From positions 3,622,001 through 3,686,000 of the forward strand of contig NZ_CP129968.2 in NCBI RefSeq assembly GCF_030503875.2: DNA of 64,000 nucleotides, read 5' to 3'. The first letter of the stretch is position 1, and each line of letters begins with the position of its first letter. Positions 1 through 64,000 of this stretch are shown in pieces. The position numbers and the translations under genes were made by a program. Origin of the DNA: Marivirga arenosa. GTDB taxonomy: Bacteria > Bacteroidota > Bacteroidia > Cytophagales > Cyclobacteriaceae. The notes under the pieces are model-generated. The model did not search any database. It worked only from the letters and a program-made list of their open reading frames with translations, and was not told where the DNA came from.

Positions 1-274
1 CAGTATGATAATCTGATCTTCCGCTTCCTAGTTGGTCAAAAAGTATAACTTTTCGGCTCTTATTTTGGGGGCTTAATTTGTAGAAATACCGATGAGTTCC
101 TCCGGGGCCACCATGCAGTGTTAAGATAGGAGTTCCATCTCCTTCTCCCATTACTTTATACCAAATCTCCCCTCCTTCAACTTTAACTTTCCCTTCATGA
201 GGTTTTAAACTTTCATTTTTCTGGCACCCAAAAAATAGAATTGTAAAAACCGCTGCTACTAAAAATCTCTTCAT
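1..274 (-). CDS. alpha/beta hydrolase, prolyl-iminopeptidase-like lipoprotein (3' end outside window)
   Basis: The N-terminal 91 codons of a leftward gene are visible; the rest lies beyond the left edge. The start ATG is followed by a short hydrophobic segment ending in FFGCQ, a lipoprotein signal with the lipidated Cys at about residue 17. Then come TLHGGPGG (about residues 51-58) and LFDQLGSGRSD (about 78-88). HGGPGG is the oxyanion-hole signature of the proline iminopeptidase branch of peptidase family S33, and DQxGxGxSD is also typical. The product is probably an envelope-anchored hydrolase acting on N-terminal proline peptides or related amides. The catalytic Ser, Asp and His lie outside the window, so activity cannot be judged. 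Confidence 0.85.
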   Translation of the reverse strand, partial: MKRFLVAAVFTILFFGCQKNESLKPHEGKVKVEGGEIWYKVMGEGDGTPILTLHGGPGGTHRYFYKLSPQNKSRKVILFDQLGSGRSDYHT

Positions 275-343
275 ACCTTATTTTTCAATTAAATCTCAAA
301 TTAATAAATATAAAATTAAAAATAGAAGTAGAAATTATAGACA

Positions 344-378
344 TAAAAAAAGCGTATGAGACAAGGCCCCATACGCTT
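344..378 (-). terminator. rho-independent terminator after the subtilisin gene
   Basis: An 8-bp stem (AGCGTATG at 351-358 pairing with 370-377) is followed, reading leftward, by a run of seven T. It lies about 20 bases past the stop codon of the protease gene, which separates that gene from the hydrolase further left. Confidence 0.8.
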
Positions 379-398
379 CATATTTAATTAATTTAAAC

Positions 399-3300
399 TT
401 ACTTAACCATGAAATTAGCACTCACCGCTTCTTTAACGGTATGAGCTTTAAGAATATACATTCCTTTCTCTAAGGTACTAACATCAATAACATTTAATTC
501 GTCTGCAGTAGAAATAGTTCTGATCAATGCACCATTGCTGCTGTAAATTTGAATTCCTTTAGAAGCATCAATATTCTTGATATTTACATTCAATTTATCA
601 ACAGCTGGGTTTGGATACATATTATAAACTGAAATATTATCTTCTTTCCCTAATAATTCAGAACCTAAGTCAGCCATTGCAAAATTAGCAGGACTATCTG
701 TGATATTTATGGTATAATCTTCCACCTCACCGTATGAGAATACTTCACAAGGAGTAGCTTCTGCATTATACTTCATCGTTACTCTCATTCTTGTAGTACC
801 TGTTAAAGCAGTAGAAGGAATATTTAAGGTTGCACTTAGTAAATTGCTGCTGCTTGATGATCCGTTTACTAATCTTTCACCAGATGAGAAAGTACCATCC
901 TGATTTAAATCAACCCAGATGCTCCAGTATTCAGTATAACTGCTTCCGCTAAATGCAGCTTGAACGTTCATAGAAGTAGCTGCACCTCTCTGTACATTTG
1001 CTACCTGGCTAGTGAAATCAGCATATCCACCATTGTCTCCACTTGTATTGTCAATAGAACCTAATACTACTCTCTGAATCCATTCGTAGCTAGAGTTATT
1101 TCCGCTTGAATTACAATAAGTAATTACAACTGGTGCATCCGTAGTAAAGAAACTAGAAGATGAATAAGCACTATTACTGCTTGAACAGTTACTTCTAACC
1201 TGCCATTCATATTGAGTTTCAGCAGATAATCCACTAACACCAGTTGAATTTGAAGAAGAAGCTAAAGTGGTCCAAGTAGAAGTTCCGTTTACTCTAATTC
1301 TTAATGTATAATCATTGGCAGCGCTTTCGCTCGACCATGATAAGGTAGCCGTATTTTCACCTATACTTGAAGCTGATAAGCTAGTAGGTACAGTACATAC
1401 TTCAGGAGTACCTTCGGTAATATTAACTGTATAATCCTCAACTTCACCGTATGAGAATGATTCACATGCAGTTGGCACGCCATTATACTTCATTGACACT
1501 CTCATAGTGGTATTACCAGAAAGAGCTGATGCAGGAACTGTAAAGCTTCCGCTTACTGGTGTAGCTTGAGTAGCAGATTGCGTCCAAACTTGCTCACCAG
1601 CGTCAGAGAAATCTCCATCCTGATTATAATCAATCCATACACTATAACCTTCACTGTAAACAGTACCTGTCCATTCCGGAGTAACCGTAATAGTTGCAGG
1701 ATCCCCTTTACCTAAATTAGTTGATTGAGAAGTGAAATCAGCATAACCAGAAGCAGCAGCACCAGAAGAATTATCTAAACTTCCTAACTGTACTCTACCA
1801 ATATACTCATCTGCCACGCTGTTTCCATTAGAATTACAATATACTAATTGAACTTCAGTAGTAGTGAAATTAATACTTGCCGAATAAGCAGAATTTGTTC
1901 CGCCAGAACATTTGCTTCTCACTTGTGCTTGATATTGAGTAGTTGCACTTAAACCTGTTAAAGTAACAGAGCTAGCAGAAACGCTTTCTACAGTCCAAGT
2001 TGAAGTACCAGCTTGTCTGTATCGAACATCATAAGTAGCACCCGTAACTGCATCCCAACTTAAATCAGCTGAGTTAGAACCTACATTTGATGATCCTAAA
2101 TTAGTTGGTGTAGTAGCCTCACAAACAACTGGAGTACCCGATACACCAGTTACAATTAATGAGAAATTTTGGCTGCCACTATTTAAAGACCCCTTATGAG
2201 TAACTGTAATAGTATAAGTACCACTTGCATTATTTATATCAACTCTCTCGTAAGGATCTACATTATTATCACCTTTAGCATTGCTATTTACGCCTGTTAA
2301 TCTGTATGGCTGATAGGTATTTGAACTTTGAGTTACTCTGATATCTAAATCATTTACTAAAACTGGAGTACTTAAATTAGTTGTACCCGTGTTTGCAGTT
2401 CCTCCTAAATCAGTCCATGAAATTGACGCTAATAACGGACTAACACCATCAGACTCTACCGTGATAGTATAAGATTCACCATTATTTAAAGTTAATTCTT
2501 CAATTTTACTTTCATTGCCAGCTGCAGTAATCGTTTCAGCAGCTCTTTTAGTATTCATTAATCCCCATCCAAAAACAGCATCAGGACCTGTGATCCCTGC
2601 ATCATCTGCAGTATGAAGTGCTAATCCTTTAAGAGTAGCCGCTCTCATATAATTACCAAAAACATTGTTAGCATGCTCTTGTAATAATAATAAGCTACCT
2701 GCTACATTTGGAGAAGCCATTGAAGTACCTGTAATGGAGTTATAAGCAGTATTACTACTTTCATAAGTTGAATACACGCCAGTACCGTTACCTGTAATAT
2801 CTGGCTTAATTCTGTAATCATCAGTAGGACCTTCACTCGAAGAGCTATTTATGGCAACCGCAACTAAATTACCATTAGCATCAATATTTGCGTCCTGAGC
2901 GTTAGCCACAACCATATTGTTTTTAGCCGTTGAATGACCTGATAATTTATCGAATGAGCTATTACCACCTAATGGGCTACCATTATAACTGTTTTGGTTT
3001 CCATCATTACCGGCAGCTACAACCATCATGTAATAAGGTGAATTATACATTAGATTATCCCAATCTCTTGATTCCGCAATGTAAGCACCAAAATACCAAT
3101 CAGGTAATTGATCACCTCTATATCCATAAGAGTGGTTAGATATTAACATACCTCCTGCAGCGGCAGATGTAGCTTCAGATAAATCGTTATTCCAATCATA
3201 CCCTACTGCATTTGCATGGGGAGCCATTCCTTTCGCTTGTGGATCAACACCAGATGCTATAATAGTACCTGTAACGTGAGCCGAGTGATAATTCAATGTG

Positions 3301-3776
3301 GTAGTTCCATCTCCGATAGAAAACCTATTTGTACCACCTGCTCCATCATACTCTTGGTGAGAAGCTCTTGCAAGGCCCCCATCCCAAACATGAGCAGTCA
3401 TGTCATCACCCATTAAGTTTAGGCCTAAGCCTCCACCAGAGTTTAACCAATTAGCTCTTGTTGATCTTGCTGCATCTACATTGTAAGTGATATAATAAAT
3501 GGGTTCTCCACTAGGGGTCAGCTTTTGTAATTCAGCTATTCTTCCATCATCAAACTGCATTCTAACTTCCCAACCTTTTTGTTTGGCAACTTTTATAGCC
3601 TGCTCCTTTTCTTTTTTTGCTTTGGTTGCAAAATCAACTTCAAGTTGTTTTAGTGTTTGAATATTATACTGATTAGAAATTTTCTTCCTCTGTTGCAATG
3701 TTTGAGCCATTGCTGTGCTTGTGAGCAACACGCAAGCAAGCACCAAAAAATTTAGTCTAGTAAAAATTGTTCTCAT
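399..3776 (-). CDS. secreted S8 subtilisin-like protease with tandem FN3-GEVED units and T9SS sorting tail
   Basis: This 1125-residue extracellular serine protease starts with a signal peptide (residues 1-24, cleavage after AMA). The subtilase domain spans about 120-420 with the triad Asp132 (VWDGG), His167 (HSAHVTG) and Ser352 (GTSMASPN); Asn257 in AAGNDG is the likely oxyanion residue. A jelly-roll-like domain follows at about 425-545. Next come two FN3 + GEVED units, each GEVED domain ending in GEVEDYT(V/I)NIT. The C-terminal 75 residues (YNMYPNPAVDKLNV...) form a type A type IX secretion sorting domain, so it should cross the outer membrane and be anchored or released. It probably digests external protein. 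It is monocistronic with its own terminator, and the ATG is unambiguous. Confidence 0.95.
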   Translation of the reverse strand: MRTIFTRLNFLVLACVLLTSTAMAQTLQQRKKISNQYNIQTLKQLEVDFATKAKKEKEQAIKVAKQKGWEVRMQFDDGRIAELQKLTPSGEPIYYITYNVDAARSTRANWLNSGGGLGLNLMGDDMTAHVWDGGLARASHQEYDGAGGTNRFSIGDGTTTLNYHSAHVTGTIIASGVDPQAKGMAPHANAVGYDWNNDLSEATSAAAGGMLISNHSYGYRGDQLPDWYFGAYIAESRDWDNLMYNSPYYMMVVAAGNDGNQNSYNGSPLGGNSSFDKLSGHSTAKNNMVVANAQDANIDANGNLVAVAINSSSSEGPTDDYRIKPDITGNGTGVYSTYESSNTAYNSITGTSMASPNVAGSLLLLQEHANNVFGNYMRAATLKGLALHTADDAGITGPDAVFGWGLMNTKRAAETITAAGNESKIEELTLNNGESYTITVESDGVSPLLASISWTDLGGTANTGTTNLSTPVLVNDLDIRVTQSSNTYQPYRLTGVNSNAKGDNNVDPYERVDINNASGTYTITVTHKGSLNSGSQNFSLIVTGVSGTPVVCEATTPTNLGSSNVGSNSADLSWDAVTGATYDVRYRQAGTSTWTVESVSASSVTLTGLSATTQYQAQVRSKCSGGTNSAYSASINFTTTEVQLVYCNSNGNSVADEYIGRVQLGSLDNSSGAAASGYADFTSQSTNLGKGDPATITVTPEWTGTVYSEGYSVWIDYNQDGDFSDAGEQVWTQSATQATPVSGSFTVPASALSGNTTMRVSMKYNGVPTACESFSYGEVEDYTVNITEGTPEVCTVPTSLSASSIGENTATLSWSSESAANDYTLRIRVNGTSTWTTLASSSNSTGVSGLSAETQYEWQVRSNCSSSNSAYSSSSFFTTDAPVVITYCNSSGNNSSYEWIQRVVLGSIDNTSGDNGGYADFTSQVANVQRGAATSMNVQAAFSGSSYTEYWSIWVDLNQDGTFSSGERLVNGSSSSSNLLSATLNIPSTALTGTTRMRVTMKYNAEATPCEVFSYGEVEDYTINITDSPANFAMADLGSELLGKEDNISVYNMYPNPAVDKLNVNIKNIDASKGIQIYSSNGALIRTISTADELNVIDVSTLEKGMYILKAHTVKEAVSANFMVK

Positions 3777-4391
3777 GTGATTTAGTTTAGGTTTAAAAAT
3801 TATTGTTAGTTAGTGATAAAAAATTTATAATATAATTATTCTAATATTTACATGTGTTTAAATTTATATTTTTAACTGAATACTCTTCCCAAATGTCAAT
3901 CGAGACTTTTAATACACTCAATAAAATTAATGTAAGTACATTATATGTATTTGATATTTTACTAAAAGAAACGATACAATAGTTATTAAATAAACTGAAG
4001 GGTTTAGGGAGCATTAGGGTCAGGTTTTGATCTTGATATTTGAACTTTTAATTGCATACAATTACAATTATAAGAATAATATTCTGTAAATCTAAAATTT
4101 TACGCAACATATCACTTTCAATTTTACGAGCTAATAAATATATACTTATGTAAAAACTAAGTTTAAACCATTATAAAACAGAAATTAAACCTATGTAAGT
4201 TTTTAATTTTTTTTCATATTTTTTATTAATGATCCTAACGGAAAAGTTATATAAATCTAAAAGAGATAAAATATCTACAAAACATACTATTATTGAATAA
4301 TTCCTATATATTGACTTATCAATTCAAGATAACAATAAACAAAATCATAGAATTTGATTTAAATTGTATTTCCAAACAACTCATCAGTACC
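3777..4391. other. 615-bp AT-rich divergent intergenic region without a gene
   Basis: This stretch separates the divergent subtilisin and serine hydrolase genes. No credible ORF, tRNA or stable hairpin is seen. One 14-bp palindrome, AATGTA-AG-TACATT at 3929-3942, could be an operator. Near matches to the TAnnTTTG promoter element occur (for example GATATTTG near 4036), but none is exact. Confidence 0.6.
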
Positions 4392-5528
4392 ATGAAGAAA
4401 ACACTTTTAGTATTTATAGTATGCTCATTATTCTTTTCAGAATTATTCAGCCAGTATTATCCTGATCAAAATTGGGAAAGAAAATCTGCAAAAGAACTAA
4501 AGCTTAATCAAGCATTATTAGATAGCGCAGTATCTGTGGCTGAAAATAATGAAAACGCTGTTAATAAAGATTTAAGAATTGCCATCATGGAAGCCTTTTC
4601 ACGTGAGCCTGATTTTGAAATACTGGGGGAAGTAAAAGAAAGAGGTGGACCTGCAGGCGTGATTATTAAAGATGGATATATAGTAGCTGAGTGGGGCGAT
4701 ATAAACCGAGTGGATATGACCTTCAGTGTAGCCAAAAGTTATTTATCTACTGTAGCTGGACTTGCACTAGACGAGAACTTAATTTCTGACATTAATGATA
4801 AAGCCTACCATTACGTTTGGGATGGCACTTTTTCAGGAGCTCACAATAAAAAAATCACTTGGGATCATTTATTAACGCAATCCTCTGATTGGTCGGGTCA
4901 ACAGTTCGGATTGTATGATTGGGCCGACAGACCCCCAAGAGAAGGTGAAATTGATGATTGGAGAGCCAGAAAGCTTAATGAACCTGGTACTTTCTATAAA
5001 TATAATGACGTTAGAGTTAATGTATTAGCCTATTCACTATTACAAGTTTGGAGAAAACCATTGCCAGTGGTTTTAAAAGAAAAGATCATGGATCCTATAG
5101 GCGCATCTACAACCTGGCGATGGTTAGGCTATGATAATTCTTATGTGAATGTTGATGGATTAAAAGTACAGTCTGTTAGCGGTGGTGGTCATTTTGGTGG
5201 CGGTATATTTATCAATTCATTAGATCATGCCAGATTTGGATTACTATTCTTAAGAAATGGTAAATGGGGCAATAAACAACTAATATCTGAAGACTGGGTG
5301 AAAAGTGTTCAAGAATCTTCAACCGCAAACCCAGACTATGGTTATTTATGGTGGAACAATAGCCAGGAAAAATGGGAGGGTGTATCCAAAGATGTTTATT
5401 ATGCAGCTGGTTTTGGTGGAAACTATATTATCATCGATGAAAAAAATGATATGGTGGTAGTAAGCAGATGGATAGACAACTCGAAGATTGATGATGTGAT
5501 GAGATTATTACAGGAGGCAGTGAAATGA
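4392..5528 (+). CDS. secreted serine hydrolase, class C beta-lactamase/PBP-like family
   Basis: A 378-residue protein of the beta-lactamase-related serine hydrolase family (esterases, D-aminopeptidases, PBP-like enzymes). The ATG at 4392 is preferred over an upstream TTG at 4293 because it begins directly with a signal peptide (MKKTLLVFIV..., cleavage near residue 20). Motifs in order are SxxK (Ser112-Val-Ala-Lys115), a Tyr motif at Y204-N-D in place of the usual Y-x-N, and HFGGG near residue 257 in place of the KTG triad. The substrate cannot be told; a true antibiotic beta-lactamase is unlikely. Its stop overlaps the next start in an ATGA, so the two are translationally coupled. Confidence 0.88.
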   Translation: MKKTLLVFIVCSLFFSELFSQYYPDQNWERKSAKELKLNQALLDSAVSVAENNENAVNKDLRIAIMEAFSREPDFEILGEVKERGGPAGVIIKDGYIVAEWGDINRVDMTFSVAKSYLSTVAGLALDENLISDINDKAYHYVWDGTFSGAHNKKITWDHLLTQSSDWSGQQFGLYDWADRPPREGEIDDWRARKLNEPGTFYKYNDVRVNVLAYSLLQVWRKPLPVVLKEKIMDPIGASTTWRWLGYDNSYVNVDGLKVQSVSGGGHFGGGIFINSLDHARFGLLFLRNGKWGNKQLISEDWVKSVQESSTANPDYGYLWWNNSQEKWEGVSKDVYYAAGFGGNYIIIDEKNDMVVVSRWIDNSKIDDVMRLLQEAVK

Positions 5529-6130
5529 AGTACTACTCATTATATCTTTTTGTTTCATGTTTATTGATTCAGCCATTATCCATTTCAGCACAATCTACTT
5601 TTCAGAATGGTTATATTGTTACTAATGAAAACGACACTATATTCGGTCAAATAAAGGATCGAAGTGCAGAACCTTTTGGAGAAATATTCAAAAAGGTTAA
5701 AATGAAAAAAAAGTGGATTTTCTATAAAAAGTATAGCCCAAGAAGTATCAAAAGCTATAAGATTGGTGATAAAACCTATGAATCTATTTGGTACGATAGC
5801 TATACAGAACTTTTTTCCATATTTCACATAAGCAAAGCAGACCAAGGCGAAAAAACCTTTATGCGCCTAGCGGTAGATGGGGAACTGAAATTATACTGGA
5901 AAGAGTATAGAGATCACGCTAATAGTGATGGCTATGAAATAGCCATCCCCTTTTTCAAAAAAACAAATTCTTATGAAATGGTAAGAGTAACCCAGGGTGT
6001 TTTAGGATTTAAGAAAAAGCTATTACGGAATTTCTTTTCAGACTGCCCATCAATAGTAGAGAAAATTGACAATGGTGACTTTGAAGTGCCGGAACAAATA
6101 GCTCTTTATTACAATTCAAGCTGCAACTAA
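5525..6130 (+). CDS. secreted protein of unknown function, coupled to the serine hydrolase
   Basis: This 201-residue protein has a signal peptide (about residues 1-22, cleavage after SISA). The mature part opens with NGYIVTNENDTIFGQIKD, an N-terminal pattern common in uncharacterised Bacteroidota envelope proteins, followed by a lysine-rich segment and predicted beta strands. There are no catalytic motifs I recognise. It overlaps the upstream hydrolase gene by 4 bases, so the two are co-expressed and may act together in the periplasm. Two cysteines near the C-terminus (SDCPS and SSCN) could form a disulfide. Its function is unknown. Confidence 0.75.
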   Translation: MKYYSLYLFVSCLLIQPLSISAQSTFQNGYIVTNENDTIFGQIKDRSAEPFGEIFKKVKMKKKWIFYKKYSPRSIKSYKIGDKTYESIWYDSYTELFSIFHISKADQGEKTFMRLAVDGELKLYWKEYRDHANSDGYEIAIPFFKKTNSYEMVRVTQGVLGFKKKLLRNFFSDCPSIVEKIDNGDFEVPEQIALYYNSSCN

Positions 6131-6137
6131 AGGCTGA

Positions 6138-7145
6138 TTATAATGTAAATTTCAACTTTGTAAAGCTTTTAAACCCTTTCAAAAAATAGGCTATAATTAT
6201 AGAGCGTGAAAATACTTCAGGGTGAGTAAAACCTTCCTTTTCATTTTGGGAATACTTTTTACTCATTTTTCGGAAATCACGATGTGCTTTACTTATAGAT
6301 TTAGCATTTGAATACTTCCCTACTACCGTAAGCTGAATAAAGGCTATATAATCAAGTATTGTTCTTTTGAATTTAATTTTTACAAATTCTTTTTGGCTTA
6401 AATTCTTATAAAGCAATAACCAGTTATTTCTAAAATTAAGATAGGTTTTAAAAGGACTTTCGGTATTTAAGGTTCCACCCCCAACATGATAAACCGTACT
6501 TTTCCCACAATAGTAAATCTGTTTTCCTCTGTTTTTAGCTCGCCAGCAAAAATCTATCTCTTCCATGTGAGCGAAAAATTCAGCGTCAAGCTCGCCTAAT
6601 TCATGAAAATCTTTTGCTCGTACGAATAAACACGCCCCGGTAGCCCAAAAAACCGATCGATTATCATCATATTGGCCTTGATCCTTCTCTAAAGTAGAAA
6701 AGATACGGCCTCTACAAAAAGGATAACCTAAAAAATCTATATAACCACCTGCAGCACCAGCATATTCAAAATATTTTTTATTATGAAAAGACCTAATTTT
6801 AGGTTGACAGGCTGCAATTTCTGTATTCTCATCCATGAGTTCAACCACAGGTTCAATCCATGATTTTGTAGTTTCAACATCAGAATTAAGCAACACATAA
6901 TACTCTGCTTCTACATATTTAAACGCATAGTTATAACCACCAGCATAACCTAAATTTTCAGGTATCTTAATAAGTTGAATTTCAGGAAACTGAGATTCTA
7001 AGAAGTGAACAGAATCATCAGTTGAGGCATTGTCAGCCACAATCACCTGATAAGGGCTTGAGTTTTCTAATACATTAGGCAGAAATTGTTCAAGATAATT
7101 TCTGCCATTATAATTTAATATTACTACTGCTACTTTATTAGCCAT
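6138..7145 (-). CDS. family 2 glycosyltransferase
   Basis: This 335-residue GT-A fold transferase is of the rhamnosyltransferase-like GT2 type. It opens with VAVVILNYNGRNYLEQFLP and has DNASTDDS (nucleotide-sugar binding), LLNSDVE (DxD-equivalent) and HMEEIDFCWRAK, the acceptor-side acidic motif. No transmembrane segment is evident, so it is a cytoplasmic or peripheral enzyme for surface polysaccharide or glycolipid. It is not in a polysaccharide cluster: its start overlaps the 3' end of the YbaB gene by 8 bases, which places it at the tail of that transcript. The donor and acceptor sugars cannot be deduced. Confidence 0.93.
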   Translation of the reverse strand: MANKVAVVILNYNGRNYLEQFLPNVLENSSPYQVIVADNASTDDSVHFLESQFPEIQLIKIPENLGYAGGYNYAFKYVEAEYYVLLNSDVETTKSWIEPVVELMDENTEIAACQPKIRSFHNKKYFEYAGAAGGYIDFLGYPFCRGRIFSTLEKDQGQYDDNRSVFWATGACLFVRAKDFHELGELDAEFFAHMEEIDFCWRAKNRGKQIYYCGKSTVYHVGGGTLNTESPFKTYLNFRNNWLLLYKNLSQKEFVKIKFKRTILDYIAFIQLTVVGKYSNAKSISKAHRDFRKMSKKYSQNEKEGFTHPEVFSRSIIIAYFLKGFKSFTKLKFTL

Positions 7146-7476
7146 TGAACATATTACCTAAGTCCATTCCAGGTATATTAGGCAATACCCCATCAGTAGC
7201 TTTTTTCATTTCTTCTTTAGCAAGACCATCTACCTCTTCCATAGCTTTATTTACAGCCGCTACAGTCAAATCTTGAATCATTTCCTTGTCTTTATCATTC
7301 ATTAATGATTCATCAATCTCGATGCTGATCACTTGTTTTTTACCATTTACTGTTGCCTTCACCATTCCAGCACCTGCTTCACCATCTGCTGTAATGTGAA
7401 CAAGGTTCTCCTGAGCTTGCTTTACTTTGCCCTGAACCTCTTTAATCTGTCCCATCATTTTCATCATATCAAACAT
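7138..7476 (-). CDS. YbaB/EbfC family nucleoid-associated protein
   Basis: A 112-residue protein with the family layout: an N-terminal helix rich in Met, Gln and Lys (MFDMMKMMGQIKEVQGKVKQ), a central beta region with GMVKATVNGKKQVISIEID, and a C-terminal helix ending in a Gly/Met-rich tail. YbaB proteins are dimeric DNA binders that often sit beside dnaX-recR, which is not the case here. The gene lies 2 bases downstream of the adhesin gene's stop and overlaps the glycosyltransferase gene, so it is part of a leftward run of coupled genes. Confidence 0.93.
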   Translation of the reverse strand: MFDMMKMMGQIKEVQGKVKQAQENLVHITADGEAGAGMVKATVNGKKQVISIEIDESLMNDKDKEMIQDLTVAAVNKAMEEVDGLAKEEMKKATDGVLPNIPGMDLGNMFNG

Positions 7477-7478
7477 AA

Positions 7479-9404
7479 CTATCGAATTAAATTAAATACT
7501 CCACTTTTAAAATACTCTTCACCAAATTCGTCTACAACACGAATTGAATACGCATAGGTTCCCTCAGGAGCAGGGCGATTAGTTAAATATCCATCCCAGC
7601 CTATTTCTATATCATTACTTCTAAATACTAGTCCGCCCCATCTGTTATAGATACTAAATTCAACCTCATTTATAAATTTACCCCTTACTCGTATCACTTC
7701 ATTTAATGCATCACCATTTGGCGTGAAAGCTGATGGAACAGAAAAAATGGAAGGTATCTTAAATCTCACAAGATTAGAAAATGAAGTTAGACCTGTCTCA
7801 GAAACTGCCTGAACCTGGTAAAAAACTAATTGATCATCCGTATCCGTTAAGTCCTCTTGAAAAGTAGTTTCTAAACCTATTTGCTCTCTTGAAATAAGAT
7901 TCAAATCATTATCATATTTTGATAAGAAATAATTCGCGAGATTATTGGAATATCCTGTATATTCATTCCAGTTAAAATTTAGTATGTTGTCGTTTTGATT
8001 TAGTGTCAATAATATGTTTGAAGCTATGGTAGTAACTGGCGATATTCCTCCACAATTATTAGTGTAAGAAACTGAATAATAAAATTCTCTTTCAAAAAAA
8101 GCAAAACCAATATCCGTAAAACTATTTTGCTCTATCTCTGCAATTCTGGTAAAGTCATCTTCAAGCCTTTGCTTTTTATACACTATGAAATTATTAGGAT
8201 TTAGTCCTGCTGGTACTTCCCAGCTTATTTGTAGCTCTGTATCAGATATAACATTCAATGATATTTGATCGATAGGGATAGTAGGTGAGCCTGTAAATGA
8301 AGTTACAGGTTTAATCAATGAAGATATTTCTATTCCTGATTCACTTACAGCTACTATTTGATAATCATCGCTTTGTCCACACAATAAATTCTCATCTAAA
8401 AAGGTGGAACTGCCTGAAAATATCAGTTCACCATTTTTAAAAACTCTACTTTCTTGAAAAGATTGAGAATTCCAACTTAATAAATTCCCTCTTTCCTGTG
8501 CTTGAGCAGCAAACTGAATAGTACACAACTCCTCTGAGCTTAAAGTTTCTCCTGAACATAAGCTTGAAGTAACAATTCTAACGCAGTAGAAATTTCCATC
8601 AATATCTAAGTTCTCAAAAGTATAATTACCTGAAGTTTGCCCACTGATTAGTTGAACATTCTGATAATTATCTTTCCCGTTCTCACTTAATTGTAATTGA
8701 TAAGTTTGGTTTGCGTTCAATGAGTAGGCAATCTCAAAACTTTCATCCGATAGTATTTCTAAACTATTAAGGCTTGCAGCAGATTCTTGTTGATCAATGG
8801 GTATAAAAGATTCAGATGAGGTATTATTTTGACAGTTATTATTTCCAGTTCCATCGAAAAAGGGAGTTATTGATACGGTATATTCTATTTCAGGATCAGC
8901 GTAAGTATGACTTATTGGAAAATCACTGGACTGAACGCCTGTAAGATTAGAACCATCACCAAAATTTATATCATAACGGTCATAAATATCATTTTCTTGA
9001 TTTAAATCAAAAATTGTATTGTCAGTACAATTCGATATTAACACCTCTACGGGTATTGATTCAAATATACTAACCGATATACTGTCATATACTTGATCAT
9101 TTGGCAATTGCCTTAAAAATAATATATCGAAATTTCCTGCGTCATTATAGATAAAGCTGAAATCATCTGAAGACTGTGCTGGATTACCGAAGCATGAATT
9201 ATTTGCTGCTAGATCCGATAAATCAGCATCAAAACAGATAAATACAGTACCTACGGTGTCTGTTGGAGTAAGAGTAATTCTTGTACCTTCACAACCTTTC
9301 AAATAATTTACTGTAAATAAACCATTTTCACTTTCAAAACTTCCTTGAGCTAAAAGTGCAAATGATAAAACAGTAAGAAATATAGATAATAATAGCTTTC
9401 TCAA
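7479..9404 (-). CDS. gliding-motility-associated C-terminal domain (T9SS type B) surface protein
   Basis: A 641-residue secreted multidomain protein. The N-terminal signal peptide (RKLLLSIFLTVLSFALLAQG) begins at a TTG; the frame is closed by an upstream stop with no ATG between. PKD/FN3-like beta domains fill residues about 120-550. The last 85 residues, with FTPNGDALNE, FSIYNRWGGLVFRS, GWDGY and APEGTYAY, form the CHU_C/type B sorting domain used by the type IX secretion system. The role is likely surface adhesion or gliding. The TTG start overlaps the hutH stop (TTGA), so it depends on translational coupling. There is no catalytic domain. Confidence 0.9.
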   Translation of the reverse strand: MRKLLLSIFLTVLSFALLAQGSFESENGLFTVNYLKGCEGTRITLTPTDTVGTVFICFDADLSDLAANNSCFGNPAQSSDDFSFIYNDAGNFDILFLRQLPNDQVYDSISVSIFESIPVEVLISNCTDNTIFDLNQENDIYDRYDINFGDGSNLTGVQSSDFPISHTYADPEIEYTVSITPFFDGTGNNNCQNNTSSESFIPIDQQESAASLNSLEILSDESFEIAYSLNANQTYQLQLSENGKDNYQNVQLISGQTSGNYTFENLDIDGNFYCVRIVTSSLCSGETLSSEELCTIQFAAQAQERGNLLSWNSQSFQESRVFKNGELIFSGSSTFLDENLLCGQSDDYQIVAVSESGIEISSLIKPVTSFTGSPTIPIDQISLNVISDTELQISWEVPAGLNPNNFIVYKKQRLEDDFTRIAEIEQNSFTDIGFAFFEREFYYSVSYTNNCGGISPVTTIASNILLTLNQNDNILNFNWNEYTGYSNNLANYFLSKYDNDLNLISREQIGLETTFQEDLTDTDDQLVFYQVQAVSETGLTSFSNLVRFKIPSIFSVPSAFTPNGDALNEVIRVRGKFINEVEFSIYNRWGGLVFRSNDIEIGWDGYLTNRPAPEGTYAYSIRVVDEFGEEYFKSGVFNLIR

Positions 9405-10891
9405 ATCTTGTAATTTTTAATAAAGTGTACTGCCTTCACTATGTCATCATGCAGTACTCGATCATCCTCAATCAACGAAACATCTTTTCTAAAATTACTA
9501 ATTATTTTTTCTAATTGAGAACTTGTCCTCAATGGCCGTCTAAATTTAATAGCTTGAGAGGCATTTATCAACTCTATTGCTAATATCTGATATGTATTTT
9601 CTATGATTTTATACAATTTAGTTGCGGCATTTGCTCCCATACTTACATGGTCCTCTTGTCCGTTTGATGAAACAATGCTATCTACGCAAGCAGGAGTACA
9701 TAATTGTTTACTCTGACTCACTAAACTAGCAGCACTATATTGTGGTATCATTAAACCCGAATTTAAACCCGGATTCATTACCAGAAAATCAGGTAATCCT
9801 CTGCTTCCAGAAATCAACTGATAAGTTCTTCTTTCTGATATATTACCCAGTTCAGCTAGCGCTATAGCTAAAAAATCAAGCGCTAATGCAAGAGGCTGAC
9901 CATGAAAATTCCCACCTGATATTATTTCACCTTCTTCAGGAAAAATATTGGGATTATCCGTTACTCCCGCTAACTCTTTTCCAACTATTGACTTAACATA
10001 TTCTATGGCATCGTAACTTGCACCATGCACTTGTGGAATACACCTAAAACTATAGGGATCCTGCACATGCACTTTTTCCTGCTTGATTATTTCGCTACCC
10101 TCTAGTAGTTCCAAAATCTCTTTTGCTACGATCTTCTGCCCATCCTGATTTCTGATCAGATGAATTTTTGAATCGAAAGGTTCGGGTCTTCCATCAAAAG
10201 CATCTAAAGAAAGAGCTCCAATATGGTTAGCCCAATTTATAATTTCCTCCGCAGCTAAAGCAGAATGCACTCCAAAAGCATTCATGAATTGAGTACCATT
10301 TAAAAGAGCAAGACCCTCCTTCGCTTTTAAATGGATAGGCTCCCAATTTTTCTCTTTTAATAATTGCTCACCACTAATTTTTTTGCCTTGAAAATAAACT
10401 TCACCTTTTCCAATTAACGGTAGCGATAAATGAGCTAATGGTGCTAAATCTCCTGAAGCCCCCAATGAACCTGATTCGTAAACAACTGGAAATATATCAT
10501 CATTATAGAAATCTATGAGCCTATTAACGGTTGCTAATTGTACACCACTATGACCATAAGTTAGGGACTGAATTTTTAGCAATAGCATAATTTTAACTAT
10601 GCGTTGATTAATTTCAGGACCAGTCCCACAAGCATGAGACATCACTAAATTAACTTGAAGTTGCTCTAAATCAGATTTTGAAATATTTCTATTGTATAAA
10701 GAACCAAATCCTGTATTAATTCCATACACTGGATCCTCAGAGCTTTGTATATGGTTATCTAAAAAATTTCTGCAGTTCTCTACAGCTTCAATGGCTTTAT
10801 TAGCTAATTTGATTTTTAAATCATCAGCTAATATCCTCCTTATATTGGCAAGGCTTAGGTCGTGATTACCAAGCTCAAAAAAATTGCTCAT
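9401..10891 (-). CDS. hutH: histidine ammonia-lyase
   Basis: This 496-residue enzyme deaminates L-histidine to urocanate, the first step of histidine degradation. The self-forming MIO cofactor tripeptide Ala145-Ser146-Gly147 lies in SLGASGDLAPLAHL, and YGINTGFGSL (about 56-65) carries the conserved active-site Tyr. GGNFHGQPLALA and the late PQYSAAS segment also match the family. The length is normal. No hutU, hutI or hutG is adjacent; the neighbours are hisS (4 bases upstream) and the gliding-type protein. Related tyrosine/phenylalanine ammonia-lyases share the fold, so histidine specificity is the best but not the only reading. Confidence 0.93.
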   Translation of the reverse strand: MSNFFELGNHDLSLANIRRILADDLKIKLANKAIEAVENCRNFLDNHIQSSEDPVYGINTGFGSLYNRNISKSDLEQLQVNLVMSHACGTGPEINQRIVKIMLLLKIQSLTYGHSGVQLATVNRLIDFYNDDIFPVVYESGSLGASGDLAPLAHLSLPLIGKGEVYFQGKKISGEQLLKEKNWEPIHLKAKEGLALLNGTQFMNAFGVHSALAAEEIINWANHIGALSLDAFDGRPEPFDSKIHLIRNQDGQKIVAKEILELLEGSEIIKQEKVHVQDPYSFRCIPQVHGASYDAIEYVKSIVGKELAGVTDNPNIFPEEGEIISGGNFHGQPLALALDFLAIALAELGNISERRTYQLISGSRGLPDFLVMNPGLNSGLMIPQYSAASLVSQSKQLCTPACVDSIVSSNGQEDHVSMGANAATKLYKIIENTYQILAIELINASQAIKFRRPLRTSSQLEKIISNFRKDVSLIEDDRVLHDDIVKAVHFIKNYKI

Positions 10892-10895
10892 AGTT

Positions 10896-12272
10896 TTAAA
10901 AATGTTTCAATATGCTATCCAAATTAAGGTTATCCTGAGTTCCATCCTGCATATTTTTAAAAGTAAGTTGGCCGGTTTTCACCTCTTCTGAACCAACCAA
11001 AATCACATATGGAATCTGTTTATCATTGGCGTATTTCATTTGCTTTTTTAGCTTTACTGGCTCAGGATAAAGCTCCGCTTTAATGTTAGCATTTCTTAAT
11101 CTTTGTAGAACCTTCAAACTATATTTCCAGCTTTCATCATCAAAGCTAACAATTAATACTTGAGTGCTACTCTCGGAATTTTCAGGGTATAATTCTAATT
11201 CATCCAATACGTCATAAATTCGATCTACACCAAAAGAAATTCCTACTCCTGACACATCAGGCAAACCAAAAGTATCGGTTAAGCCATCATATCGACCGCC
11301 TCCACAGATGCTTCCCATTTTTACATTTTGTGGCTTTACTTCAAAAATAGCCCCTGTATAATAGGATAGCCCTCTTGCTAAGGTAACATCTAATTCAAGT
11401 TCTGGAACATTGGCCCCAAATGAATCTAATATATCAAAAACTTCATTTAACTCAGCTAATCCTTTTTGCCCTAGCTCAGAGTTTGAAAGGAAATCCTTTA
11501 AAAATGCTAACTGATCTTTATTACTACCCGATAATGAAAATAAAGGACTTAAGGTATCAATAGCAGATTGCTCAAAACCTCGCTCAATTAATTCTTCTTT
11601 TACCTTTTCTTCACCAATTTTATCAAGCTTATCAATCGCAACTGCAAAATCAGTTTCTTTACCTGCAGCGCCCATTACTTCAACTATACCCGAAAGAATT
11701 TTTCGATTATTGATTTTTATAGCATATTCTAAACTATCAGGCTTTTTAGTTTGCAGAAGCTTGAAAACTTCTTGGATCATCAAAACAATTTCCGCTTCGC
11801 AAAGCATAGAGTCAGTACCAATAGCATCTGCATCACATTGATAAAACTCTCTATATCTTCCTTTTTGAGGTCGATCTGCCCTCCATACGGGTTGAATTTG
11901 ATAACGCTTAAATGGAAAGCTTAAGTTATGTTGATTCATTACTACATAGCGCGCAAAAGGAACTGTAAGATCGTATCTTAGGCCTTTCTCCGAAATCTTA
12001 GGTTGTAGTAATTTGGAATCTTTTAAATCTGACTCTTGAGTTTTTGAAAGAAAGTCTCCAGAGTTTAATATTTTGAAAAGTAATTGATCGCCTTCATCTC
12101 CATACTTACCTTGTAAAACACTTAGGTTTTCCATGGCAGGCGTTTCAATTGGAGCATATCCGTATTTTTGATACACCTTTTTGATGGTATCTAAAATGAA
12201 ATGCCTTTTAGCCATTTCTGCTGGTCCAAAATCACGAGTTCCTTTAGGTATTGAAGGCTTTTGCTTACTCAT
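10896..12272 (-). CDS. hisS: histidine--tRNA ligase
   Basis: A 458-residue class II aminoacyl-tRNA synthetase that charges tRNA-His in the cytoplasm. Class II motif 2 is seen in YQIQPVWRADRPQKGRYREF. The histidine-specific signatures are LARGLSYYTGAIFEV and GGGRYDGL (about residues 300-335). An anticodon-binding domain occupies the last ~90 residues (VLIVSFDDE...). It begins with KGTRDF, the usual HisRS opening. It lies 4 bases upstream of hutH, pairing histidine use with histidine breakdown in one transcript. Length and domains are complete. Confidence 0.97.
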   Translation of the reverse strand: MSKQKPSIPKGTRDFGPAEMAKRHFILDTIKKVYQKYGYAPIETPAMENLSVLQGKYGDEGDQLLFKILNSGDFLSKTQESDLKDSKLLQPKISEKGLRYDLTVPFARYVVMNQHNLSFPFKRYQIQPVWRADRPQKGRYREFYQCDADAIGTDSMLCEAEIVLMIQEVFKLLQTKKPDSLEYAIKINNRKILSGIVEVMGAAGKETDFAVAIDKLDKIGEEKVKEELIERGFEQSAIDTLSPLFSLSGSNKDQLAFLKDFLSNSELGQKGLAELNEVFDILDSFGANVPELELDVTLARGLSYYTGAIFEVKPQNVKMGSICGGGRYDGLTDTFGLPDVSGVGISFGVDRIYDVLDELELYPENSESSTQVLIVSFDDESWKYSLKVLQRLRNANIKAELYPEPVKLKKQMKYANDKQIPYVILVGSEEVKTGQLTFKNMQDGTQDNLNLDSILKHF

Positions 12273-12382
12273 TTCTTATTCTTTAATTTGGCGCAAATCT
12301 ACGAATTTTGTTATAAAAATCTGCCTTTAACAAAAGTTTGACCCAAGTTTCACTCACTACTTTTCTTTACCAGCCGAAGTAA

Positions 12383-12420
12383 AAAAAGAAAAGCTTTTGA
12401 ATGAATCAAAGCTTTTGAAT
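12383..12420 (-). terminator. terminator after the rhomboid gene
   Basis: An imperfect stem pairs AAAAGCTTTTGA (12389-12400) with TCAAAGCTTTT (12407-12417) around a short loop. Reading leftward it is followed by C and seven T. It lies just past the rhomboid stop. The two copies of AAGCTTTTGAATG seen here (12391 and 12409) are explained by this hairpin. Confidence 0.75.
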
Positions 12421-12427
12421 GGATTAG

Positions 12428-13045
12428 TTAGAAAATACTGAATGTACTCAGCTGATCTATAAAATGAGGAATCACTCCAGGCCAAATCGCAACGGTAATC
12501 ACTATTCCATATAAAGCACCAAATAAATGGGCATCATGATTAATATTTCCAGCTTGCCTTTTCCCTTGATAATAGGAATAAATAATATAAATAGCACCGA
12601 ATATAAAGCCTGGCAAGCATAGAATACCATATAAACAAAGATCAGACATTGGGTTAAAAAGAATACTGCTGAAAACAACAGCAGAAACTGCTCCTGAAGC
12701 ACCTAAAGCATTATAATTTGGGTTGTCCTTATGTTTTATTAAGGTTGGAATATCTGCTATTACGATAGCTGACAAATAGAAGGCAACATAAAGTATAGTT
12801 CCATAACTACTAATCTGGTTGAAATAGAATTCAACAGCATCACCAAAAAAGTAGAGCGTTAGCATATTAAAAATCAAGTGCACATAATCAGCGTGTAGAA
12901 AGCCTGAAGTAATCAGTCTATAAAACTGTTTTCTATGCACTACTTGATATGGATTAAACATCCAGGCATACATTCTTGTATGATTATTAAATGCAGGAAT
13001 ACTGATAATGCAGGTAACAATTATAATGATTAAAGTAGTACTCAT
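12428..13045 (-). CDS. rhomboid family intramembrane serine protease
   Basis: A 205-residue polytopic membrane protein with about six hydrophobic segments. The catalytic dyad is Ser117 in GASGAV and His173 in HDAHLFGALYG. The HLIFNML segment (His56, Asn60) supplies the conserved oxyanion residues. FYRLITSGFLHADYVH is a typical rhomboid L1-region sequence. It cuts transmembrane substrates, which are unknown here. Its ATG overlaps the stop of the prenyl synthase gene (TAATG), showing translational coupling. It ends in its own terminator. Confidence 0.93.
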   Translation of the reverse strand: MSTTLIIIIVTCIISIPAFNNHTRMYAWMFNPYQVVHRKQFYRLITSGFLHADYVHLIFNMLTLYFFGDAVEFYFNQISSYGTILYVAFYLSAIVIADIPTLIKHKDNPNYNALGASGAVSAVVFSSILFNPMSDLCLYGILCLPGFIFGAIYIIYSYYQGKRQAGNINHDAHLFGALYGIVITVAIWPGVIPHFIDQLSTFSIF

Positions 13046-14025
13046 TATTGCTCTCTGTTTATTAAATAGGTGAAAAATTCTTTTATGATTTCTTTCTTGT
13101 CATTCGATGCTTCCAAATCAGATAAATTTTGAAACGCCTTCTCGAAATACTCATTCATCTTTCTTTCTGTAAGCTCTTTTATTTTTAGCTCATCATAAAT
13201 CTTTCGAACTGCTATTACTTTCTCATTCTTATCAAACTCCTCCTTTTGTAGCCAATCATTAAGCTCTACTTTATTTTCACCTTGCGCTAATTCTTTTGCT
13301 TTTATTAATAAATAAGTCTTTTTGTTTGCAATGATATCCCCGCCTACTTGCTTGCCAAATTTATCTTGATCAGCATATACATCTAATAGATCATCCATCA
13401 ATTGAAACCCAATTCCCGCATTTACTCCCATTTGATAAAGCAAAGCTTGATCTGCTACATTATCCATTGCCAGTATACCTCCAAATTCTAAACTAAAACC
13501 AAGCAAAACTGCTGTTTTTAGTCGAATCATATTGATGTATTCCTTTTCATGTACAACATCTTCCTCTTCAAAATTCATATCAATTTGTTGGCCTTCACAA
13601 ACCTCTATTGCACATTGATTAAATTTCTCAAGAATTACCTTCAACTTATCAGTAGGGCAATATTCAATTAACTGTTGGTAGGCTTTCACTAACATCACAT
13701 CTCCAGATAAAATAGCCACGGGACTATTCCACTTTTCATGAACTGTTTCTTTCCCTCTTCTTAAAGGAGCATTGTCCATGATGTCATCATGCATCAGCGT
13801 AAAGTTATGAAACACTTCAACCGATACAGCTGCAGGGATTATATCCTTGGGTTCCGGATGATAAAGCTGATAAGCAAGCATAGTTAAAAGAGGTCGCATT
13901 CTTTTCCCTCCTAATGACATAATGTAGCGAATGGGTTCATATAATTCCCTAGGTTGTTCACCAAAATTTTCTTTTTCAATTGCTGAGTTAATTGATACTA
14001 TATATTCTTTAATAGATGCGTTCAT
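13045..14025 (-). CDS. polyprenyl (E-type isoprenyl) diphosphate synthase
   Basis: A 326-residue all-alpha enzyme that condenses isopentenyl diphosphate onto allylic diphosphates. The first Asp-rich motif is LMHDDIMDNAPLRRG and the second is QLMDDLLDVYAD; GGKRMRP (about residues 35-41) binds diphosphate. The ATG at 14025 is chosen over a TTG two codons upstream. The chain length (geranylgeranyl versus longer quinone side chains) cannot be fixed from motifs alone. It is coupled to the rhomboid gene. It is the upstream gene of this leftward pair, facing away from the peroxiredoxin gene. Confidence 0.93.
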   Translation of the reverse strand: MNASIKEYIVSINSAIEKENFGEQPRELYEPIRYIMSLGGKRMRPLLTMLAYQLYHPEPKDIIPAAVSVEVFHNFTLMHDDIMDNAPLRRGKETVHEKWNSPVAILSGDVMLVKAYQQLIEYCPTDKLKVILEKFNQCAIEVCEGQQIDMNFEEEDVVHEKEYINMIRLKTAVLLGFSLEFGGILAMDNVADQALLYQMGVNAGIGFQLMDDLLDVYADQDKFGKQVGGDIIANKKTYLLIKAKELAQGENKVELNDWLQKEEFDKNEKVIAVRKIYDELKIKELTERKMNEYFEKAFQNLSDLEASNDKKEIIKEFFTYLINREQ

Positions 14026-14244
14026 ATTCAAATTTTAAAACCTAAATATAGCCTTAATTAAAAGCCCGAAAAATGAAAACTAGCTAAAACTAAAAAGGAT
14101 TAAAGTTTTTGACTGAAATAGTGTAGAATAATTTGATCCTTTACTTTCTTCTCAAGACAAAATCTGACTTTAGTAAGAATTTTTTATTATAGATATTCTC
14201 TATTTTATTATCCAAAATATCAATCTATTCTTTTAGAGTAAGAA

Positions 14245-14275
14245 TTGCTAAAAAATAATGATAGCCTTACCTTTG
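14245..14275 (+). promoter_or_regulatory. Bacteroidota-type promoter of the peroxiredoxin gene
   Basis: TTG (14245-14247) and TACCTTTG (14268-14275) are spaced by 20 bases, matching the TTG-N17-23-TAnnTTTG primary sigma-factor promoter known from Bacteroides and Flavobacterium. The predicted start near 14282 leaves a leader of about 100 nt before the ATG. The rest of the 14026-14383 gap is AT-rich with no further gene; I see no riboswitch fold that I can name. Confidence 0.7.
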
Positions 14276-14383
14276 CAACTCAATTGGACGGGAGGTTTTG
14301 TAATCATTAGATTGAGACCAACTGATAAATTGAATTAACAATTAGAAATTTAATTTTTTAAATCTAAAACTTAAAAGAATAGT

Positions 14384-15019
14384 ATGTCTTTAGTAGGAAA
14401 AAAAGCCCCAGTATTTAAATCAGGAGCAGTAATTAACGGAGAAGAAATAGTAGAAGATTTCTCATTAGAGCAGTACATTGGTAAAAAAGATGTTATGTTC
14501 TTCTTCTATCCAAAAGATTTCACTTTCGTTTGCCCAACTGAGATATTGGCATTCCAAGAGAAATTAGCTGAGTTCGAAAAAAGAGGTGTTGCTGTTATAG
14601 GTGCATCTACTGACACAGAAGAAACTCACTTAGCTTGGTTATTAACTCCACAAGAAAACGGTGGTATCGAAGGTGTTAATTACCCATTAGTAGCTGATGC
14701 TTCAAAAACTATTGCTAACAACTTTGGTGTTTTAGCTGGTGATTGGAACTATAATGAAGAAGGTGAATTAATTTTCGAAGGTGCTCCAGTAGCATTTAGA
14801 GGTACATTCTTCATCGATAAGCAAGGAATTGTTCGTCATGAAACAATCAATGATTTACCATTAGGTAGAAATATTGACGAAATGTTAAGAATTGTGGATG
14901 CTTGGCAACACGTTGAAAAATACGGTGAAGTTTGTCCTGCAAACTGGGAAGAAGGAAAAGAAGCAATGGAAGAGTCTAGAGAATCTGTTTCTTCTTACTT
15001 AGCAAAAAACAAAAAATAA
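14384..15019 (+). CDS. typical 2-Cys peroxiredoxin (AhpC/TSA family)
   Basis: A 211-residue thiol peroxidase that reduces hydrogen peroxide and organic hydroperoxides in the cytoplasm. The peroxidatic Cys50 lies in FYPKDFTFVCPTEI and the resolving Cys184 in GEVCPANW, with a C-terminal YL tail after it (SSYLAKNKK). GASTDTEETHLAW is the conserved Prx1/AhpC helix. The length fits eukaryote-like Prx1/AhpC types. Codon use looks more optimised than in neighbours, consistent with high expression. It is monocistronic between a strong promoter and a terminator. The reductant may be the thioredoxin at 19453, but this is inference. Confidence 0.95.
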   Translation: MSLVGKKAPVFKSGAVINGEEIVEDFSLEQYIGKKDVMFFFYPKDFTFVCPTEILAFQEKLAEFEKRGVAVIGASTDTEETHLAWLLTPQENGGIEGVNYPLVADASKTIANNFGVLAGDWNYNEEGELIFEGAPVAFRGTFFIDKQGIVRHETINDLPLGRNIDEMLRIVDAWQHVEKYGEVCPANWEEGKEAMEESRESVSSYLAKNKK

Positions 15020-15040
15020 TCTAATTGATTATTAAAAATA

Positions 15041-15071
15041 AAACCTGCCCTTTTTAAGAGCAGGTTTTTTT
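15041..15071 (+). terminator. terminator after the peroxiredoxin gene
   Basis: AAACCTGC (15041-15048) pairs with GCAGGTTT (15060-15067), followed rightward by a T run to 15071. It is 20 bases past the stop codon. Confidence 0.85.
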
Positions 15072-15098
15072 ATGTTCATTGCCTAAAATACCATTAGC

Positions 15099-15641
15099 TT
15101 AAAACCAAGAGATTTTATACTCATCGAATTCATCCCCGTCAGCTACTGATTTAACGTACTCTACCTTTGGACTCACTGCCTTGGTTTTTCTAATTAGCTC
15201 ATCAATTAAACCAAATTGTAAAGTACTATTAAATGTTTGAGTTCTTCTCATGATGATATGCTTAGGAGCTGTTTCCAAAATTTCCCATCCTCTTCCTTCC
15301 GGATCTTTAATCATCATGGATGCTACTTTTGCCAAACCTTCCATCATTTCTTTTGGAGAAGCATCACTAGTAATTAAACCATTCGCTAACATTCCAGAAT
15401 AAGCCGTTGCACCAATCTTTCTTCCTAACCTTCTTGTATTAGCCTGACCTATTTGTGACTCAATCCAATTACACATTGAATTATAAGTTTCCATAGGTAC
15501 AAATTTCATTGCGCTAGATAAGTCTAACCCATTTGCCATTCTTTTTAGCTCTCTTTGGTAAGAGTCTTTGCCTTCATAAAGATCAATAATGTCTTTTACG
15601 AAAGCTGATGATAACGTAACCCCCTCTGTTGAATTATTCAT
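15099..15641 (-). CDS. conserved protein of unknown function
   Basis: A 180-residue soluble protein counted from the ATG at 15641; an in-frame TTG at 15662 would add seven residues (LKKKYEV) and cannot be excluded. Visible features are a conserved-looking core, MKFVPMETYNSMCNWIESQI, then LGRKIGATAYSGMLANGL, and a C-terminal WEILETAPKHIIMRRT beta-type stretch. The layout recalls small heme-NO-binding/V4R or DUF2378-like alpha-beta ligand domains, but I cannot confirm membership. No signal peptide or membrane segment. It is convergent with the peroxiredoxin gene and stands alone. Confidence 0.65.
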   Translation of the reverse strand: MNNSTEGVTLSSAFVKDIIDLYEGKDSYQRELKRMANGLDLSSAMKFVPMETYNSMCNWIESQIGQANTRRLGRKIGATAYSGMLANGLITSDASPKEMMEGLAKVASMMIKDPEGRGWEILETAPKHIIMRRTQTFNSTLQFGLIDELIRKTKAVSPKVEYVKSVADGDEFDEYKISWF

Positions 15642-15804
15642 AACTTCATATTTTTTCTTCAAAAATACAAATTGAATACTTACGATATAAGGGTTAAATC
15701 ACTTAGAAACGTATAGGTAAAATTACTTATTTTTCATTTTTTTGGCTAATCTATTAACTTTTTAATGGTCTACTTTCAACTAAATTTCGAAGCTTTAAGA
15801 ATCG

Positions 15805-17514
15805 CTAAATATTTTGCATCTCTGATTTAACAAAATTCATCAATTGACTAATATTTTCTTTACTAAAATCAAACTTAATATTTGCTTTTTCATATACCTC
15901 TGGAATTGACTTTGTATATCCAAGCTTTAAGGCTTCCATATAAGATTCCAATCCTTTTTCAGGATTTTCCTTAAAATTCTTCCATACTGCAATTGCACCC
16001 AGTTGAGCCATCCCATATTCTATATAATAAAAGGGTACCTCAAAAAGATGCAGCTGTTTATGCCATAAATAATCCTTTATCTCTTCTAAATCTGACCAAT
16101 CCGTAAAGGAATCAGAAAAGGTATCAAATATTTTATTCCAAGCTTTCTTTCTATCTTCTAAGGTATGGTTAGGATTCTCATACACCCAATGTTGGAATTT
16201 GTCAATGGTAGCTACCCAAGGAAGTGTTTGAATAATCCCTTCTAAATGTTCTGTTTTGGCTCTTTTCAGCTCTTCTTCATCATCAAAAAATATATCCCAA
16301 TAATCTAAGGTGATCAATTCCATACTCATTGAAGCCAATTCCGCTATTTCAGAAGGCGGATTCTTAAATTCTGTTAATTCTAAATCATTCATTAAAAAAG
16401 AATGCACAGCATGCCCACCTTCATGTAAAAGCGTTACCATATCTTGTAGCGTAGAGGTAGCATTCATAAATATGAAAGGTACTCCTGTTTCTGACAATGG
16501 GTAATTATAACCGCCAGGTGCTTTCCCTTTTCTGGATTCTAAATCGAGATGTTTCATCTCAATCATTTTCAGCAAACAATCGCCTAAATAAGGATCGAGC
16601 TTATTAAAAACCCTAATGGTTTTAGCGGTTAAGTCTTCTGCATCATTAAATGGTTTTAGTGATTCCTTGCCCGAAGTATCCACAGCTTTATCCCATGGTT
16701 TTAAAGTAATTAAATCTAATTTCTCCTTTCTTTCCTTAGCTATTTCATTTAAAAGTGGAACTACTTCTTTTTTTACGGATTCATGAAAATCAAAGCAATC
16801 TTGGGGAGTATAATCAAACCTTCCCATTGATTTGAACATATAATCACGGTAGTTGGCAAAAGCTGCATTTTTAGCCACATCTGTTCTGAGCCTTATAAGT
16901 TCTGAAAATAATTCATCTAATTTTGTTTTATCTTCTAATCTTCTGTTGGCTATTTTTTTATAAATACTTTCCCTTAATTCTCTGTTGGTTGATTTAAGCA
17001 TAACCGCTGCTTGCTGAAGGGTTAATTGCTTGCCTTCATATTCAATTTCCATTCCGCCTAATATGGTCCCATATTTCTGGGAAAGACTTGATATCTCAGT
17101 TTCTAACGGAATATTCTCTTCTCTATAAATTTCAACATCTTTCTCCATTTCTCTGATCATGATGTCAAAACCATCCTTCTCTCTTACAGCAGCAAGAAAT
17201 GGAGAAGATAATGCTTTTTGATTTAACTTATCGGTATAGGGAGCTATATGTGGTTGAATATTTCTTACAAAATCTTCAAATGATTCTGCTAGCTTTTCAT
17301 CGGCAGTATCACAAGTCATCTTTATATATCGCCAAGCCATTTCCTCTGAAACAACCGCCTCCAATTCACTTAATTTATGAAACCAAGACTCTAATTCTTC
17401 TCCTGAATTAATTTCATCATTCAGCAAAGTCTCAAAATAAGGCTTTAATGTTTCCCAATCCTTTACTTTAAAGTTTTTAGGTAAATACTTTCTTTCCGGT
17501 ATATGAAATTCCAT
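15805..17514 (-). CDS. M3 family oligoendopeptidase (PepF-like)
   Basis: A 569-residue cytoplasmic zinc metallopeptidase that degrades short peptides. The HExxH zinc motif sits in LLHEGGHAVHSF at about residues 363-374, and the third ligand is the Glu in PPSEIAELASMSMELI about 25 residues on. The N-terminal helical region is typical of oligoendopeptidase F, and the length is normal for the ~565-residue Bacteroidota branch. It lies downstream of a terminator and so is expected to have its own promoter, although no clear TAnnTTTG is seen. Confidence 0.93.
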   Translation of the reverse strand: MEFHIPERKYLPKNFKVKDWETLKPYFETLLNDEINSGEELESWFHKLSELEAVVSEEMAWRYIKMTCDTADEKLAESFEDFVRNIQPHIAPYTDKLNQKALSSPFLAAVREKDGFDIMIREMEKDVEIYREENIPLETEISSLSQKYGTILGGMEIEYEGKQLTLQQAAVMLKSTNRELRESIYKKIANRRLEDKTKLDELFSELIRLRTDVAKNAAFANYRDYMFKSMGRFDYTPQDCFDFHESVKKEVVPLLNEIAKERKEKLDLITLKPWDKAVDTSGKESLKPFNDAEDLTAKTIRVFNKLDPYLGDCLLKMIEMKHLDLESRKGKAPGGYNYPLSETGVPFIFMNATSTLQDMVTLLHEGGHAVHSFLMNDLELTEFKNPPSEIAELASMSMELITLDYWDIFFDDEEELKRAKTEHLEGIIQTLPWVATIDKFQHWVYENPNHTLEDRKKAWNKIFDTFSDSFTDWSDLEEIKDYLWHKQLHLFEVPFYYIEYGMAQLGAIAVWKNFKENPEKGLESYMEALKLGYTKSIPEVYEKANIKFDFSKENISQLMNFVKSEMQNI

Positions 17515-17530
17515 AATTTAACTTTTTAAA

Positions 17531-17558
17531 ATAAAAAAGAGGACAATGTCCTCTTTCT
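17531..17558 (-). terminator. terminator after the FAD/2Fe-2S reductase gene
   Basis: AAAGAGGAC (17536-17544) pairs with GTCCTCTTT (17548-17556) around a 3-base loop. Reading leftward a T run follows the stem. It separates the reductase transcript from the oligopeptidase gene. Confidence 0.85.
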
Positions 17559-17585
17559 GTATTACTAATATTTTGGATGTATGTT

Positions 17586-18692
<1,107 letters not shown>

Positions 18693-18708
18693 TCCTTTTA
18701 AGTTTTAT

Positions 18709-18722
18709 TTGAGTTAACTCAA
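18709..18722. promoter_or_regulatory. 14-bp perfect palindrome TTGAGTTAACTCAA, CRP/FNR-type operator candidate
   Basis: The palindrome is exact over 14 bases and lies 17 bases upstream of the reductase ATG. Its TTGA-N6-TCAA form matches the half-site spacing of CRP/FNR family boxes. Given the predicted promoter at 18742-18749, it would sit just downstream of the start site, which suggests repression. The regulator is not identified. Confidence 0.5.
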
Positions 18723-18741
18723 TGTTTCCATAATAGTTAGA

Positions 18742-18749
18742 CAAAATTA
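18742..18749 (-). promoter_or_regulatory. predicted -7 promoter element TAATTTTG for the reductase gene
   Basis: On the leftward strand this reads TAATTTTG, an exact TAnnTTTG. The start site would be near 18735, about 43 nt before the ATG. I see no good -33 TTG at the usual distance. Confidence 0.5.
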
Positions 18750-18857
18750 ATAAGCTTTATCAATTAATGCTCATTAATTACAAAAATGCTCAGAAAATCA
18801 ATAATTTTAGTAAACTTTCCTTTTCATTAGTTAGTTAAAAAATAAAAAATTGAGATT

Positions 18858-19349
18858 ATGGCAAGACCGAATATAAAATTGATCAACGCGATTAGGACTG
18901 CAGCCAAAAGAATTAATGATGGTTCGCATTATCAATGGGGACATATGGGTGGATGTAATTGTGGACATTTAGCTCAGGAGTTAACCCCATATTCTAAAAG
19001 AGAAATTCATGAATATGCAATGCGTAAATCAGGTGATTGGACTGATCAAGTTCAAGATTACTGTGGCACCAGTGCTATGCCTATGGATGAAATCATTTCA
19101 AGCATGATGGAATCTGGCTTGGAAAGAAAGGATATGATCGATTTAGAAAGATTGAAAAATCAGGAAGTAAGAAGATATATGGGAGACAGAGGGGTGAAGC
19201 TTTATCATAACAATAAACAAGATGTAGTTGATTACATGATAGCTTGGGCTGATTTGCTAGAAGAGCAGCTTATATCTGATATTCAATTACCTGAAAATAT
19301 TGAAAAAGAAGAGCAAATCTCCATTGAAGAACTAAGCCTTGTGGAATAA
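18858..19349 (+). CDS. conserved Bacteroidota protein with WGHMGGCNCGHLAQ motif, function unknown
   Basis: A 163-residue soluble protein with no signal peptide. The N-terminal motif YQWGHMGGCNCGHLAQELTP (about residues 25-44) contains a His, a Cys-Asn-Cys and another His, and a further Cys sits in QDYCGTSAMP (about 68). This spacing could bind a metal, but that is inference. The C-terminal half is helical and acidic. I recognise similar proteins opening with MARPNIKLI in flavobacteria, always uncharacterised. It is divergent from the ferredoxin-type reductase and shares the 165-bp intergenic region with it, so a redox or Fe-S role is possible. Confidence 0.8.
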   Translation: MARPNIKLINAIRTAAKRINDGSHYQWGHMGGCNCGHLAQELTPYSKREIHEYAMRKSGDWTDQVQDYCGTSAMPMDEIISSMMESGLERKDMIDLERLKNQEVRRYMGDRGVKLYHNNKQDVVDYMIAWADLLEEQLISDIQLPENIEKEEQISIEELSLVE

Positions 19350-19400
19350 CATTTTAATTATCCGAAGCTTGATGGTTTCAGGCTTTTTATACTCCTACAT

Positions 19401-19429
19401 AATAAAAAAGGGATGTTAAAACATCCCTT
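19401..19429 (-). terminator. terminator after the thioredoxin gene
   Basis: AAGGGATGTT (19408-19417) pairs with AACATCCCTT (19420-19429). Reading leftward it continues into a T run. It may also stop the convergent 163-residue gene. Confidence 0.8.
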
Positions 19430-19452
19430 CATTTATATTATATAGTAATATA

Positions 19453-19776
19453 TTATGCTATTTGAGCATCAATTTTGTCAGCCAATACTTGTTTAGGCAC
19501 TGCACCGATTTGTTTGTCAACTACTTCACCGCCTTTAAATACTAATAATGTTGGTATACTTCTGATACCAAACTTAGCAGATACATTTGGGTTTTCATCT
19601 ACATTCACTTTACCGATGACAGCCTTACCATCATAATCTCCGGCTAATTCTTCAACTAACGGACCGATCATTTTACATGGTCCACACCACTCAGCCCAAA
19701 AGTCAACCAATACTGGTTGATCAGATTTCAATATTTCTTCAAAATTGCTGTCAGTTATTTCTACAGTACTTGCCAT
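19453..19776 (-). CDS. trxA: thioredoxin
   Basis: This 107-residue protein is a complete thioredoxin domain with the active site WAEWCGPCK (Cys31, Cys34), the cis-Pro in IRSIPTLLVF (about residue 75), and no signal peptide. It is the cytoplasmic disulfide reductant for ribonucleotide reductase, peroxiredoxins and others. It is probably monocistronic: 123 bp separate it from the DUF3347 lipoprotein gene upstream, and a terminator follows it. Confidence 0.97.
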   Translation of the reverse strand: MASTVEITDSNFEEILKSDQPVLVDFWAEWCGPCKMIGPLVEELAGDYDGKAVIGKVNVDENPNVSAKFGIRSIPTLLVFKGGEVVDKQIGAVPKQVLADKIDAQIA

Positions 19777-19899
19777 TTTCTTTTTATGTTTAATTCTGAT
19801 TTTCGAAACGTAAAGATAGAAAAAATTGTTGCTACATGTATTTCAATTTCAGTAACAAATGTCACATGAACGACTTTTATTGTTATATAACAAGAAAAA

Positions 19900-20427
19900 T
19901 TATAGCTTCTCTTCTACTTTACCACATTTTAACATTTTATCCCCAAAATATGGGTTTCTAATTTCTTCCTTATCACTTAACCAAAAAGCCCCCTTATTGT
20001 TAAATGCCATTGGGCAGTATTGCTTATAAACCGTCTCCTTTTTGCTATCTGCATTTTCTTTCACTAAAGAGTAAACTTCCTTACTTAAGTCTTCAAATCC
20101 TTTTCTTATTTCTTCAACATCTTCTTTTTCATGCATGCTTTCAGAAATAGATTTAATTTGTTCCATTTCAGAACTTACAGATTCTAATAATTTAGCTAAT
20201 GAAGATTTCGCTTCTTTCGCATCAGTTTTTACTAAAGCATCTTTAACACTGAAGTATGAAGACAATATACCCTTCAATTGCTCAGAACTCACTTCAGTTC
20301 CAGCTTTTAAAACCACTTCCTTCTTTGGCTCTTTTTCTTGGGAAGCTTGTTCTTCAGACTTTTTCTCTTGATTACAAGCGGATATCGCTAAGGTTAAAGC
20401 AAAAATTGATAAAAATACTTTTTTCAT
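19900..20427 (-). CDS. DUF3347 lipoprotein, probable periplasmic metal-handling protein
   Basis: A 175-residue lipoprotein: signal MKKVFLSIFALTLAISACNQ with lipidated Cys18, then an acidic/Lys-rich linker and a DUF3347 domain. The domain ends in YKQYCPMAFNNKGAFWLS and NPYFGDKMLKCGKV. The CPM and MLKCG segments supply Cys and Met residues suited to Cu(I). DUF3347 is often found in copper-efflux adaptors, and the same domain is fused to the CusB-like protein in this cluster. It has its own predicted -7 element, so it may be expressed separately from the pump genes. The copper link is inference from context. Confidence 0.85.
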   Translation of the reverse strand: MKKVFLSIFALTLAISACNQEKKSEEQASQEKEPKKEVVLKAGTEVSSEQLKGILSSYFSVKDALVKTDAKEAKSSLAKLLESVSSEMEQIKSISESMHEKEDVEEIRKGFEDLSKEVYSLVKENADSKKETVYKQYCPMAFNNKGAFWLSDKEEIRNPYFGDKMLKCGKVEEKL

Positions 20428-20450
20428 TTTCTTAAGATTTATAATGGTTA

Positions 20451-20458
20451 CAAAATTA
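20451..20458 (-). promoter_or_regulatory. predicted -7 element TAATTTTG for the DUF3347 lipoprotein gene
   Basis: The leftward strand reads TAATTTTG, an exact TAnnTTTG, 24 bases before the ATG. No clear -33 element is seen. It suggests that the lipoprotein has a promoter of its own inside the 169-bp gap after the permease gene. Confidence 0.45.
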
Positions 20459-20596
20459 ATTAATAATGTTTACTAATTGAGTCTTTTATGACATCATTTG
20501 GTACTTACAAAAACTGTAAGTAACAAATAGAAAAACGATTCGAATTAGAAGGTTTTTGAAAACATCTCCGCCCACTTATTTCATAAATTTGAGATA

Positions 20597-21820
20597 TTAA
20601 TTGATATAAAAGAGATTCAAAATTATCCCAATGGATAGCCATCCATAGGCTATAAAAGCAATATATTTTAAGGTTTTTTCAAATGCTGGACTTTTAGGAG
20701 CCATTTCTTTGTGATACATGATATCTTTTCCCTTTGCAAAACCGAAATATATCAATACAGCTGAAATCAATACAAAGCCGACATTCATGTAAAACGTATA
20801 ATTGAACTTAAAAAATTCTTGTTCGGATATGGATACTGAATTGAATTCAGGCAGCATATCAAACCACTGAAAACCGTAATGTAAACCTAAAGAGGCTACA
20901 ATTAAGGAAGTAAATAATAGGAACAAAATGAATAAACTCATTTTCCATCCATAGTATTTGGCGTTAATTCTTAAAACTGGAAATACGACCAAATCACTGA
21001 AAATAAACGCCATGACTCCAGCAAAACTTACCCCTTTACCAAAAAGTAAAGCTGCTAAAGGAATATTACCCATAGATCCAATAAAAGTAAGGAATGCAGC
21101 AAAGGGGCCAACCAATACATGTTCTAATAAGGTAAAAAAACTAAATGATGCCGTTTCGGTATTGGTATTGATAAATAATGTTTCAAAAAACCTATCTGGT
21201 ACAAAAGCCGCTACAATTCCAGCTATTGTAAAGCCTATAGTAACATCTTTCCAAACCATTTTCCACTCCATGAAATACTGCTTCCCTACTTTTGACCATT
21301 CTTTTTGAGATTTCACTTTTTCACTAAAGGATTTATCATCACTATGATCATGTTCTTCAGAGCCTAAGTTTTCCTTTGCTTTTTTAATTAGCTTTTTTGG
21401 CTTAATAATTTTAATTAAAAGCCAACTTACTAAAATGAGAATAATACCTCCTACATATTCACCTACTACAAATTGCCATCCTAGAAAAATTGAAATTACA
21501 ATACCCAATTCAATGACGAGGTTGGTGGAGGATAATAAAAAGGCAATAGAAGAAACAAAGCTTGCTCCTTTTTGAAATAGGGATTTAGCAGAAGCTAAGG
21601 CCGAAAAACTACAAGAGCTGCTAATAAATCCAAAGAAAGTTCCTAAGAATACAGACCTAGCTCCTTCACCGCCCATTGTTTTCTGCATTTTATCTTCTGT
21701 AATAAACACTTGAATAAAACTGCTGATGGCGTATCCTAAAATAAAAGCCCATAGAGCCATCCAAAAAAAACCTATAGTTGTTGAGGCGGCATTAGCCCAA
21801 TTCATCAAAAAATCATTCAT
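20597..21820 (-). CDS. ArsP/DUF318-type permease (YraQ family)
   Basis: A 407-residue membrane protein with about eight to ten hydrophobic segments and a His/Asp-rich cytoplasmic loop (SEEHDHSDDKSF, about residues 150-165). The family signature GFISSSCSFSALASAKSLF (about 64-82) is clear, and its repeat is seen near GNIPLAALLFGKGVSFAG. DUF318 permeases include ArsP, which exports trivalent organoarsenicals, but most are uncharacterised. It lies 58 bases downstream of the CusB-like gene, so it is part of the heavy-metal efflux operon. The His-rich loop could bind metal. The substrate is unknown. Confidence 0.88.
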   Translation of the reverse strand: MNDFLMNWANAASTTIGFFWMALWAFILGYAISSFIQVFITEDKMQKTMGGEGARSVFLGTFFGFISSSCSFSALASAKSLFQKGASFVSSIAFLLSSTNLVIELGIVISIFLGWQFVVGEYVGGIILILVSWLLIKIIKPKKLIKKAKENLGSEEHDHSDDKSFSEKVKSQKEWSKVGKQYFMEWKMVWKDVTIGFTIAGIVAAFVPDRFFETLFINTNTETASFSFFTLLEHVLVGPFAAFLTFIGSMGNIPLAALLFGKGVSFAGVMAFIFSDLVVFPVLRINAKYYGWKMSLFILFLLFTSLIVASLGLHYGFQWFDMLPEFNSVSISEQEFFKFNYTFYMNVGFVLISAVLIYFGFAKGKDIMYHKEMAPKSPAFEKTLKYIAFIAYGWLSIGIILNLFYIN

Positions 21821-21878
21821 AATAATTAGTTTAAAATTTAACTAGCTATTGATGTTCTAAAAAAAATAAAATCATTAC

Positions 21879-23594
21879 TTATAATACTTCCGTCACTTCA
21901 CCACAACTGAGCATACTCGAGCCAAAATAAGGGTTCATTACAGGTTTCTCTCTACTTAACCAATCCGCTCCTTTATTATTGTCTGCCATTGGGCAGTGTT
22001 GTAGATAAAGTGTTTCATTATGCGGTTTGAACGTCTTTGTTAACTGAATCATCCAATCTGATAAAGCAATGAAGTTTTTTCTCAGCCCTTCTATATCTTC
22101 TTGATGCTGAATATGCTCTAGGATTTTCTGCATTTTTTTATGGTAACCCATCCATAATTCATGAGAATCATCCCTAAAAACTTCCATATCTACATTTTGA
22201 AAAGCTAACTTTAGTTCTTTTGATTTAGAAATTGAAGTAGAAAAATCATCTTGTATTAATGCATCTTTTAATTCAAAATAAGAATCGAAAAGTGGCTTAA
22301 ATTCAAGTTTAGCTTCTTGAGAAAGCTCTACTGATTCCATTTTTTTAGCACTCATCATGCTAGGCTTTCCTGCTAACTGTGCAGCAGCATCAATACTAAA
22401 AGTGCCTGCTACTGCTATTACTTCTCCTTCATTCAAGCCTGATGTAACTACAAAGCTATCGTTTAGCGCCAGCCCTAAATCTACTTCTCGCATAGTGAAA
22501 CTGATGCCGGATTGCGTTTCTTCTTTTACATAAACAACAGATCTTTTACCTGTCCACATAACGGATGATTTTGGAACTATGATTGCTGAACTATCAAACT
22601 GTTTAAATTGAATATTTGCAGTTACCAACATTTCAGGCTTCAATAGTCCTTCCCCATTCTGAATATTAGCTCTTACTTTTACGATTCTACTTATAGGATC
22701 CACTTTAGGAGATATGAAATCGATTTTAGAAGTAAACTCTTTTGATGGAAATGATTGAACATGAAATTTTACTTCACTCCCCAATTTCACAAATTGAATA
22801 TCTTGCTCATAAACATCTAAATAAACCCATAATTTAGATAGATTATCTAGCTCAAATAAAGGCTCTCCCTTATTTAGGTACTTCCCTTCGGTGATATTTA
22901 GCTTTGATATATAGCCCGAAAAATCGGAAATGATATTAAATGTTTCTTTTACTTTGCCAGCCTCAATAATGCTTTGAATTTGCTGATTTGATAATTTCCA
23001 ATTCTGTAATTTCTGTTGTGCAGCTTCATAATAGGAAGGATTATTTTCTCGCTGCTTATATGCCAGCAATAATTCTTCTTGCGCGGTAAGCAATTCAGGA
23101 GAGTATAGTTTCCCTATTATTTGTCCTTTTCTAACAAACTCACCTTCATAATTAACATAGAGTTCCTCTACCCTGCCTGGAAAATGTGCTGATTGAGTAT
23201 ATTCTTGATTTTCATTTTCTTGTAGTTTACCTGCAACCAAAATTTCCTTTTCAATCATGGCTTTTTCAACTGTAGCAGTTTCTACACTTGCTAATTTCAT
23301 TGCAGTTGAAGACATACTCACTGCATTTGCACTTAATCCGTCTTGATTATCCGATTCTGAAAGTGGTATTAAATCCATTCCACAAATCGGACAATCTCCT
23401 GGTTCATTTTGTCTTACTGATGGATGCATGGAACAAGTCCATATCTGATTTTCTGCTTCCATATTTTGTGAATTGCCTTCTTGCTCATGTTGAGGATCAG
23501 AGGAACCATTTAGAAAAAATCCTATTAGCGTGCCCACTACAACACTAGCTAAAATGATAATGATATTGATTTTATTTAATTTCATGATCTTCAT
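21879..23594 (-). CDS. CusB-like RND efflux adaptor with heavy-metal-binding and DUF3347 domains
   Basis: A 571-residue periplasmic adaptor. In order: an N-terminal membrane anchor (about 8-28); a heavy-metal-binding domain with WTCSMHPSV...CPICGMDLIPL (Cys54, Met56, His57, Cys68, Cys71); the adaptor hairpin and barrel (YVNYEGEFVRKGQIIGKLYS, about 130-400); and a C-terminal DUF3347 domain ending in YLQHCPMADNNKGADWLS and SMLSCGEV. It links the inner-membrane pump to TolC and probably captures Cu(I) or Ag(I). It lies between the TolC and permease genes. The fusion is complete, and the DUF3347 part repeats the separate lipoprotein at 19900. Confidence 0.93.
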   Translation of the reverse strand: MKIMKLNKINIIIILASVVVGTLIGFFLNGSSDPQHEQEGNSQNMEAENQIWTCSMHPSVRQNEPGDCPICGMDLIPLSESDNQDGLSANAVSMSSTAMKLASVETATVEKAMIEKEILVAGKLQENENQEYTQSAHFPGRVEELYVNYEGEFVRKGQIIGKLYSPELLTAQEELLLAYKQRENNPSYYEAAQQKLQNWKLSNQQIQSIIEAGKVKETFNIISDFSGYISKLNITEGKYLNKGEPLFELDNLSKLWVYLDVYEQDIQFVKLGSEVKFHVQSFPSKEFTSKIDFISPKVDPISRIVKVRANIQNGEGLLKPEMLVTANIQFKQFDSSAIIVPKSSVMWTGKRSVVYVKEETQSGISFTMREVDLGLALNDSFVVTSGLNEGEVIAVAGTFSIDAAAQLAGKPSMMSAKKMESVELSQEAKLEFKPLFDSYFELKDALIQDDFSTSISKSKELKLAFQNVDMEVFRDDSHELWMGYHKKMQKILEHIQHQEDIEGLRKNFIALSDWMIQLTKTFKPHNETLYLQHCPMADNNKGADWLSREKPVMNPYFGSSMLSCGEVTEVL

Positions 23595-23618
23595 GATTTA
23601 ATTCTATTTAAATATTTA

Positions 23619-24890
23619 TTAAAGCTGTCTTTTAGAGGTTAAGTAATTATACTTTTCAATTAAAGTCGCTTGTTTTGCTTTTGCTATAGTTTCTAGCTTT
23701 TGGTATTTCAATAATTGTTGTCTACTTCTTAATAACTCTTCAAATTCTACCCCAGAAGCCGTATAAGTCTTTTCCAATATTGACAGCCTATTATTTACCT
23801 TTTCAATTTGTCGCCCGAACAACGATATGTACTCTAACTGTTTATTAATTTCATAAAGTGTAGAAGCATTCTCTGTACTTAAATCATTTAATAAATTTTC
23901 CTTTTTTAATTGGTATTGCTCTTGGATCAATTCTGCTTCCTTGATTTGAGCTTTATATTTTTTCCTGAAAATGGGTAAGCTAACACTTACCATTGGCATC
24001 AAAACATCCTTACCATTATCACTGGAGGTGACATCGTTTCTTTCACCTACAATCACATAATCGAGCCCCACTCCAATTTTTGGAAGTGATTGCTTTCTAA
24101 TAGATTCAATCCTTTCTTTTGAGGACTCTTTTTTATAATCAATAGCCTGAACTAAAGGATGGTTTTGAAAAGCTGTATCCAAAGATATTTTAGACTCAAA
24201 GCCTGCTATGATAGGAATTGAATTAAGCTCGGGTTCCGTTTCCGAATTCAAAATATTCTGAAAAGCAGTCAATAATGATGGATACTTATCTTCAAGAAGT
24301 AATAGTTCGGTTTCAGCCTCATCAATCATGATATCCACACGAAGAACATCCACCATGCTCGCTTTTGAATTACTCAGCTTTCGTTCTGCTAAAGCTTTAT
24401 ATTCGTGAAGAATATCAATATTCTCCTTTTCAAGTTTTTGTAGTTTATGGTTTTCAAGAATATCATAATAAGATTGAGCTACTTTCCAATACAGCTTATT
24501 TCTACTATCTAAAAAATTCTGAAAGTATGATTCTGCTTCTAAAGCTGCTGCATTTTCATTTGCCTTTAATGTCCCAAACCAAGGAAACATCTGACTCAGA
24601 CTAAACTTTGCCAACTGCGGCCCCACTCTGGTTTCTACAGGTGAAATAAAATATCCTATTGAAAAATTTGGGTCTGCTAATGCTGAAACTTGAGGCAACT
24701 TTTGAAGTGCCGCTTCATACGCTTTATAATCTGACAGTATAGCTGGATTATTTTTAACCGCAATTTCAAAGTACTCTTGCACTTTCAATTGAGTTTCCTG
24801 AGAATTAGAGCTATAGGAAAACAAAAGCATTGAAATAATGCACAGGAAAAATTTGCAATATTTATTTTTTATTGATGTGTCCATTTTCAT
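23619..24890 (-). CDS. TolC family outer-membrane efflux channel
   Basis: A 423-residue outer-membrane factor with a signal peptide (residues about 10-30, cleavage after SNSQ) and two long alpha-helical coiled-coil regions typical of TolC/CusC. Seen features are AVKNNPAILSDYKAYEAAL and, in the second repeat, AFQNHPLVQAIDYKKESSKE, the paired N-P motifs of the two OEP repeats. It forms the exit duct of the tripartite pump encoded around it: 12 bases separate it from the CusA gene and 24 from the CusB gene. Cys-lipidation is not evident. Confidence 0.92.
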   Translation of the reverse strand: MKMDTSIKNKYCKFFLCIISMLLFSYSSNSQETQLKVQEYFEIAVKNNPAILSDYKAYEAALQKLPQVSALADPNFSIGYFISPVETRVGPQLAKFSLSQMFPWFGTLKANENAAALEAESYFQNFLDSRNKLYWKVAQSYYDILENHKLQKLEKENIDILHEYKALAERKLSNSKASMVDVLRVDIMIDEAETELLLLEDKYPSLLTAFQNILNSETEPELNSIPIIAGFESKISLDTAFQNHPLVQAIDYKKESSKERIESIRKQSLPKIGVGLDYVIVGERNDVTSSDNGKDVLMPMVSVSLPIFRKKYKAQIKEAELIQEQYQLKKENLLNDLSTENASTLYEINKQLEYISLFGRQIEKVNNRLSILEKTYTASGVEFEELLRSRQQLLKYQKLETIAKAKQATLIEKYNYLTSKRQL

Positions 24891-24902
24891 CTATTTAATA
24901 AT

Positions 24903-27900
24903 CTAATTATTAGATTTATTTGTCATCATTTCTTTTTTAAGCTTACTCTCTTCTTTAATTGCATAAAGCACAGGAATTAAAAAATAGGTAATAGATGCAA
25001 TTAACATTCCCCCAAATGCTGGAATAGCCATAGGCACCATTATATCAGAGCCTTTTCCGGTTGAAGTTAAGATTGGAAGTAAGGCAATAATGGTTGTAGT
25101 AGATGTCATTACCGCTGGCTTTATTCTTTTTTGTCCTGCTGCAATCACAGCTAGCTTCACATCCTTTAAAGTATTAGATTTTCTTTTAGCAAAACTCTGA
25201 TCAAGATAGGTAGCCATTACTACACCATCATCTGTAGCAATACCAAACAAGGCTATAAATCCAACCCAAACTGCCACACTCAAATTGATAGTTTGAATCT
25301 GAAATAAGGATCTAAAATTAATACCGAAGCCGTCTATATTTAAAAACCAACTTTGATCATATAACCATAACATGATGAACCCTCCACTGAATGCCAAAGC
25401 AATTCCTGTGAATACCATCATACTCGTTAAAACAGATTTAAACTGAAAATAAAGTATTAGGAAGATAACCAAAAGTACTATTGGTACAATGAAACTTAAT
25501 CTCTTCTCTGCTCTAATTTGATTTTCATAACTTCCTGAAAATTTATAATTAACTCCTGTAGGCACTTCAATCTCACCAGCATCCATCTTTTGCTGAATTA
25601 ATTTTTTTGAATCTTCTACTGCCGTAACCTCTGCAAACCCATCCTTTTTATCAAATAATACATACCCTACCAGGAATGTGTTTTCACTTTTAATAGCTTG
25701 AGGACCTCTCTCATATTTTATATCTACAATTTGCCCTAAAGGAATTTGATAATCAGTGGGTGTACTAATTAACATTTTTGATAAATTCTCAGGATTATCT
25801 CGCAGCTCTCGTGGATAGCGAACTCTAACAGGAAAACGTTCTCTACCTTCCACTGTATTGCTAATCACCATTCCACCAATTGCAGTCTCAATAAACTGTT
25901 GAACATCTTCAACAGTCAAACCATACCTGGCAATTTCCTGCCGATCAATATCCAGTAGCATATAAGGTTTCCCAACTATACGATCCGCAAATACCGCTTC
26001 AGATTTTACAGAGTTTACCTCTTTCAACACATCCTCTAATTCGAGGGAGAATTTTTCTATTGAACGCAAATCAGGTCCAAATACTTTAATCCCCATAGGT
26101 GCTCTCATTCCGGTTTGAAGCATCACTAATCGAGTTTCTATAGGCTGTAGTTTTGGAGCTGAAGTTACACCTGGGATTTTAGTAGCTTTAGTAATCTCAT
26201 TCCATATATCATCTGGAGTTTTAATATGATCCCTCCAATTTCTAAAATAAAGACCGTCTTTATCTGAGATTAGGAACTGTTTGAAATTACCATTTACTAT
26301 CTGTTCAATTTCAGTTTGAATTCTTTCATCTAACTCCTGACCTTCCACATTAATGAATTTCCTGCTTTTTGTAGAAAAATAGATTTCCTCAGGAATATCA
26401 TTTACTGATTTTAAACGCTCAGAATTTATGTAGAAATTGCCATCAGAATTAATTTTAAACCTCTGCCTTTCTCCTTTTTTATTTAGAATAAATTCTGGTT
26501 TATAATTTATGATATTTTCGAACATTGAAACCGGTGCAGGATCTAAAGCGGATTCTGCCCTACCTAATTTCCCTACCGTTAAGTCAACTTCAGGGATATT
26601 GGTTAGGATCATATCAAGCTGTCCTAAAACTTTACGGTTGTAGGCAACACCAGAGTGAGGCATAGAAGTAGGCATAAGCAAAAAGCTTCCTTCATTTAAT
26701 GATGGCATAAACTCTTCTCCTATACCTGGAAATGTATTCGATAAAGTAATCCAAGGTTCTGATTCATCAATATCAAAACCTACTTTTTCAAAGACCGAAG
26801 AAACAAATCCGAAAACCGTATTAAAACCCAACCAAATTACAATTCCAATCAGAATCAAAAATGAAGGAATCGTTAAAAAGGTCTTTTTGTATTCTAAACA
26901 TAGGTGTAAAATAGACTTATAATAAGCTTCTATCAAAATGAAAGCCGATAGAATTATTCCTACAATAATCCCAACAAAAATAAAATTTGAAAACAATGAC
27001 TTGGCAGGTCCAAGAGGCAGCCAATATTCAGCTAACAACCAAAGCACTGCAAACAATATGATAATTATATCAGCCTTATTGATTATCCATTTTAGAATCT
27101 TATTTAAACTTATATCTCTTTTGACTACTGCAGATTTTACAATCCCCATGATTCCAAAAAGAAATAGTACAACACCTGACCAAGTATGACCAAAAATGAT
27201 CAAAATTAAGCCTGCAAATAGTAAAACTGGATCTATTAAACGGATAAACCACTTATTTTTCAATTTCAAACCAAAAAATAAATGAGCCAGAGCAGGTAAT
27301 ATTAATAAGCTGACCAAAAGAGCTGCAACCAATGCAAAAGTCTTAGTAAATGCCAGTGGGCTAAATAATTTCCCTTCAGCAGCCTGTAAAGAAAAAACAG
27401 GGATGAAACTGACTATGGTAGTAGAAACCGCAGTCAAAATTGCACCTGATACTTCTGAAGCTCCTCTATAAATGACATCAATTAGTTTATCTCCAGCTTT
27501 TGACTCATCTAGGTGTTTTATAATATTCTCAGTCAGAATAATTCCCAAATCCACCATGGTTCCAATAGCGATGGCTATACCTGAAAGGGCTACTATATTT
27601 GCTGTAATTCCCACATAGCGCATGACTATGAATACAATTAGAATGGCAATTGGCAACAAAGAAGAAATTAATAGAGAAGCCCTTATTCTGTAAACCATTA
27701 TGGTAATTACCAATATTGAAATCAGTACTTGCAGGCTAAGAGCATCCTCAAGCGTATTAAGTGTTTCATAGATTAAATCAGATCTATCATAGAAAGGCAC
27801 AATGGTAAGCTTACTTTCTGTTCCATCCGTTAAAGTTTTAGAGGGTAAGCCTGGTGCAATTTCTTTTATTTTTGTCTTAACATTGTTGATCACTTGCAGT

Positions 27901-28838
27901 GGATTTGCTCCATACCTTGCCACTACTACACCACCTACCACTTCAGCACCATCTTTATCCAAAATTCCTCTTCTTGTAGCGGGCCCTAAGCTTACACTTG
28001 CAATATCTTTAATACGAATCGGTGTATTATTCTCAACTGCTACTACAGCCGATTCTATATCTTCTTTATTCTTTATATATCCTAAACCACGAACTAAGTA
28101 TTCCGCCTGGTTAATCTCTATAGTTTTAGCGCCAACATCTCTATTAGAATTTTTAACAGCTGAAAGAACTTTATTTAAGGATATATTATAGATTTTTAAA
28201 GCATTCGGATTTACATCAATTTGATATTCTTTTACAAAACCTCCAATTGATGCTACTTCAGATACATCTTCAGCTGCATTTAAACCATATTTCACATAAT
28301 AATCTTGAACAGATCGGATTTCATCCAAATTCCAGCCTCCTGTAGGATTTCTATTCTGATCCCGACCTTCAATGGTGTACCAATAAACTTGTCCTAAAGA
28401 GGTTGCATCTGGCCCCAGGCTAGGCTGTACTCCTTCAGGCAATAGACCTTGAGGTATAGAATTCAGTTTTTCCAGTATTCTAGATCTGGTCCAGTAAAAT
28501 TCATTTTCTTCATCAAAAATGATATAGATACTAGAAAAGCCAAAAATTGAAGAGCTTCTAATAGTTTTTACACCTGGAATACCTAATAAATAAGTGGTTA
28601 AAGGATAAGAAATTTGATCTTCAATATCCTGAGGAGAACGTCCCTTCCATTCTGTAAAAACTATTTGCTGATCTTCACCATAATTAGGAATAGCATCAAC
28701 AGGAACTGGATTTGAAGGCAGGAAATTAATATTCCAACCAAAAGGAGCTACCGCTATTCCCCAGGCCACAAAACCTATCAATAAAATAAAGGTGACTAAC
28801 TTATTATATAAGAAAAATTTAATAATTCGATTTAACAT
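24903..28838 (-). CDS. CusA/CzcA family heavy-metal efflux RND pump
   Basis: A 1311-residue inner-membrane proton-driven pump, longer than the ~1040-1050 residues of CusA. The N-terminus (VTFILLIGFVAWG), DAIPNYGEDQQIVFTEWKGR, GSNDVG-type loops and GIATDDGVVMATYLDQSF (about residues 1205-1222) are typical of the heavy-metal branch. The extra ~260 residues come from added hydrophobic segments after TM6 (about 520-690) and an enlarged periplasmic part (about 790-920) before TSAPKLQPIETRLVMLQTG. Metals are likely Cu(I)/Ag(I) given the partners, but Zn/Co/Cd cannot be excluded. Its ATG lies 6 bases after a structured inverted repeat. Confidence 0.95.
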   Translation of the reverse strand: MLNRIIKFFLYNKLVTFILLIGFVAWGIAVAPFGWNINFLPSNPVPVDAIPNYGEDQQIVFTEWKGRSPQDIEDQISYPLTTYLLGIPGVKTIRSSSIFGFSSIYIIFDEENEFYWTRSRILEKLNSIPQGLLPEGVQPSLGPDATSLGQVYWYTIEGRDQNRNPTGGWNLDEIRSVQDYYVKYGLNAAEDVSEVASIGGFVKEYQIDVNPNALKIYNISLNKVLSAVKNSNRDVGAKTIEINQAEYLVRGLGYIKNKEDIESAVVAVENNTPIRIKDIASVSLGPATRRGILDKDGAEVVGGVVVARYGANPLQVINNVKTKIKEIAPGLPSKTLTDGTESKLTIVPFYDRSDLIYETLNTLEDALSLQVLISILVITIMVYRIRASLLISSLLPIAILIVFIVMRYVGITANIVALSGIAIAIGTMVDLGIILTENIIKHLDESKAGDKLIDVIYRGASEVSGAILTAVSTTIVSFIPVFSLQAAEGKLFSPLAFTKTFALVAALLVSLLILPALAHLFFGLKLKNKWFIRLIDPVLLFAGLILIIFGHTWSGVVLFLFGIMGIVKSAVVKRDISLNKILKWIINKADIIIILFAVLWLLAEYWLPLGPAKSLFSNFIFVGIIVGIILSAFILIEAYYKSILHLCLEYKKTFLTIPSFLILIGIVIWLGFNTVFGFVSSVFEKVGFDIDESEPWITLSNTFPGIGEEFMPSLNEGSFLLMPTSMPHSGVAYNRKVLGQLDMILTNIPEVDLTVGKLGRAESALDPAPVSMFENIINYKPEFILNKKGERQRFKINSDGNFYINSERLKSVNDIPEEIYFSTKSRKFINVEGQELDERIQTEIEQIVNGNFKQFLISDKDGLYFRNWRDHIKTPDDIWNEITKATKIPGVTSAPKLQPIETRLVMLQTGMRAPMGIKVFGPDLRSIEKFSLELEDVLKEVNSVKSEAVFADRIVGKPYMLLDIDRQEIARYGLTVEDVQQFIETAIGGMVISNTVEGRERFPVRVRYPRELRDNPENLSKMLISTPTDYQIPLGQIVDIKYERGPQAIKSENTFLVGYVLFDKKDGFAEVTAVEDSKKLIQQKMDAGEIEVPTGVNYKFSGSYENQIRAEKRLSFIVPIVLLVIFLILYFQFKSVLTSMMVFTGIALAFSGGFIMLWLYDQSWFLNIDGFGINFRSLFQIQTINLSVAVWVGFIALFGIATDDGVVMATYLDQSFAKRKSNTLKDVKLAVIAAGQKRIKPAVMTSTTTIIALLPILTSTGKGSDIMVPMAIPAFGGMLIASITYFLIPVLYAIKEESKLKKEMMTNKSNN

Positions 28839-28843
28839 AAAAT

Positions 28844-28914
28844 TACCATTGATTTAAACATAGATGTTTCATCAAAGGAGCATTTGCTCTCTTTGCTTGT
28901 TTAAAGCAATGGTA
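28844..28914 (-). promoter_or_regulatory. structured inverted-repeat element, predicted three-way junction, between HYC_CC_PP and cusA-like genes
   Basis: Outer arms TACCATTGATTTAAAC (28844-28859) and GTTTAAAGCAATGGTA (28899-28914) pair at 15 of 16 positions. Inside are two smaller hairpins: AAAGGAGC (28874-28881) with GCTC-T-CTTT (28886-28894), and GATG (28863-28866) with CATC (28870-28873). The whole fills the 79-base gap and ends 5 bases before the pump ATG. It is not followed by a T run, so it is not a plain terminator. It could control translation or stability of the pump mRNA. The fold is by eye. Confidence 0.6.
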
Positions 28915-28917
28915 GTA

Positions 28918-29349
28918 TTAAATCAAAAAGCTTTGGTAAAGTACTTCTAAAGAGGCTTTATAAAGTGGGGGATCGTCAAAATCTACAACGCTAAATCTCG
29001 CCTGATTATCTAGTGGACTAGAAAATAAATAATTAACCAAAACATAGATAACTGAAACAAAAGAAGATCCAGATTTCAGAATGGAATTACTTTCCTTCTC
29101 TTGCTGTATATCATCAACAGATATTTTTTGTGTTTCAGTTTTACAGCAGCCTTCATTATCAGATTGGTGCTTATGACAAGGCGGCATTTGTTCATCATCC
29201 TGATGGTGTGTGCAGTGCTGGTCACTTTTCGCCAAAGCCACATCTTGTAGGTTATCACCACAGTAGTGCTTATACATCACCGCACCCAAGCTTGTACTCA
29301 ATACAAGAAAGGATAAAAATAGTGCTAGTATAGTTTTCTGCTTTGGCAT
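28918..29349 (-). CDS. HYC_CC_PP family envelope protein
   Basis: A 143-residue protein from the ATG at 29349; an in-frame TTG three codons upstream is less likely. A signal/membrane segment (about 6-24) is followed by the family signatures His28-Tyr29-Cys30 (KHYCGD), a Cys/His/Met-rich stretch (CTHHQDDEQMPPCHKHQ), Cys68-Cys69 (GCCKTE) and DDPPLYK near the C-terminus, which gives the family its name. A second hydrophobic stretch lies near residues 90-110. The family is found beside Bacteroidota copper or heavy-metal pumps. Metal capture is inferred from its ligands and its place as first gene of the operon. Confidence 0.88.
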   Translation of the reverse strand: MPKQKTILALFLSFLVLSTSLGAVMYKHYCGDNLQDVALAKSDQHCTHHQDDEQMPPCHKHQSDNEGCCKTETQKISVDDIQQEKESNSILKSGSSFVSVIYVLVNYLFSSPLDNQARFSVVDFDDPPLYKASLEVLYQSFLI

Positions 29350-29575
29350 GAGTTTCAATTACGAATGTAAATGTAAAAGGTTTTAAATGAACATAAAAAT
29401 GTTACATTATCCAGATGATTTTAATAGAGCAATAATATTCATCTAGGTTAAGAAAAAATAAACTTTTTAAAACTTCTTATATAAAGCCCTGAATTTGAAA
29501 ACTATTTATTCTCATTCAGGTTTATAGAAAAGTTATTTCAGATAACAATTTAGTTTTCATGTTCAATTAGGTTTG

Positions 29576-29607
29576 GCGACACGTTTAGTTCACGTGTCGC
29601 TTTTTTT
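29576..29607 (+). terminator. strong rightward intrinsic terminator with no annotated upstream gene
   Basis: GCGACACGT (29576-29584) pairs perfectly with ACGTGTCGC (29592-29600) and is followed rightward by seven T (29601-29607). On the leftward strand the hairpin also follows the nuclease stop codon, but no T run comes after it in that direction. No rightward gene lies to its left. The 29350-29575 stretch holds no credible protein gene; it could encode a small RNA ending here. Confidence 0.75.
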
Positions 29608-32425
29608 ATCTATTGCAAATAGTTCTATAAGGACAATACGTACAATTCTCTATTTTATTAGTTTGATCGAATTCTTGATCACTGATAAATATTTCCTCCA
29701 AGATTTTTTTTAATCCCTCCTCAAATTCATCCATCAGTAATACTGCATTATTCAGCTCTTTAGAATTCATTTTTAGTTTCTCAGAAAAATCATTTTGAAA
29801 TAAACCTTTCCCATTATATAAACCTGGCATCACGCTCTTTTCGCCATCATAATCCGATGATTTAATGTATAGAAATGAATAAATTAAAGTTTGCATAGCA
29901 GCACCATTTCTATCTTTATGATCCCGGTCAAATAAGCTTTCAACATCCGGAAACCTAACCTCATCTCCTCCAGATTTATAATCGATAACTCGAATTGTAT
30001 TTTCCTTTTCATCCAATCGATCAATAGAACCTTTCATTCTGATGTTGCAACCATTATCCAATGGTACTTTGTACTCAAATTCACCTTCAACGGCTTTTAC
30101 AGTAAAAGGAGCAATTTTGATATCATAATCAAGAATTTGCGCTATCATTCTTTTCACCACATCTCTAATAATGATATTTCTTCCTTCAAACTTATACTCT
30201 TCTACATCTTTTCCATTTCCGTATAGATCAGCAAATTCTTTACGAACTATTTTATCTATATCCTTTTTTAATAAAATGATTTTATTCTGGTCCAGCGGTT
30301 CTCCTAAAACCTTCCCATAAAGCTCCTCCATGGTATGATGTAAAATATTACCAAAGTCAGCTGCATCCAAATCCTCACTTACTTCTTCCCTTTCTTTTAA
30401 GCCTGCTATGTATTTAAAATAAAACTGAAGCCTACAGTTTAAATAAGTTTTAAGTGCTGAGGCCGATAAATATCTTTCATCAGAATATTGATCAAGAATT
30501 GAACGAATCTCTTCATTTTTCCCAATACTGATGGGGTATGATTCTGCTGCCTGAGGATCTTGATTTAAATTTTGAAGTTTTATCTTTTCAGACTGAAGTC
30601 CTAATTCATATTGTAATTGTAAAAGATAACGACTAGGTTCTCCTCCTTTTCCACCAGTATTATCACTATTAAACATTAAATTAATTTCCTTAGATCGCTG
30701 AAGAAGTCTATAAAATAAATACGCATAAATAGCATCTCTTTGCTCTAAAGTGGGAAGGCCGTACGCTTTACGAATATTATAGGGGATGAAAGATTGATTA
30801 CTAGCACCACCAGGAAAACTGTCTTCACTAATGCTTAGAAAATAAATGTGATCAAAATCCAGATTCCTAGATTCAAGTACTCCCATAATCTGAATCCCCT
30901 CAAGCGGTTCTCCTGAAAAGGGCACTCTTATAGATTGAATAATTCTATTAAATAACCGTATAAAAGCATTGATATCGAGTGATAGATCAAAATCGCTAAT
31001 TATTTGTTCTAACTGACTTATTTGTTTGTATATCTCAGCAGTGAATTCTTGTTCAGTAGTTTCTATTTCCTCAGAATGAACAAATTGTAATATATTCCTT
31101 AAGTAAAGGAAATAATTTTCTGATCCATCTTTAAATAAAATCTTTATCAGCTCATTGTGTTCTTGAGTTTCTAGGAATAAATCCTCTAATTTCAATCGAA
31201 TTAAATTATTGCTTTCTATATGTTGAATAAGTGATTTCGCCTCTTCCTCTAATAAATTCCCTACAAATGGATGCTTCAATACTTTTAACACATCTCTATG
31301 ATTAAAGGAAATTTTGTCTTCATCAGTCCTACTATTTTTCTGTAAATGAAGGCAAGTATTCATTAATTGATAAATAGAAGCAAAACGCAGTGGATAGCCC
31401 ATTGTAACATTCACCTTTTTGATATTTTCAGGTAATGCATACAAAACAGGGAATAGTAGGGTTTCATCTCCTAAAATTATTGCAGTTTTTTCAGGAAATT
31501 CTAAATTTTGCTTCAACAATAATTGCCCTAAAAATTTTGTCTGTGCAATATTTCCTTTTACCTCCGTAATATTTATTTGAGGTGTATTATCTAAGATTTT
31601 ATTAGGCAAATCAGAAGGCATTGTCTTCCCTAAAATACTATGATTTGCGTATTCCCTGAAAAAATTTCCTGCTTCCTGATTTATATTTTCTTTTGAAGCA
31701 TAATAAGCATCCAAATCCCAAAAAACCTCTGCTCCATTTTTAACTGCTTCAGAAATAATGACTTCTTCTGTTTTGGTTAAGGCGTTAAATCCAGCAAAAA
31801 TTAATTTATCAGATATCCTTTCTTTACCTGAAAGTAATTTTTCTGCATAAATCCTATATAATAATCCGTTATACGCCTTTTTATGTTGTAATAATTTATT
31901 TCTAAAATCTTCATAAACTGGGTATAAGATATTCCAATTACGTGTAAATTTCTCTTGGGCTTCTTTGGGTTTTGCTTCAAAACTTCTCCAAAATTTCTCT
32001 ATCAATAGAAGTTGTTCTTTTGTTAAGAAATCTGTGTCTGATAATTTTTTCCATTCAAATAAATTAGCAAATAATGGTTTAGCATCAGCCATATAATGAT
32101 CTACATCATTAAAATCTTTCACTAACATATCCCCCCAGAAATAGAACTGCTCAAAATCCTCCTTAAAAGGAGCATGTTTTTGAAAAACTTCATGTAAAGT
32201 AAACACTAAACTGAGCTGATCAGGAACAGCATATTCACTTTGCCGTTTCACAAAATCCTCTATTGAAATAGATTCGGGTGCCCAAATGGGTTTATTTATC
32301 AATTTCCTAAGAGCTGTATTAAAAAATAAACTAGCTCTTCTATTCGGAAAAATTATAGTGTAGTCGGAAATGTCTTCTCCGTATTTATGATGAATATTTT
32401 GAGCTATTTCTTCTAAGAATGTCAT
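29606..32425 (-). CDS. AddB-like PD-(D/E)XK nuclease
   Basis: A 939-residue partner of the helicase-nuclease upstream, for double-strand-break end resection. The C-terminal nuclease has ENTIRVIDYKSGGDE (D-x-K core, about 775-790). An iron-staple layout is seen: a Cys in TYLNCRLQFYFKYIAG (about 660) and NCTYCPYRTICNR at the end (C-x2-C-x5-C), the 4Fe-4S pattern known from AddB. The N-terminal helicase-like half (TIIFPNRRASLFF) lacks an intact Walker A. It lies 44 bases downstream of the AddA-like gene. Confidence 0.9.
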   Translation of the reverse strand: MTFLEEIAQNIHHKYGEDISDYTIIFPNRRASLFFNTALRKLINKPIWAPESISIEDFVKRQSEYAVPDQLSLVFTLHEVFQKHAPFKEDFEQFYFWGDMLVKDFNDVDHYMADAKPLFANLFEWKKLSDTDFLTKEQLLLIEKFWRSFEAKPKEAQEKFTRNWNILYPVYEDFRNKLLQHKKAYNGLLYRIYAEKLLSGKERISDKLIFAGFNALTKTEEVIISEAVKNGAEVFWDLDAYYASKENINQEAGNFFREYANHSILGKTMPSDLPNKILDNTPQINITEVKGNIAQTKFLGQLLLKQNLEFPEKTAIILGDETLLFPVLYALPENIKKVNVTMGYPLRFASIYQLMNTCLHLQKNSRTDEDKISFNHRDVLKVLKHPFVGNLLEEEAKSLIQHIESNNLIRLKLEDLFLETQEHNELIKILFKDGSENYFLYLRNILQFVHSEEIETTEQEFTAEIYKQISQLEQIISDFDLSLDINAFIRLFNRIIQSIRVPFSGEPLEGIQIMGVLESRNLDFDHIYFLSISEDSFPGGASNQSFIPYNIRKAYGLPTLEQRDAIYAYLFYRLLQRSKEINLMFNSDNTGGKGGEPSRYLLQLQYELGLQSEKIKLQNLNQDPQAAESYPISIGKNEEIRSILDQYSDERYLSASALKTYLNCRLQFYFKYIAGLKEREEVSEDLDAADFGNILHHTMEELYGKVLGEPLDQNKIILLKKDIDKIVRKEFADLYGNGKDVEEYKFEGRNIIIRDVVKRMIAQILDYDIKIAPFTVKAVEGEFEYKVPLDNGCNIRMKGSIDRLDEKENTIRVIDYKSGGDEVRFPDVESLFDRDHKDRNGAAMQTLIYSFLYIKSSDYDGEKSVMPGLYNGKGLFQNDFSEKLKMNSKELNNAVLLMDEFEEGLKKILEEIFISDQEFDQTNKIENCTYCPYRTICNR

Positions 32426-32469
32426 TTTGATATCAATTAAATTTGATATTTGTAAGGTTATTTATTTTA

Positions 32470-35400
32470 CTAAACTTCTAAAATTTCAAGAGGATCCAGA
32501 TAAGCCAAATGAGCCGTTACTTTTTGATAGCCCATTTTTTTCAATGTCTTCTTATAAAAGTTTAATTGCTTTTTGTCTGCTTCAGATTTTTTACCTGTTT
32601 TGAAATCTAAAATTCTGGCTTCATTTTCTTTTATTAAAACACGATCCAATCGGATTAATGATCCATCTGGAAGTAAAACCGGAACTTCGGTTTTAACCTG
32701 CCAATCCGTTTCAAACCATTCCAGTAAGTCACTTCCTTTTTCCAAGTTTGAACTAACAATTTCTTGTATATCATTAAAGTCACTTTCTGACAATGATTTC
32801 TCTGCCTTATACTTATCAAGCAGTACAGGTAACTCTTGAATATCATTTAACTTTGATAAAATATCATGTACATAAATTCCAAAATCTGTTCTAGATATTC
32901 CTGAATCATCCTCTATTAGTGCATTAGATTCTTTTATTTGAAGCTTATTATGCCAGTTATGACTTTCGTAATATGTCAAATTTATAGACTCATTAGTAGC
33001 ATCATCTTTATTTCGATTAACCTCTTTTGCAATTGAAACTAATTCTTCATCACTACCTATTTGCAGTCTGAATTCTTCTATATTCCAATCAGAATGTTCA
33101 GAAGCAAACTCTTGAATAAGTTTTGATATATAACCTGTTTTACTTTTAGCATTTGAATTGACAATCAAAGCATCTCCTGCTCTGGTCATGGCAACATATA
33201 ACACATTCAAATTATCTAAATAGCTTTTTACTTCTTCCTGCCAATACGCATTTTCAAAAACTGAATTGATTAAAGAAGAACCATGTTTTACTGGCAAATA
33301 TGAAATTTTATCAAAAGGGGTTCCATTTGTATTCACCCAAAGTGTTGGAGCCATTAATCCGTTCGGACTCAGTTGCCAATCCAATAATGGAATCATACAT
33401 ACTGTAAATTCCAAGCCTTTTGATTTATGAATAGTCATTAATCTAGCAGCATTTTCATCAGATTGTAATTTTATAGCATAGGAACTATTATTCTGCTCCC
33501 ACCATTCCATAAAATCAGGTATGCCGCCTTTATTTCCAAACTCTAATAAAACATCTTGAAAAGCTGACAAATAAGCCTTTTCTTGTTGAATCTTTTTCAA
33601 TTCGAAAATTTGAATTAATTGCTCACTCATTTCTAGTAAACTCAAACTCATTAAATGCTTTTGAGAGGATAAAAAGTGTGAAGGAATCAAATCATCAGTT
33701 GAGTTCTTTTTAACCAATTGATGAGTTGCCTGATTTTCATTCAGAATGATTTGGTGGTAATAAAATTTAATCTGTGCTAAGGCTATATCATCTTCGGTGT
33801 AGAGATAATTAAAACAGTTTAAAAGAAAATTCACAATATGAGCACTTGAAAGTAGGAGTGTTTCATCTGAAATAATATTATAATGATAGCGCCTCAGTTT
33901 TTCAGGATTCTCTTTTTTGTACACTTCAATATAGTCTTGAATCTCAATCCCCTCAGATTTTTTTCTAACTAAAACTCCAACTTCTTTTAAATTAATGCCC
34001 GCATCCTGAAGCTTTTCTAAATCTGAAATGAATTTTGAAATCGCTTTAGCTTTCCAGCTAATTTTATCTCCATTTTCTAATACTTCCTCTTCAAAAAACT
34101 GTAGGTCCACATATCCATCGAATGGATACTTATCTTTCTTTTGTTGAACTACCTCATGATATGCAGCGGGTAAATCTTGAAGTAAATGTTCGACATCCTC
34201 TGAAAATTGATTTGTCTTCTTATTAGTTGCTTGGCTAATAATTAATTCTGGAAGACTAGTAAATAGATCATTATTAAAATCTATAACATTAGGCTTACTT
34301 CGAAAATTATGAGTTAATTCTTTCTCTTGATAAAATGCAGTTGGTATGTCATCTTTAAGGCCCTTTAGTAGAAGTCTCCAATCACCACCTCTCCATCTAT
34401 AAATAGATTGTTTTACATCTCCTACCACTAAATTTTCATTACCTTCGGCTAATGAGTTCTCAATTAAGGGTTTAAAATTTTGCCATTGTAAAGTTGAAGT
34501 ATCCTGAAATTCATCAATTAGAAAGTTATCATAAAAACTTCCCATTTTTTCATACACAAAAGGACTTTCTGTAGGATCAGTACCTATGATTTCATTTAAA
34601 AACTGAGTGGTGTCTGATAAAAATTGTATTCCTTCTTCTTGTTTATAATTCGCAAGTCTTTGATTAAAGTGTCGAGTTAATCCTATTAAATAAATATTCT
34701 TATGGATATTTACAGCTGTTCTATAATCGCTACCTTTTTTCTTAATAAACTCAATCGCTTCATTAAAATAATCTAACAATCCCTCTTTAGCAGTTTGAAT
34801 AATTAGCTCTTTATGAGTAGAAGTTTTTGCTGCTAAAGTTTCACCTTCAGAATCTAAAGCTTTTTTAACAGTACTATTTACAAGGTTTGCTAAATCATAA
34901 TTTTTAGTAGTCTTATTGATCTTATTAAAAAAGTTTGGTGCAGATCTTCTTTTACCACTAAAATCATCTAGGCTTAAGCCCTTCGTTTCTATTAGTTTTA
35001 AAGCCTTCTTACTAATTCCATCTAACGTATTTTCAAAACTGGCAATTATTTCCTGAATATACTTTTTAAATGCGTCAAGCTTTTTATAATCACTCAAGTC
35101 ATAATTTAAAGCCTCTTCTATAACTTTAAAATCATCTTTTAATAGTTCTTCAGTAAATGATAGTATATCATTTCTCACATCCCATCTTCCTTTATCTTCT
35201 AACTTATTGATAGAAAAATCAATTACCCAGTTCTTTAAAGATACATTATTGGGATCACTAATATCTTCTAACAATAAATCCAAAACTGATTGACGAACTT
35301 CATCAGTATTCAATAACAGCTCACCATCACCCTGAATACTTAGTTCTCTGGCAAAGGAACGGGTTACATTTTGAAAAAAAGTATCAATTGTTTGAACTGA

Positions 35401-35718
35401 AAATCTACTATAATTATGTAGAATGGCGCTCAAAAGATCTTTTGATTTCTGCTTTACTTGGCTATCGTTAATATTCAGATATGCTTTTAGCTGTTGAGCC
35501 ATAACTGAATCCGTAGAGCGTGTAAATTCAAATAAATTTTGAATAATACGCTCCTTCATTTCTTGAGTAGCCTTATTTGTGAAGGTTACAGCTAATATTT
35601 TTTTGAAATGATCAGGAAAACGGAGAGCGAGTTTTAAATATTCTTTTGTAAGTGTGAAGGTCTTCCCACTTCCTGCAGATGATTTATATACTTTAAACAA
35701 TTTATCTTCCTCTTGCAT
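32470..35718 (-). CDS. AddA-like UvrD/PcrA-family helicase-nuclease
   Basis: A 1082-residue superfamily 1A helicase. Walker A is SSAGSGKTFTLT (about 12-23), motif Ia is VTFTNKATQEMKERI, motif II is DEFQDTSTLQW (about 400), motif III is GDVKQSIYRWRGGD, and motif VI is YVAMTRAGDALIV. The C-terminal nuclease has EARILDFKTGKKSE (about 1045). With the AddB-like partner it should degrade and recombine DNA ends as AddAB/RecBCD does. The start ATG follows a small membrane peptide gene by 39 bases. Confidence 0.93.
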   Translation of the reverse strand: MQEEDKLFKVYKSSAGSGKTFTLTKEYLKLALRFPDHFKKILAVTFTNKATQEMKERIIQNLFEFTRSTDSVMAQQLKAYLNINDSQVKQKSKDLLSAILHNYSRFSVQTIDTFFQNVTRSFARELSIQGDGELLLNTDEVRQSVLDLLLEDISDPNNVSLKNWVIDFSINKLEDKGRWDVRNDILSFTEELLKDDFKVIEEALNYDLSDYKKLDAFKKYIQEIIASFENTLDGISKKALKLIETKGLSLDDFSGKRRSAPNFFNKINKTTKNYDLANLVNSTVKKALDSEGETLAAKTSTHKELIIQTAKEGLLDYFNEAIEFIKKKGSDYRTAVNIHKNIYLIGLTRHFNQRLANYKQEEGIQFLSDTTQFLNEIIGTDPTESPFVYEKMGSFYDNFLIDEFQDTSTLQWQNFKPLIENSLAEGNENLVVGDVKQSIYRWRGGDWRLLLKGLKDDIPTAFYQEKELTHNFRSKPNVIDFNNDLFTSLPELIISQATNKKTNQFSEDVEHLLQDLPAAYHEVVQQKKDKYPFDGYVDLQFFEEEVLENGDKISWKAKAISKFISDLEKLQDAGINLKEVGVLVRKKSEGIEIQDYIEVYKKENPEKLRRYHYNIISDETLLLSSAHIVNFLLNCFNYLYTEDDIALAQIKFYYHQIILNENQATHQLVKKNSTDDLIPSHFLSSQKHLMSLSLLEMSEQLIQIFELKKIQQEKAYLSAFQDVLLEFGNKGGIPDFMEWWEQNNSSYAIKLQSDENAARLMTIHKSKGLEFTVCMIPLLDWQLSPNGLMAPTLWVNTNGTPFDKISYLPVKHGSSLINSVFENAYWQEEVKSYLDNLNVLYVAMTRAGDALIVNSNAKSKTGYISKLIQEFASEHSDWNIEEFRLQIGSDEELVSIAKEVNRNKDDATNESINLTYYESHNWHNKLQIKESNALIEDDSGISRTDFGIYVHDILSKLNDIQELPVLLDKYKAEKSLSESDFNDIQEIVSSNLEKGSDLLEWFETDWQVKTEVPVLLPDGSLIRLDRVLIKENEARILDFKTGKKSEADKKQLNFYKKTLKKMGYQKVTAHLAYLDPLEILEV

Positions 35719-35757
35719 AAAGGAAAATTAATTGAAGTAGAAAGAAATAAAAAGCAG

Positions 35758-35886
35758 TTAGTTTAATATATTAACAAGTATTACAGCAGAAGCTATAATA
35801 CACTCAATACTAATTACTATTGCTGAGATAATATCTCCTGTGGAACTAGCATCGATAAACGATTTATATTTAACTTTTACATTCAA
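35758..35886 (-). CDS. small membrane peptide gene (42 residues), not called by length-limited gene finders
   Basis: An ORF starting at TTG (35884-35886) reads 42 codons to a TAA. A strong ribosome-binding sequence, AGGGGAG, lies 5 bases upstream, which is unusual in this phylum and decides the start. The product has a basic N-terminus (NVKVKYKSF), a polar link (IDASSTGD), and a hydrophobic C-terminal segment IISAIVISIECIIASAVILV ending in NILN: a single-span membrane peptide with one Cys. A predicted promoter and palindrome precede it. It is 39 bases before the AddA-like gene. Toxin-like, leader or regulatory roles are all open. Confidence 0.55.
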   Translation of the reverse strand: MNVKVKYKSFIDASSTGDIISAIVISIECIIASAVILVNILN

Positions 35887-35906
35887 AACTTCTCCCCTAT
35901 TATAAA

Positions 35907-35930
35907 TATCTTGTTAAGATAACAAATATA
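35907..35930 (-). promoter_or_regulatory. predicted promoter -7 element with overlapping palindrome before the 42-residue gene
   Basis: The leftward strand reads TATATTTG (35930-35923), an exact TAnnTTTG. Directly downstream is TATCTT-GTT-AAGATA (35907-35921), a 15-base palindrome that would cover the start site and could be an operator. The leader to the TTG start would be about 30 nt. No good -33 element is seen. The remainder of the 35719-36063 gap holds the small gene and a direct repeat. Confidence 0.5.
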
Positions 35931-36021
35931 ATAACACACACAGAGAGAAAGAAACTTACAAATAGATTAATTGATAAAATATACGTTTTACTATATTTTT
36001 TAGATTTATTATTATATTTTT

Positions 36022-36051
36022 AGGTGTTTTAACTATATTAACAGGTGTTTT
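36022..36051. repeat. two 9-bp direct repeats (AGGTGTTTT) with 21-bp period
   Basis: AGGTGTTTT occurs at 36022-36030 and 36043-36051. The 21-bp period is two DNA turns, so both copies face the same side of the helix, as in paired response-regulator sites. They lie about 90 bases upstream of the predicted promoter of the 42-residue gene and just beyond the DUF502 stop. Confidence 0.5.
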
Positions 36052-36063
36052 TTCAATCAAACA

Positions 36064-36630
36064 TTACATCTCTTCCATACCGCTTACACCTCCAGAAACA
36101 ATAAATTTCATTGCATCAGTACTATTAATATTCCATGGATGAACTAATTCATTTTTCACAATAATAATGTTACCAGAGAAATTATAAGAGTGAGGCATAT
36201 AAATGGATGAAAACCCATCAAGGCTTAGCTTACTTAAATCATTTTGAGTAATAAAACCAGGTTTAAAAATTTTAGCATTCTCATCAAACTGAACCATAAC
36301 TGGTTGATTGAATTTTTTCTTGTCGCCTACAAAAGCACCGATTAAATCTTTTATTGAATTATAGATTAAACTTAAAAAAGGGATTCGTTTAATAAATGTC
36401 TCAAATACCTCAAATACAGGCTTCATAAAATAAGTGGTACCTAAATAGCCAATTCCTATGATAGCAGTAAATAATATCAGTATTCCTAAACCTGGAATTT
36501 CAACAGGTAGCAAATCATCAAGCCAATTAAAAACTGCTTGAATAACTAATATTGTAAAGGCAATGGGCGCAACAAAAAGTAGTCCTCTGAAAAAATAACT
36601 TCCTATTTTACTTAAAATCTTCTGTTTCAT
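36064..36630 (-). CDS. DUF502 family membrane protein
   Basis: A 188-residue protein with two transmembrane segments (about 12-33 and 45-68) and a soluble C-terminal domain. Family features seen: FFRGLLFVAPIAFTILVI, FETFIKRIPFLSLIYNSIKDL and GFSSIYMPHSYNFSGNIIIV. The start is an ATG. DUF502 proteins are widespread and uncharacterised; plant relatives (COV) affect trafficking or patterning. It lies downstream of nqrE but is separated by a terminator, occupying the spot where nqrF would be expected. Confidence 0.88.
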   Translation of the reverse strand: MKQKILSKIGSYFFRGLLFVAPIAFTILVIQAVFNWLDDLLPVEIPGLGILILFTAIIGIGYLGTTYFMKPVFEVFETFIKRIPFLSLIYNSIKDLIGAFVGDKKKFNQPVMVQFDENAKIFKPGFITQNDLSKLSLDGFSSIYMPHSYNFSGNIIIVKNELVHPWNINSTDAMKFIVSGGVSGMEEM

Positions 36631-36653
36631 AATGCAATAAAAAAGTTAAAACG

Positions 36654-36684
36654 AAAAAAGCCTTGATGATATTCACCAAGGCTT
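36654..36684 (-). terminator. terminator after nqrE
   Basis: AAGCCTTG (36658-36665) pairs with CAAGGCTT (36677-36684), with further inner pairing; reading leftward it is followed by six T. It ends the nqr operon after nqrE. Confidence 0.8.
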
Positions 36685-36706
36685 GATAATATTTTATTTG
36701 GATACC

Positions 36707-37318
36707 TTAAATTGAGATTCCCATGAATGACATGAAAGCAATTCCCATTAATCCAGTGATTAACATTGTAATTCCTAATCCTTTTAATCCATCAGGAACA
36801 TTTGAATATTTTAATCTTTCTCTAATTGCAGCTAAAGCAATAATAGCCAAGAACCATCCAATACCTGATGAAAATCCATAAACTGCAGATTCAGATAAGC
36901 TGTAATCTCTTTGAGCCATAAATAAAGAAGACCCTAAGATTGCACAGTTTACAGCAATCAATGGCAAGAAAATACCCAATGAACCATATAATGATGGAGA
37001 AGTTTTTTCAATAACCATTTCCACTAACTGAACCATAGAAGCAATTACTGCAATATACATGATAAAGCTTAGGAAGCTTAAATCTACAGTTGCAAAATCC
37101 TTACTGATCCAAGCTAAAGCTCCTTCATTTAAGATATATTCACTTAGTAACCAGTTTGTAGGAACAGTAATTGTTAATACAAAAACTACTGCTAATCCTA
37201 ATCCAAATGCAGTACTTACCTTTTTAGAAACCGCCAAAAATGAACACATTCCTAGAAAATAGGCAAATACCATATTTTCTATAAAAATTGATTTTATTCC
37301 TAAATTAATTAAATCCAT
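36707..37318 (-). CDS. nqrE: Na+-translocating NADH:quinone reductase subunit E
   Basis: A 203-residue six-helix membrane subunit. Cys25 ([10 protein letters not shown]) and Cys125 ([10 protein letters not shown]) are the paired cysteines that, with NqrD, hold the intramembrane iron centre. [15 protein letters not shown] and [14 protein letters not shown] are typical. It works in electron transfer from NADH to quinone coupled to Na+ export. It is the last nqr gene here, 19 bases after nqrD, and is followed by a terminator instead of nqrF. Confidence 0.97.
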
Positions 37319-37337
37319 TGTATAAAAATTTTAGCGA

Positions 37338-38024
37338 TTAATGTTCTACGTAACCAGTCTTGTTTCTTTGTACCCAAATTATTAATCCGAGTATGAAGAA
37401 GGCACCCACAGGTGTTACCATAATACCATTGGCTTGATAATCAACTCCCATCCATCCCTCTTTAGAGAAACCAATTGCTTCGAATACCTCGAAACCAAAT
37501 ACAGCACCTGAGCCAAATAATTCTCTAAAAAAAGCGACCGCTAAGATTATCCAAGCATAGCCTAGACCACTGCCTAAACCATCCAAAACCGAATCATAAG
37601 GTTTATTACCTAAAGCGAAGGCTTCAAGACGACCCATAATGATACAGTTTGTGATAATCAAACCTACAAATACACTTAATTCTTTGTACATATCATAAGC
37701 AAAAGCTTTTAGCACCTCATTTACTAAGGTTACCAAAGTAGCTATCACTGCTAATTGCACTATGATTCTAACACGGTTAGGGATTGCCTTTCTAATTAAA
37801 GATATAGAAAGGTTAGAAAACACAATTACGAAAATAACCGCAATCGACATTACCATTGTTGGTTTCATTTGAGTGGTAACCGCTAATGCAGAACATATAC
37901 CTAATACCTGAATGGTAATCGGGTTATCATCATTTAATGGATCAGAAACAATTTTTTTTCTTCTTTTGGAAAGAAGAGCCTCTGATTCTTGTTTTACTGG
38001 TTTATCTACAGTTTCTGTACTCAT
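37338..38024 (-). CDS. nqrD: Na+-translocating NADH:quinone reductase subunit D
   Basis: A 228-residue membrane subunit homologous to NqrE and RnfE. Cys44 (LGICSALAVT) and Cys127 (ITNCIIMGRLEAFA) match the iron-binding cysteines. An N-terminal cytoplasmic extension of about 30 basic/acidic residues precedes the first helix. NPYDS-like GNKPYDSVLDGLGSGLGYAW is typical of NqrD. It lies 17 bases after nqrC in the operon. Confidence 0.97.
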   Translation of the reverse strand: MSTETVDKPVKQESEALLSKRRKKIVSDPLNDDNPITIQVLGICSALAVTTQMKPTMVMSIAVIFVIVFSNLSISLIRKAIPNRVRIIVQLAVIATLVTLVNEVLKAFAYDMYKELSVFVGLIITNCIIMGRLEAFALGNKPYDSVLDGLGSGLGYAWIILAVAFFRELFGSGAVFGFEVFEAIGFSKEGWMGVDYQANGIMVTPVGAFFILGLIIWVQRNKTGYVEH

Positions 38025-38041
38025 ATCTTTGTCTCTTTAAA

Positions 38042-38788
38042 TTATAAAGATGCTGTTGCTCCTTTTTTATTGAAATATGACTTATAATGACTGAAGTAAT
38101 TCTCAAGCATGGCATTTAAACCATTCCCTGTAATAGTAGCTCCAGACATTCCATCAACATGGTGCGCATCAAGCTTACTTGGAGGATTGTTTTCCCCTTT
38201 TAACATTTTAACTGATACTAATTCACCTTGATCGTTATATAGCTCTTTACCTTCAAATCTTTTCTGAACCTCACTTTCAGTAATTCTTGCCCCTAAACCA
38301 GGAGTTTCGCCAGCATGTGCAAAAACAGCTCCTTTGATTGTTTTACCTTGAGTATCAAGTGCTACATATCCCCAGATGTTATCCCATAGACCATTACCAT
38401 AAACAGGTAGGATATAAGATTCGATTTCTTCACCTCCATTTTTACCAAAAAATTTAAAAACAGGATAAAGTCTATCTTCTGGAGCTTTTTCAAACTCTTT
38501 TTCAACATTTACATCCTCTGCAACTATTTCATTGCCTTCACTATTTTCAGTAACAATGTTTCCTTGATAATCAACTACTTCAGATTGAATAACTTTCTCA
38601 TAGGTAGCCAATACATCCATATCGGAATCTACATCCATTACTGCACCAAGAATTTGTTTCTTTGTATCCAACTCTACTGATTTTTGTTGGATTGGCCCTA
38701 ATCCTACTGATGTAGCCGCTAACAATCCGCCTAATACTACAGTAAGAATGACGGAGAATATGATAATATAAGAATTAGACTGTTGCAC
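38042..38788 (-). CDS. nqrC: Na+-translocating NADH:quinone reductase subunit C
   Basis: A 248-residue subunit with one N-terminal membrane helix and a periplasmic FMN domain. The covalent FMN site is DGMSGATITGNG (about residues 217-228), where the Thr of SGAT carries FMN. GETPGLGARITE is also conserved. The GTG start at 38788 overlaps nqrB by 14 bases and is supported by AGGAGG 7 bases upstream, inside the nqrB coding sequence. Confidence 0.95.
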   Translation of the reverse strand: MQQSNSYIIIFSVILTVVLGGLLAATSVGLGPIQQKSVELDTKKQILGAVMDVDSDMDVLATYEKVIQSEVVDYQGNIVTENSEGNEIVAEDVNVEKEFEKAPEDRLYPVFKFFGKNGGEEIESYILPVYGNGLWDNIWGYVALDTQGKTIKGAVFAHAGETPGLGARITESEVQKRFEGKELYNDQGELVSVKMLKGENNPPSKLDAHHVDGMSGATITGNGLNAMLENYFSHYKSYFNKKGATASL

Positions 38789-39968
38789 GTTTTAACCTCC
38801 TCTTTTTATTTGATTCAACAACATAATGATCGATTAATGGAGCGAATACATTCATCAATAAAATGGCTAACATAATTCCCTCCGGATAAGCTGGATTTAC
38901 TACTCTAATTATTACAGTAAGAACACCAATTAATAATCCATAAATCCATTTACCAGTTTCGGTATGAGAAGCAGACACTGGATCCGTAGCCATAAAAACT
39001 GCTCCAAATGCTAAACCTCCAATTACTAAATGGTAATGAGCTGGCATATCCATAAATGCGTTTACACCAATAGCATTAAATCCTAATCCCATTAACCAAG
39101 CACCTGCAAAAACACTCACTATGATTTTCCAGCTACCTACTCCTGTTATAATTAATATTAGAGCACCCACTAATGCTAGCAAAGTTGAAGTTTCTCCAAT
39201 TGAACCTGGAATAGCTCCTAAGAACATATTTGAAAATGAATACATACCTTCTGCCCAATAATTTCCAAAAGCAGAAACAACAGATCCTGTACCATTCAAT
39301 GCAGTATCGTATGCTACACCTAAAGCAGTTGCACCAGAATAACCATCAACAACTGCTGCATCACCTAAGTATGTCCAAACCTCACCTGAAATATCAGTTG
39401 GATAAGCGAAGTAGAGGAATGCTCTAGCAGTTAATGCTACGTTAAGTACATTCATCCCAGTACCACCGAATACCTCTTTAGCAATAACAACTGCAAAAAC
39501 AGTAGCTAAAGCAACTTGCCATAATGGAATACTTGGCGGCATAATTAAAGCAATAAGCATACCCGTTACAAGGTAGCCTTCATTTACAGGGTGATTTCTT
39601 ATCACACATATAGTAAATTCTGTACCTAAACCTACTGCGTAGGATACGATTACAATTGGAAGAGCTTGCATAGCTCCTATTCCAATTTTTTGTAAAAAAG
39701 TAGCTGTTTCACCTATAGCTAAAAAATGCTGATGACCAATATTCCAAATTCCGAATAGTAAACAAGGAATCATAGCGATCACAACAGTGATCATGGTTCT
39801 CTTTAAATCATTTGCATCTCTAACCTGAACACCTTTTTTACCCGTTACTAATTTAGGCCTAAAAAGGATTGTACGGTGACCTTCGTACAATGTGTAGTAC
39901 TTCTCGTATTTCCCCCCTTTCTCAAAAAGAGGTTCAATTTTATCGAAGAATTTTTGTATTGGATTCAT
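38775..39968 (-). CDS. nqrB: Na+-translocating NADH:quinone reductase subunit B
   Basis: A 397-residue membrane subunit with about ten helices. The covalent FMN site is GYSGATALG near residue 213, and TARAFLYFAYP (about 180) and TDPVSASHTETGKW (about 325) are family signatures. It also binds riboflavin and ubiquinone in known complexes. It lies 53 bases downstream of nqrA. Its 3' end is basic (KKRRLKRATV) and overlaps nqrC. Confidence 0.97.
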   Translation of the reverse strand: MNPIQKFFDKIEPLFEKGGKYEKYYTLYEGHRTILFRPKLVTGKKGVQVRDANDLKRTMITVVIAMIPCLLFGIWNIGHQHFLAIGETATFLQKIGIGAMQALPIVIVSYAVGLGTEFTICVIRNHPVNEGYLVTGMLIALIMPPSIPLWQVALATVFAVVIAKEVFGGTGMNVLNVALTARAFLYFAYPTDISGEVWTYLGDAAVVDGYSGATALGVAYDTALNGTGSVVSAFGNYWAEGMYSFSNMFLGAIPGSIGETSTLLALVGALILIITGVGSWKIIVSVFAGAWLMGLGFNAIGVNAFMDMPAHYHLVIGGLAFGAVFMATDPVSASHTETGKWIYGLLIGVLTVIIRVVNPAYPEGIMLAILLMNVFAPLIDHYVVESNKKRRLKRATV

Positions 39969-40021
39969 ATTGTATAGTATGATTATTTTTATTGATGTTA
40001 ACCATAAAGATTAACTATCTA

Positions 40022-41386
40022 TTATCCATTTATCATTAAGTTGATTCCTTTTCTTAAAAGGATCTGTAATTCATGTTTTGAAACATCAATGAATTCACAT
40101 AGCGCAACATCTTCTTCCACAAGCTCGAATATACCTAAGGCTTCCATTTCATCAAAATCTTCAGCCATTATAGCTTTGAATAAATAATTAGGAAGAATAT
40201 CCATTGGTAAAACTTTCTCGAATTCACCTGTCATCACAAATGCTCTTTCTTCTCCGTTAGTATTGGTATTCAATACATATTCTTTCTTTTTATTTAAGAA
40301 AGATAAAAGACCAATAGCTCTATGGAAGCTTAATTTTGAAGTAGTTGGTTTAATCCATCCTAATAATTCTTCAAAATCACCTTCCGGCACGACTGTGATT
40401 TGCTCGTCATAAAAGCCAAGATAACCATCAGCATCAATTCGCTCACCTGTAAGTACGTTTCCTGAAACATATCTTACGTGATCACTTTTAATATTGTCTT
40501 TAATGATGTTTTTGATAGATGCTCCTGCATAAGTATCATAATACTGAGGTTCTTTAACTTCAGACCCTGTTAATGCTACTTTTCTAGAGGCATCGTATTT
40601 TCCATTTAAGAATAATTTACCTATTTGAATTACTCCAAGAGGCTTAATCGTCCATGCTACTTCTCCTTTATTAATAGGATCGATGTGATGGATTTGAACG
40701 CCAACATTTCCTGAAGGATGTTTTCCTGAGAATCTGTTAATTTGAACACCTTCTGCTTGGCTGAACATTTTCAACATTTCTCTATCTTCCGAAATATTGA
40801 CATGAACCTTTCCATCAGTAAATTTCTTAATTATTTCTAAACCTGCCGCAAAAGCTTCCTCTTCTTCTTTAAAAGTGAAGTTATAGTCAGGAGCTAAAGG
40901 ATGGGTATCAAAAGCTGAAATGAAAATTGCTTTTGGTTTATCTTCAGGATTAGCTACAATACCATAAGGTCTTTGAACCAAATTAGGCCAAACACCACTT
41001 TTTAGCATCAATTCTTTTGCCTTTTCAACATCTAAAGAATTAATATCTGATTTTGAATGAGATCCGAAATCTTCAAATTCAACCTCTTTATCCGCTAAAA
41101 TCCTAATTTCTAGTAATTTACGCTTTTCACCTCTTCTAATTTCTGCAACTTCACCGCTCACTGGAGAGCAATACATTACATTTTCAGCCATTTTATCATA
41201 GATAAGAGGTGTTCCAGCTTTAACTGAATCTCCTTCCTCTACTAATAACTTAGGCCTAGTGATAGCTGGGAAATCCGTTGGTTTTATAGCAAACGTTTCC
41301 GGTTTAGGTGCTTTTGATATACTTTTTTCAGCTTTTCCAGCTAAATTAATATCAAATCCTTTTTTAAGTTTAATGGTATGAGACAT
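40022..41386 (-). CDS. nqrA: Na+-translocating NADH:quinone reductase subunit A
   Basis: A 454-residue soluble cytoplasmic subunit. The opening HTIKLKKGFDINLAGKAEK and RPYGIVANPEDKPKAIFISA are typical. The ATG at 41386 is preferred over a TTG five codons upstream because the family starts with this HTIKLKKG block. It is first in nqrABCDE. A predicted promoter lies at 41425-41432. Length matches the family (about 445-455). Confidence 0.97.
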   Translation of the reverse strand: MSHTIKLKKGFDINLAGKAEKSISKAPKPETFAIKPTDFPAITRPKLLVEEGDSVKAGTPLIYDKMAENVMYCSPVSGEVAEIRRGEKRKLLEIRILADKEVEFEDFGSHSKSDINSLDVEKAKELMLKSGVWPNLVQRPYGIVANPEDKPKAIFISAFDTHPLAPDYNFTFKEEEEAFAAGLEIIKKFTDGKVHVNISEDREMLKMFSQAEGVQINRFSGKHPSGNVGVQIHHIDPINKGEVAWTIKPLGVIQIGKLFLNGKYDASRKVALTGSEVKEPQYYDTYAGASIKNIIKDNIKSDHVRYVSGNVLTGERIDADGYLGFYDEQITVVPEGDFEELLGWIKPTTSKLSFHRAIGLLSFLNKKKEYVLNTNTNGEERAFVMTGEFEKVLPMDILPNYLFKAIMAEDFDEMEALGIFELVEEDVALCEFIDVSKHELQILLRKGINLMING

Positions 41387-41424
41387 GTCTTTATTTAACA
41401 ATGAACCCTTATTTGAAATTGAGG

Positions 41425-41432
41425 CAAAATTA
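41425..41432 (-). promoter_or_regulatory. predicted -7 element TAATTTTG for the nqr operon
   Basis: The leftward strand reads TAATTTTG, an exact TAnnTTTG, about 39 bases before the nqrA ATG, giving a leader of roughly 30 nt. A -33 TTG at normal spacing is not clear. Confidence 0.5.
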
Positions 41433-41505
41433 AGAATTATTTTGCTAAAAAAAATCTTTTATTATAATAATGCTACACGAAATCCAATCTACACAAAACT
41501 TTTAC

Positions 41506-42426
41506 TTAACAGCTAAGAAGGCTTTCCTGTTTAATATTTTCTACAAATTTTTTCACTTCCTTCATTAGCCACATTGGAGTTGAAGTTGCACCGCATATTC
41601 CAACAGTTTTTTTACCCTCAAACCAAGCAGTATTTATTTCTTTTTCATTCTCTATAAAAAAGCTATTCTCGTTCTGATTTTTACAAACTTGATAGAGCGC
41701 TTTGCCATTTGAACTTTTCTTACCACTTACAAAAAGGATAACATCGTGTTCATTGGCAAAAACTTTCAATTTTGGCTCGCGATTGGATACTTGTCTACAA
41801 ATACTATCATTTGCATTTAAAGTAGCCATCTCCCCTTCTCTTAAGTCTGCTTGAGAGTTTTCTAATCTCTTTTCTATTTTCTCTTTTATATCGTAAAAGC
41901 CTTTGGTACTTTTTGTAGTTTGACTAAATAATGTAACAGGTCTTGTATAATCAATTTTATCAAGATCATCATCATCCATAATTATGATCGCATTACCATT
42001 TGTCTGACCATTTAGACCTGTAACCTCGGCATGACCTTTCTTACCATAAATCACTACTTGACCCTTATCAGCACACATTTTATCATGCGCATTTTTAACT
42101 CTATTCTGTAGTTTAAGTACAACTGGACAGCTTGCATCAATCAACTCAATATTATTATCCAATGCCAGCTTATAAGTTTCAGGAGGCTCACCATGTGCAC
42201 GAATTAATACTTTACAGTCTTTAAGTTCTTTCAACTCTTCGTGAGAAATCACTCGTAGCCCTTTGTTATAGAGCCTTTTGACCTCCATATCATTATGGAC
42301 AATATCACCAAGACAGTATAATTTCTCTGTATCCTGCATCGCATCTTCTGCCATTCTTATAGCATATTCAACGCCAAAACAGTAGCCAGAATCTTGATCT
42401 ATCGTAACTTGTAATTTATCCATCAT
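41506..42426 (-). CDS. ispH: 4-hydroxy-3-methylbut-2-enyl diphosphate reductase
   Basis: A 306-residue cytoplasmic 4Fe-4S enzyme, the last step of the non-mevalonate isoprenoid pathway, making IPP and DMAPP. Conserved Cys residues occur in GYCFGVEYAI (about 15-24), DASCPVVLK (about 100) and NANDSICRQ/GICGATSTPMWLM. The open frame extends to a TTG at 42432, but the ATG at 42426 (or 42423) is more likely. It overlaps the cmk stop, so it is translationally coupled to cmk. It supplies precursors to the prenyl synthase at 13045. Confidence 0.95.
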   Translation of the reverse strand: MMDKLQVTIDQDSGYCFGVEYAIRMAEDAMQDTEKLYCLGDIVHNDMEVKRLYNKGLRVISHEELKELKDCKVLIRAHGEPPETYKLALDNNIELIDASCPVVLKLQNRVKNAHDKMCADKGQVVIYGKKGHAEVTGLNGQTNGNAIIIMDDDDLDKIDYTRPVTLFSQTTKSTKGFYDIKEKIEKRLENSQADLREGEMATLNANDSICRQVSNREPKLKVFANEHDVILFVSGKKSSNGKALYQVCKNQNENSFFIENEKEINTAWFEGKKTVGICGATSTPMWLMKEVKKFVENIKQESLLSC

Positions 42427-43105
42427 TTTCAATCATTTTCTCAGTAGCCAATTGTAATACAAATTCCACTTGCTCTGGAAAAGTAAGCTCACTTGTATCT
42501 AAGATGTAAGCATCTTCAGGTATAATTAATGGATTCTCTTTTCTTTCAGAATCCATTTTATCTCTTGCCAATAAATTTTCCTCAATTTCTGGTAAAGGGA
42601 CAAGCTGATCTTTTTCTAACAATTCTTTTTGTCTTCGTTCAGCTCTAACAGTTAAGTCTGCCTTCATAAAAACTTTTAGTTCAGCATTAGGAAAAACATT
42701 AGAGCCTATATCTCTTCCATCCATCACAACCCCTTTTTTCTTTCCTAACTTACGCTGTTGATTTACCATATCTTTTCTCACCTCAGGAATAGCACTTATT
42801 TTACTTACCTGATTCGAGATGTACATTTTTCGAATTTCCTCTTCAACATTTAAGCCATTCAAATAAGTTTCGCTAAAAGCCATTCTTTCATTAAAATTAA
42901 ATGAAATGTCTATATTTTCTAATGCTTTTGAAACTTCTTTAGGATTATCACTTGTGATATAATGCTCATGAAAATATAAGGTAACTGCCCTATACATGGC
43001 TCCTGAATCGATATAATTATATCCTAATTGATTGGCTACTTCTTTTGCTGTACTGCTCTTTCCACAAGCAGAAAATCCATCTATTGCAATAACTATTTTC
43101 CTCAT
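42416..43105 (-). CDS. cmk: cytidylate kinase
   Basis: A 229-residue nucleoside monophosphate kinase that phosphorylates CMP and dCMP. The P-loop is AIDGFSACGKSSTAKE (about 6-21), followed by YIDSGAMYRAVTLYF, and DGRDIGSNVFPNAELKVFM (about 130-148), with the lid region KADLTVRAERRQ. The length is normal for the short Cmk type. It begins 1 base after the stop of the small lipoprotein gene and overlaps ispH, so the three form an operon. Confidence 0.96.
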   Translation of the reverse strand: MRKIVIAIDGFSACGKSSTAKEVANQLGYNYIDSGAMYRAVTLYFHEHYITSDNPKEVSKALENIDISFNFNERMAFSETYLNGLNVEEEIRKMYISNQVSKISAIPEVRKDMVNQQRKLGKKKGVVMDGRDIGSNVFPNAELKVFMKADLTVRAERRQKELLEKDQLVPLPEIEENLLARDKMDSERKENPLIIPEDAYILDTSELTFPEQVEFVLQLATEKMIENDG

Positions 43106-43106
43106 T

Positions 43107-43244
43107 TTAGCAATCTTTTACAGGGCATGGTAAAGGCTTCTTTTTTGGCATTGATTTTCTAGCTCCATTATTTATACATGAAGAAGCTATAAAAGCTGTC
43201 AGCATGAATATGACATATATTGTTTTCCTTTTTGAATTTAGCAT
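43107..43244 (-). CDS. small lipoprotein (45 residues), first gene of the cmk-ispH operon
   Basis: The ATG at 43244 starts a 45-residue product with basic MLNSKRK, a hydrophobic stretch (TIYVIFMLTAFIASSC) ending in a lipobox with Cys23, and a basic tail MPKKKPLPCPVKDC carrying two more Cys (40 and 45). A longer reading frame continues upstream to 43616, but it overlaps the divergent DUF4199 gene and has no support. The TAA is one base before the cmk ATG. A -7 promoter element lies 27 bases upstream of the start. Likely a small outer- or inner-membrane lipoprotein of unknown role. Confidence 0.7.
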   Translation of the reverse strand: MLNSKRKTIYVIFMLTAFIASSCINNGARKSMPKKKPLPCPVKDC

Positions 43245-43270
43245 GATTTGACTACCCTGCATAATGTTTG

Positions 43271-43278
43271 CAAATATA
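43271..43278 (-). promoter_or_regulatory. predicted -7 element TATATTTG for the lipoprotein-cmk-ispH operon
   Basis: The leftward strand reads TATATTTG, an exact TAnnTTTG, 27 bases before the ATG at 43244. This supports 43244 as the true start of the small lipoprotein gene. Confidence 0.55.
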
Positions 43279-43419
43279 AAGCATAGTAAAGGAAAACCAT
43301 TGGTTTTTAATTGAAATACTAATCTTCTATTACATCTATACAAAAAAATACAAATATGAGAGATTCGTAACAATAGTAAATATTGACTGTTGATATGATG
43401 AACCAATATATGTTTACCT

Positions 43420-43902
43420 ATGAAAAAAGATTCAATTGAATACAATGGTATTGTTGGAGGAATTGGTGTTTTACTAGGACTAATTGCTCTGTTTATAATA
43501 ATGAAGCTTACTGGTCTTGAACATAATTTAGAATTAAGAGCACTCAATATCTTTATTATGGGGGCAGGTGTATTATACTCTATAAAATCGATTAAAAAGC
43601 ATAATTCTGAATTCAATTATTTTAAAGGAATAGGAACAGGAATGCTTACAGCAGCGATTTCATCCATAGCTTTTGCCACATTTATTTTCATTTACTTAAT
43701 GGGGAATCCTGATTTTTTAATGGAAATTAAAAATGTAGAACCATTTGGGAATTATCTGAATGCATTTACCATTTCATTCATCATAATATTAGAAGGGGCT
43801 GGATCAGGTTTTTTCTTAAGTTTTGGAGTTATGCAATGGTATAAAAAAAGGCATTCTGATGATTTCTTAAAAAGCCAGCAAGAAAATAGAAAAACTAATT
43901 AA
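43420..43902 (+). CDS. DUF4199-like four-helix membrane protein
   Basis: A 160-residue membrane protein with four hydrophobic segments (about 10-30, 40-56, 75-92, 118-140) and charged ends. YNGIVGGIGVLLGLIALFII, LRALNIFIMGAGVLYSIKSI and FNYFKGIGTGMLTAAISSI match the layout of DUF4199 proteins of Bacteroidota. No function is known for the family. It is divergent from the cmk operon and followed after 75 bases by a coiled-coil gene on the same strand. Confidence 0.8.
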   Translation: MKKDSIEYNGIVGGIGVLLGLIALFIIMKLTGLEHNLELRALNIFIMGAGVLYSIKSIKKHNSEFNYFKGIGTGMLTAAISSIAFATFIFIYLMGNPDFLMEIKNVEPFGNYLNAFTISFIIILEGAGSGFFLSFGVMQWYKKRHSDDFLKSQQENRKTN

Positions 43903-43977
43903 GTTATTAATCAGATGCTGATAGAGAAATTGATAATTGATTTTATTAAATTTGATTACTACATAATTTAATAGGAC

Positions 43978-44256
43978 ATGGAATACACTAGTGGTAAAGC
44001 CGAAGAATTCTTCAGAAAGGCTGGAAGAAGAATAGATGAATTACTTCAAGAAGTAAGCAGCAGCAATATTTCTGAAAAGCTAGAATTAAAAGAAAGGCTT
44101 GCTGAGTTGAAAAGGAATAAAGAATCTTTAGAAAAAGATTTCGATAAATTTACAGAAGACAATAAAGAAGTATTGCGCGATATATCAAAAAGCTTTGAAG
44201 AATCTATAGAGGATATTAAAAATGTCTTTCGCAATAAGAAAAATCAGAATGGATAA
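43978..44256 (+). CDS. small charged coiled-coil protein
   Basis: A 92-residue helical protein, rich in Glu and Lys with no aromatic core except FF and F residues: AEEFFRKAGRRIDELLQEV, LKERLAELKRNKESLEKDFD and KSFEESIEDIKNVFRNKK show heptad spacing. No signal peptide. It resembles small uncharacterised Bacteroidota coiled-coil/YtxH-tail proteins, but no assignment is possible. Its 3' end overlaps the convergent TamL gene by 13 bases. Confidence 0.7.
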   Translation: MEYTSGKAEEFFRKAGRRIDELLQEVSSSNISEKLELKERLAELKRNKESLEKDFDKFTEDNKEVLRDISKSFEESIEDIKNVFRNKKNQNG

Positions 44257-46673
44257 CCTATTCCAATATTAAGGGCAGGGCCATAGTTCTGCCTTGTTCC
44301 TAAATTCCATTCTGAAATAGTCCATCTTTCTCCTGGCTCTCTAGCAGGATCGTATAATTTAAATCCTAAGTCAAATCGGAGAATAAGGAATGAAAAGTCA
44401 ATACGTAAACCAAAACCTGTTCCAATCGCAATTTCTTTGTAAAACTCATTAAGCTTGAATTGACTCCCAGGGTTTTCTGCATCATCAGCAAATGTCCAAA
44501 CATTTCCTGCATCTAGGAATAAAGCCCCATCTAAGAAATTGATCAGATTTCTTCTTACTTCAAAGCTTGTTTCCAATATTATTTCTCCCGGTTGCTCAAA
44601 ATTATAGATGAAATTACCTTCATCATCGGTCTCAACAAAGCTACCTGGACCTAAACGTCTTGGAGCCCAAGCGCGAATACTATTACTACCCCCTGCAAAA
44701 TAATATTTTTCATAAGGAAGAATATCCTCGGAAAAACGTCCATAAGGTCTCGCTACTCCAACATTAAAACGATAAGCAAAAGTACTTTCTTTACCATAAG
44801 GAATATAGGTTCTGTAATCAATTGAAGCTTTCAAAAATTGAAAATATTGTAATGAATCTTGATTTAAGCTTTCATTGATTGCATTAATATTTAGTAAATT
44901 CCCACCTGTTTCCGCAAATAACCTTAGATAGCTCGCTCTACTTTTCGCCTGACCATAATTATTAAAATTCTTGGAGACTGTAATTGAACTACTAGAAACA
45001 AATGAGGGAAGGAAAGATCTACTTAGCTGGCCTCCAAAGCGGCTTTCTCTTTCAAGCAACTGTTGAAAAGTACTATCGAGGGCGGATTCAATAAAGTTAA
45101 CATCAGTTACAGTAAGATCATATATCCATCTCTTCTTATTTTGCCAAGAATAACCAAAACTCCCATTCAAATTACTTCTCTCATATTCAGGTCTCTGCGT
45201 AAAATTAAACCCGACACTTGTTTTAGTTTTAGGGTTTAATAAAGCAAATTTTGACTTAACGGTTGTTCCTAATGGAAAAAGAAAATGAGGAAATGTAAAC
45301 CCTAAATTAGCTCTTGCTTCAGTAGCTGTTGTTACATTAGTTTGATCCGATAGAGTTGCCACTGCTTCATATCCAATCCTTCCAGATAATTCCATTATCT
45401 CTACGCCACCAAATGGATTTCGATTCTTCAGCGACACATTATAAAAAGGCCCGGGTAAACCAAAGGTTACATTTACATTAACCCCTACCTCATTACTCAG
45501 CTGAAATTTCTCTAATGGACTTGTGAAAATATTAGCAATAAAATCACCACCCGCTGTATCATATTTTATGTTTACGAAACGGAACATATCTAAATTTGCA
45601 AGCTGTCGCTGAGTATTAAGCGTATTTTCTAAACTATAATATTCTCCTGGTCTAATGAATACTCTTTGGTCTAATACTTTTTTTCGGTATGAATAATTAT
45701 AATAGGAATAGTCAATTCCATTAAACTTTTCTGATGTTCTTTTAAGTCCACCTATCTGAGTATTAACATCAGTAGTGAAATTAACTTTATCTAAAGCGTA
45801 TCTTTTGTGCTTACTTAAACCTTGTGGTTTATTTATAAGAATTTCTAAACCGAGAGCTGTAGTATCAGGATTTCTGAAAACATTATATTCTACATATTGT
45901 CTGGAAAAGGTATAATACCCATTATCCTTCATAATATTTTCTATTCGCTCCCTTTCTGATGTGAGTTTACTTTGTTCATAAACATCACCTACTTTAATTA
46001 GGCTATTTCTTTTGGAGCCAATCAATACGCTCATTATCGTCTTATCATCCCCTGCATCATAAAATATAGTATCTATTCTATAGGCTGAATTCTCTTTTAC
46101 ATGATAAGTAACTATTGCATGTTTTTTAGTAACCCCTCTAAAATCAACAGTATAATCTACTTCTGAATCAAAATACCCTTTTGATTCCAGATATAATTCC
46201 ATTTGATTTTTAGTATCCTCTATTCTTGATGAATCATATACTGCAAGTGGTTCTCCCCAACGCATAAAAAGATTACCGTCTTCAAGTTTTGTATTGAATT
46301 TTTGATTTTTCTTGTTCAGTTTTCTTTCTAAACGAGTAGCTTTATTAAATTTATCATTATTTCTAGCTTGCTCAATTTTAGACGATAATTTGGCTTGAGT
46401 ATTCTCCTTTTCTTTTTGAATTTCCTCTGCATCATACTCCGCTTTTCCTAATTCATAAATTGCAACAAATGGTGAAAAAGGAAGAAGTAATATGCGTCTG
46501 TTGGCCTTCTGTCTATATAGGTCTTCTAAGCGATCAGAAGATATATTTTCATTACCTTTGATTTTTTGCTTGTATAGAAGCTTTTCATCTTTTTGTAGGT
46601 AACTTGTACCCACACAAGAACTAAAAAAGACTATACTTAACAGTAAAAAGGTTTTTATTAATTTTATAATCAA
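44244..46673 (-). CDS. tamL: translocation and assembly module lipoprotein TamL (Omp85/BamA family)
   Basis: An 809-residue outer-membrane barrel protein. A lipoprotein signal (IIKLIKTFLLLSIVFFSSC, Cys20) is followed by POTRA-like domains (about 30-390) and a C-terminal 16-strand bacterial surface antigen barrel with YFAGGSNSIRAWAPRRLGPG (L6 motif, about 655-674). The final strand ends in IGIGYPF. It probably helps insert or assemble outer-membrane proteins or move lipids with a TamB partner that is not in this window. The start is TTG; no in-frame ATG lies before the upstream stop, and the lipobox needs this N-terminus. Confidence 0.92.
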   Translation of the reverse strand: MIIKLIKTFLLLSIVFFSSCVGTSYLQKDEKLLYKQKIKGNENISSDRLEDLYRQKANRRILLLPFSPFVAIYELGKAEYDAEEIQKEKENTQAKLSSKIEQARNNDKFNKATRLERKLNKKNQKFNTKLEDGNLFMRWGEPLAVYDSSRIEDTKNQMELYLESKGYFDSEVDYTVDFRGVTKKHAIVTYHVKENSAYRIDTIFYDAGDDKTIMSVLIGSKRNSLIKVGDVYEQSKLTSERERIENIMKDNGYYTFSRQYVEYNVFRNPDTTALGLEILINKPQGLSKHKRYALDKVNFTTDVNTQIGGLKRTSEKFNGIDYSYYNYSYRKKVLDQRVFIRPGEYYSLENTLNTQRQLANLDMFRFVNIKYDTAGGDFIANIFTSPLEKFQLSNEVGVNVNVTFGLPGPFYNVSLKNRNPFGGVEIMELSGRIGYEAVATLSDQTNVTTATEARANLGFTFPHFLFPLGTTVKSKFALLNPKTKTSVGFNFTQRPEYERSNLNGSFGYSWQNKKRWIYDLTVTDVNFIESALDSTFQQLLERESRFGGQLSRSFLPSFVSSSSITVSKNFNNYGQAKSRASYLRLFAETGGNLLNINAINESLNQDSLQYFQFLKASIDYRTYIPYGKESTFAYRFNVGVARPYGRFSEDILPYEKYYFAGGSNSIRAWAPRRLGPGSFVETDDEGNFIYNFEQPGEIILETSFEVRRNLINFLDGALFLDAGNVWTFADDAENPGSQFKLNEFYKEIAIGTGFGLRIDFSFLILRFDLGFKLYDPAREPGERWTISEWNLGTRQNYGPALNIGIGYPF

Positions 46674-46692
46674 TTTGAGCGCTATCGATTAA

Positions 46693-47433
46693 ATGCTTAC
46701 TAAGAATAATACAAAGTTCATCAAATCTCTTCAATTAAAGAAATTCCGACAGAAAGAAGGGCTTTTTCTAGTTGAAGGTGCCAAAAACACCCTTGAACTG
46801 ATCCATTCTTCCTACAAAATTAAAAACTTATTGGTTACGGATTCATTTTTATCTCAAAATCAAAATGTAATAAATTCAAATAATATTGAGGTCGAAATTT
46901 TAAAAGAGAAAGAACTTAGCAGCATCAGTACATTTAAAAGTAATGCTGATGCGCTAGCAGTAGTCTATGAAAAAACTCCGCCAACATATAACGCTGCTGG
47001 ATTTGATTTAGTTTTAGATGATATCAGAGACCCAGGAAATTTAGGAACCATTATCAGGTTAGCAGATTGGTATGGAATCAAAAATATTATTTGCTCCTCC
47101 ACAACAGCTGAATTTTACAACCCTAAAGTTATAAGCGCTTCTATGGGGTCTATTTTCAGAGTTAATTTATATAGAGAAAATTTATCTGAATTCTTAAAAA
47201 AGCAAAAGGATAGGGAAATCTATGGCGCATTATTAAAAGGAGAGAATGTACACAAAACAGACTTTAAGCAAAACGGATTATTAATAATAGGGAATGAATC
47301 ACATGGTATTAATCAAGAGTTAATTCCAATGATTTCCAATCACATTACTATCCCAAGAATAGGGGAAGCAGAATCATTAAATGCTGCTATGGCTACTGCT
47401 ATTATTTGTGATAATGTGTTTAGAAATCAATAA
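46693..47433 (+). CDS. TrmH/SpoU family RNA 2'-O-methyltransferase
   Basis: A 246-residue SPOUT methyltransferase. An N-terminal substrate-binding domain (LFLVEGAKNTLELI) precedes the knot domain with motifs 1-3: DDIRDPGNLGTIIRLADWYG, LLIIGNESHGI and IPRIGEAESLNAAMATAI. SAM is the donor; the target is a tRNA or 23S rRNA ribose, which cannot be told from motifs. The gene starts 19 bases from the divergent tamL start and converges on the CAT-like gene, overlapping it by 7 bases. Confidence 0.95.
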   Translation: MLTKNNTKFIKSLQLKKFRQKEGLFLVEGAKNTLELIHSSYKIKNLLVTDSFLSQNQNVINSNNIEVEILKEKELSSISTFKSNADALAVVYEKTPPTYNAAGFDLVLDDIRDPGNLGTIIRLADWYGIKNIICSSTTAEFYNPKVISASMGSIFRVNLYRENLSEFLKKQKDREIYGALLKGENVHKTDFKQNGLLIIGNESHGINQELIPMISNHITIPRIGEAESLNAAMATAIICDNVFRNQ

Positions 47434-48044
47434 ATCAAGCTTTCCAACTTTTGAATGAACTGACCTAAATGATAGCCATCCACAAATGCATGATTTACAT
47501 GAACTGAAAATGGCATAAAAGTCTCTCCATTATCAGTAAATATCTTTCCAACTGATATTTTCGGCATGCTATCAGGAAACTTAAAATTTCTGGCATGTGA
47601 TATTGAAGTGAATTTCATCCATGGTACAGCTGTAAAATGAATAACATCTACCATCCCTCCCATCAAATCAAGGCCTTTTTCATTTTCGATTCTGTCAATC
47701 TCACTTTGAACATTTTTTGAAAATTCATCAAAGGAATCTGAATAGAGCATACGAGAATAACCAAAGGTTTTATCGGACCTTAAAACTGTAGCAGAAATAT
47801 GAACAGTTTCAACATCATATACATCACCCTCAATTAATCTATAACGCATTTCGGGCACGCTATTGACAGCTATTATAATTTTATGGAGATAATATTTATA
47901 AAATGATATTTTATTTTCCTTGCAGTAGTTATAAGCTTCACTACACTTTAGATTTATATTTACACCATAAAATGGCTCATCAAATGAATTGAAAAAATTA
48001 AAATGATCTGATCTGGGATGATTATTAAAATCTATTTTTTTCAC
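47427..48044 (-). CDS. chloramphenicol acetyltransferase (type A)-like acyltransferase
   Basis: A 205-residue trimer-type acyltransferase. The catalytic motif is FSVHVNHAFVDGYHLGQF (His-x3-Asp-Gly) near residue 186, and DHFNFFNSFDEPFYGVNI is the N-terminal family block; RYRLIEGDVYDVE and SDKFFGYSR-like RSDKTFGYSR also fit. The start is a GTG. Many Bacteroidota carry such CAT-like proteins on the chromosome without drug resistance, so resistance should not be assumed. It stands alone, convergent with the methyltransferase gene. Confidence 0.88.
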   Translation of the reverse strand: MKKIDFNNHPRSDHFNFFNSFDEPFYGVNINLKCSEAYNYCKENKISFYKYYLHKIIIAVNSVPEMRYRLIEGDVYDVETVHISATVLRSDKTFGYSRMLYSDSFDEFSKNVQSEIDRIENEKGLDLMGGMVDVIHFTAVPWMKFTSISHARNFKFPDSMPKISVGKIFTDNGETFMPFSVHVNHAFVDGYHLGQFIQKLESLIY

Positions 48045-48117
48045 AGCTCTATAATTTGAAGCATCAAAGGTAAATAATATTATTTCTTTTAATCTTCTAT
48101 AATACCACCAATTAACT

Positions 48118-48125
48118 TACGTTTG
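48118..48125 (+). promoter_or_regulatory. predicted -7 element TACGTTTG for the TonB receptor operon
   Basis: TACGTTTG is an exact TAnnTTTG, 40 bases before the receptor ATG. A -33 TTG is not evident, so confidence is moderate. Confidence 0.5.
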
Positions 48126-48165
48126 TATTTAGTTACAAAATCAAACTATCAACCACTGGTATTAC

Positions 48166-50535
48166 ATGAAACATTCTTTACTCCTTATACTATTCTTTAG
48201 TATTAGCTATCACTCTTTTGCCCAAAATAGAATTAGTGGCTATATTAAAGATGCAGAAACAGGTGAAAACCTTATTGGTGCCAACATTTGGCAACCCGCT
48301 ACCAAACAAGGGACATCCGCCAATAATTATGGTTTTTACAGTCTGAATTTATCTGCTGATACGGCAACTTTAGAAGTATCTTATGTTGGATATTCTACTG
48401 TCAAAAAATTCATAAAATTAGATGGAGATACTACTATTAATTTTGAGCTCTCCATATCCGATGATCTCTCCGAAGTAGTAGTAAAAGGAACCAGACCTGA
48501 GCTGGAACTCACAAAAATGAGTAGCATTACAATAACTTCTCAAAATATTAAAGCCATACCCGCATTATTAGGAGAGGTTGATGTTTTGAAAACGATTCAA
48601 TTGATGCCTGGAGTTCAAAGTGGCTCCGAAGGAAGTAGTGGAATTTACGTAAGAGGCGGTGGACCAGATCAAAACCTTATTTTATTAGACGGAGTACCTG
48701 TTTATAATGCCTCTCACCTCTTCGGGTTTTTCTCTGTTTTTAATGCTGATGCTATTAGTAATGTGGAAGTCGTAAAAGGAGGATTTCCCGCTCGATATGG
48801 GGGTAGGCTTTCTTCAGTGATCGACATTAACATGAAAGATGGTAATATGAAAAACTGGCAAGCTGATGGTGGGATTGGCTTAATATCATCACGACTATCA
48901 GTTGAAGGTCCATTAATTAAGGATAAAGCTTCTATTATTTTATCCGGCAGAAGAACTTATATAGATGTATTGGCTAGGCCAATTATCAGAGCCAGTACAG
49001 ATGATGTTGATCTAGGTTATTTCTTCCATGATTTCAATGGTAAAATCAATTATAAGTTCTCTGATAAGGACCGAGTATATTTAAGCGCTTACACTGGTAA
49101 AGATAAGTTTTACGCCAGAGATGAATACGAGTTTGAGGATGCAATATCTGTAAATGAATATAAAGATGAATCAGGAATCCAATGGGGTAATTGGACTACT
49201 GCTGCAAGATGGAATCACCTTTTTTCTAATCAGTTATTTTTGAATACAACCGCAACCTATAGTCAATATGACTTTGATTTATTCAATGAAAGTTATTACA
49301 GATACGCTACTCCAGATGATGAAACAGTAGAGAACTTTTATGCGGAATATAATTCAGGAATTACAGATTACGGTCTGAAAACTGATTTTGATTATTATTT
49401 GAATAATGGTCATTCATTAAAGTTTGGTACTAATTATATCTATCATATTTTTCGACCTGAGGCTTTCAACTTTGAGGCCGACTTTCAAGAAGATATTAAT
49501 ATCCCAGATACAAAACCTATTTATGGAAATGAATTTTCTGTTTATGTAGAGGATGAATTTGAGCCTTTACCAAAACTTAAAATAAATGCAGGTATTCATG
49601 CATCTGCTTTTAAAGTAAATGATGAATTCTACACTTCATTCCAACCCAGAATCAGTACTCGGTACTTAATCAATCAAAACTTATCTCTTAAAGCATCTTA
49701 TTCGGAGATGGCCCAGTTTTTACACTTGTTAACTAATTCAGGTATAGGTTTGCCTACTGATTTATGGGTTCCTGTTACAGAAAATATTAAGCCACAATAT
49801 TCGCAGCAAACTGCTGTTGGAATCTCTTCTTTACTAGCAGATGGGAAATATGATATGTCGGTTGAGGGGTATTACAAAAATATGAATAACCTTATTGAAT
49901 ATAAAGAAGGCTCCAACTTCCTAAACCTTACAGAAAGCTGGGAAGATAAAATAGCTATAGGTAATGGCTGGAGTTACGGTGCGGAATTCCTTTTTAGAAA
50001 AAAAGAAGGAGATTTTAACGGATGGATTGGTTATACCTTATCCTATAACAACCGCCAATTTGATGAGCTTAATTTCGGCAGAGTATTTCCTTATAAATAT
50101 GATAGAAGACATGATATCAGTATTGTAACTAATTATCGCCTTAGTGAAAAATGGGAAATAAGTGGAACTTGGGTATATGGCACTGGAAATTCAATAACGC
50201 TTCCTATTGCAAAAATCCCACCACTATCAGAACAGCCTAGATTTTCTGACGGTTATTTTTACGGAAGCAATGAAGTATACCAATATAGTAATCGAAATGC
50301 TTACAGAATGCCCTCATACCACAGAGCTGATTTTGGTATAACCCGACATAAAGAAAAAGACTGGGGCAGTTCAAGCTGGACTATAAGTGTTTATAATTTA
50401 TACAATAGGCAAAATCCATTTTTTATAAACACTACTACCAATAGCATAGGAGAAACATCTTTTAACCAAATAAGTCTTTTTCAATTAATTCCTTCTTTTA
50501 CTTATAACTTTAAATTCAGGCCAAATGAAAAATAA
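48166..50535 (+). CDS. TonB-dependent outer-membrane receptor with carboxypeptidase-like N-domain
   Basis: A 789-residue receptor. Signal peptide (about 1-19, SFAQ), a CarboxypepD_reg-like beta domain (about 20-105, GYIKDAETGENLIGANIW), a plug (about 115-235, LMPGVQSGSEGSSGIYVRGG, LLDGVPVYNASHLFGFFSVF), then a 22-strand-type barrel with late YNLYNRQNPF. It takes up an unknown substrate with TonB energy. Its stop overlaps the DUF4249 lipoprotein gene by 11 bases, a pairing often seen in the phylum, in which the lipoprotein is thought to act with the receptor. Confidence 0.93.
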   Translation: MKHSLLLILFFSISYHSFAQNRISGYIKDAETGENLIGANIWQPATKQGTSANNYGFYSLNLSADTATLEVSYVGYSTVKKFIKLDGDTTINFELSISDDLSEVVVKGTRPELELTKMSSITITSQNIKAIPALLGEVDVLKTIQLMPGVQSGSEGSSGIYVRGGGPDQNLILLDGVPVYNASHLFGFFSVFNADAISNVEVVKGGFPARYGGRLSSVIDINMKDGNMKNWQADGGIGLISSRLSVEGPLIKDKASIILSGRRTYIDVLARPIIRASTDDVDLGYFFHDFNGKINYKFSDKDRVYLSAYTGKDKFYARDEYEFEDAISVNEYKDESGIQWGNWTTAARWNHLFSNQLFLNTTATYSQYDFDLFNESYYRYATPDDETVENFYAEYNSGITDYGLKTDFDYYLNNGHSLKFGTNYIYHIFRPEAFNFEADFQEDINIPDTKPIYGNEFSVYVEDEFEPLPKLKINAGIHASAFKVNDEFYTSFQPRISTRYLINQNLSLKASYSEMAQFLHLLTNSGIGLPTDLWVPVTENIKPQYSQQTAVGISSLLADGKYDMSVEGYYKNMNNLIEYKEGSNFLNLTESWEDKIAIGNGWSYGAEFLFRKKEGDFNGWIGYTLSYNNRQFDELNFGRVFPYKYDRRHDISIVTNYRLSEKWEISGTWVYGTGNSITLPIAKIPPLSEQPRFSDGYFYGSNEVYQYSNRNAYRMPSYHRADFGITRHKEKDWGSSSWTISVYNLYNRQNPFFINTTTNSIGETSFNQISLFQLIPSFTYNFKFRPNEK

Positions 50536-51460
50536 TCTAAAGTTTATCCTATTTTCATTAATTCTGCTCTCAGCATGTCAAAAAGAAGTGGATTTGAAAA
50601 TCGATGAAAATGAATCCAAAATAGTATTAAATGCCTGGTTTAAAACTGAACAACACCCTGTTGTAGAAGTAAATCGATCAACTTTTATTTTTGACAAAAG
50701 AGGAACTGACATCATTCAAAATGCAGAAGTAATCTTGTTTGAAAATAACGAGGATATTGGCTTTTTGGAGCACTTTGGTTCAGGTTTTTATCAGAATGAA
50801 AACATTAAAATTAAACCCGATACAGAATACAAGATCGTTGCGAAAGTTGATGGTTTTGAAGATGTTACAGCAATCGAAAAATCATTAATGAAATTTAATG
50901 ATAGTGAATATGAATTTGAATATGAATCGTTTTCAAACCCTGCTGGAAGTAATTATCAATCGCTATCAGATATTAAAATAACCCTGAAAGATAATAGCTC
51001 ATCAGAAGACATCTACCTTTTCTTGGTAAAAGACACCAATAAAAGTTGGAGTAATGAGAATCCATACGACACGCTCTACAATGAATTTATTACCAATCTA
51101 AACTCATCCGATACTCAAATCGAGTATATCTATTCACCAGGTTTAGGGCAAATGCAAATTCTAAGAGATGAATTGTTTAATGGGAATGATTACACCATAA
51201 ATTTCAGAACTAATGATTTAAGAAAATATGAATACAGTGATGAGGAACGCAGCTATATTTCTCAAAATGTAATTGAAATTCATAAAATTAGTAAATCCTT
51301 TTATTTGTATTTAAAAAGCATTGAAAATAATCAATATCCCGACCCCTTTACCGAGCCATCTCAAATTTACACGAATGTTGAAAATGGATATGGTATTTTG
51401 GCTACTTCTACAGTAAGTAGAATACAAGTTGATGAATTTACTGAAGAACTCAATGAATAA
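50525..51460 (+). CDS. DUF4249 lipoprotein, partner of the TonB receptor
   Basis: A 311-residue lipoprotein: signal MKNNLKFILFSLILLSACQK with Cys18, then a beta-rich DUF4249 domain (KIVLNAWFKTEQHPVVEVNR, GFYQNENIKIKPDTEYKIVA, and the C-terminal NPYPDPF-like QYPDPFTEPSQIYTNVENGY with GYGILAT). The family is specific to Bacteroidota and sits beside TonB receptors; ligand capture is inferred. It overlaps both neighbours, so it is the middle gene of a three-gene operon. Confidence 0.9.
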   Translation: MKNNLKFILFSLILLSACQKEVDLKIDENESKIVLNAWFKTEQHPVVEVNRSTFIFDKRGTDIIQNAEVILFENNEDIGFLEHFGSGFYQNENIKIKPDTEYKIVAKVDGFEDVTAIEKSLMKFNDSEYEFEYESFSNPAGSNYQSLSDIKITLKDNSSSEDIYLFLVKDTNKSWSNENPYDTLYNEFITNLNSSDTQIEYIYSPGLGQMQILRDELFNGNDYTINFRTNDLRKYEYSDEERSYISQNVIEIHKISKSFYLYLKSIENNQYPDPFTEPSQIYTNVENGYGILATSTVSRIQVDEFTEELNE

Positions 51461-51677
51461 TAATCTTGGTAAATATTTAATAATAATAGGCGGACTTATC
51501 ATATTAGTCGGAATTTTGATCTACTTTTTCCATGATAAACTTCAATGGTTAGGAAACCTACCTGGAGATATTAGAATTGAAAGAGAAAATTTCAGGTTTT
51601 ACTTTCCTTTGACCACCATGTTACTCGCCAGTTTGGTGATTTCAATTTTAATACGCTTATATAGATATTTCTTCTAA
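51453..51677 (+). CDS. DUF2905 two-helix membrane protein
   Basis: A 74-residue membrane protein from the ATG at 51453; the frame extends to a TTG at 51429, but the family starts near GKYLIIIGG. First helix KYLIIIGGLIILVGILIYFF, then the signature GNLPGDIRIERENFRFYFPL, then a second helix. DUF2905 proteins are widespread and uncharacterised. Its start lies inside the 3' end of the DUF4249 gene (ATGAATAA overlap). Confidence 0.88.
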   Translation: MNNNLGKYLIIIGGLIILVGILIYFFHDKLQWLGNLPGDIRIERENFRFYFPLTTMLLASLVISILIRLYRYFF

Positions 51678-51682
51678 TGAAA

Positions 51683-51710
51683 AAGGCTCAGTAGTGATTT
51701 ACTGAGCCTT
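51683..51710. terminator. bidirectional terminator between DUF2905 and amidohydrolase genes
   Basis: AAGGCTCAGTA (51683-51693) pairs with TACTGAGCCTT (51700-51710), an 11-bp stem with a 6-base loop. A/T tracts on both sides allow it to stop both converging transcripts. Confidence 0.88.
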
Positions 51711-51733
51711 CTTATTTTTAAATATTGTTGATT

Positions 51734-53452
51734 CTATTTTTGATATACTACTTTGCCATCGAAAATAGTCATGGCTACATTAGTTTCCAAAATTTCATTC
51801 TCCTCAACTGTCATGATATCTTTATCGAAAACCGTGAAATCAGCAAGTTTGCCTACTTCTATTGATCCTTTTATATCTTCTTCAAAAGCACCGTATGCAG
51901 CATCTAAAGTGTAAGATCTTAAAGCCTGTTCTCTTGTCATTTTTTGCTCTGGCTCATATCCTCCTTCTGGTTTACCCTCTAGAGTTTTTCGCGTAACACT
52001 TGCATAAAAAGATGCTAAAGGATCAATCGGTTCAACTGGAACATCCGTACCATTCACAATAGGCACTCCTGATTCTAATAAAGCCTGCCACATATAAGCC
52101 CCTTCTTTTATTCTTTTTTCACCTAATCGATCAATCGCCCAAGGTCTGTCTGATGACATGTGAACTGCTTGCATAGCAGGAATTACACCTAACTCGGCAA
52201 ATCTCGGTATATCATCAGGATGTAAGTGTTGAGCATGCTCAATTCTAAACCTATGATCTTCTGTTTTTTCAGGCTGTTCTTGCATTGCCTTTTCATATCG
52301 ATCCAAAATTTCACGATTCGCTCTATCCCCAATTGCATGAGAACAAACTTGAAAACCATTTTCTAAGGCTTTTTGTGAAGTGGTGTAAACAAAACTCATC
52401 GGTAAAGTTTCATGTCCAAAGTGGCCTGGCTGATCTGTATATTCTTTTAATAACCATGCTCCTCTTGAACCTAAAGCACCATCACAATTTAATTTGATAG
52501 ACCTAATCGTCAGCAAATGGGAAGAATCTACTTCAATGCCTTTCTCATACCATTCTTCTAAAAGCTCAGGGTCCCAGCCAGTTAACATTGCATACATACG
52601 AACCTTTAACTTGCCTTCTTCTTTCATTTTTCTGTATAAGGCAATGTTCTCTTTTCCAATACCTGCATCATGGAAACTCGTAATTCCATTTCTATGACTG
52701 GCTTTAACCGCTAATTCGAATGCTTTTCGGTCTTTTTCAGGGGTACTCTCTGGAATATGCTTAGTAATCAGGGTCATGGCTCTTTCATTAAAAACCCCTG
52801 TAGGATTACCCTGCTCATCTCTAAAAATTTCACCTCCTTCTACATCTAAATTAGCCATGCTTTCTTTCGATAAAGGTAAAACGCCAGCTATTTGCATTGC
52901 TTTTTCATTTGCCATACCCGCATGTCCACTTGCATGTCTTAAATACACTGGATTATTTGGAGAAACTTCACTAATCGCATGATGTAGCGGAAATCCATTT
53001 ATAGTATTTTCAGGTAATTCATTCCATTTACTTTGATGCCATCCTCTTCCAGTAATCCATTGACCTGGCTCAGCAGCATCCACGGCTTCCTTAACTTTCT
53101 GGATAACTTCATCAAAACTTTTCGTTTGTAAAAGGTCAACATTCAACTCATTATAACCAAGGCCCATAAAGTGCCCATGGCCTTCTATAAAGCCAGGGGT
53201 CATGGTTTTACCCTTAAGATCAATGACTTTGGTATTATCATTTTTATACTGATCTATTTGAGTGGCTGCTCCTGCAAAAATGATTTTATTATTCTTTACG
53301 GCTACTGCTTCAACAGTGGGCATATTATCATTTACAGTATATATAGTACCTCCTGAAATGATTAAATCAGCCTTTTCTTGTTCATTTTGATTTTGACAAC
53401 TCGCAAATACTAAAATAAATAGCATTGCGAGTATGGTTCTTATATTTCTCAT
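51734..53452 (-). CDS. amidohydrolase (family 3, YtcJ-like) lipoprotein
   Basis: A 572-residue lipoprotein: signal ending in LVFASCQNQ (Cys19), followed by the amidohydrolase N-domain DLIISGGTIYTVNDNMP and KTMTPGFIEGHGHFMGLG, the metal-binding H-x-H. HAIGDRANREILDRYE, RIEHAQHLHPDD and NGTDVPVEPIDPLASFYASV supply further His/Asp ligands, and the C-terminal beta domain ends the protein. YtcJ-like enzymes hydrolyse amides such as N-substituted formamides; the substrate here is unknown, and it acts outside the inner membrane. Monocistronic. Confidence 0.92.
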   Translation of the reverse strand: MRNIRTILAMLFILVFASCQNQNEQEKADLIISGGTIYTVNDNMPTVEAVAVKNNKIIFAGAATQIDQYKNDNTKVIDLKGKTMTPGFIEGHGHFMGLGYNELNVDLLQTKSFDEVIQKVKEAVDAAEPGQWITGRGWHQSKWNELPENTINGFPLHHAISEVSPNNPVYLRHASGHAGMANEKAMQIAGVLPLSKESMANLDVEGGEIFRDEQGNPTGVFNERAMTLITKHIPESTPEKDRKAFELAVKASHRNGITSFHDAGIGKENIALYRKMKEEGKLKVRMYAMLTGWDPELLEEWYEKGIEVDSSHLLTIRSIKLNCDGALGSRGAWLLKEYTDQPGHFGHETLPMSFVYTTSQKALENGFQVCSHAIGDRANREILDRYEKAMQEQPEKTEDHRFRIEHAQHLHPDDIPRFAELGVIPAMQAVHMSSDRPWAIDRLGEKRIKEGAYMWQALLESGVPIVNGTDVPVEPIDPLASFYASVTRKTLEGKPEGGYEPEQKMTREQALRSYTLDAAYGAFEEDIKGSIEVGKLADFTVFDKDIMTVEENEILETNVAMTIFDGKVVYQK

Positions 53453-53545
53453 ACTTTTTTAAATTTGATTGAAAGTAATCTTAAAAAGCAAGAAATACAA
53501 TAAGGATTATTTGAATGGAAGCAGCCCATATCAGGCTGCCTATTT

Positions 53546-54520
53546 TTAAGACCTTAAAATTTGAGCAGCCTCTTTTGCAAAGTAGCTTAGAATCACATCC
53601 GCTCCCGCTCTTTTTATGCTTAAAAGGCTTTCCATCATAGTGGCATCACCATCTAACCAGCCCTTTTCTGCAGCCGCTTTAATTAAGCTATATTCACCAC
53701 TTACATTATATGCAGCAATCGGTAATTCATTATTTTCTTTCAAAAGATGAATGACATCAAGATAAGCCAAGGCTGGTTTCACCATTAAAAAATCAGCTCC
53801 TTCCTGTGCATCAAGTTCAGCCTCTATCATGGCTTCATGTTTATTTGCAGGATTCATCTGGTAAGTTTTTTTATCTCCTGACTTAGGAGCTGAATCTAAT
53901 GCATCTCTAAACGGACCGTAAAATGCAGAAGCATATTTAGCGCAATAACTCATGATAGAAGTGTTTTCAAAGCCATTTTCATCTAATGCATCTCTTATGT
54001 ATTCCACTCTACCATCCATCATATCAGATGGGCCTATGATGTCAATCCCTGTTTCTGCTTGCGCTAAGGCCATATCGGCTAATACATCCAGCGTTTCATC
54101 GTTTAAGATATTTCCATTTTCATCCACAATTCCATCATGGCCATCACTGCTATAAGGATCCATAGCGACATCAGTCATAATACAAGCTTCAGGAAATTTA
54201 GATTTTATTTCTTTTAAGGCCTTTATGTAGAAGAAATTCGGATCAGCACTTTTGGTAGCCATTTTATCTTTGTACTTCTCATCTACGACTGGAAAAACAT
54301 CAAATGCTTTTATTCCCATATTTAGGCATTCCTCAATTTCCTTTAACATTAAGTCTAATGTAAAGCGGTAAATGCCTGGCATGCTATCAACTTCCACCTT
54401 CTTATTGGTACCTTCTAATAAGAATAGAGGGAAAATAAAGTCTTTAGTAGTAAGTGTGGTTTCTTCCACCATTTCACGAATGGCGGCTGATTTTCTATTT
54501 CTTCTAGGACGAATAAGCAT
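53546..54520 (-). CDS. hemB: porphobilinogen synthase (delta-aminolevulinate dehydratase)
   Basis: A 324-residue cytoplasmic enzyme joining two 5-aminolevulinates to porphobilinogen in heme synthesis. Schiff-base lysines lie in FLMVKPALAYLDV (about residue 249) and SIMSYCAKYASAFYGPFRD (about 197). CIMTDVAMDPYSSDGHDG (about 118) has Asp/Ser in place of the Cys-rich zinc site, so it is the Mg-dependent type. The start ATG is clear and a -7 element lies 21 bases upstream. A hairpin (53521-53539) after the stop lacks a leftward T run. Confidence 0.96.
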   Translation of the reverse strand: MLIRPRRNRKSAAIREMVEETTLTTKDFIFPLFLLEGTNKKVEVDSMPGIYRFTLDLMLKEIEECLNMGIKAFDVFPVVDEKYKDKMATKSADPNFFYIKALKEIKSKFPEACIMTDVAMDPYSSDGHDGIVDENGNILNDETLDVLADMALAQAETGIDIIGPSDMMDGRVEYIRDALDENGFENTSIMSYCAKYASAFYGPFRDALDSAPKSGDKKTYQMNPANKHEAMIEAELDAQEGADFLMVKPALAYLDVIHLLKENNELPIAAYNVSGEYSLIKAAAEKGWLDGDATMMESLLSIKRAGADVILSYFAKEAAQILRS

Positions 54521-54540
54521 ATCTCTAAATTTTTCTTTCT

Positions 54541-54548
54541 CAAAGTTA
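54541..54548 (-). promoter_or_regulatory. predicted -7 element TAACTTTG for hemB
   Basis: The leftward strand reads TAACTTTG, an exact TAnnTTTG, 20 bases before the hemB ATG. No clear -33 TTG is seen. Confidence 0.5.
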
Positions 54549-54631
54549 AGGTTAATCTAGCGCATAAGAGATTAGATTCTAAAAAAACTCAAATGCTTTA
54601 CAAATTTATATATAAGATCAAAAATAGACTC

Positions 54632-54639
54632 TATTTTTG
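54632..54639 (+). promoter_or_regulatory. predicted -7 element TATTTTTG for the acid phosphatase gene
   Basis: TATTTTTG is an exact TAnnTTTG, 21 bases before the ATG at 54661. With the hemB element this makes the 140-bp region a divergent promoter pair. Confidence 0.5.
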
Positions 54640-54660
54640 TAGAAGGAAAAAACAACCGTT

Positions 54661-55467
54661 ATGCGATTACTAATCATATTCATTTTTTCAATAGGAATTA
54701 CAGCTTGCAATCAAAGTCTAAAAAATAAAACTATGAGCGCTGATGAAAAGCTCTCTTTACAACTGGGAAATGCTACCGTCTGGTTTCAGCAGTCTGCCGA
54801 GATGGAAGCTCTTTATCTGCAAGCTTATGATAGAGCAAAAATGCTTTTGAAATTGAAAATGGACACCTTATCGAAAAGTGATTTAGCACCAGCCGTTGTT
54901 TTAGATTTGGACGAAACTGTACTAGACAATAGCCCTTTTGAAGCCAGATTATTCTTAGATGGCGAAAACTACAGTCCCAGTAGTTGGGAAAAATGGTGCA
55001 AAGAGGCTAAAGCTGAATTATTACCAGGAGCAGCAGATTTTCTCGAATTTAGCGACTCACTAGGGGTTCGTATTTTTTATATCTCAAATAGAAAAAATGA
55101 AGTATTTGATGAAACTCTTAAAAACCTCCAAAATTTAAATCTTCCTCAATCAAATGCTAATCATTTACTTTTAAGAACTACTACGAGCGATAAAACTGAG
55201 AGAAGAGATTCCGTAAAAGCTGGTCATCAAATCTTATTATATATAGGGGATAATCTGACCGACTACAGTCAAATATTTGCCGACAGAGATTCAAATTTGG
55301 GTAAAGATTTAGTGCATAAGAATAAAAAAGAGCTGCTTAATAATTTCATTATGTTAGCTAACCCTATGTATGGTGAGTGGGAATCAGCTGTTTATAAAAA
55401 CGATTACAGTAAATCCGCTTCTGAAAAAATTGAATTAAGAAAAGATATTTTAGACCCCTCCTATTGA
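54661..55467 (+). CDS. lipoprotein e(P4)-type 5'-nucleotidase, class C acid phosphatase
   Basis: A 268-residue HAD-superfamily lipoprotein. Signal MRLLIIFIFSIGITACNQ with Cys16, then the catalytic DLDETVLDNSPFEARL (about residues 82-97, Asp nucleophile and acid/base Asp) and late LLYIGDNLTDYSQIF. YISNRK supplies the second HAD motif. The e(P4) family dephosphorylates nucleotides, including NMN, outside the inner membrane for nucleoside or NAD salvage. Monocistronic, divergent from hemB, 87 bases before the histidine kinase gene. Confidence 0.94.
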   Translation: MRLLIIFIFSIGITACNQSLKNKTMSADEKLSLQLGNATVWFQQSAEMEALYLQAYDRAKMLLKLKMDTLSKSDLAPAVVLDLDETVLDNSPFEARLFLDGENYSPSSWEKWCKEAKAELLPGAADFLEFSDSLGVRIFYISNRKNEVFDETLKNLQNLNLPQSNANHLLLRTTTSDKTERRDSVKAGHQILLYIGDNLTDYSQIFADRDSNLGKDLVHKNKKELLNNFIMLANPMYGEWESAVYKNDYSKSASEKIELRKDILDPSY

Positions 55468-55554
55468 GGTTTTGCTAAAATAAACGGAGATAAAATATAA
55501 TTTATTTTATATTTTTCATTAATCTTCATATTTTGTGAAACTGTTTACAATTAT

Positions 55555-57375
55555 ATGAAGATTAATACATCGTTTTACCTTTTCATTCTTTCTTTTTTTG
55601 CTTTAAACTTAAGTTCCTATTCTCAAGAAGATATAAGTTGGGCTGAAGCTAAAGAAAAGAAAAGTGCCTCTTTAGATCTTCATTGGTATATTTCCAAGCC
55701 ATTCATTTATCTTAATTCTCATCAAAAACTCGAAGGTTTAGAAGTTGAAATAATTGAATCTTTCAAAACTTATGTAAAAGAGGAATATGAAGTTGATCTT
55801 CAATTAAACTGGAAGGAATCGAAAAGTTTTTATGATATAATTAAAAACACATCCAATACGAATAAACCCAATTCTTTTGGCGTTTCTGCTTTTTCTATTA
55901 CCAATAAGAGAAAGGAGATCGTAAAATTCAGTTCTTCCTACCTTCCTGACGTAGCCGTTTTAGTATCAAGTAAAGGAACTCCAATAGTAAGGACTTTAGA
56001 TGGGATCAATAAGATGATGAAGGAAATGACAGCCGTTACTATCAAAGGGACTACTTATGAACAGCTATTAATTGACATAAAAAGGCAGCTTAATTTAGAT
56101 TTTAATACACTTTATATTAAATCAGATAAAAATATCTTAGACGAAATAAGTAAAGCTGATGATAGATTTGGCTTCATAGACCTTCCAATATATTTAATGC
56201 TAATTAAACAGGGCGAAAGTCTTACCAGGCAAAATTTCTTTACGATTAAAGGTGACGGCTATGGTTTTATAATGCCAAAAAATAGTGATTGGAGCATTAT
56301 TTTTGATGAGTTCATTCAAAACCCCAAAACTACCACACAATTAGCTAGGATAACCTCGAAATATTTGGGGCCTGAGCTTTATAATTTTATTGATGGATTA
56401 TATAATGAAGAAAATATAAGTGCCTCTATACTTACAAAAGAAAAAGAATTACAACTTGAACAATTAAAGACTGCTAATCTTTTAATTCAACAAGAAAAAA
56501 ACAATCAATTCACATACATAGCATTAGCTATATCCTCTTCAATTTTAGTAGCCATAACACTCACTTTATTTTACAGAGAGCAAAAATCATCTAAAGCATT
56601 AAGTAAAAAAAATGAGCAAATCGAAAAACAGCAATTAAGTATAAAAAGTAAAAATGAACAGCTTTCAAATAGAAATCTTCAGCTTACTAATTTAAATGAA
56701 GAGAAAAACAATTTAGTTAAAATACTAGCACATGACTTACGATCACCAATAAATCAAATTACCGGTCTATTAGAAATCTTAAAATTAAGTGAAGAAAACA
56801 TAAGTAATAACGGTAAAATTACAATTAATCAAGCGCAGGATTCAGTTACTCGCATTAGCCAGATGATCAGTAAAATATTAGATTTTGACGCTTTAGAGGG
56901 TAATCGGATGAAAGTAATGTTGGAAGATATAAATGTTAGTGAGTTACTTGATTCAATTGAAAAAGAATTAGAGGTGCTTGCTGATAAAAAAAGTATTAAA
57001 ATTGACTATAAAACTAATGAGGTTATATCAATTAAATCTGACCACCTGTTTTTAACTCAGATATTGGAGAACATTATTGTAAATGCTATAAAATTTTCAA
57101 ATAAAGATACATCAATAGATGTTCTAGCTTTCAAAAAAGATAATGAAATCATCTTTTCCGTTAAAGATCAAGGCCCTGGCTTTACAGATGAAGATAAGTC
57201 CATGCTTTTCAAAAAGTTTCAAAAATTAAGTTCTAAGCCAACTAATGGTGAAAACTCAACAGGTTTAGGCTTATCAATTGTAAAAAAATATGTGGATTTA
57301 TTGGAAGGTGAAGTGTGGGTAGAATCAGAAAAAGGAAAAGGAAGCACATTCTATGTAGCGCTTCCTAATGTTTAA
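55555..57375 (+). CDS. sensor histidine kinase with periplasmic solute-binding (family 3) domain
   Basis: A 606-residue membrane kinase. Signal (1-23, SSYSQ), a periplasmic SBP3-like domain (about 35-275: LEGLEVEIIESFKTYV, FGVSAFSITNKRKEIVKFSS, TIKGTTYEQLL), one membrane helix (about 318-338), a coiled coil (about 345-385), HisKA with His393 (LAHDLRSPINQITGLLEIL), then HATPase with ENIIVNAIKFSN, KDQGPGF and TGLGLSIVKKYVD. It should sense a small molecule in the periplasm. No response regulator gene is adjacent, so the output partner is elsewhere. Confidence 0.94.
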   Translation: MKINTSFYLFILSFFALNLSSYSQEDISWAEAKEKKSASLDLHWYISKPFIYLNSHQKLEGLEVEIIESFKTYVKEEYEVDLQLNWKESKSFYDIIKNTSNTNKPNSFGVSAFSITNKRKEIVKFSSSYLPDVAVLVSSKGTPIVRTLDGINKMMKEMTAVTIKGTTYEQLLIDIKRQLNLDFNTLYIKSDKNILDEISKADDRFGFIDLPIYLMLIKQGESLTRQNFFTIKGDGYGFIMPKNSDWSIIFDEFIQNPKTTTQLARITSKYLGPELYNFIDGLYNEENISASILTKEKELQLEQLKTANLLIQQEKNNQFTYIALAISSSILVAITLTLFYREQKSSKALSKKNEQIEKQQLSIKSKNEQLSNRNLQLTNLNEEKNNLVKILAHDLRSPINQITGLLEILKLSEENISNNGKITINQAQDSVTRISQMISKILDFDALEGNRMKVMLEDINVSELLDSIEKELEVLADKKSIKIDYKTNEVISIKSDHLFLTQILENIIVNAIKFSNKDTSIDVLAFKKDNEIIFSVKDQGPGFTDEDKSMLFKKFQKLSSKPTNGENSTGLGLSIVKKYVDLLEGEVWVESEKGKGSTFYVALPNV

Positions 57376-57382
57376 TAATTTT

Positions 57383-58828
57383 TTATTTCTCAGCTAACTT
57401 CTTTTTCAACTCTTCATTTTCTTTTTGAGTTTCATCAAGTTTAAGCTCATAATCTTTTTGTGTCCTCTGCATTTCTTCCTGAGTTGCAGAAAGCTCCTCC
57501 ATATTCTGACGCATTTCCTCCTCTTGAGCTCTCATCTCTTCAGTTTGTTGCTGTGATTGCTCATAAAGCTCAGTAGTTCGTTGTGTTACTTTTGCTGTAT
57601 TTAATGCCACTGCAATACTTTCGCCTGCCTTCTCTAGGAAGTCTTTTTCATACTCTTTCAATACTCTAAAACTTGCTAATTCAATTACACCTTCAATGGT
57701 TTCATCTCTTTTAACAGGCGTAATAATTATAGATCTTGGATTTGCATCTCCTAAACCTGATTTTATGTTAATATAATCATCAGGTACTTCTGTCAAATAA
57801 ATGCTATCCTTTTCTTGATAAGATTGTCCTACTAAGCCTTCTCCTGGCATTAATTGCTTTTTAATTTTCTTCCTTCTATCGTAAGCGTAAGCTCCCTGAA
57901 GTTCAAGTACAGTTTCTCCTTTTTCATCTTCGGTTACAATAAAGAATCCTCCTTGATTTAGCTTCATATATTTCACTAGGAATTCAATCACCTCATAAGT
58001 TAAATCCTTAAGGTTAGTACCATTATCGCGGATGATATTTGATAACTCTGCAAGCCCTTTATTAGTAAAGCGTTCCTGCTCTTCTCTTAATGAACTTTTC
58101 TTGAGACTATCGCGCATATCAATTAGCGCTGCACTAAGCGGATTATCTTCGTCTACATCAAATTCCTTATCGTAATTATTATTGGCAATTTCTTTTGCAA
58201 ATTCAATATTTACTTTAGTTGCTTTTTCTCTATCTTCACTTTCTATCAACTTTTCAAATAGAACAAAAGACCTTTGCTTACTATTAATTGAATATATTGA
58301 TGCAATTATTACGGCCACCACAACTAAACCTACATGAAATGCGAAGGTTTGTAAATCCATATAATCTAGTTGAGTAAAATAGATAGATTGATAAGCTTCA
58401 TTTCCTTCAATAAACCCTAAATATTGAATATATGCAAAAGATGCATGATGAATCGCTATAAATAAGGTAGCCGGAATAAATACCCTATAATCCTGATAAG
58501 CCATTAAAACTATAATAGCAACAAATGCAGTAAAGTGCATTTCAAAAAGGCCATGCATTTGATAGATGAATTGAGCCATGAATATACCCACTACCAAACT
58601 TCCTATATATTGGTGAGCTCTCTTACCTCTCAATATAAATTTAACACCGAAATACAATATTAAACTCAAAGAGCCAACTCCTAAACCGACCAACCATGTA
58701 TCATAAAAGAAGGCTAAAAATATACCAAATATGTAATAACCTAATAATGTCCTTTCTATTAACCTATCCGCTCTGCAATTGATTTCATTCATAAAGGGTT
58801 TAAAGCGGTCTACAGAAATTTTGCTCAT
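57383..58828 (-). CDS. membrane GAF sensor with histidine-rich transmembrane domain and C-terminal coiled coil
   Basis: A 481-residue protein. The N-terminal ~180 residues hold about six helices with conserved-type His at 72, 92, 98, 127, 128 and 165 (IYQMHGLFEMHFTAF, FIAIHHASFAY, FAFHVGL), like the His-rich sensor domains of some chemotaxis receptors. Residues about 260-410 form a GAF domain (GEGLVGQSYQEKDSIYL, VIELASF). The end is a long coiled coil (EEMRAQEEEMRQNMEELSA). There is no kinase, cyclase or methyl-accepting domain, so the output is by protein contact. It overlaps the thioredoxin-like gene in ATGA. Confidence 0.85.
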   Translation of the reverse strand: MSKISVDRFKPFMNEINCRADRLIERTLLGYYIFGIFLAFFYDTWLVGLGVGSLSLILYFGVKFILRGKRAHQYIGSLVVGIFMAQFIYQMHGLFEMHFTAFVAIIVLMAYQDYRVFIPATLFIAIHHASFAYIQYLGFIEGNEAYQSIYFTQLDYMDLQTFAFHVGLVVVAVIIASIYSINSKQRSFVLFEKLIESEDREKATKVNIEFAKEIANNNYDKEFDVDEDNPLSAALIDMRDSLKKSSLREEQERFTNKGLAELSNIIRDNGTNLKDLTYEVIEFLVKYMKLNQGGFFIVTEDEKGETVLELQGAYAYDRRKKIKKQLMPGEGLVGQSYQEKDSIYLTEVPDDYINIKSGLGDANPRSIIITPVKRDETIEGVIELASFRVLKEYEKDFLEKAGESIAVALNTAKVTQRTTELYEQSQQQTEEMRAQEEEMRQNMEELSATQEEMQRTQKDYELKLDETQKENEELKKKLAEK

Positions 58829-59478
58829 TTTTCTAAAAAATTAAAAAACTTATCAATTCTAGTTAAATCATTACCATTAGCTGGTAATTCACATCCATAC
58901 GCTATAGTTGCTAACTCTGGAAATACGGGTGCTTCTTTTCCAGTGGTCATAGCCTGTAATGCTATGGAAGCAAACTTCGTATTTTGGGTTGTACAAAATC
59001 TTGCTTTATTGTAATTACCACTGAAATATATAACATTATTTTTAATTAAAACTGCTTGCGGAGTACTATAAATACCCAACTGATTTGCAATCTCGCCTGA
59101 GGTATCCAAATGTAATCGAATACCTAAATCATATTTTTCTCTGAATTCTTTAATTTCTTTAGGTGATTTATCAATGGATTCTAGAACCGCAATGAATTTC
59201 ACCTTATCGCTATATTGTATTGTCAGATCCTTAAATTCTTTAATATTAAATCTGGAACAAGGGCAATCATAGTTGTAGAAGTGGACAAATACATCCTCTT
59301 CATTTTGAACTCCTAAGGCCTTTAATACTGAAGCTGAAACAGAATCTCCTGACTCTATTTCTATTAGGTTTTCTGGTTTTGGAGTAGGCTTAGAAAATTT
59401 CCATTCCTGATTCCAAAATATAAACCCGATTGTAGTTAGAATCGATAATATAAATATTATCGCAATTGTAATTCTCAT
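58825..59478 (-). CDS. membrane-anchored thioredoxin-like protein with Cys-Pro-Cys motif
   Basis: A 217-residue protein starting at the ATG at 59478 with an AGGGGAG ribosome-binding sequence 5 bases upstream; a TTG at 59502 is less likely. An N-terminal anchor (about 3-20) precedes a thioredoxin fold: VFVHFYNYDCPCSRFN has Cys-Pro-Cys in place of CxxC, and YSTPQAVLI is the cis-Pro loop. Two extra Cys occur in ARFCTTQ and AYGCELP. It could handle redox or copper in the periplasm, but no function is proven. It is translationally coupled to the GAF sensor gene downstream. Confidence 0.8.
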   Translation of the reverse strand: MRITIAIIFILSILTTIGFIFWNQEWKFSKPTPKPENLIEIESGDSVSASVLKALGVQNEEDVFVHFYNYDCPCSRFNIKEFKDLTIQYSDKVKFIAVLESIDKSPKEIKEFREKYDLGIRLHLDTSGEIANQLGIYSTPQAVLIKNNVIYFSGNYNKARFCTTQNTKFASIALQAMTTGKEAPVFPELATIAYGCELPANGNDLTRIDKFFNFLEK

Positions 59479-59597
59479 AAATTCTCCCCTATATATCAGC
59501 AAGTTAGAAATATTAATAGGTTTTAAAAGTAGATACGAAATATAATCTACAAATAGATTTAATTTACGGATGTATATAAGGAAAATGAGGACAAAAA

Positions 59598-59623
59598 AAA
59601 GAAGTAGTAAAATCTACTTCTTT
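59598..59623 (-). terminator. terminator after the hpf gene
   Basis: AAAGAAGTAG (59598-59607) pairs with CTACTTCTTT (59614-59623); reading leftward it continues into a T run. It lies about 10 bases past the hpf stop. Confidence 0.82.
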
Positions 59624-59630
59624 AAATTAG

Positions 59631-59951
59631 TTATTTATCAGGTCTATTTTGATGACGATCTTTTACCTTCTCTTTTATTCTGCTGAGATTACTCTTTGCA
59701 GTATCGTAGCAATCTTGTGCTGCTGTAACAAAACTATCTCCCTTTCCAGTTACAAAAAGATCGTTTCCTGGCAAAAAGAACTTTGCCTCAACTGTTTTTT
59801 CTCGATCATCATTTTGAGCGTTTGATTTTAAGTAAAGATCAATTCCCACGATTTGGTCATTATACTTACTTAGTTTGTTAAACATGTCTCTAACATGATC
59901 ATTCAGTTCCTGACTAATATTAAAATCTACTGGTTCTAGCGTAATATCCAT
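59631..59951 (-). CDS. hpf: ribosome hibernation-promoting factor, short form (HPF/YfiA family)
   Basis: A 106-residue protein with the beta-alpha-beta-beta-beta-alpha fold of the HPF/RaiA family: LEPVDFNISQELNDHVRDMF, KTVEAKFFLPGNDLFVTGKGDSFVTAAQDCYDTA and a basic tail (SRIKEKVKDRHQNRPDK). It binds the ribosome A/P sites in stationary phase. The length is the short form, lacking the C-terminal dimerising domain of long HPF. Its ATG overlaps the stop of the HepT-like gene (TAATG), so the two are made together. Confidence 0.93.
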   Translation of the reverse strand: MDITLEPVDFNISQELNDHVRDMFNKLSKYNDQIVGIDLYLKSNAQNDDREKTVEAKFFLPGNDLFVTGKGDSFVTAAQDCYDTAKSNLSRIKEKVKDRHQNRPDK

Positions 59952-60301
59952 TATGATAAGTTGTTTTGGTATAAATCTGATTGTTCAATAGTTTCAGCTA
60001 CATTCCTTAAATCCGCCAAAACATTAAAAACTTGTTGATGAGCGGTTTCAGCCTCTTGATTATATCGAGCATTTCTGAATGCCACTAAAGGCTCAATATT
60101 AATTTCTGCTGGCAGTTTTTGATTTTCCGATAACTCTCTCGCGGCCTGACCAATTTCCTGAAGATATTCATAAACTGTTTCTTTTACAGTTTCGTTTTTA
60201 CGGAAATCTTCATAAGTCATGCCATCTGTTTGAGCATTAATTTGAGCTATATTATCTACTATCCTATTTAAATGTTGTACGGTTTCTTGTAATTGCATCA
60301 T
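59951..60301 (-). CDS. HepT/DUF86-like protein lacking the catalytic histidine
   Basis: A 116-residue helical protein. The layout YEDFRKNETVKETVYEYLQE then IGQAARELSE (about 50-59) and AFRNARYN (about 74-81) follows the DUF86/HepT pattern of F...AV...L..IGEAA...LRN...H. The RNase/AMPylation motif R-x4-6-H becomes Arg76-Asn-Ala-Arg-Tyr-Asn81, so the His is replaced by Asn and there is no Tyr after it. No MntA nucleotidyltransferase gene is adjacent. It is coupled to hpf. A toxin role is unlikely; a protein-binding role in ribosome or nucleotide control is possible. Family call is by eye. Confidence 0.6.
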   Translation of the reverse strand: MMQLQETVQHLNRIVDNIAQINAQTDGMTYEDFRKNETVKETVYEYLQEIGQAARELSENQKLPAEINIEPLVAFRNARYNQEAETAHQQVFNVLADLRNVAETIEQSDLYQNNLS

Positions 60302-60393
60302 ACTATAGAAAGCGTTTAAATCAGGATTTTGTTACGATTAATTCAGATTTACGGTAAGATAAGTAATTAAAAAAGCGCCTAATAATCTAGTAA

Positions 60394-60894
60394 TTAATCC
60401 TTTGCTACTTCTTTTCTTTTTAAGTTCTCACAATTTTCAATAGTGCAATCTCCATAAAAAACTAAAGAATGATTTTTGATATCTGAACTTAGTGATTTCC
60501 CTATTCTCTTTTTAATTTCCTCTATGCTAGGGTCTAAAAACTCCTTTATTTTTAAGCAGTTGTTGCAAACTAAATGGTCGTGGTGCTCATAAGTTAATGC
60601 CGGCTCATATAGTGCATTCTTATCTTTAAAATTATGTTTTACCACTAAACCGCATTCCACTAATAAGTCTATAGAATTATAAACTGTAGCTCTTGAAATC
60701 GTATATTCCTTATTTCTCATTCTTAGGAATAAAGTCTCAACATCTATATGTTCATCCTGAGGGAGATAATATATTTCTTCTAATACAGAATAGCGTTCTG
60801 AAGTTTTTCTTAAATTCTGATCATTCAGATACTCATCTAATATGTTTTTTGCGCGCTGCAAAATTTCCTTCATCACTGGTTTAGAGATCGACAT
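60394..60894 (-). CDS. fur: Fur family metal-responsive regulator
   Basis: A 166-residue repressor from the ATG at 60894; the frame extends 31 codons upstream to an ATG at 60987, but the family start lies near MSISKPVMKEIL. The winged helix (TISRATVYNSIDLLVECGLV, about 65-85) precedes metal ligands HHDHLVCNNCLKIKEF (His-His-Asp-His, Cys-x2-Cys) and GDCTIENC (Cys-x4-Cys). Fur, PerR or Zur cannot be separated by motifs here; the HHDH pattern suits Fur/PerR. It is divergent from the cbb3 maturation operon. Confidence 0.9.
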   Translation of the reverse strand: MSISKPVMKEILQRAKNILDEYLNDQNLRKTSERYSVLEEIYYLPQDEHIDVETLFLRMRNKEYTISRATVYNSIDLLVECGLVVKHNFKDKNALYEPALTYEHHDHLVCNNCLKIKEFLDPSIEEIKKRIGKSLSSDIKNHSLVFYGDCTIENCENLKRKEVAKD

Positions 60895-61078
60895 TATTAG
60901 CTTATTTTCTTTTTCAACCACTAAAGTTAAGTTTTGATTATGAAGTACAAAATAGCATAGGATTAATTTATTGAAGTTTAAAGCCATTCTAAACTAAATT
61001 TTTTAGTTACTTCCGTCTCCTTTACATATGTTATTATTTTTTTGTAGATTGAAGTGTGTGATAAATCTCAAGCCAAAC

Positions 61079-61094
61079 CATGATAAATGTCATG
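61079..61094. promoter_or_regulatory. CRP/FNR-type operator candidate CATGATAAATGTCATG upstream of ccoI
   Basis: The arms CATGA and TCATG are exact inverted repeats around 6 bases; the TGA-N6-TCA core fits CRP/FNR boxes. Its centre (61086.5) is about 43 bases upstream of the predicted start site from the TAGTTTTG element, the usual class II activator position. Low-oxygen activation of the cbb3 operon would fit. Confidence 0.5.
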
Positions 61095-61115
61095 TTTTTA
61101 GAACTAGACTGCTGC

Positions 61116-61123
61116 TAGTTTTG
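61116..61123 (+). promoter_or_regulatory. predicted -7 element TAGTTTTG for the cco operon
   Basis: TAGTTTTG is an exact TAnnTTTG, 22 bases before the ccoI ATG. The -33 region lacks TTG, consistent with a promoter that needs an activator. Confidence 0.55.
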
Positions 61124-61145
61124 AATCTAGAAAATTTAGCTATTA

Positions 61146-63569
61146 ATGAGTTTAGAAACAGCACAGAATAAAGCCTTAAAATGTACCCATTGCGGAGAGC
61201 CTTGTGTGGATGAATTAATCCAAAGCCAGGGAGAAAACTTTTGCTGCGAAGGTTGTAAGATGGTTTATGAAATCTTGCTGGAAAATGACTTAGATAACTT
61301 TTACTGTGTAGCAGATTCACCAGGAGTTAATAAAAAGAAAAATAATAGTTTCGAATATTTAAAAGAAGAAAGCTTTGCGAACAGCCTGCTCGATTTTAAA
61401 AATGATGAAATAAGTAAAGTTCGATTCTTTATTCCAGCAATTCATTGCAGTGCTTGTATTTGGTTACTTGAGAAATTATACAAATTGAATTCTGGCATTG
61501 TAAGCAGCAGGGTGGATTTCAATAAAAAGACGGTTATCATCTCTTTTAAGCATAATAATCTTTCACTGTATGAACTAGTAAAATTATTAGATTCCATTGC
61601 TTACACACCTGATATTCAACTTGAAAATAAAAAAACTAATCCCTCTCCTTATAGAAGAATTTGGCTTCAGATTGGCATAGCAGGTTTTGTTTTCGGTAAT
61701 AGCATGCTTTTCAGCTTACCAGAATATTTTGGACTTGATATCCTGAATGAAGATTTACTAACCAAAATATTCCCTTATTTAAATGCTTTATTAGCTATTC
61801 CAGTACTAGTTTTTTCAGCCCAAGATTATTTTAAATCTGCTTGGGGTGTCATCAGGCAAAGACAAATCAATATGGATGTTCCCATCAGTATCGGGATCAT
61901 CACTTTATTTATTTATAGCTATTACATTATATTTATTCAATCCGGTTTAGGCTATTTAGATTCCTTATCTGGCCTGATATTCTTTTTATTACTAGGGAAA
62001 TATTACCAACAGAAAACTTTTGATCACCTTCGATTCGATAGAGACATTAAATCATTCTTTCCTCTTTCAGTAAGTAGAATAAAAGGAAGGTTAGAAGAAC
62101 AAGTGTTATTAAATAATATTCTTCCATCTGATATTTTAAAAATCAGAAACGAAGAAATTATTCCAGCAGATAGCTTATTAATTTCAGATTCTGCATCAAT
62201 AGACTACAGTTTTGTAACTGGCGAATCTTTACCGGAAATCAAGCAAAAAGAAGAGCTAATTTATGCAGGTGGCCGTTTAAAAGGATCTGCAATCTTAGTT
62301 CAGGTAAAAAAGAGACCTTCTCAAAGCTACTTAAATCAGTTATGGGATGATGAATCCATTCAAAGTGGTGCGAAAGCAGCCGTACAAAGTACTGCAGATA
62401 AAATTAGTAAATATTTCACTGGAGTTGTTTTATCAATTGCTTTTATCGCCTTCTTAAGCTGGTTATTCATAGGGTCGTTTGAAAATGCCATCACCGCATT
62501 TACTACTGTCCTGATAGTGGCTTGTCCGTGTGCCTTAGCACTAGCTACACCTGTTACACTTGGTTTTGCAATGAGAATACTGGCTAAAACTGGATTCTTT
62601 GTAAAAAACACCCAAGCCGTAGAAAACTTATCAAAAATTGACACAATAGTATTTGATAAAACGGGCACATTAACTTATTCAGATAAAGCAGAAGTAGTAT
62701 TTGAAGGAAATATGCCAGAGCATAAAGTTTTAGCAGCTGTAAAAACCTTATTTAACCAATCAAAGCATCCATTAAGCAGAATTATTTACAATTGGCTTCC
62801 ATCCTATCCCGTTCAAAATATTGAGGATTATAAAGAAATCAGTGGCCAAGGCATTTCTGCAAAAGTTAATGGCCAAATCATTAAATTAGGTAAAAAGGAA
62901 TTTGTTGATCACCAATTAAAAAGTGATAATAATACTGTAAATAGAACGCAAGTCTATATTAATGTAGATGGTTTAACTTATGGCTGCTTTAATGTTAAGC
63001 ACGTTTTTAGAGAAAACATAGGTGATTTATTCAATAGTCTCACTCCTGAATACGAATTAAGTCTGCTTTCTGGTGACATTTCTACCGAAAAAGACTACTT
63101 AAAGAAGTGGATAAAGGAGGAAAACCTTTATTTTGAACAGCTTCCTGGTGATAAAAAGGAATTCATACTAAAATCTCAAGCTGCAAATCAAAAGGTATTA
63201 ATGGCAGGAGATGGATTAAATGATTCTGCTGCATTAAAGAGCAGTGATTTTGGATTAGCCATTACTGAATCAACCAGTCAATTTAGTCCTGCTTGTGATG
63301 GAATTTTATTAGGAAATAAAATTCAACAGTTGCCAAAAATCATGAAATTCTCAAAATCTGCTTTCAAATTAGTGATTGCTGGTTTTATAGTATCATTCCT
63401 TTACAACATTATCGGTTTAAGCTTGGCAGTTCAAGCCTTATTATCCCCTGTTATTGCTGCTGTCTTAATGCCTATTAGCTCCTTTTCTGTAGTGCTTTTA
63501 GCTACTGTAGGCACAAGGTATTATGCTAAAAAATACTTCTTCAACCCTCAAAATAAGAATGAGATATGA
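61146..63569 (+). CDS. ccoI: CcoI/FixI-type copper P1B-ATPase for cbb3 oxidase assembly
   Basis: An 807-residue P-type ATPase. An N-terminal Cys domain (CTHCGEPC...FCCEGCKMVYEIL, about 13-45) is typical of FixI/CcoI. An HMA domain has AIHCSACIWLLEKL (Cys-x2-Cys). Eight membrane helices include the ion motif VACPCALALATPVTLG (about 458-473). DKTGTLT (about 503), SKHPLS (about 539) and AGDGLNDSAAL (about 685) are the catalytic motifs. It exports Cu(I) for cbb3 oxidase. It overlaps ccoS in ATGA. Predicted Cys-Pro-Cys ligands make copper the metal. Confidence 0.95.
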   Translation: MSLETAQNKALKCTHCGEPCVDELIQSQGENFCCEGCKMVYEILLENDLDNFYCVADSPGVNKKKNNSFEYLKEESFANSLLDFKNDEISKVRFFIPAIHCSACIWLLEKLYKLNSGIVSSRVDFNKKTVIISFKHNNLSLYELVKLLDSIAYTPDIQLENKKTNPSPYRRIWLQIGIAGFVFGNSMLFSLPEYFGLDILNEDLLTKIFPYLNALLAIPVLVFSAQDYFKSAWGVIRQRQINMDVPISIGIITLFIYSYYIIFIQSGLGYLDSLSGLIFFLLLGKYYQQKTFDHLRFDRDIKSFFPLSVSRIKGRLEEQVLLNNILPSDILKIRNEEIIPADSLLISDSASIDYSFVTGESLPEIKQKEELIYAGGRLKGSAILVQVKKRPSQSYLNQLWDDESIQSGAKAAVQSTADKISKYFTGVVLSIAFIAFLSWLFIGSFENAITAFTTVLIVACPCALALATPVTLGFAMRILAKTGFFVKNTQAVENLSKIDTIVFDKTGTLTYSDKAEVVFEGNMPEHKVLAAVKTLFNQSKHPLSRIIYNWLPSYPVQNIEDYKEISGQGISAKVNGQIIKLGKKEFVDHQLKSDNNTVNRTQVYINVDGLTYGCFNVKHVFRENIGDLFNSLTPEYELSLLSGDISTEKDYLKKWIKEENLYFEQLPGDKKEFILKSQAANQKVLMAGDGLNDSAALKSSDFGLAITESTSQFSPACDGILLGNKIQQLPKIMKFSKSAFKLVIAGFIVSFLYNIIGLSLAVQALLSPVIAAVLMPISSFSVVLLATVGTRYYAKKYFFNPQNKNEI

Positions 63570-63766
63570 GTGTAATGATCATCCTAATTATAGTGAGTTT
63601 GTTCGTTGCCAGTGGATTTCTGGCGGCATTCATCTGGGCTGTAAAATCAGGCCAGTTCGATGATGCCTCCACTCCATCTTATCGCATGCTGTGGGATGAT
63701 GCAACCACTCAAAAGAAAATAAATAAACAATCGTCTAATCATAAACAAAAATCAAATGGGAATTGA
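63566..63766 (+). CDS. ccoS: cbb3-type cytochrome oxidase assembly protein CcoS
   Basis: A 66-residue single-helix membrane protein: MIILIIVSLFVASGFLAAFIW followed by the signature GQFDDASTPSYRMLWDD. CcoS is needed to insert heme and copper into CcoN. The length is normal. It overlaps ccoI at its 5' end (ATGA) and the ccoN start at its 3' end, so the three are coupled. Confidence 0.95.
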   Translation: MSVMIILIIVSLFVASGFLAAFIWAVKSGQFDDASTPSYRMLWDDATTQKKINKQSSNHKQKSNGN

Positions 63767-64000
63767 AAAATTTCACTATGACAACAAAGTCGTCAAATAC
63801 TTTGCAATAGCAACAGTAATTTGGGGCGCTATAGGAATGCTGGTTGGCTTATTGGCCGCCACGCAATTATTTGCACCTGAAGCCAATATGGGTAATGAAT
63901 ATACCACCTTTGGCCGAATAAGACCTCTCCATACAAATGCCGTAATTTTTGCATTTGTAGGGAACGCAATTTTTGCTGGGGTTTATTATTCGATGCAAAG
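63756..64000 (+). CDS. ccoN: cbb3-type cytochrome c oxidase subunit I, N-terminus (runs off the window)
   Basis: The first 81 codons are visible. MGIEKFHYDNKVVKYFAIAT is followed by a first helix, then GRIRPLHTNAVIFAFVGNAIF, where the His is a heme b ligand region of CcoN, and YYSMQ at the edge. The ATG at 63756 overlaps the 3' end of ccoS by 11 bases. In many Bacteroidota CcoN and CcoO are fused; the missing 3' part would decide this. High-affinity terminal oxidase for low oxygen. Confidence 0.9.
   Translation, partial: MGIEKFHYDNKVVKYFAIATVIWGAIGMLVGLLAATQLFAPEANMGNEYTTFGRIRPLHTNAVIFAFVGNAIFAGVYYSMQ

Follow-up and report, generated by a model that had tools for sequence, protein, structure and literature searches.

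A predicted RNA stem between HYC_CC_PP and cusA in Marivirga arenosa as a probable translational-coupling clamp opened at the upstream stop codon

The gap between a HYC_CC_PP gene and the cusA-type pump gene that follows it in Marivirga arenosa is probably a translational-coupling clamp opened by the ribosome at the HYC_CC_PP stop codon, possibly with HYC_CC_PP itself as the metal sensor. We put the probability of this reading at roughly two in three. In the proposed mechanism, the sequence just past the HYC_CC_PP stop codon would pair with the sequence before, and partly over, the cusA start, which would hide the start. A ribosome at the HYC_CC_PP stop codon would cover the foot of the 5' arm, break the closing helix, and free the cusA start; an inner hairpin would keep the spacer compact. 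The predicted structure, its recurring position and architecture, the maintenance of pairing under sequence turnover, and the gain in start accessibility after removal of the ribosome zone are computed results. That ribosomes act in this way in the cell is what the computed structure suggests. The upstream gene, whose involvement was missed by an initial annotation of this DNA, is probably part of the device.

The HYC_CC_PP-cusA gap in Marivirga

The window, that is, the whole stretch of DNA analyzed, comprises 64,000 nt of the M. arenosa genome. The HYC_CC_PP gene (28918..29358, - strand; 146 aa if the start is TTG) scores 65.5 bits against the NCBIfam profile NF047658, for which the cut-off is 28, and its product hence belongs to that family. 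It is followed by a gene for a CusA/CzcA-family heavy-metal RND pump (24903..28838, - strand; TIGR00914 match), which is the controlled gene in the model, and, 12 nt after cusA, by a gene for an outer-membrane efflux protein of the OEP family (23619..24890, - strand). HYC_CC_PP, cusA, and tolC likely form an operon. Since HYC_CC_PP and cusA are both on the - strand, the relevant RNA is that of the - strand. When the pump was aligned to E. coli CusA (3ne5), three methionines coincided with candidate metal-site positions; we take these three 3ne5 methionines to be the Cu(I)/Ag(I) sites of the E. coli protein. On the + strand of the window, a strong hairpin followed by a T run is located at 29575-29601, between HYC_CC_PP and a - strand gene at 29606-32425. 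In the named collection searched, loci matching the HYC_CC_PP proteins of this genome belong to M. arenosa, M. sericea, M. atlantica, and one Bacteroidetes MAG.

The gap between the HYC_CC_PP stop (28918) and the cusA ATG (28838) is 79 nt long. The 5' arm of the closing helix, which comes first in the transcript (28899..28914, - strand), starts 3 nt after the stop codon. The 3' arm (28844..28859, - strand) ends 5 nt before the ATG, as the initial annotation had stated, and the two 16-base arms that it described do pair, a single internal mismatch leaving 15 of 16 positions paired. The repeat was said to fill the whole gap; it covers 71 of the 79 nt. A folding energy of -25.2 kcal/mol was computed for the gap, compared with -9.65 (sd 2.63) for 200 dinucleotide shuffles (z -5.91), and no shuffle was as low. 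Two hairpins had been proposed inside the arms. Both are inverted repeats in letters, but only the one at 28873..28895 (- strand; CAAAG-A-GAGC / GCTC-CTTTG) forms in the MFE and centroid structures; its helix is kept in relatives with other letters. The second, GATG-AAA-CATC (GATGTTTCATC; 28863..28873, - strand), is absent from both structures and is not conserved: the 4-bp hairpin is missing in five other aligned same-genus genomes, and a genome of the same species (G098) retains 3 bp. With a single inner hairpin in the model, the element is a stem with an internal loop and a hairpin. The three-way junction of the initial annotation is wrong for this species, in which one outer stem closes one hairpin. 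In the MFE structure, the last HYC_CC_PP codons with the stop codon and the next 2 nt (28916..28927, - strand) are the predicted partner of the cusA start (28826..28837, - strand; the UG of the AUG with the codons that follow), which extends the clamp over the start codon. The mean probability of pairing between the AUG and the stop-proximal zone is 0.59 at this locus.

A DNA search of 98 genomes found the full element at the same place in five of eight other same-genus genomes (G001, G003-G006), and G098 likewise carries it. The gap in those five folds at z values of -4.0 to -6.3. Within Marivirga, the outer arms are near-invariant, and the inner helix swaps letters yet remains a helix. Among the outer-arm pairs of the genus (n = 16), 12 are invariant, one is altered on a single side, one is altered on both, and two deviate solely through unpaired cells; the outer arms of the genus are too conserved to covary. 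In the covariation counts for the genus (6 and 7 rows), paired cells exceeded slid versions and did not clearly exceed shuffles. The Marivirga pair cells held 10 G-U and 0 A-C combinations, which favors sense RNA, part of the pairs having been picked from the sense fold. In genome G002, a HYC_CC_PP-like match (L010) runs across stop codons (one TGA and one TAA) and has no adjacent CusA gene; it is perhaps a decayed copy.

Recurrence of the helix, start accessibility, and pairing under sequence turnover

A first set contained 54 HYC_CC_PP loci, 46 of them with a CusA-like ORF downstream. Among 45 readable gaps of 69-211 nt, 38 folded at z < -2, and in 37 the outermost paired bases of the gap were partners of each other. 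The larger set comprised 132 loci, repeated genomes included and taken mostly as best-scoring HYC_CC_PP matches. No CusA-like ORF was present downstream in 28 loci, and eight loci with CusA were excluded (start unmappable or gap > 320 nt); the 96 mapped HYC_CC_PP-cusA gaps were reduced to 71 non-redundant gaps at 80% similarity. The control set held 89 co-directional gaps, comparable in length, that were collected from the M. arenosa genome, from two further genomes of the family, and from the window; their starts were the first ATGs of ORFs of at least 110 codons, taken without gene finding. A gap counted as having a closing helix if its first 16 nt formed at least 5 pairs with its last 16 nt.

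A closing helix was found in 44 of 71 gaps and 10 of 89 controls (odds ratio 12.9, p 1e-11), compared with 18% in shuffles of either set; by this definition, 27 of 71 gaps were without it. The mean fold z was -3.39 for the gaps and -1.63 for the controls. Across the family, the helix starts 0-8 nt past the HYC_CC_PP stop codon and usually ends 0-8 nt before the cusA AUG. Its frequency was 41/55 at a CusA identity of at least 57% and 3/16 below 57%.

The cost of opening positions -18 to +6 was computed with 45-48 nt of context. The ribosome zone removed in the second calculation was everything up to 9 nt past the HYC_CC_PP stop, as a stopped ribosome would cover. The median opening cost fell from 9.3 to 4.5 kcal/mol in the 71 gaps and from 5.9 to 5.5 in the controls. 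An accessibility gain of at least 3 was obtained in 40 of 71 gaps vs 2 of 89 controls, and the AUG was paired with the stop-proximal zone at P ≥ 0.5 in 31 of 71 and 2 of 89, respectively. At the M. arenosa locus, the cost fell from 16.2 to 6.7 once the ribosome zone was removed.

The 71 gaps were drawn via best HYC_CC_PP matches, and the set therefore favors one HYC_CC_PP class. As a bias check, 28 loci of the family were drawn by CusA instead; eight of their gaps were already among the 96. An HYC_CC_PP-profile match was present within 900 nt upstream in 28/28 of these loci, a closing helix in 15/28, and an accessibility gain in 11/28. When they were split at E < 1e-19 with an HYC_CC_PP profile built from the first 45 proteins of this same study, the 11 loci below the threshold had the helix in 10 cases and the gain in nine, and the other 17 had the helix in five and the gain in two. 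Nine CusA-like paralogues (~33% identity) had no HYC_CC_PP match, and their opening costs were 1.8-6.8. The clamp accompanies one class of HYC_CC_PP, with the tail PP-x10-Q-x-F-L-[IL]-stop, and weaker-scoring HYC_CC_PP genes are mostly without it. Ten of the 28 CusA-drawn loci (L195-L203, L206) have gaps of 233-306 nt, no accessibility gain, and HYC_CC_PP tails like ...TPIYIFCQVFLI. Because of the long gaps and the missing gain, this subgroup may use another mechanism, e.g., a Rho-dependent one as in CruR.

Pairing was kept while the letters changed. In the main CusA class, 53 of the 55 gaps have a distinct first 12 nt, and the mean identity there is 0.29. In an arm-swap test of the 71 gaps, own arms paired at a mean of -7.72 kcal/mol vs -3.72 for permuted arms (z -15.6, 0/10000 permutations). 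The result was weaker for the 16 gaps with CusA below 57% (z -2.6), and the controls gave a z of -1.4 (797/10000 permutations). In other families of the phylum, the values were -7.08 vs -2.94 (0/10000) for 22 of 23 loci, one 393-nt gap being omitted and some loci being close relatives. Because the swap test is alignment-free, a replaced helix carries full weight in it. Sense and antisense strands fold equally well over the 71 gaps, and the swap test alone cannot tell RNA from DNA; in the family set, G-U and A-C mismatches were without clear difference. Conservation and covariation of the arms had been proposed beforehand as a test of the element. The arms of the genus proved too invariant to covary, and in the family and phylum pairing is kept despite near-complete sequence turnover. 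The clamp is a clean case of an RNA shape kept under near-total sequence turnover, of a kind missed by sequence-based RNA family searches. A known Rfam family was considered and rejected: covariance models gave 0 matches at the gathering threshold in the window and 20 related loci, in line with the initial annotation, which knew of no described element of this shape in this position.

CusA is not the only downstream target. Ten non-CusA downstream ORFs were scanned, of which seven were TonB-receptor-like, one was an IS1595-type transposase, and two were without family match; the transposase ORF (L074) perhaps reflects an insertion into the operon. At 13 non-CusA loci, a gain of at least 3 was obtained in 10 at the first start listed, and a closing helix was found in only 4, since in many cases more sequence separates the end of the 3' arm from the ATG. 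For the 23 loci from other families of the phylum, the gain was found in 17 and the closing helix likewise in 17, and CusA was downstream in 12. Eight non-CusA targets of the phylum were scanned: five TonB-receptor-like proteins, an AraC-type regulator, an HMA/MauE protein, and a secretion-sorting-domain protein. These scans indicate that a stop-adjacent helix follows HYC_CC_PP genes before more than one kind of target. At L220-L227, HYC_CC_PP tails like ...NAPPLFKLYHQYIFYS precede TonB-receptor-like genes (five of the eight Pfam-scanned, all five positive), with the closing helix right after the stop codon. At L234 and L236, HYC_CC_PP genes precede the AraC-type regulator and the HMA/MauE protein without clear accessibility gain.

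The initial annotation had proposed an mRNA structure that controls pump translation. Computational support for this proposal is good, as provided by the recurring architecture, the arm-swap test, and start accessibility.

The HYC_CC_PP protein and competing explanations

HYC_CC_PP matches were found in 277 of 295 genomes of the family, 95 of 148 of the order, and 59 of 198 of the phylum (overlapping draws). In 38 aligned proteins, five H/C residues (H31, C33, C49, C71, and C72) are invariant, and L20, P130, P131, Q142, F144, L145, and one glycine complete the (near-)invariant positions. The N-terminal hydrophobic segment is strong by hydropathy and is a candidate Sec signal peptide. The distance from the CC pair to the C terminus is 71-76 aa between the 10th and 90th percentiles (71 proteins). 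A second hydrophobic stretch, which attains a hydropathy of 1.6 in only 42 of 71 proteins, ends 29-33 residues from the C terminus (interquartile range), about the length of the tunnel. The C-terminal half is mostly variable, yet the tail, PP...QSFLI-stop in M. arenosa, is conserved to the stop at fixed spacing: PP is 15-18 aa from the C-terminal end in 66/71 proteins, and the C-terminal residues are FLI or FLL in 61/71. The stop codon itself varies. An AlphaFold model built with five sequences had a pLDDT of 45 and was unusable. RAPP or RGPP occurred in 0 of 132 HYC_CC_PP reading frames. Membership of DUF2946 (PF11162) was rejected; this family was absent among the Pfam matches of the 38 proteins with E up to 10, a range in which HMMER filters drop most weak matches, and had no match in the own genome. 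The literature searched, which included few subscription papers and no preprints, yielded no paper naming HYC_CC_PP and, among the matches listed, no paper on the HYC_CC_PP-cusA gap.

HYC_CC_PP may act as a nascent-chain sensor of an exported metal, probably copper, of which we are less certain than of the opening by the ribosome. Its H/C residues would sense the metal outside the cytoplasm. The conserved C-terminal tail, which ends exactly at the stop codon, would sit in the tunnel and set the dwell of the ribosome at the stop, and the dwell time would in turn set the amount of CusA made. The fixed peptide tail suggests such a regulated dwell. Stalling at PP itself is unlikely, since PP lies ~16 codons before the stop and a ribosome there would leave the clamp closed; the putative pausing would need to occur at the stop codon or immediately beside it. 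The metal step of the model is proposed by analogy with CutF and CruR, and the sign of the metal response cannot be read from the sequence.

The strongest competitor, to which we give considerably less weight, is plain translational coupling, in which neither nascent-chain pausing nor metal sensing is involved and the clamp would do no more than make cusA output depend on translation of HYC_CC_PP. All of the RNA evidence can be explained in this way, pausing in HYC_CC_PP being putative. It fits less well with a tail that is conserved up to the stop at fixed spacing despite the variable C-terminal half, and with a single protein family that stands, like copper-sensing upstream ORFs, before targets as unrelated as CusA pumps and TonB receptors, in both settings with a similar stop-adjacent helix.

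Attenuation or partial termination, in which the stem, as an intrinsic terminator or through a link to Rho, would reduce cusA compared with HYC_CC_PP, is improbable. HYC_CC_PP-cusA loci with gaps of 233-306 nt exist, and CruR acts via Rho with a 162-nt gap (PMC9426467, available text). In four of the five other same-genus genomes, 5-7 consecutive T follow the stem, so the absence of a T run noted in the initial annotation holds for this locus and not for those relatives. Its conclusion that the element is no ordinary terminator was upheld: at least 6 T are present in the last 8 nt before the ATG in just 3 of 71 gaps, whereas at least 4 A are present there in 29 of 71. An intrinsic terminator, i.e., a G+C-rich stem with a T run, was rejected on these counts and on the TAATTTT that follows the stem in the window. 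Termination would also leave the pairing that runs onto the AUG unexplained. No terminator-like site was found on the - strand at 28700-29700. A promoter in the gap was likewise rejected, with no sigma-70-type or Bacteroidota-type match in the region; the Bacteroidota-type pattern TTTG-N17..23-TANNTTTG had 0 matches in the window (1-64000) vs 5.6 expected from shuffles. A transcript end or a promoter, which had been named beforehand as a possible explanation of the repeat, is not indicated by the T-run counts or the promoter scans of the region.

An mRNA processing or stability element that gives the HYC_CC_PP and cusA segments different half-lives is marginally less probable still. A long stem between cistrons is a usual shape for such an element, but it would have no need to start 0-8 nt from the stop, to end next to or over the AUG, or to follow a conserved peptide tail. 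Least probable of all is a DNA-level palindrome (a regulator operator or a mobile inverted repeat of the REP/MITE type), which would agree with the lack of strand asymmetry in folding over the 71 gaps but not with arm letters that differ between species (53/55 distinct, mean identity 0.29) or with a position fixed between stop and start. A REP/MITE-type mobile repeat was rejected after a sequence search of the 4.05 Mb genome (2 contigs) returned a single full copy; the sole other genomic match to the element (L002) is 29 nt inside an ExbD-like coding frame.

Wider proposal and comparison with known systems

At somewhat less than even odds, we propose that HYC_CC_PP proteins with the PP-x10-Q-x-F-L-[IL]-stop tail, together with other-tailed relatives in the phylum, are metal-sensing arrest peptides: stalled at their own stop codon or directly beside it, they would control CusA-type pumps or TonB receptors by breaking a fast-evolving clamp, as a Bacteroidota counterpart of CutF/CruR (DUF2946). 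The proposed stop-type stall site would be distinct from the RAPP and SecM sites. If this is true, at least the QSFLI-type-tail class could be assigned a testable function, namely to regulate in cis the translation of metal pumps and TonB receptors. Copper-responsive upstream-ORF control would also extend to a phylum in which, according to the available text of PMC12992588, the RAPP/RGPP class is absent for Cu-related genes.

In the SecM-SecA, MifM-YidC2, and VemP-SecDF systems, a nascent chain undergoing export or insertion stalls its ribosome, and the ribosome opens the stem between the genes and increases initiation at the next one, as proposed here; these systems differ in that they sense the export machinery and not a metal (PMC9973294, available text). 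The NSP-stop and NAP-stop clusters of Bacteroidota likewise consist of upstream peptides whose conserved end lies at the stop codon. They are found upstream of protein-localization genes (secDF for NAP-stop), end in proline, and belong to different families (PMC10987492, available text).

In CruR-BfrG of Bordetella pertussis, the upstream ORF encodes a Cys motif and, at a conserved distance from it, a C-terminal arrest motif; it precedes a TonB receptor, the same kind of target as in part of the HYC_CC_PP set. By contrast, the RAPP of CruR lies three residues before the end, and control is by Rho-dependent termination, with copper lowering expression; copper relieves the arrest (PMC9426467, available text). 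Arrest of CruR has been demonstrated in vitro (PMC12992588, available text).

The CutF-CutO system of Rhodobacter capsulatus shares an upstream protein that is small and exported, has metal-binding residues, and carries proline in a C-terminal motif, as well as an intergenic stem-loop that shields the next start, a copper-homeostasis target, and gaps of mostly <100 nt; copper prolongs a stall-like state of CutF and unfolds the stem (PMC9973294, available text). At the HYC_CC_PP locus, a stem between the upstream ORF and the target that shields the target start is likewise predicted. CutF-like proteins are listed in Bacteroidota, with ACR_tran/CusA and TonB-like proteins among the downstream neighbours, and the available text of PMC9973294 describes no intergenic structure for this phylum. 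HYC_CC_PP differs from CutF in having no DUF2946 match. The CutF filter takes proteins of <150 aa with PP within 15 residues of the C terminus (PMC9973294); HYC_CC_PP, at 146 aa, is within the length limit, and its PP starts 17 aa from the end, outside the PP limit. Family f26 has NAPP-tailed proteins that would satisfy the PP limit, and an overlap of HYC_CC_PP with the CutF-like list of PMC9973294, as far as its available text goes, is possible, especially for NAPP-tailed proteins such as those at L220-L227. The predicted HYC_CC_PP clamp also encloses almost all of the gap and can extend to the AUG. Copper-related control by upstream ORFs is already known from CutF and CruR, and the HYC_CC_PP device would possibly work like CutF/CutO and CruR with another protein family.
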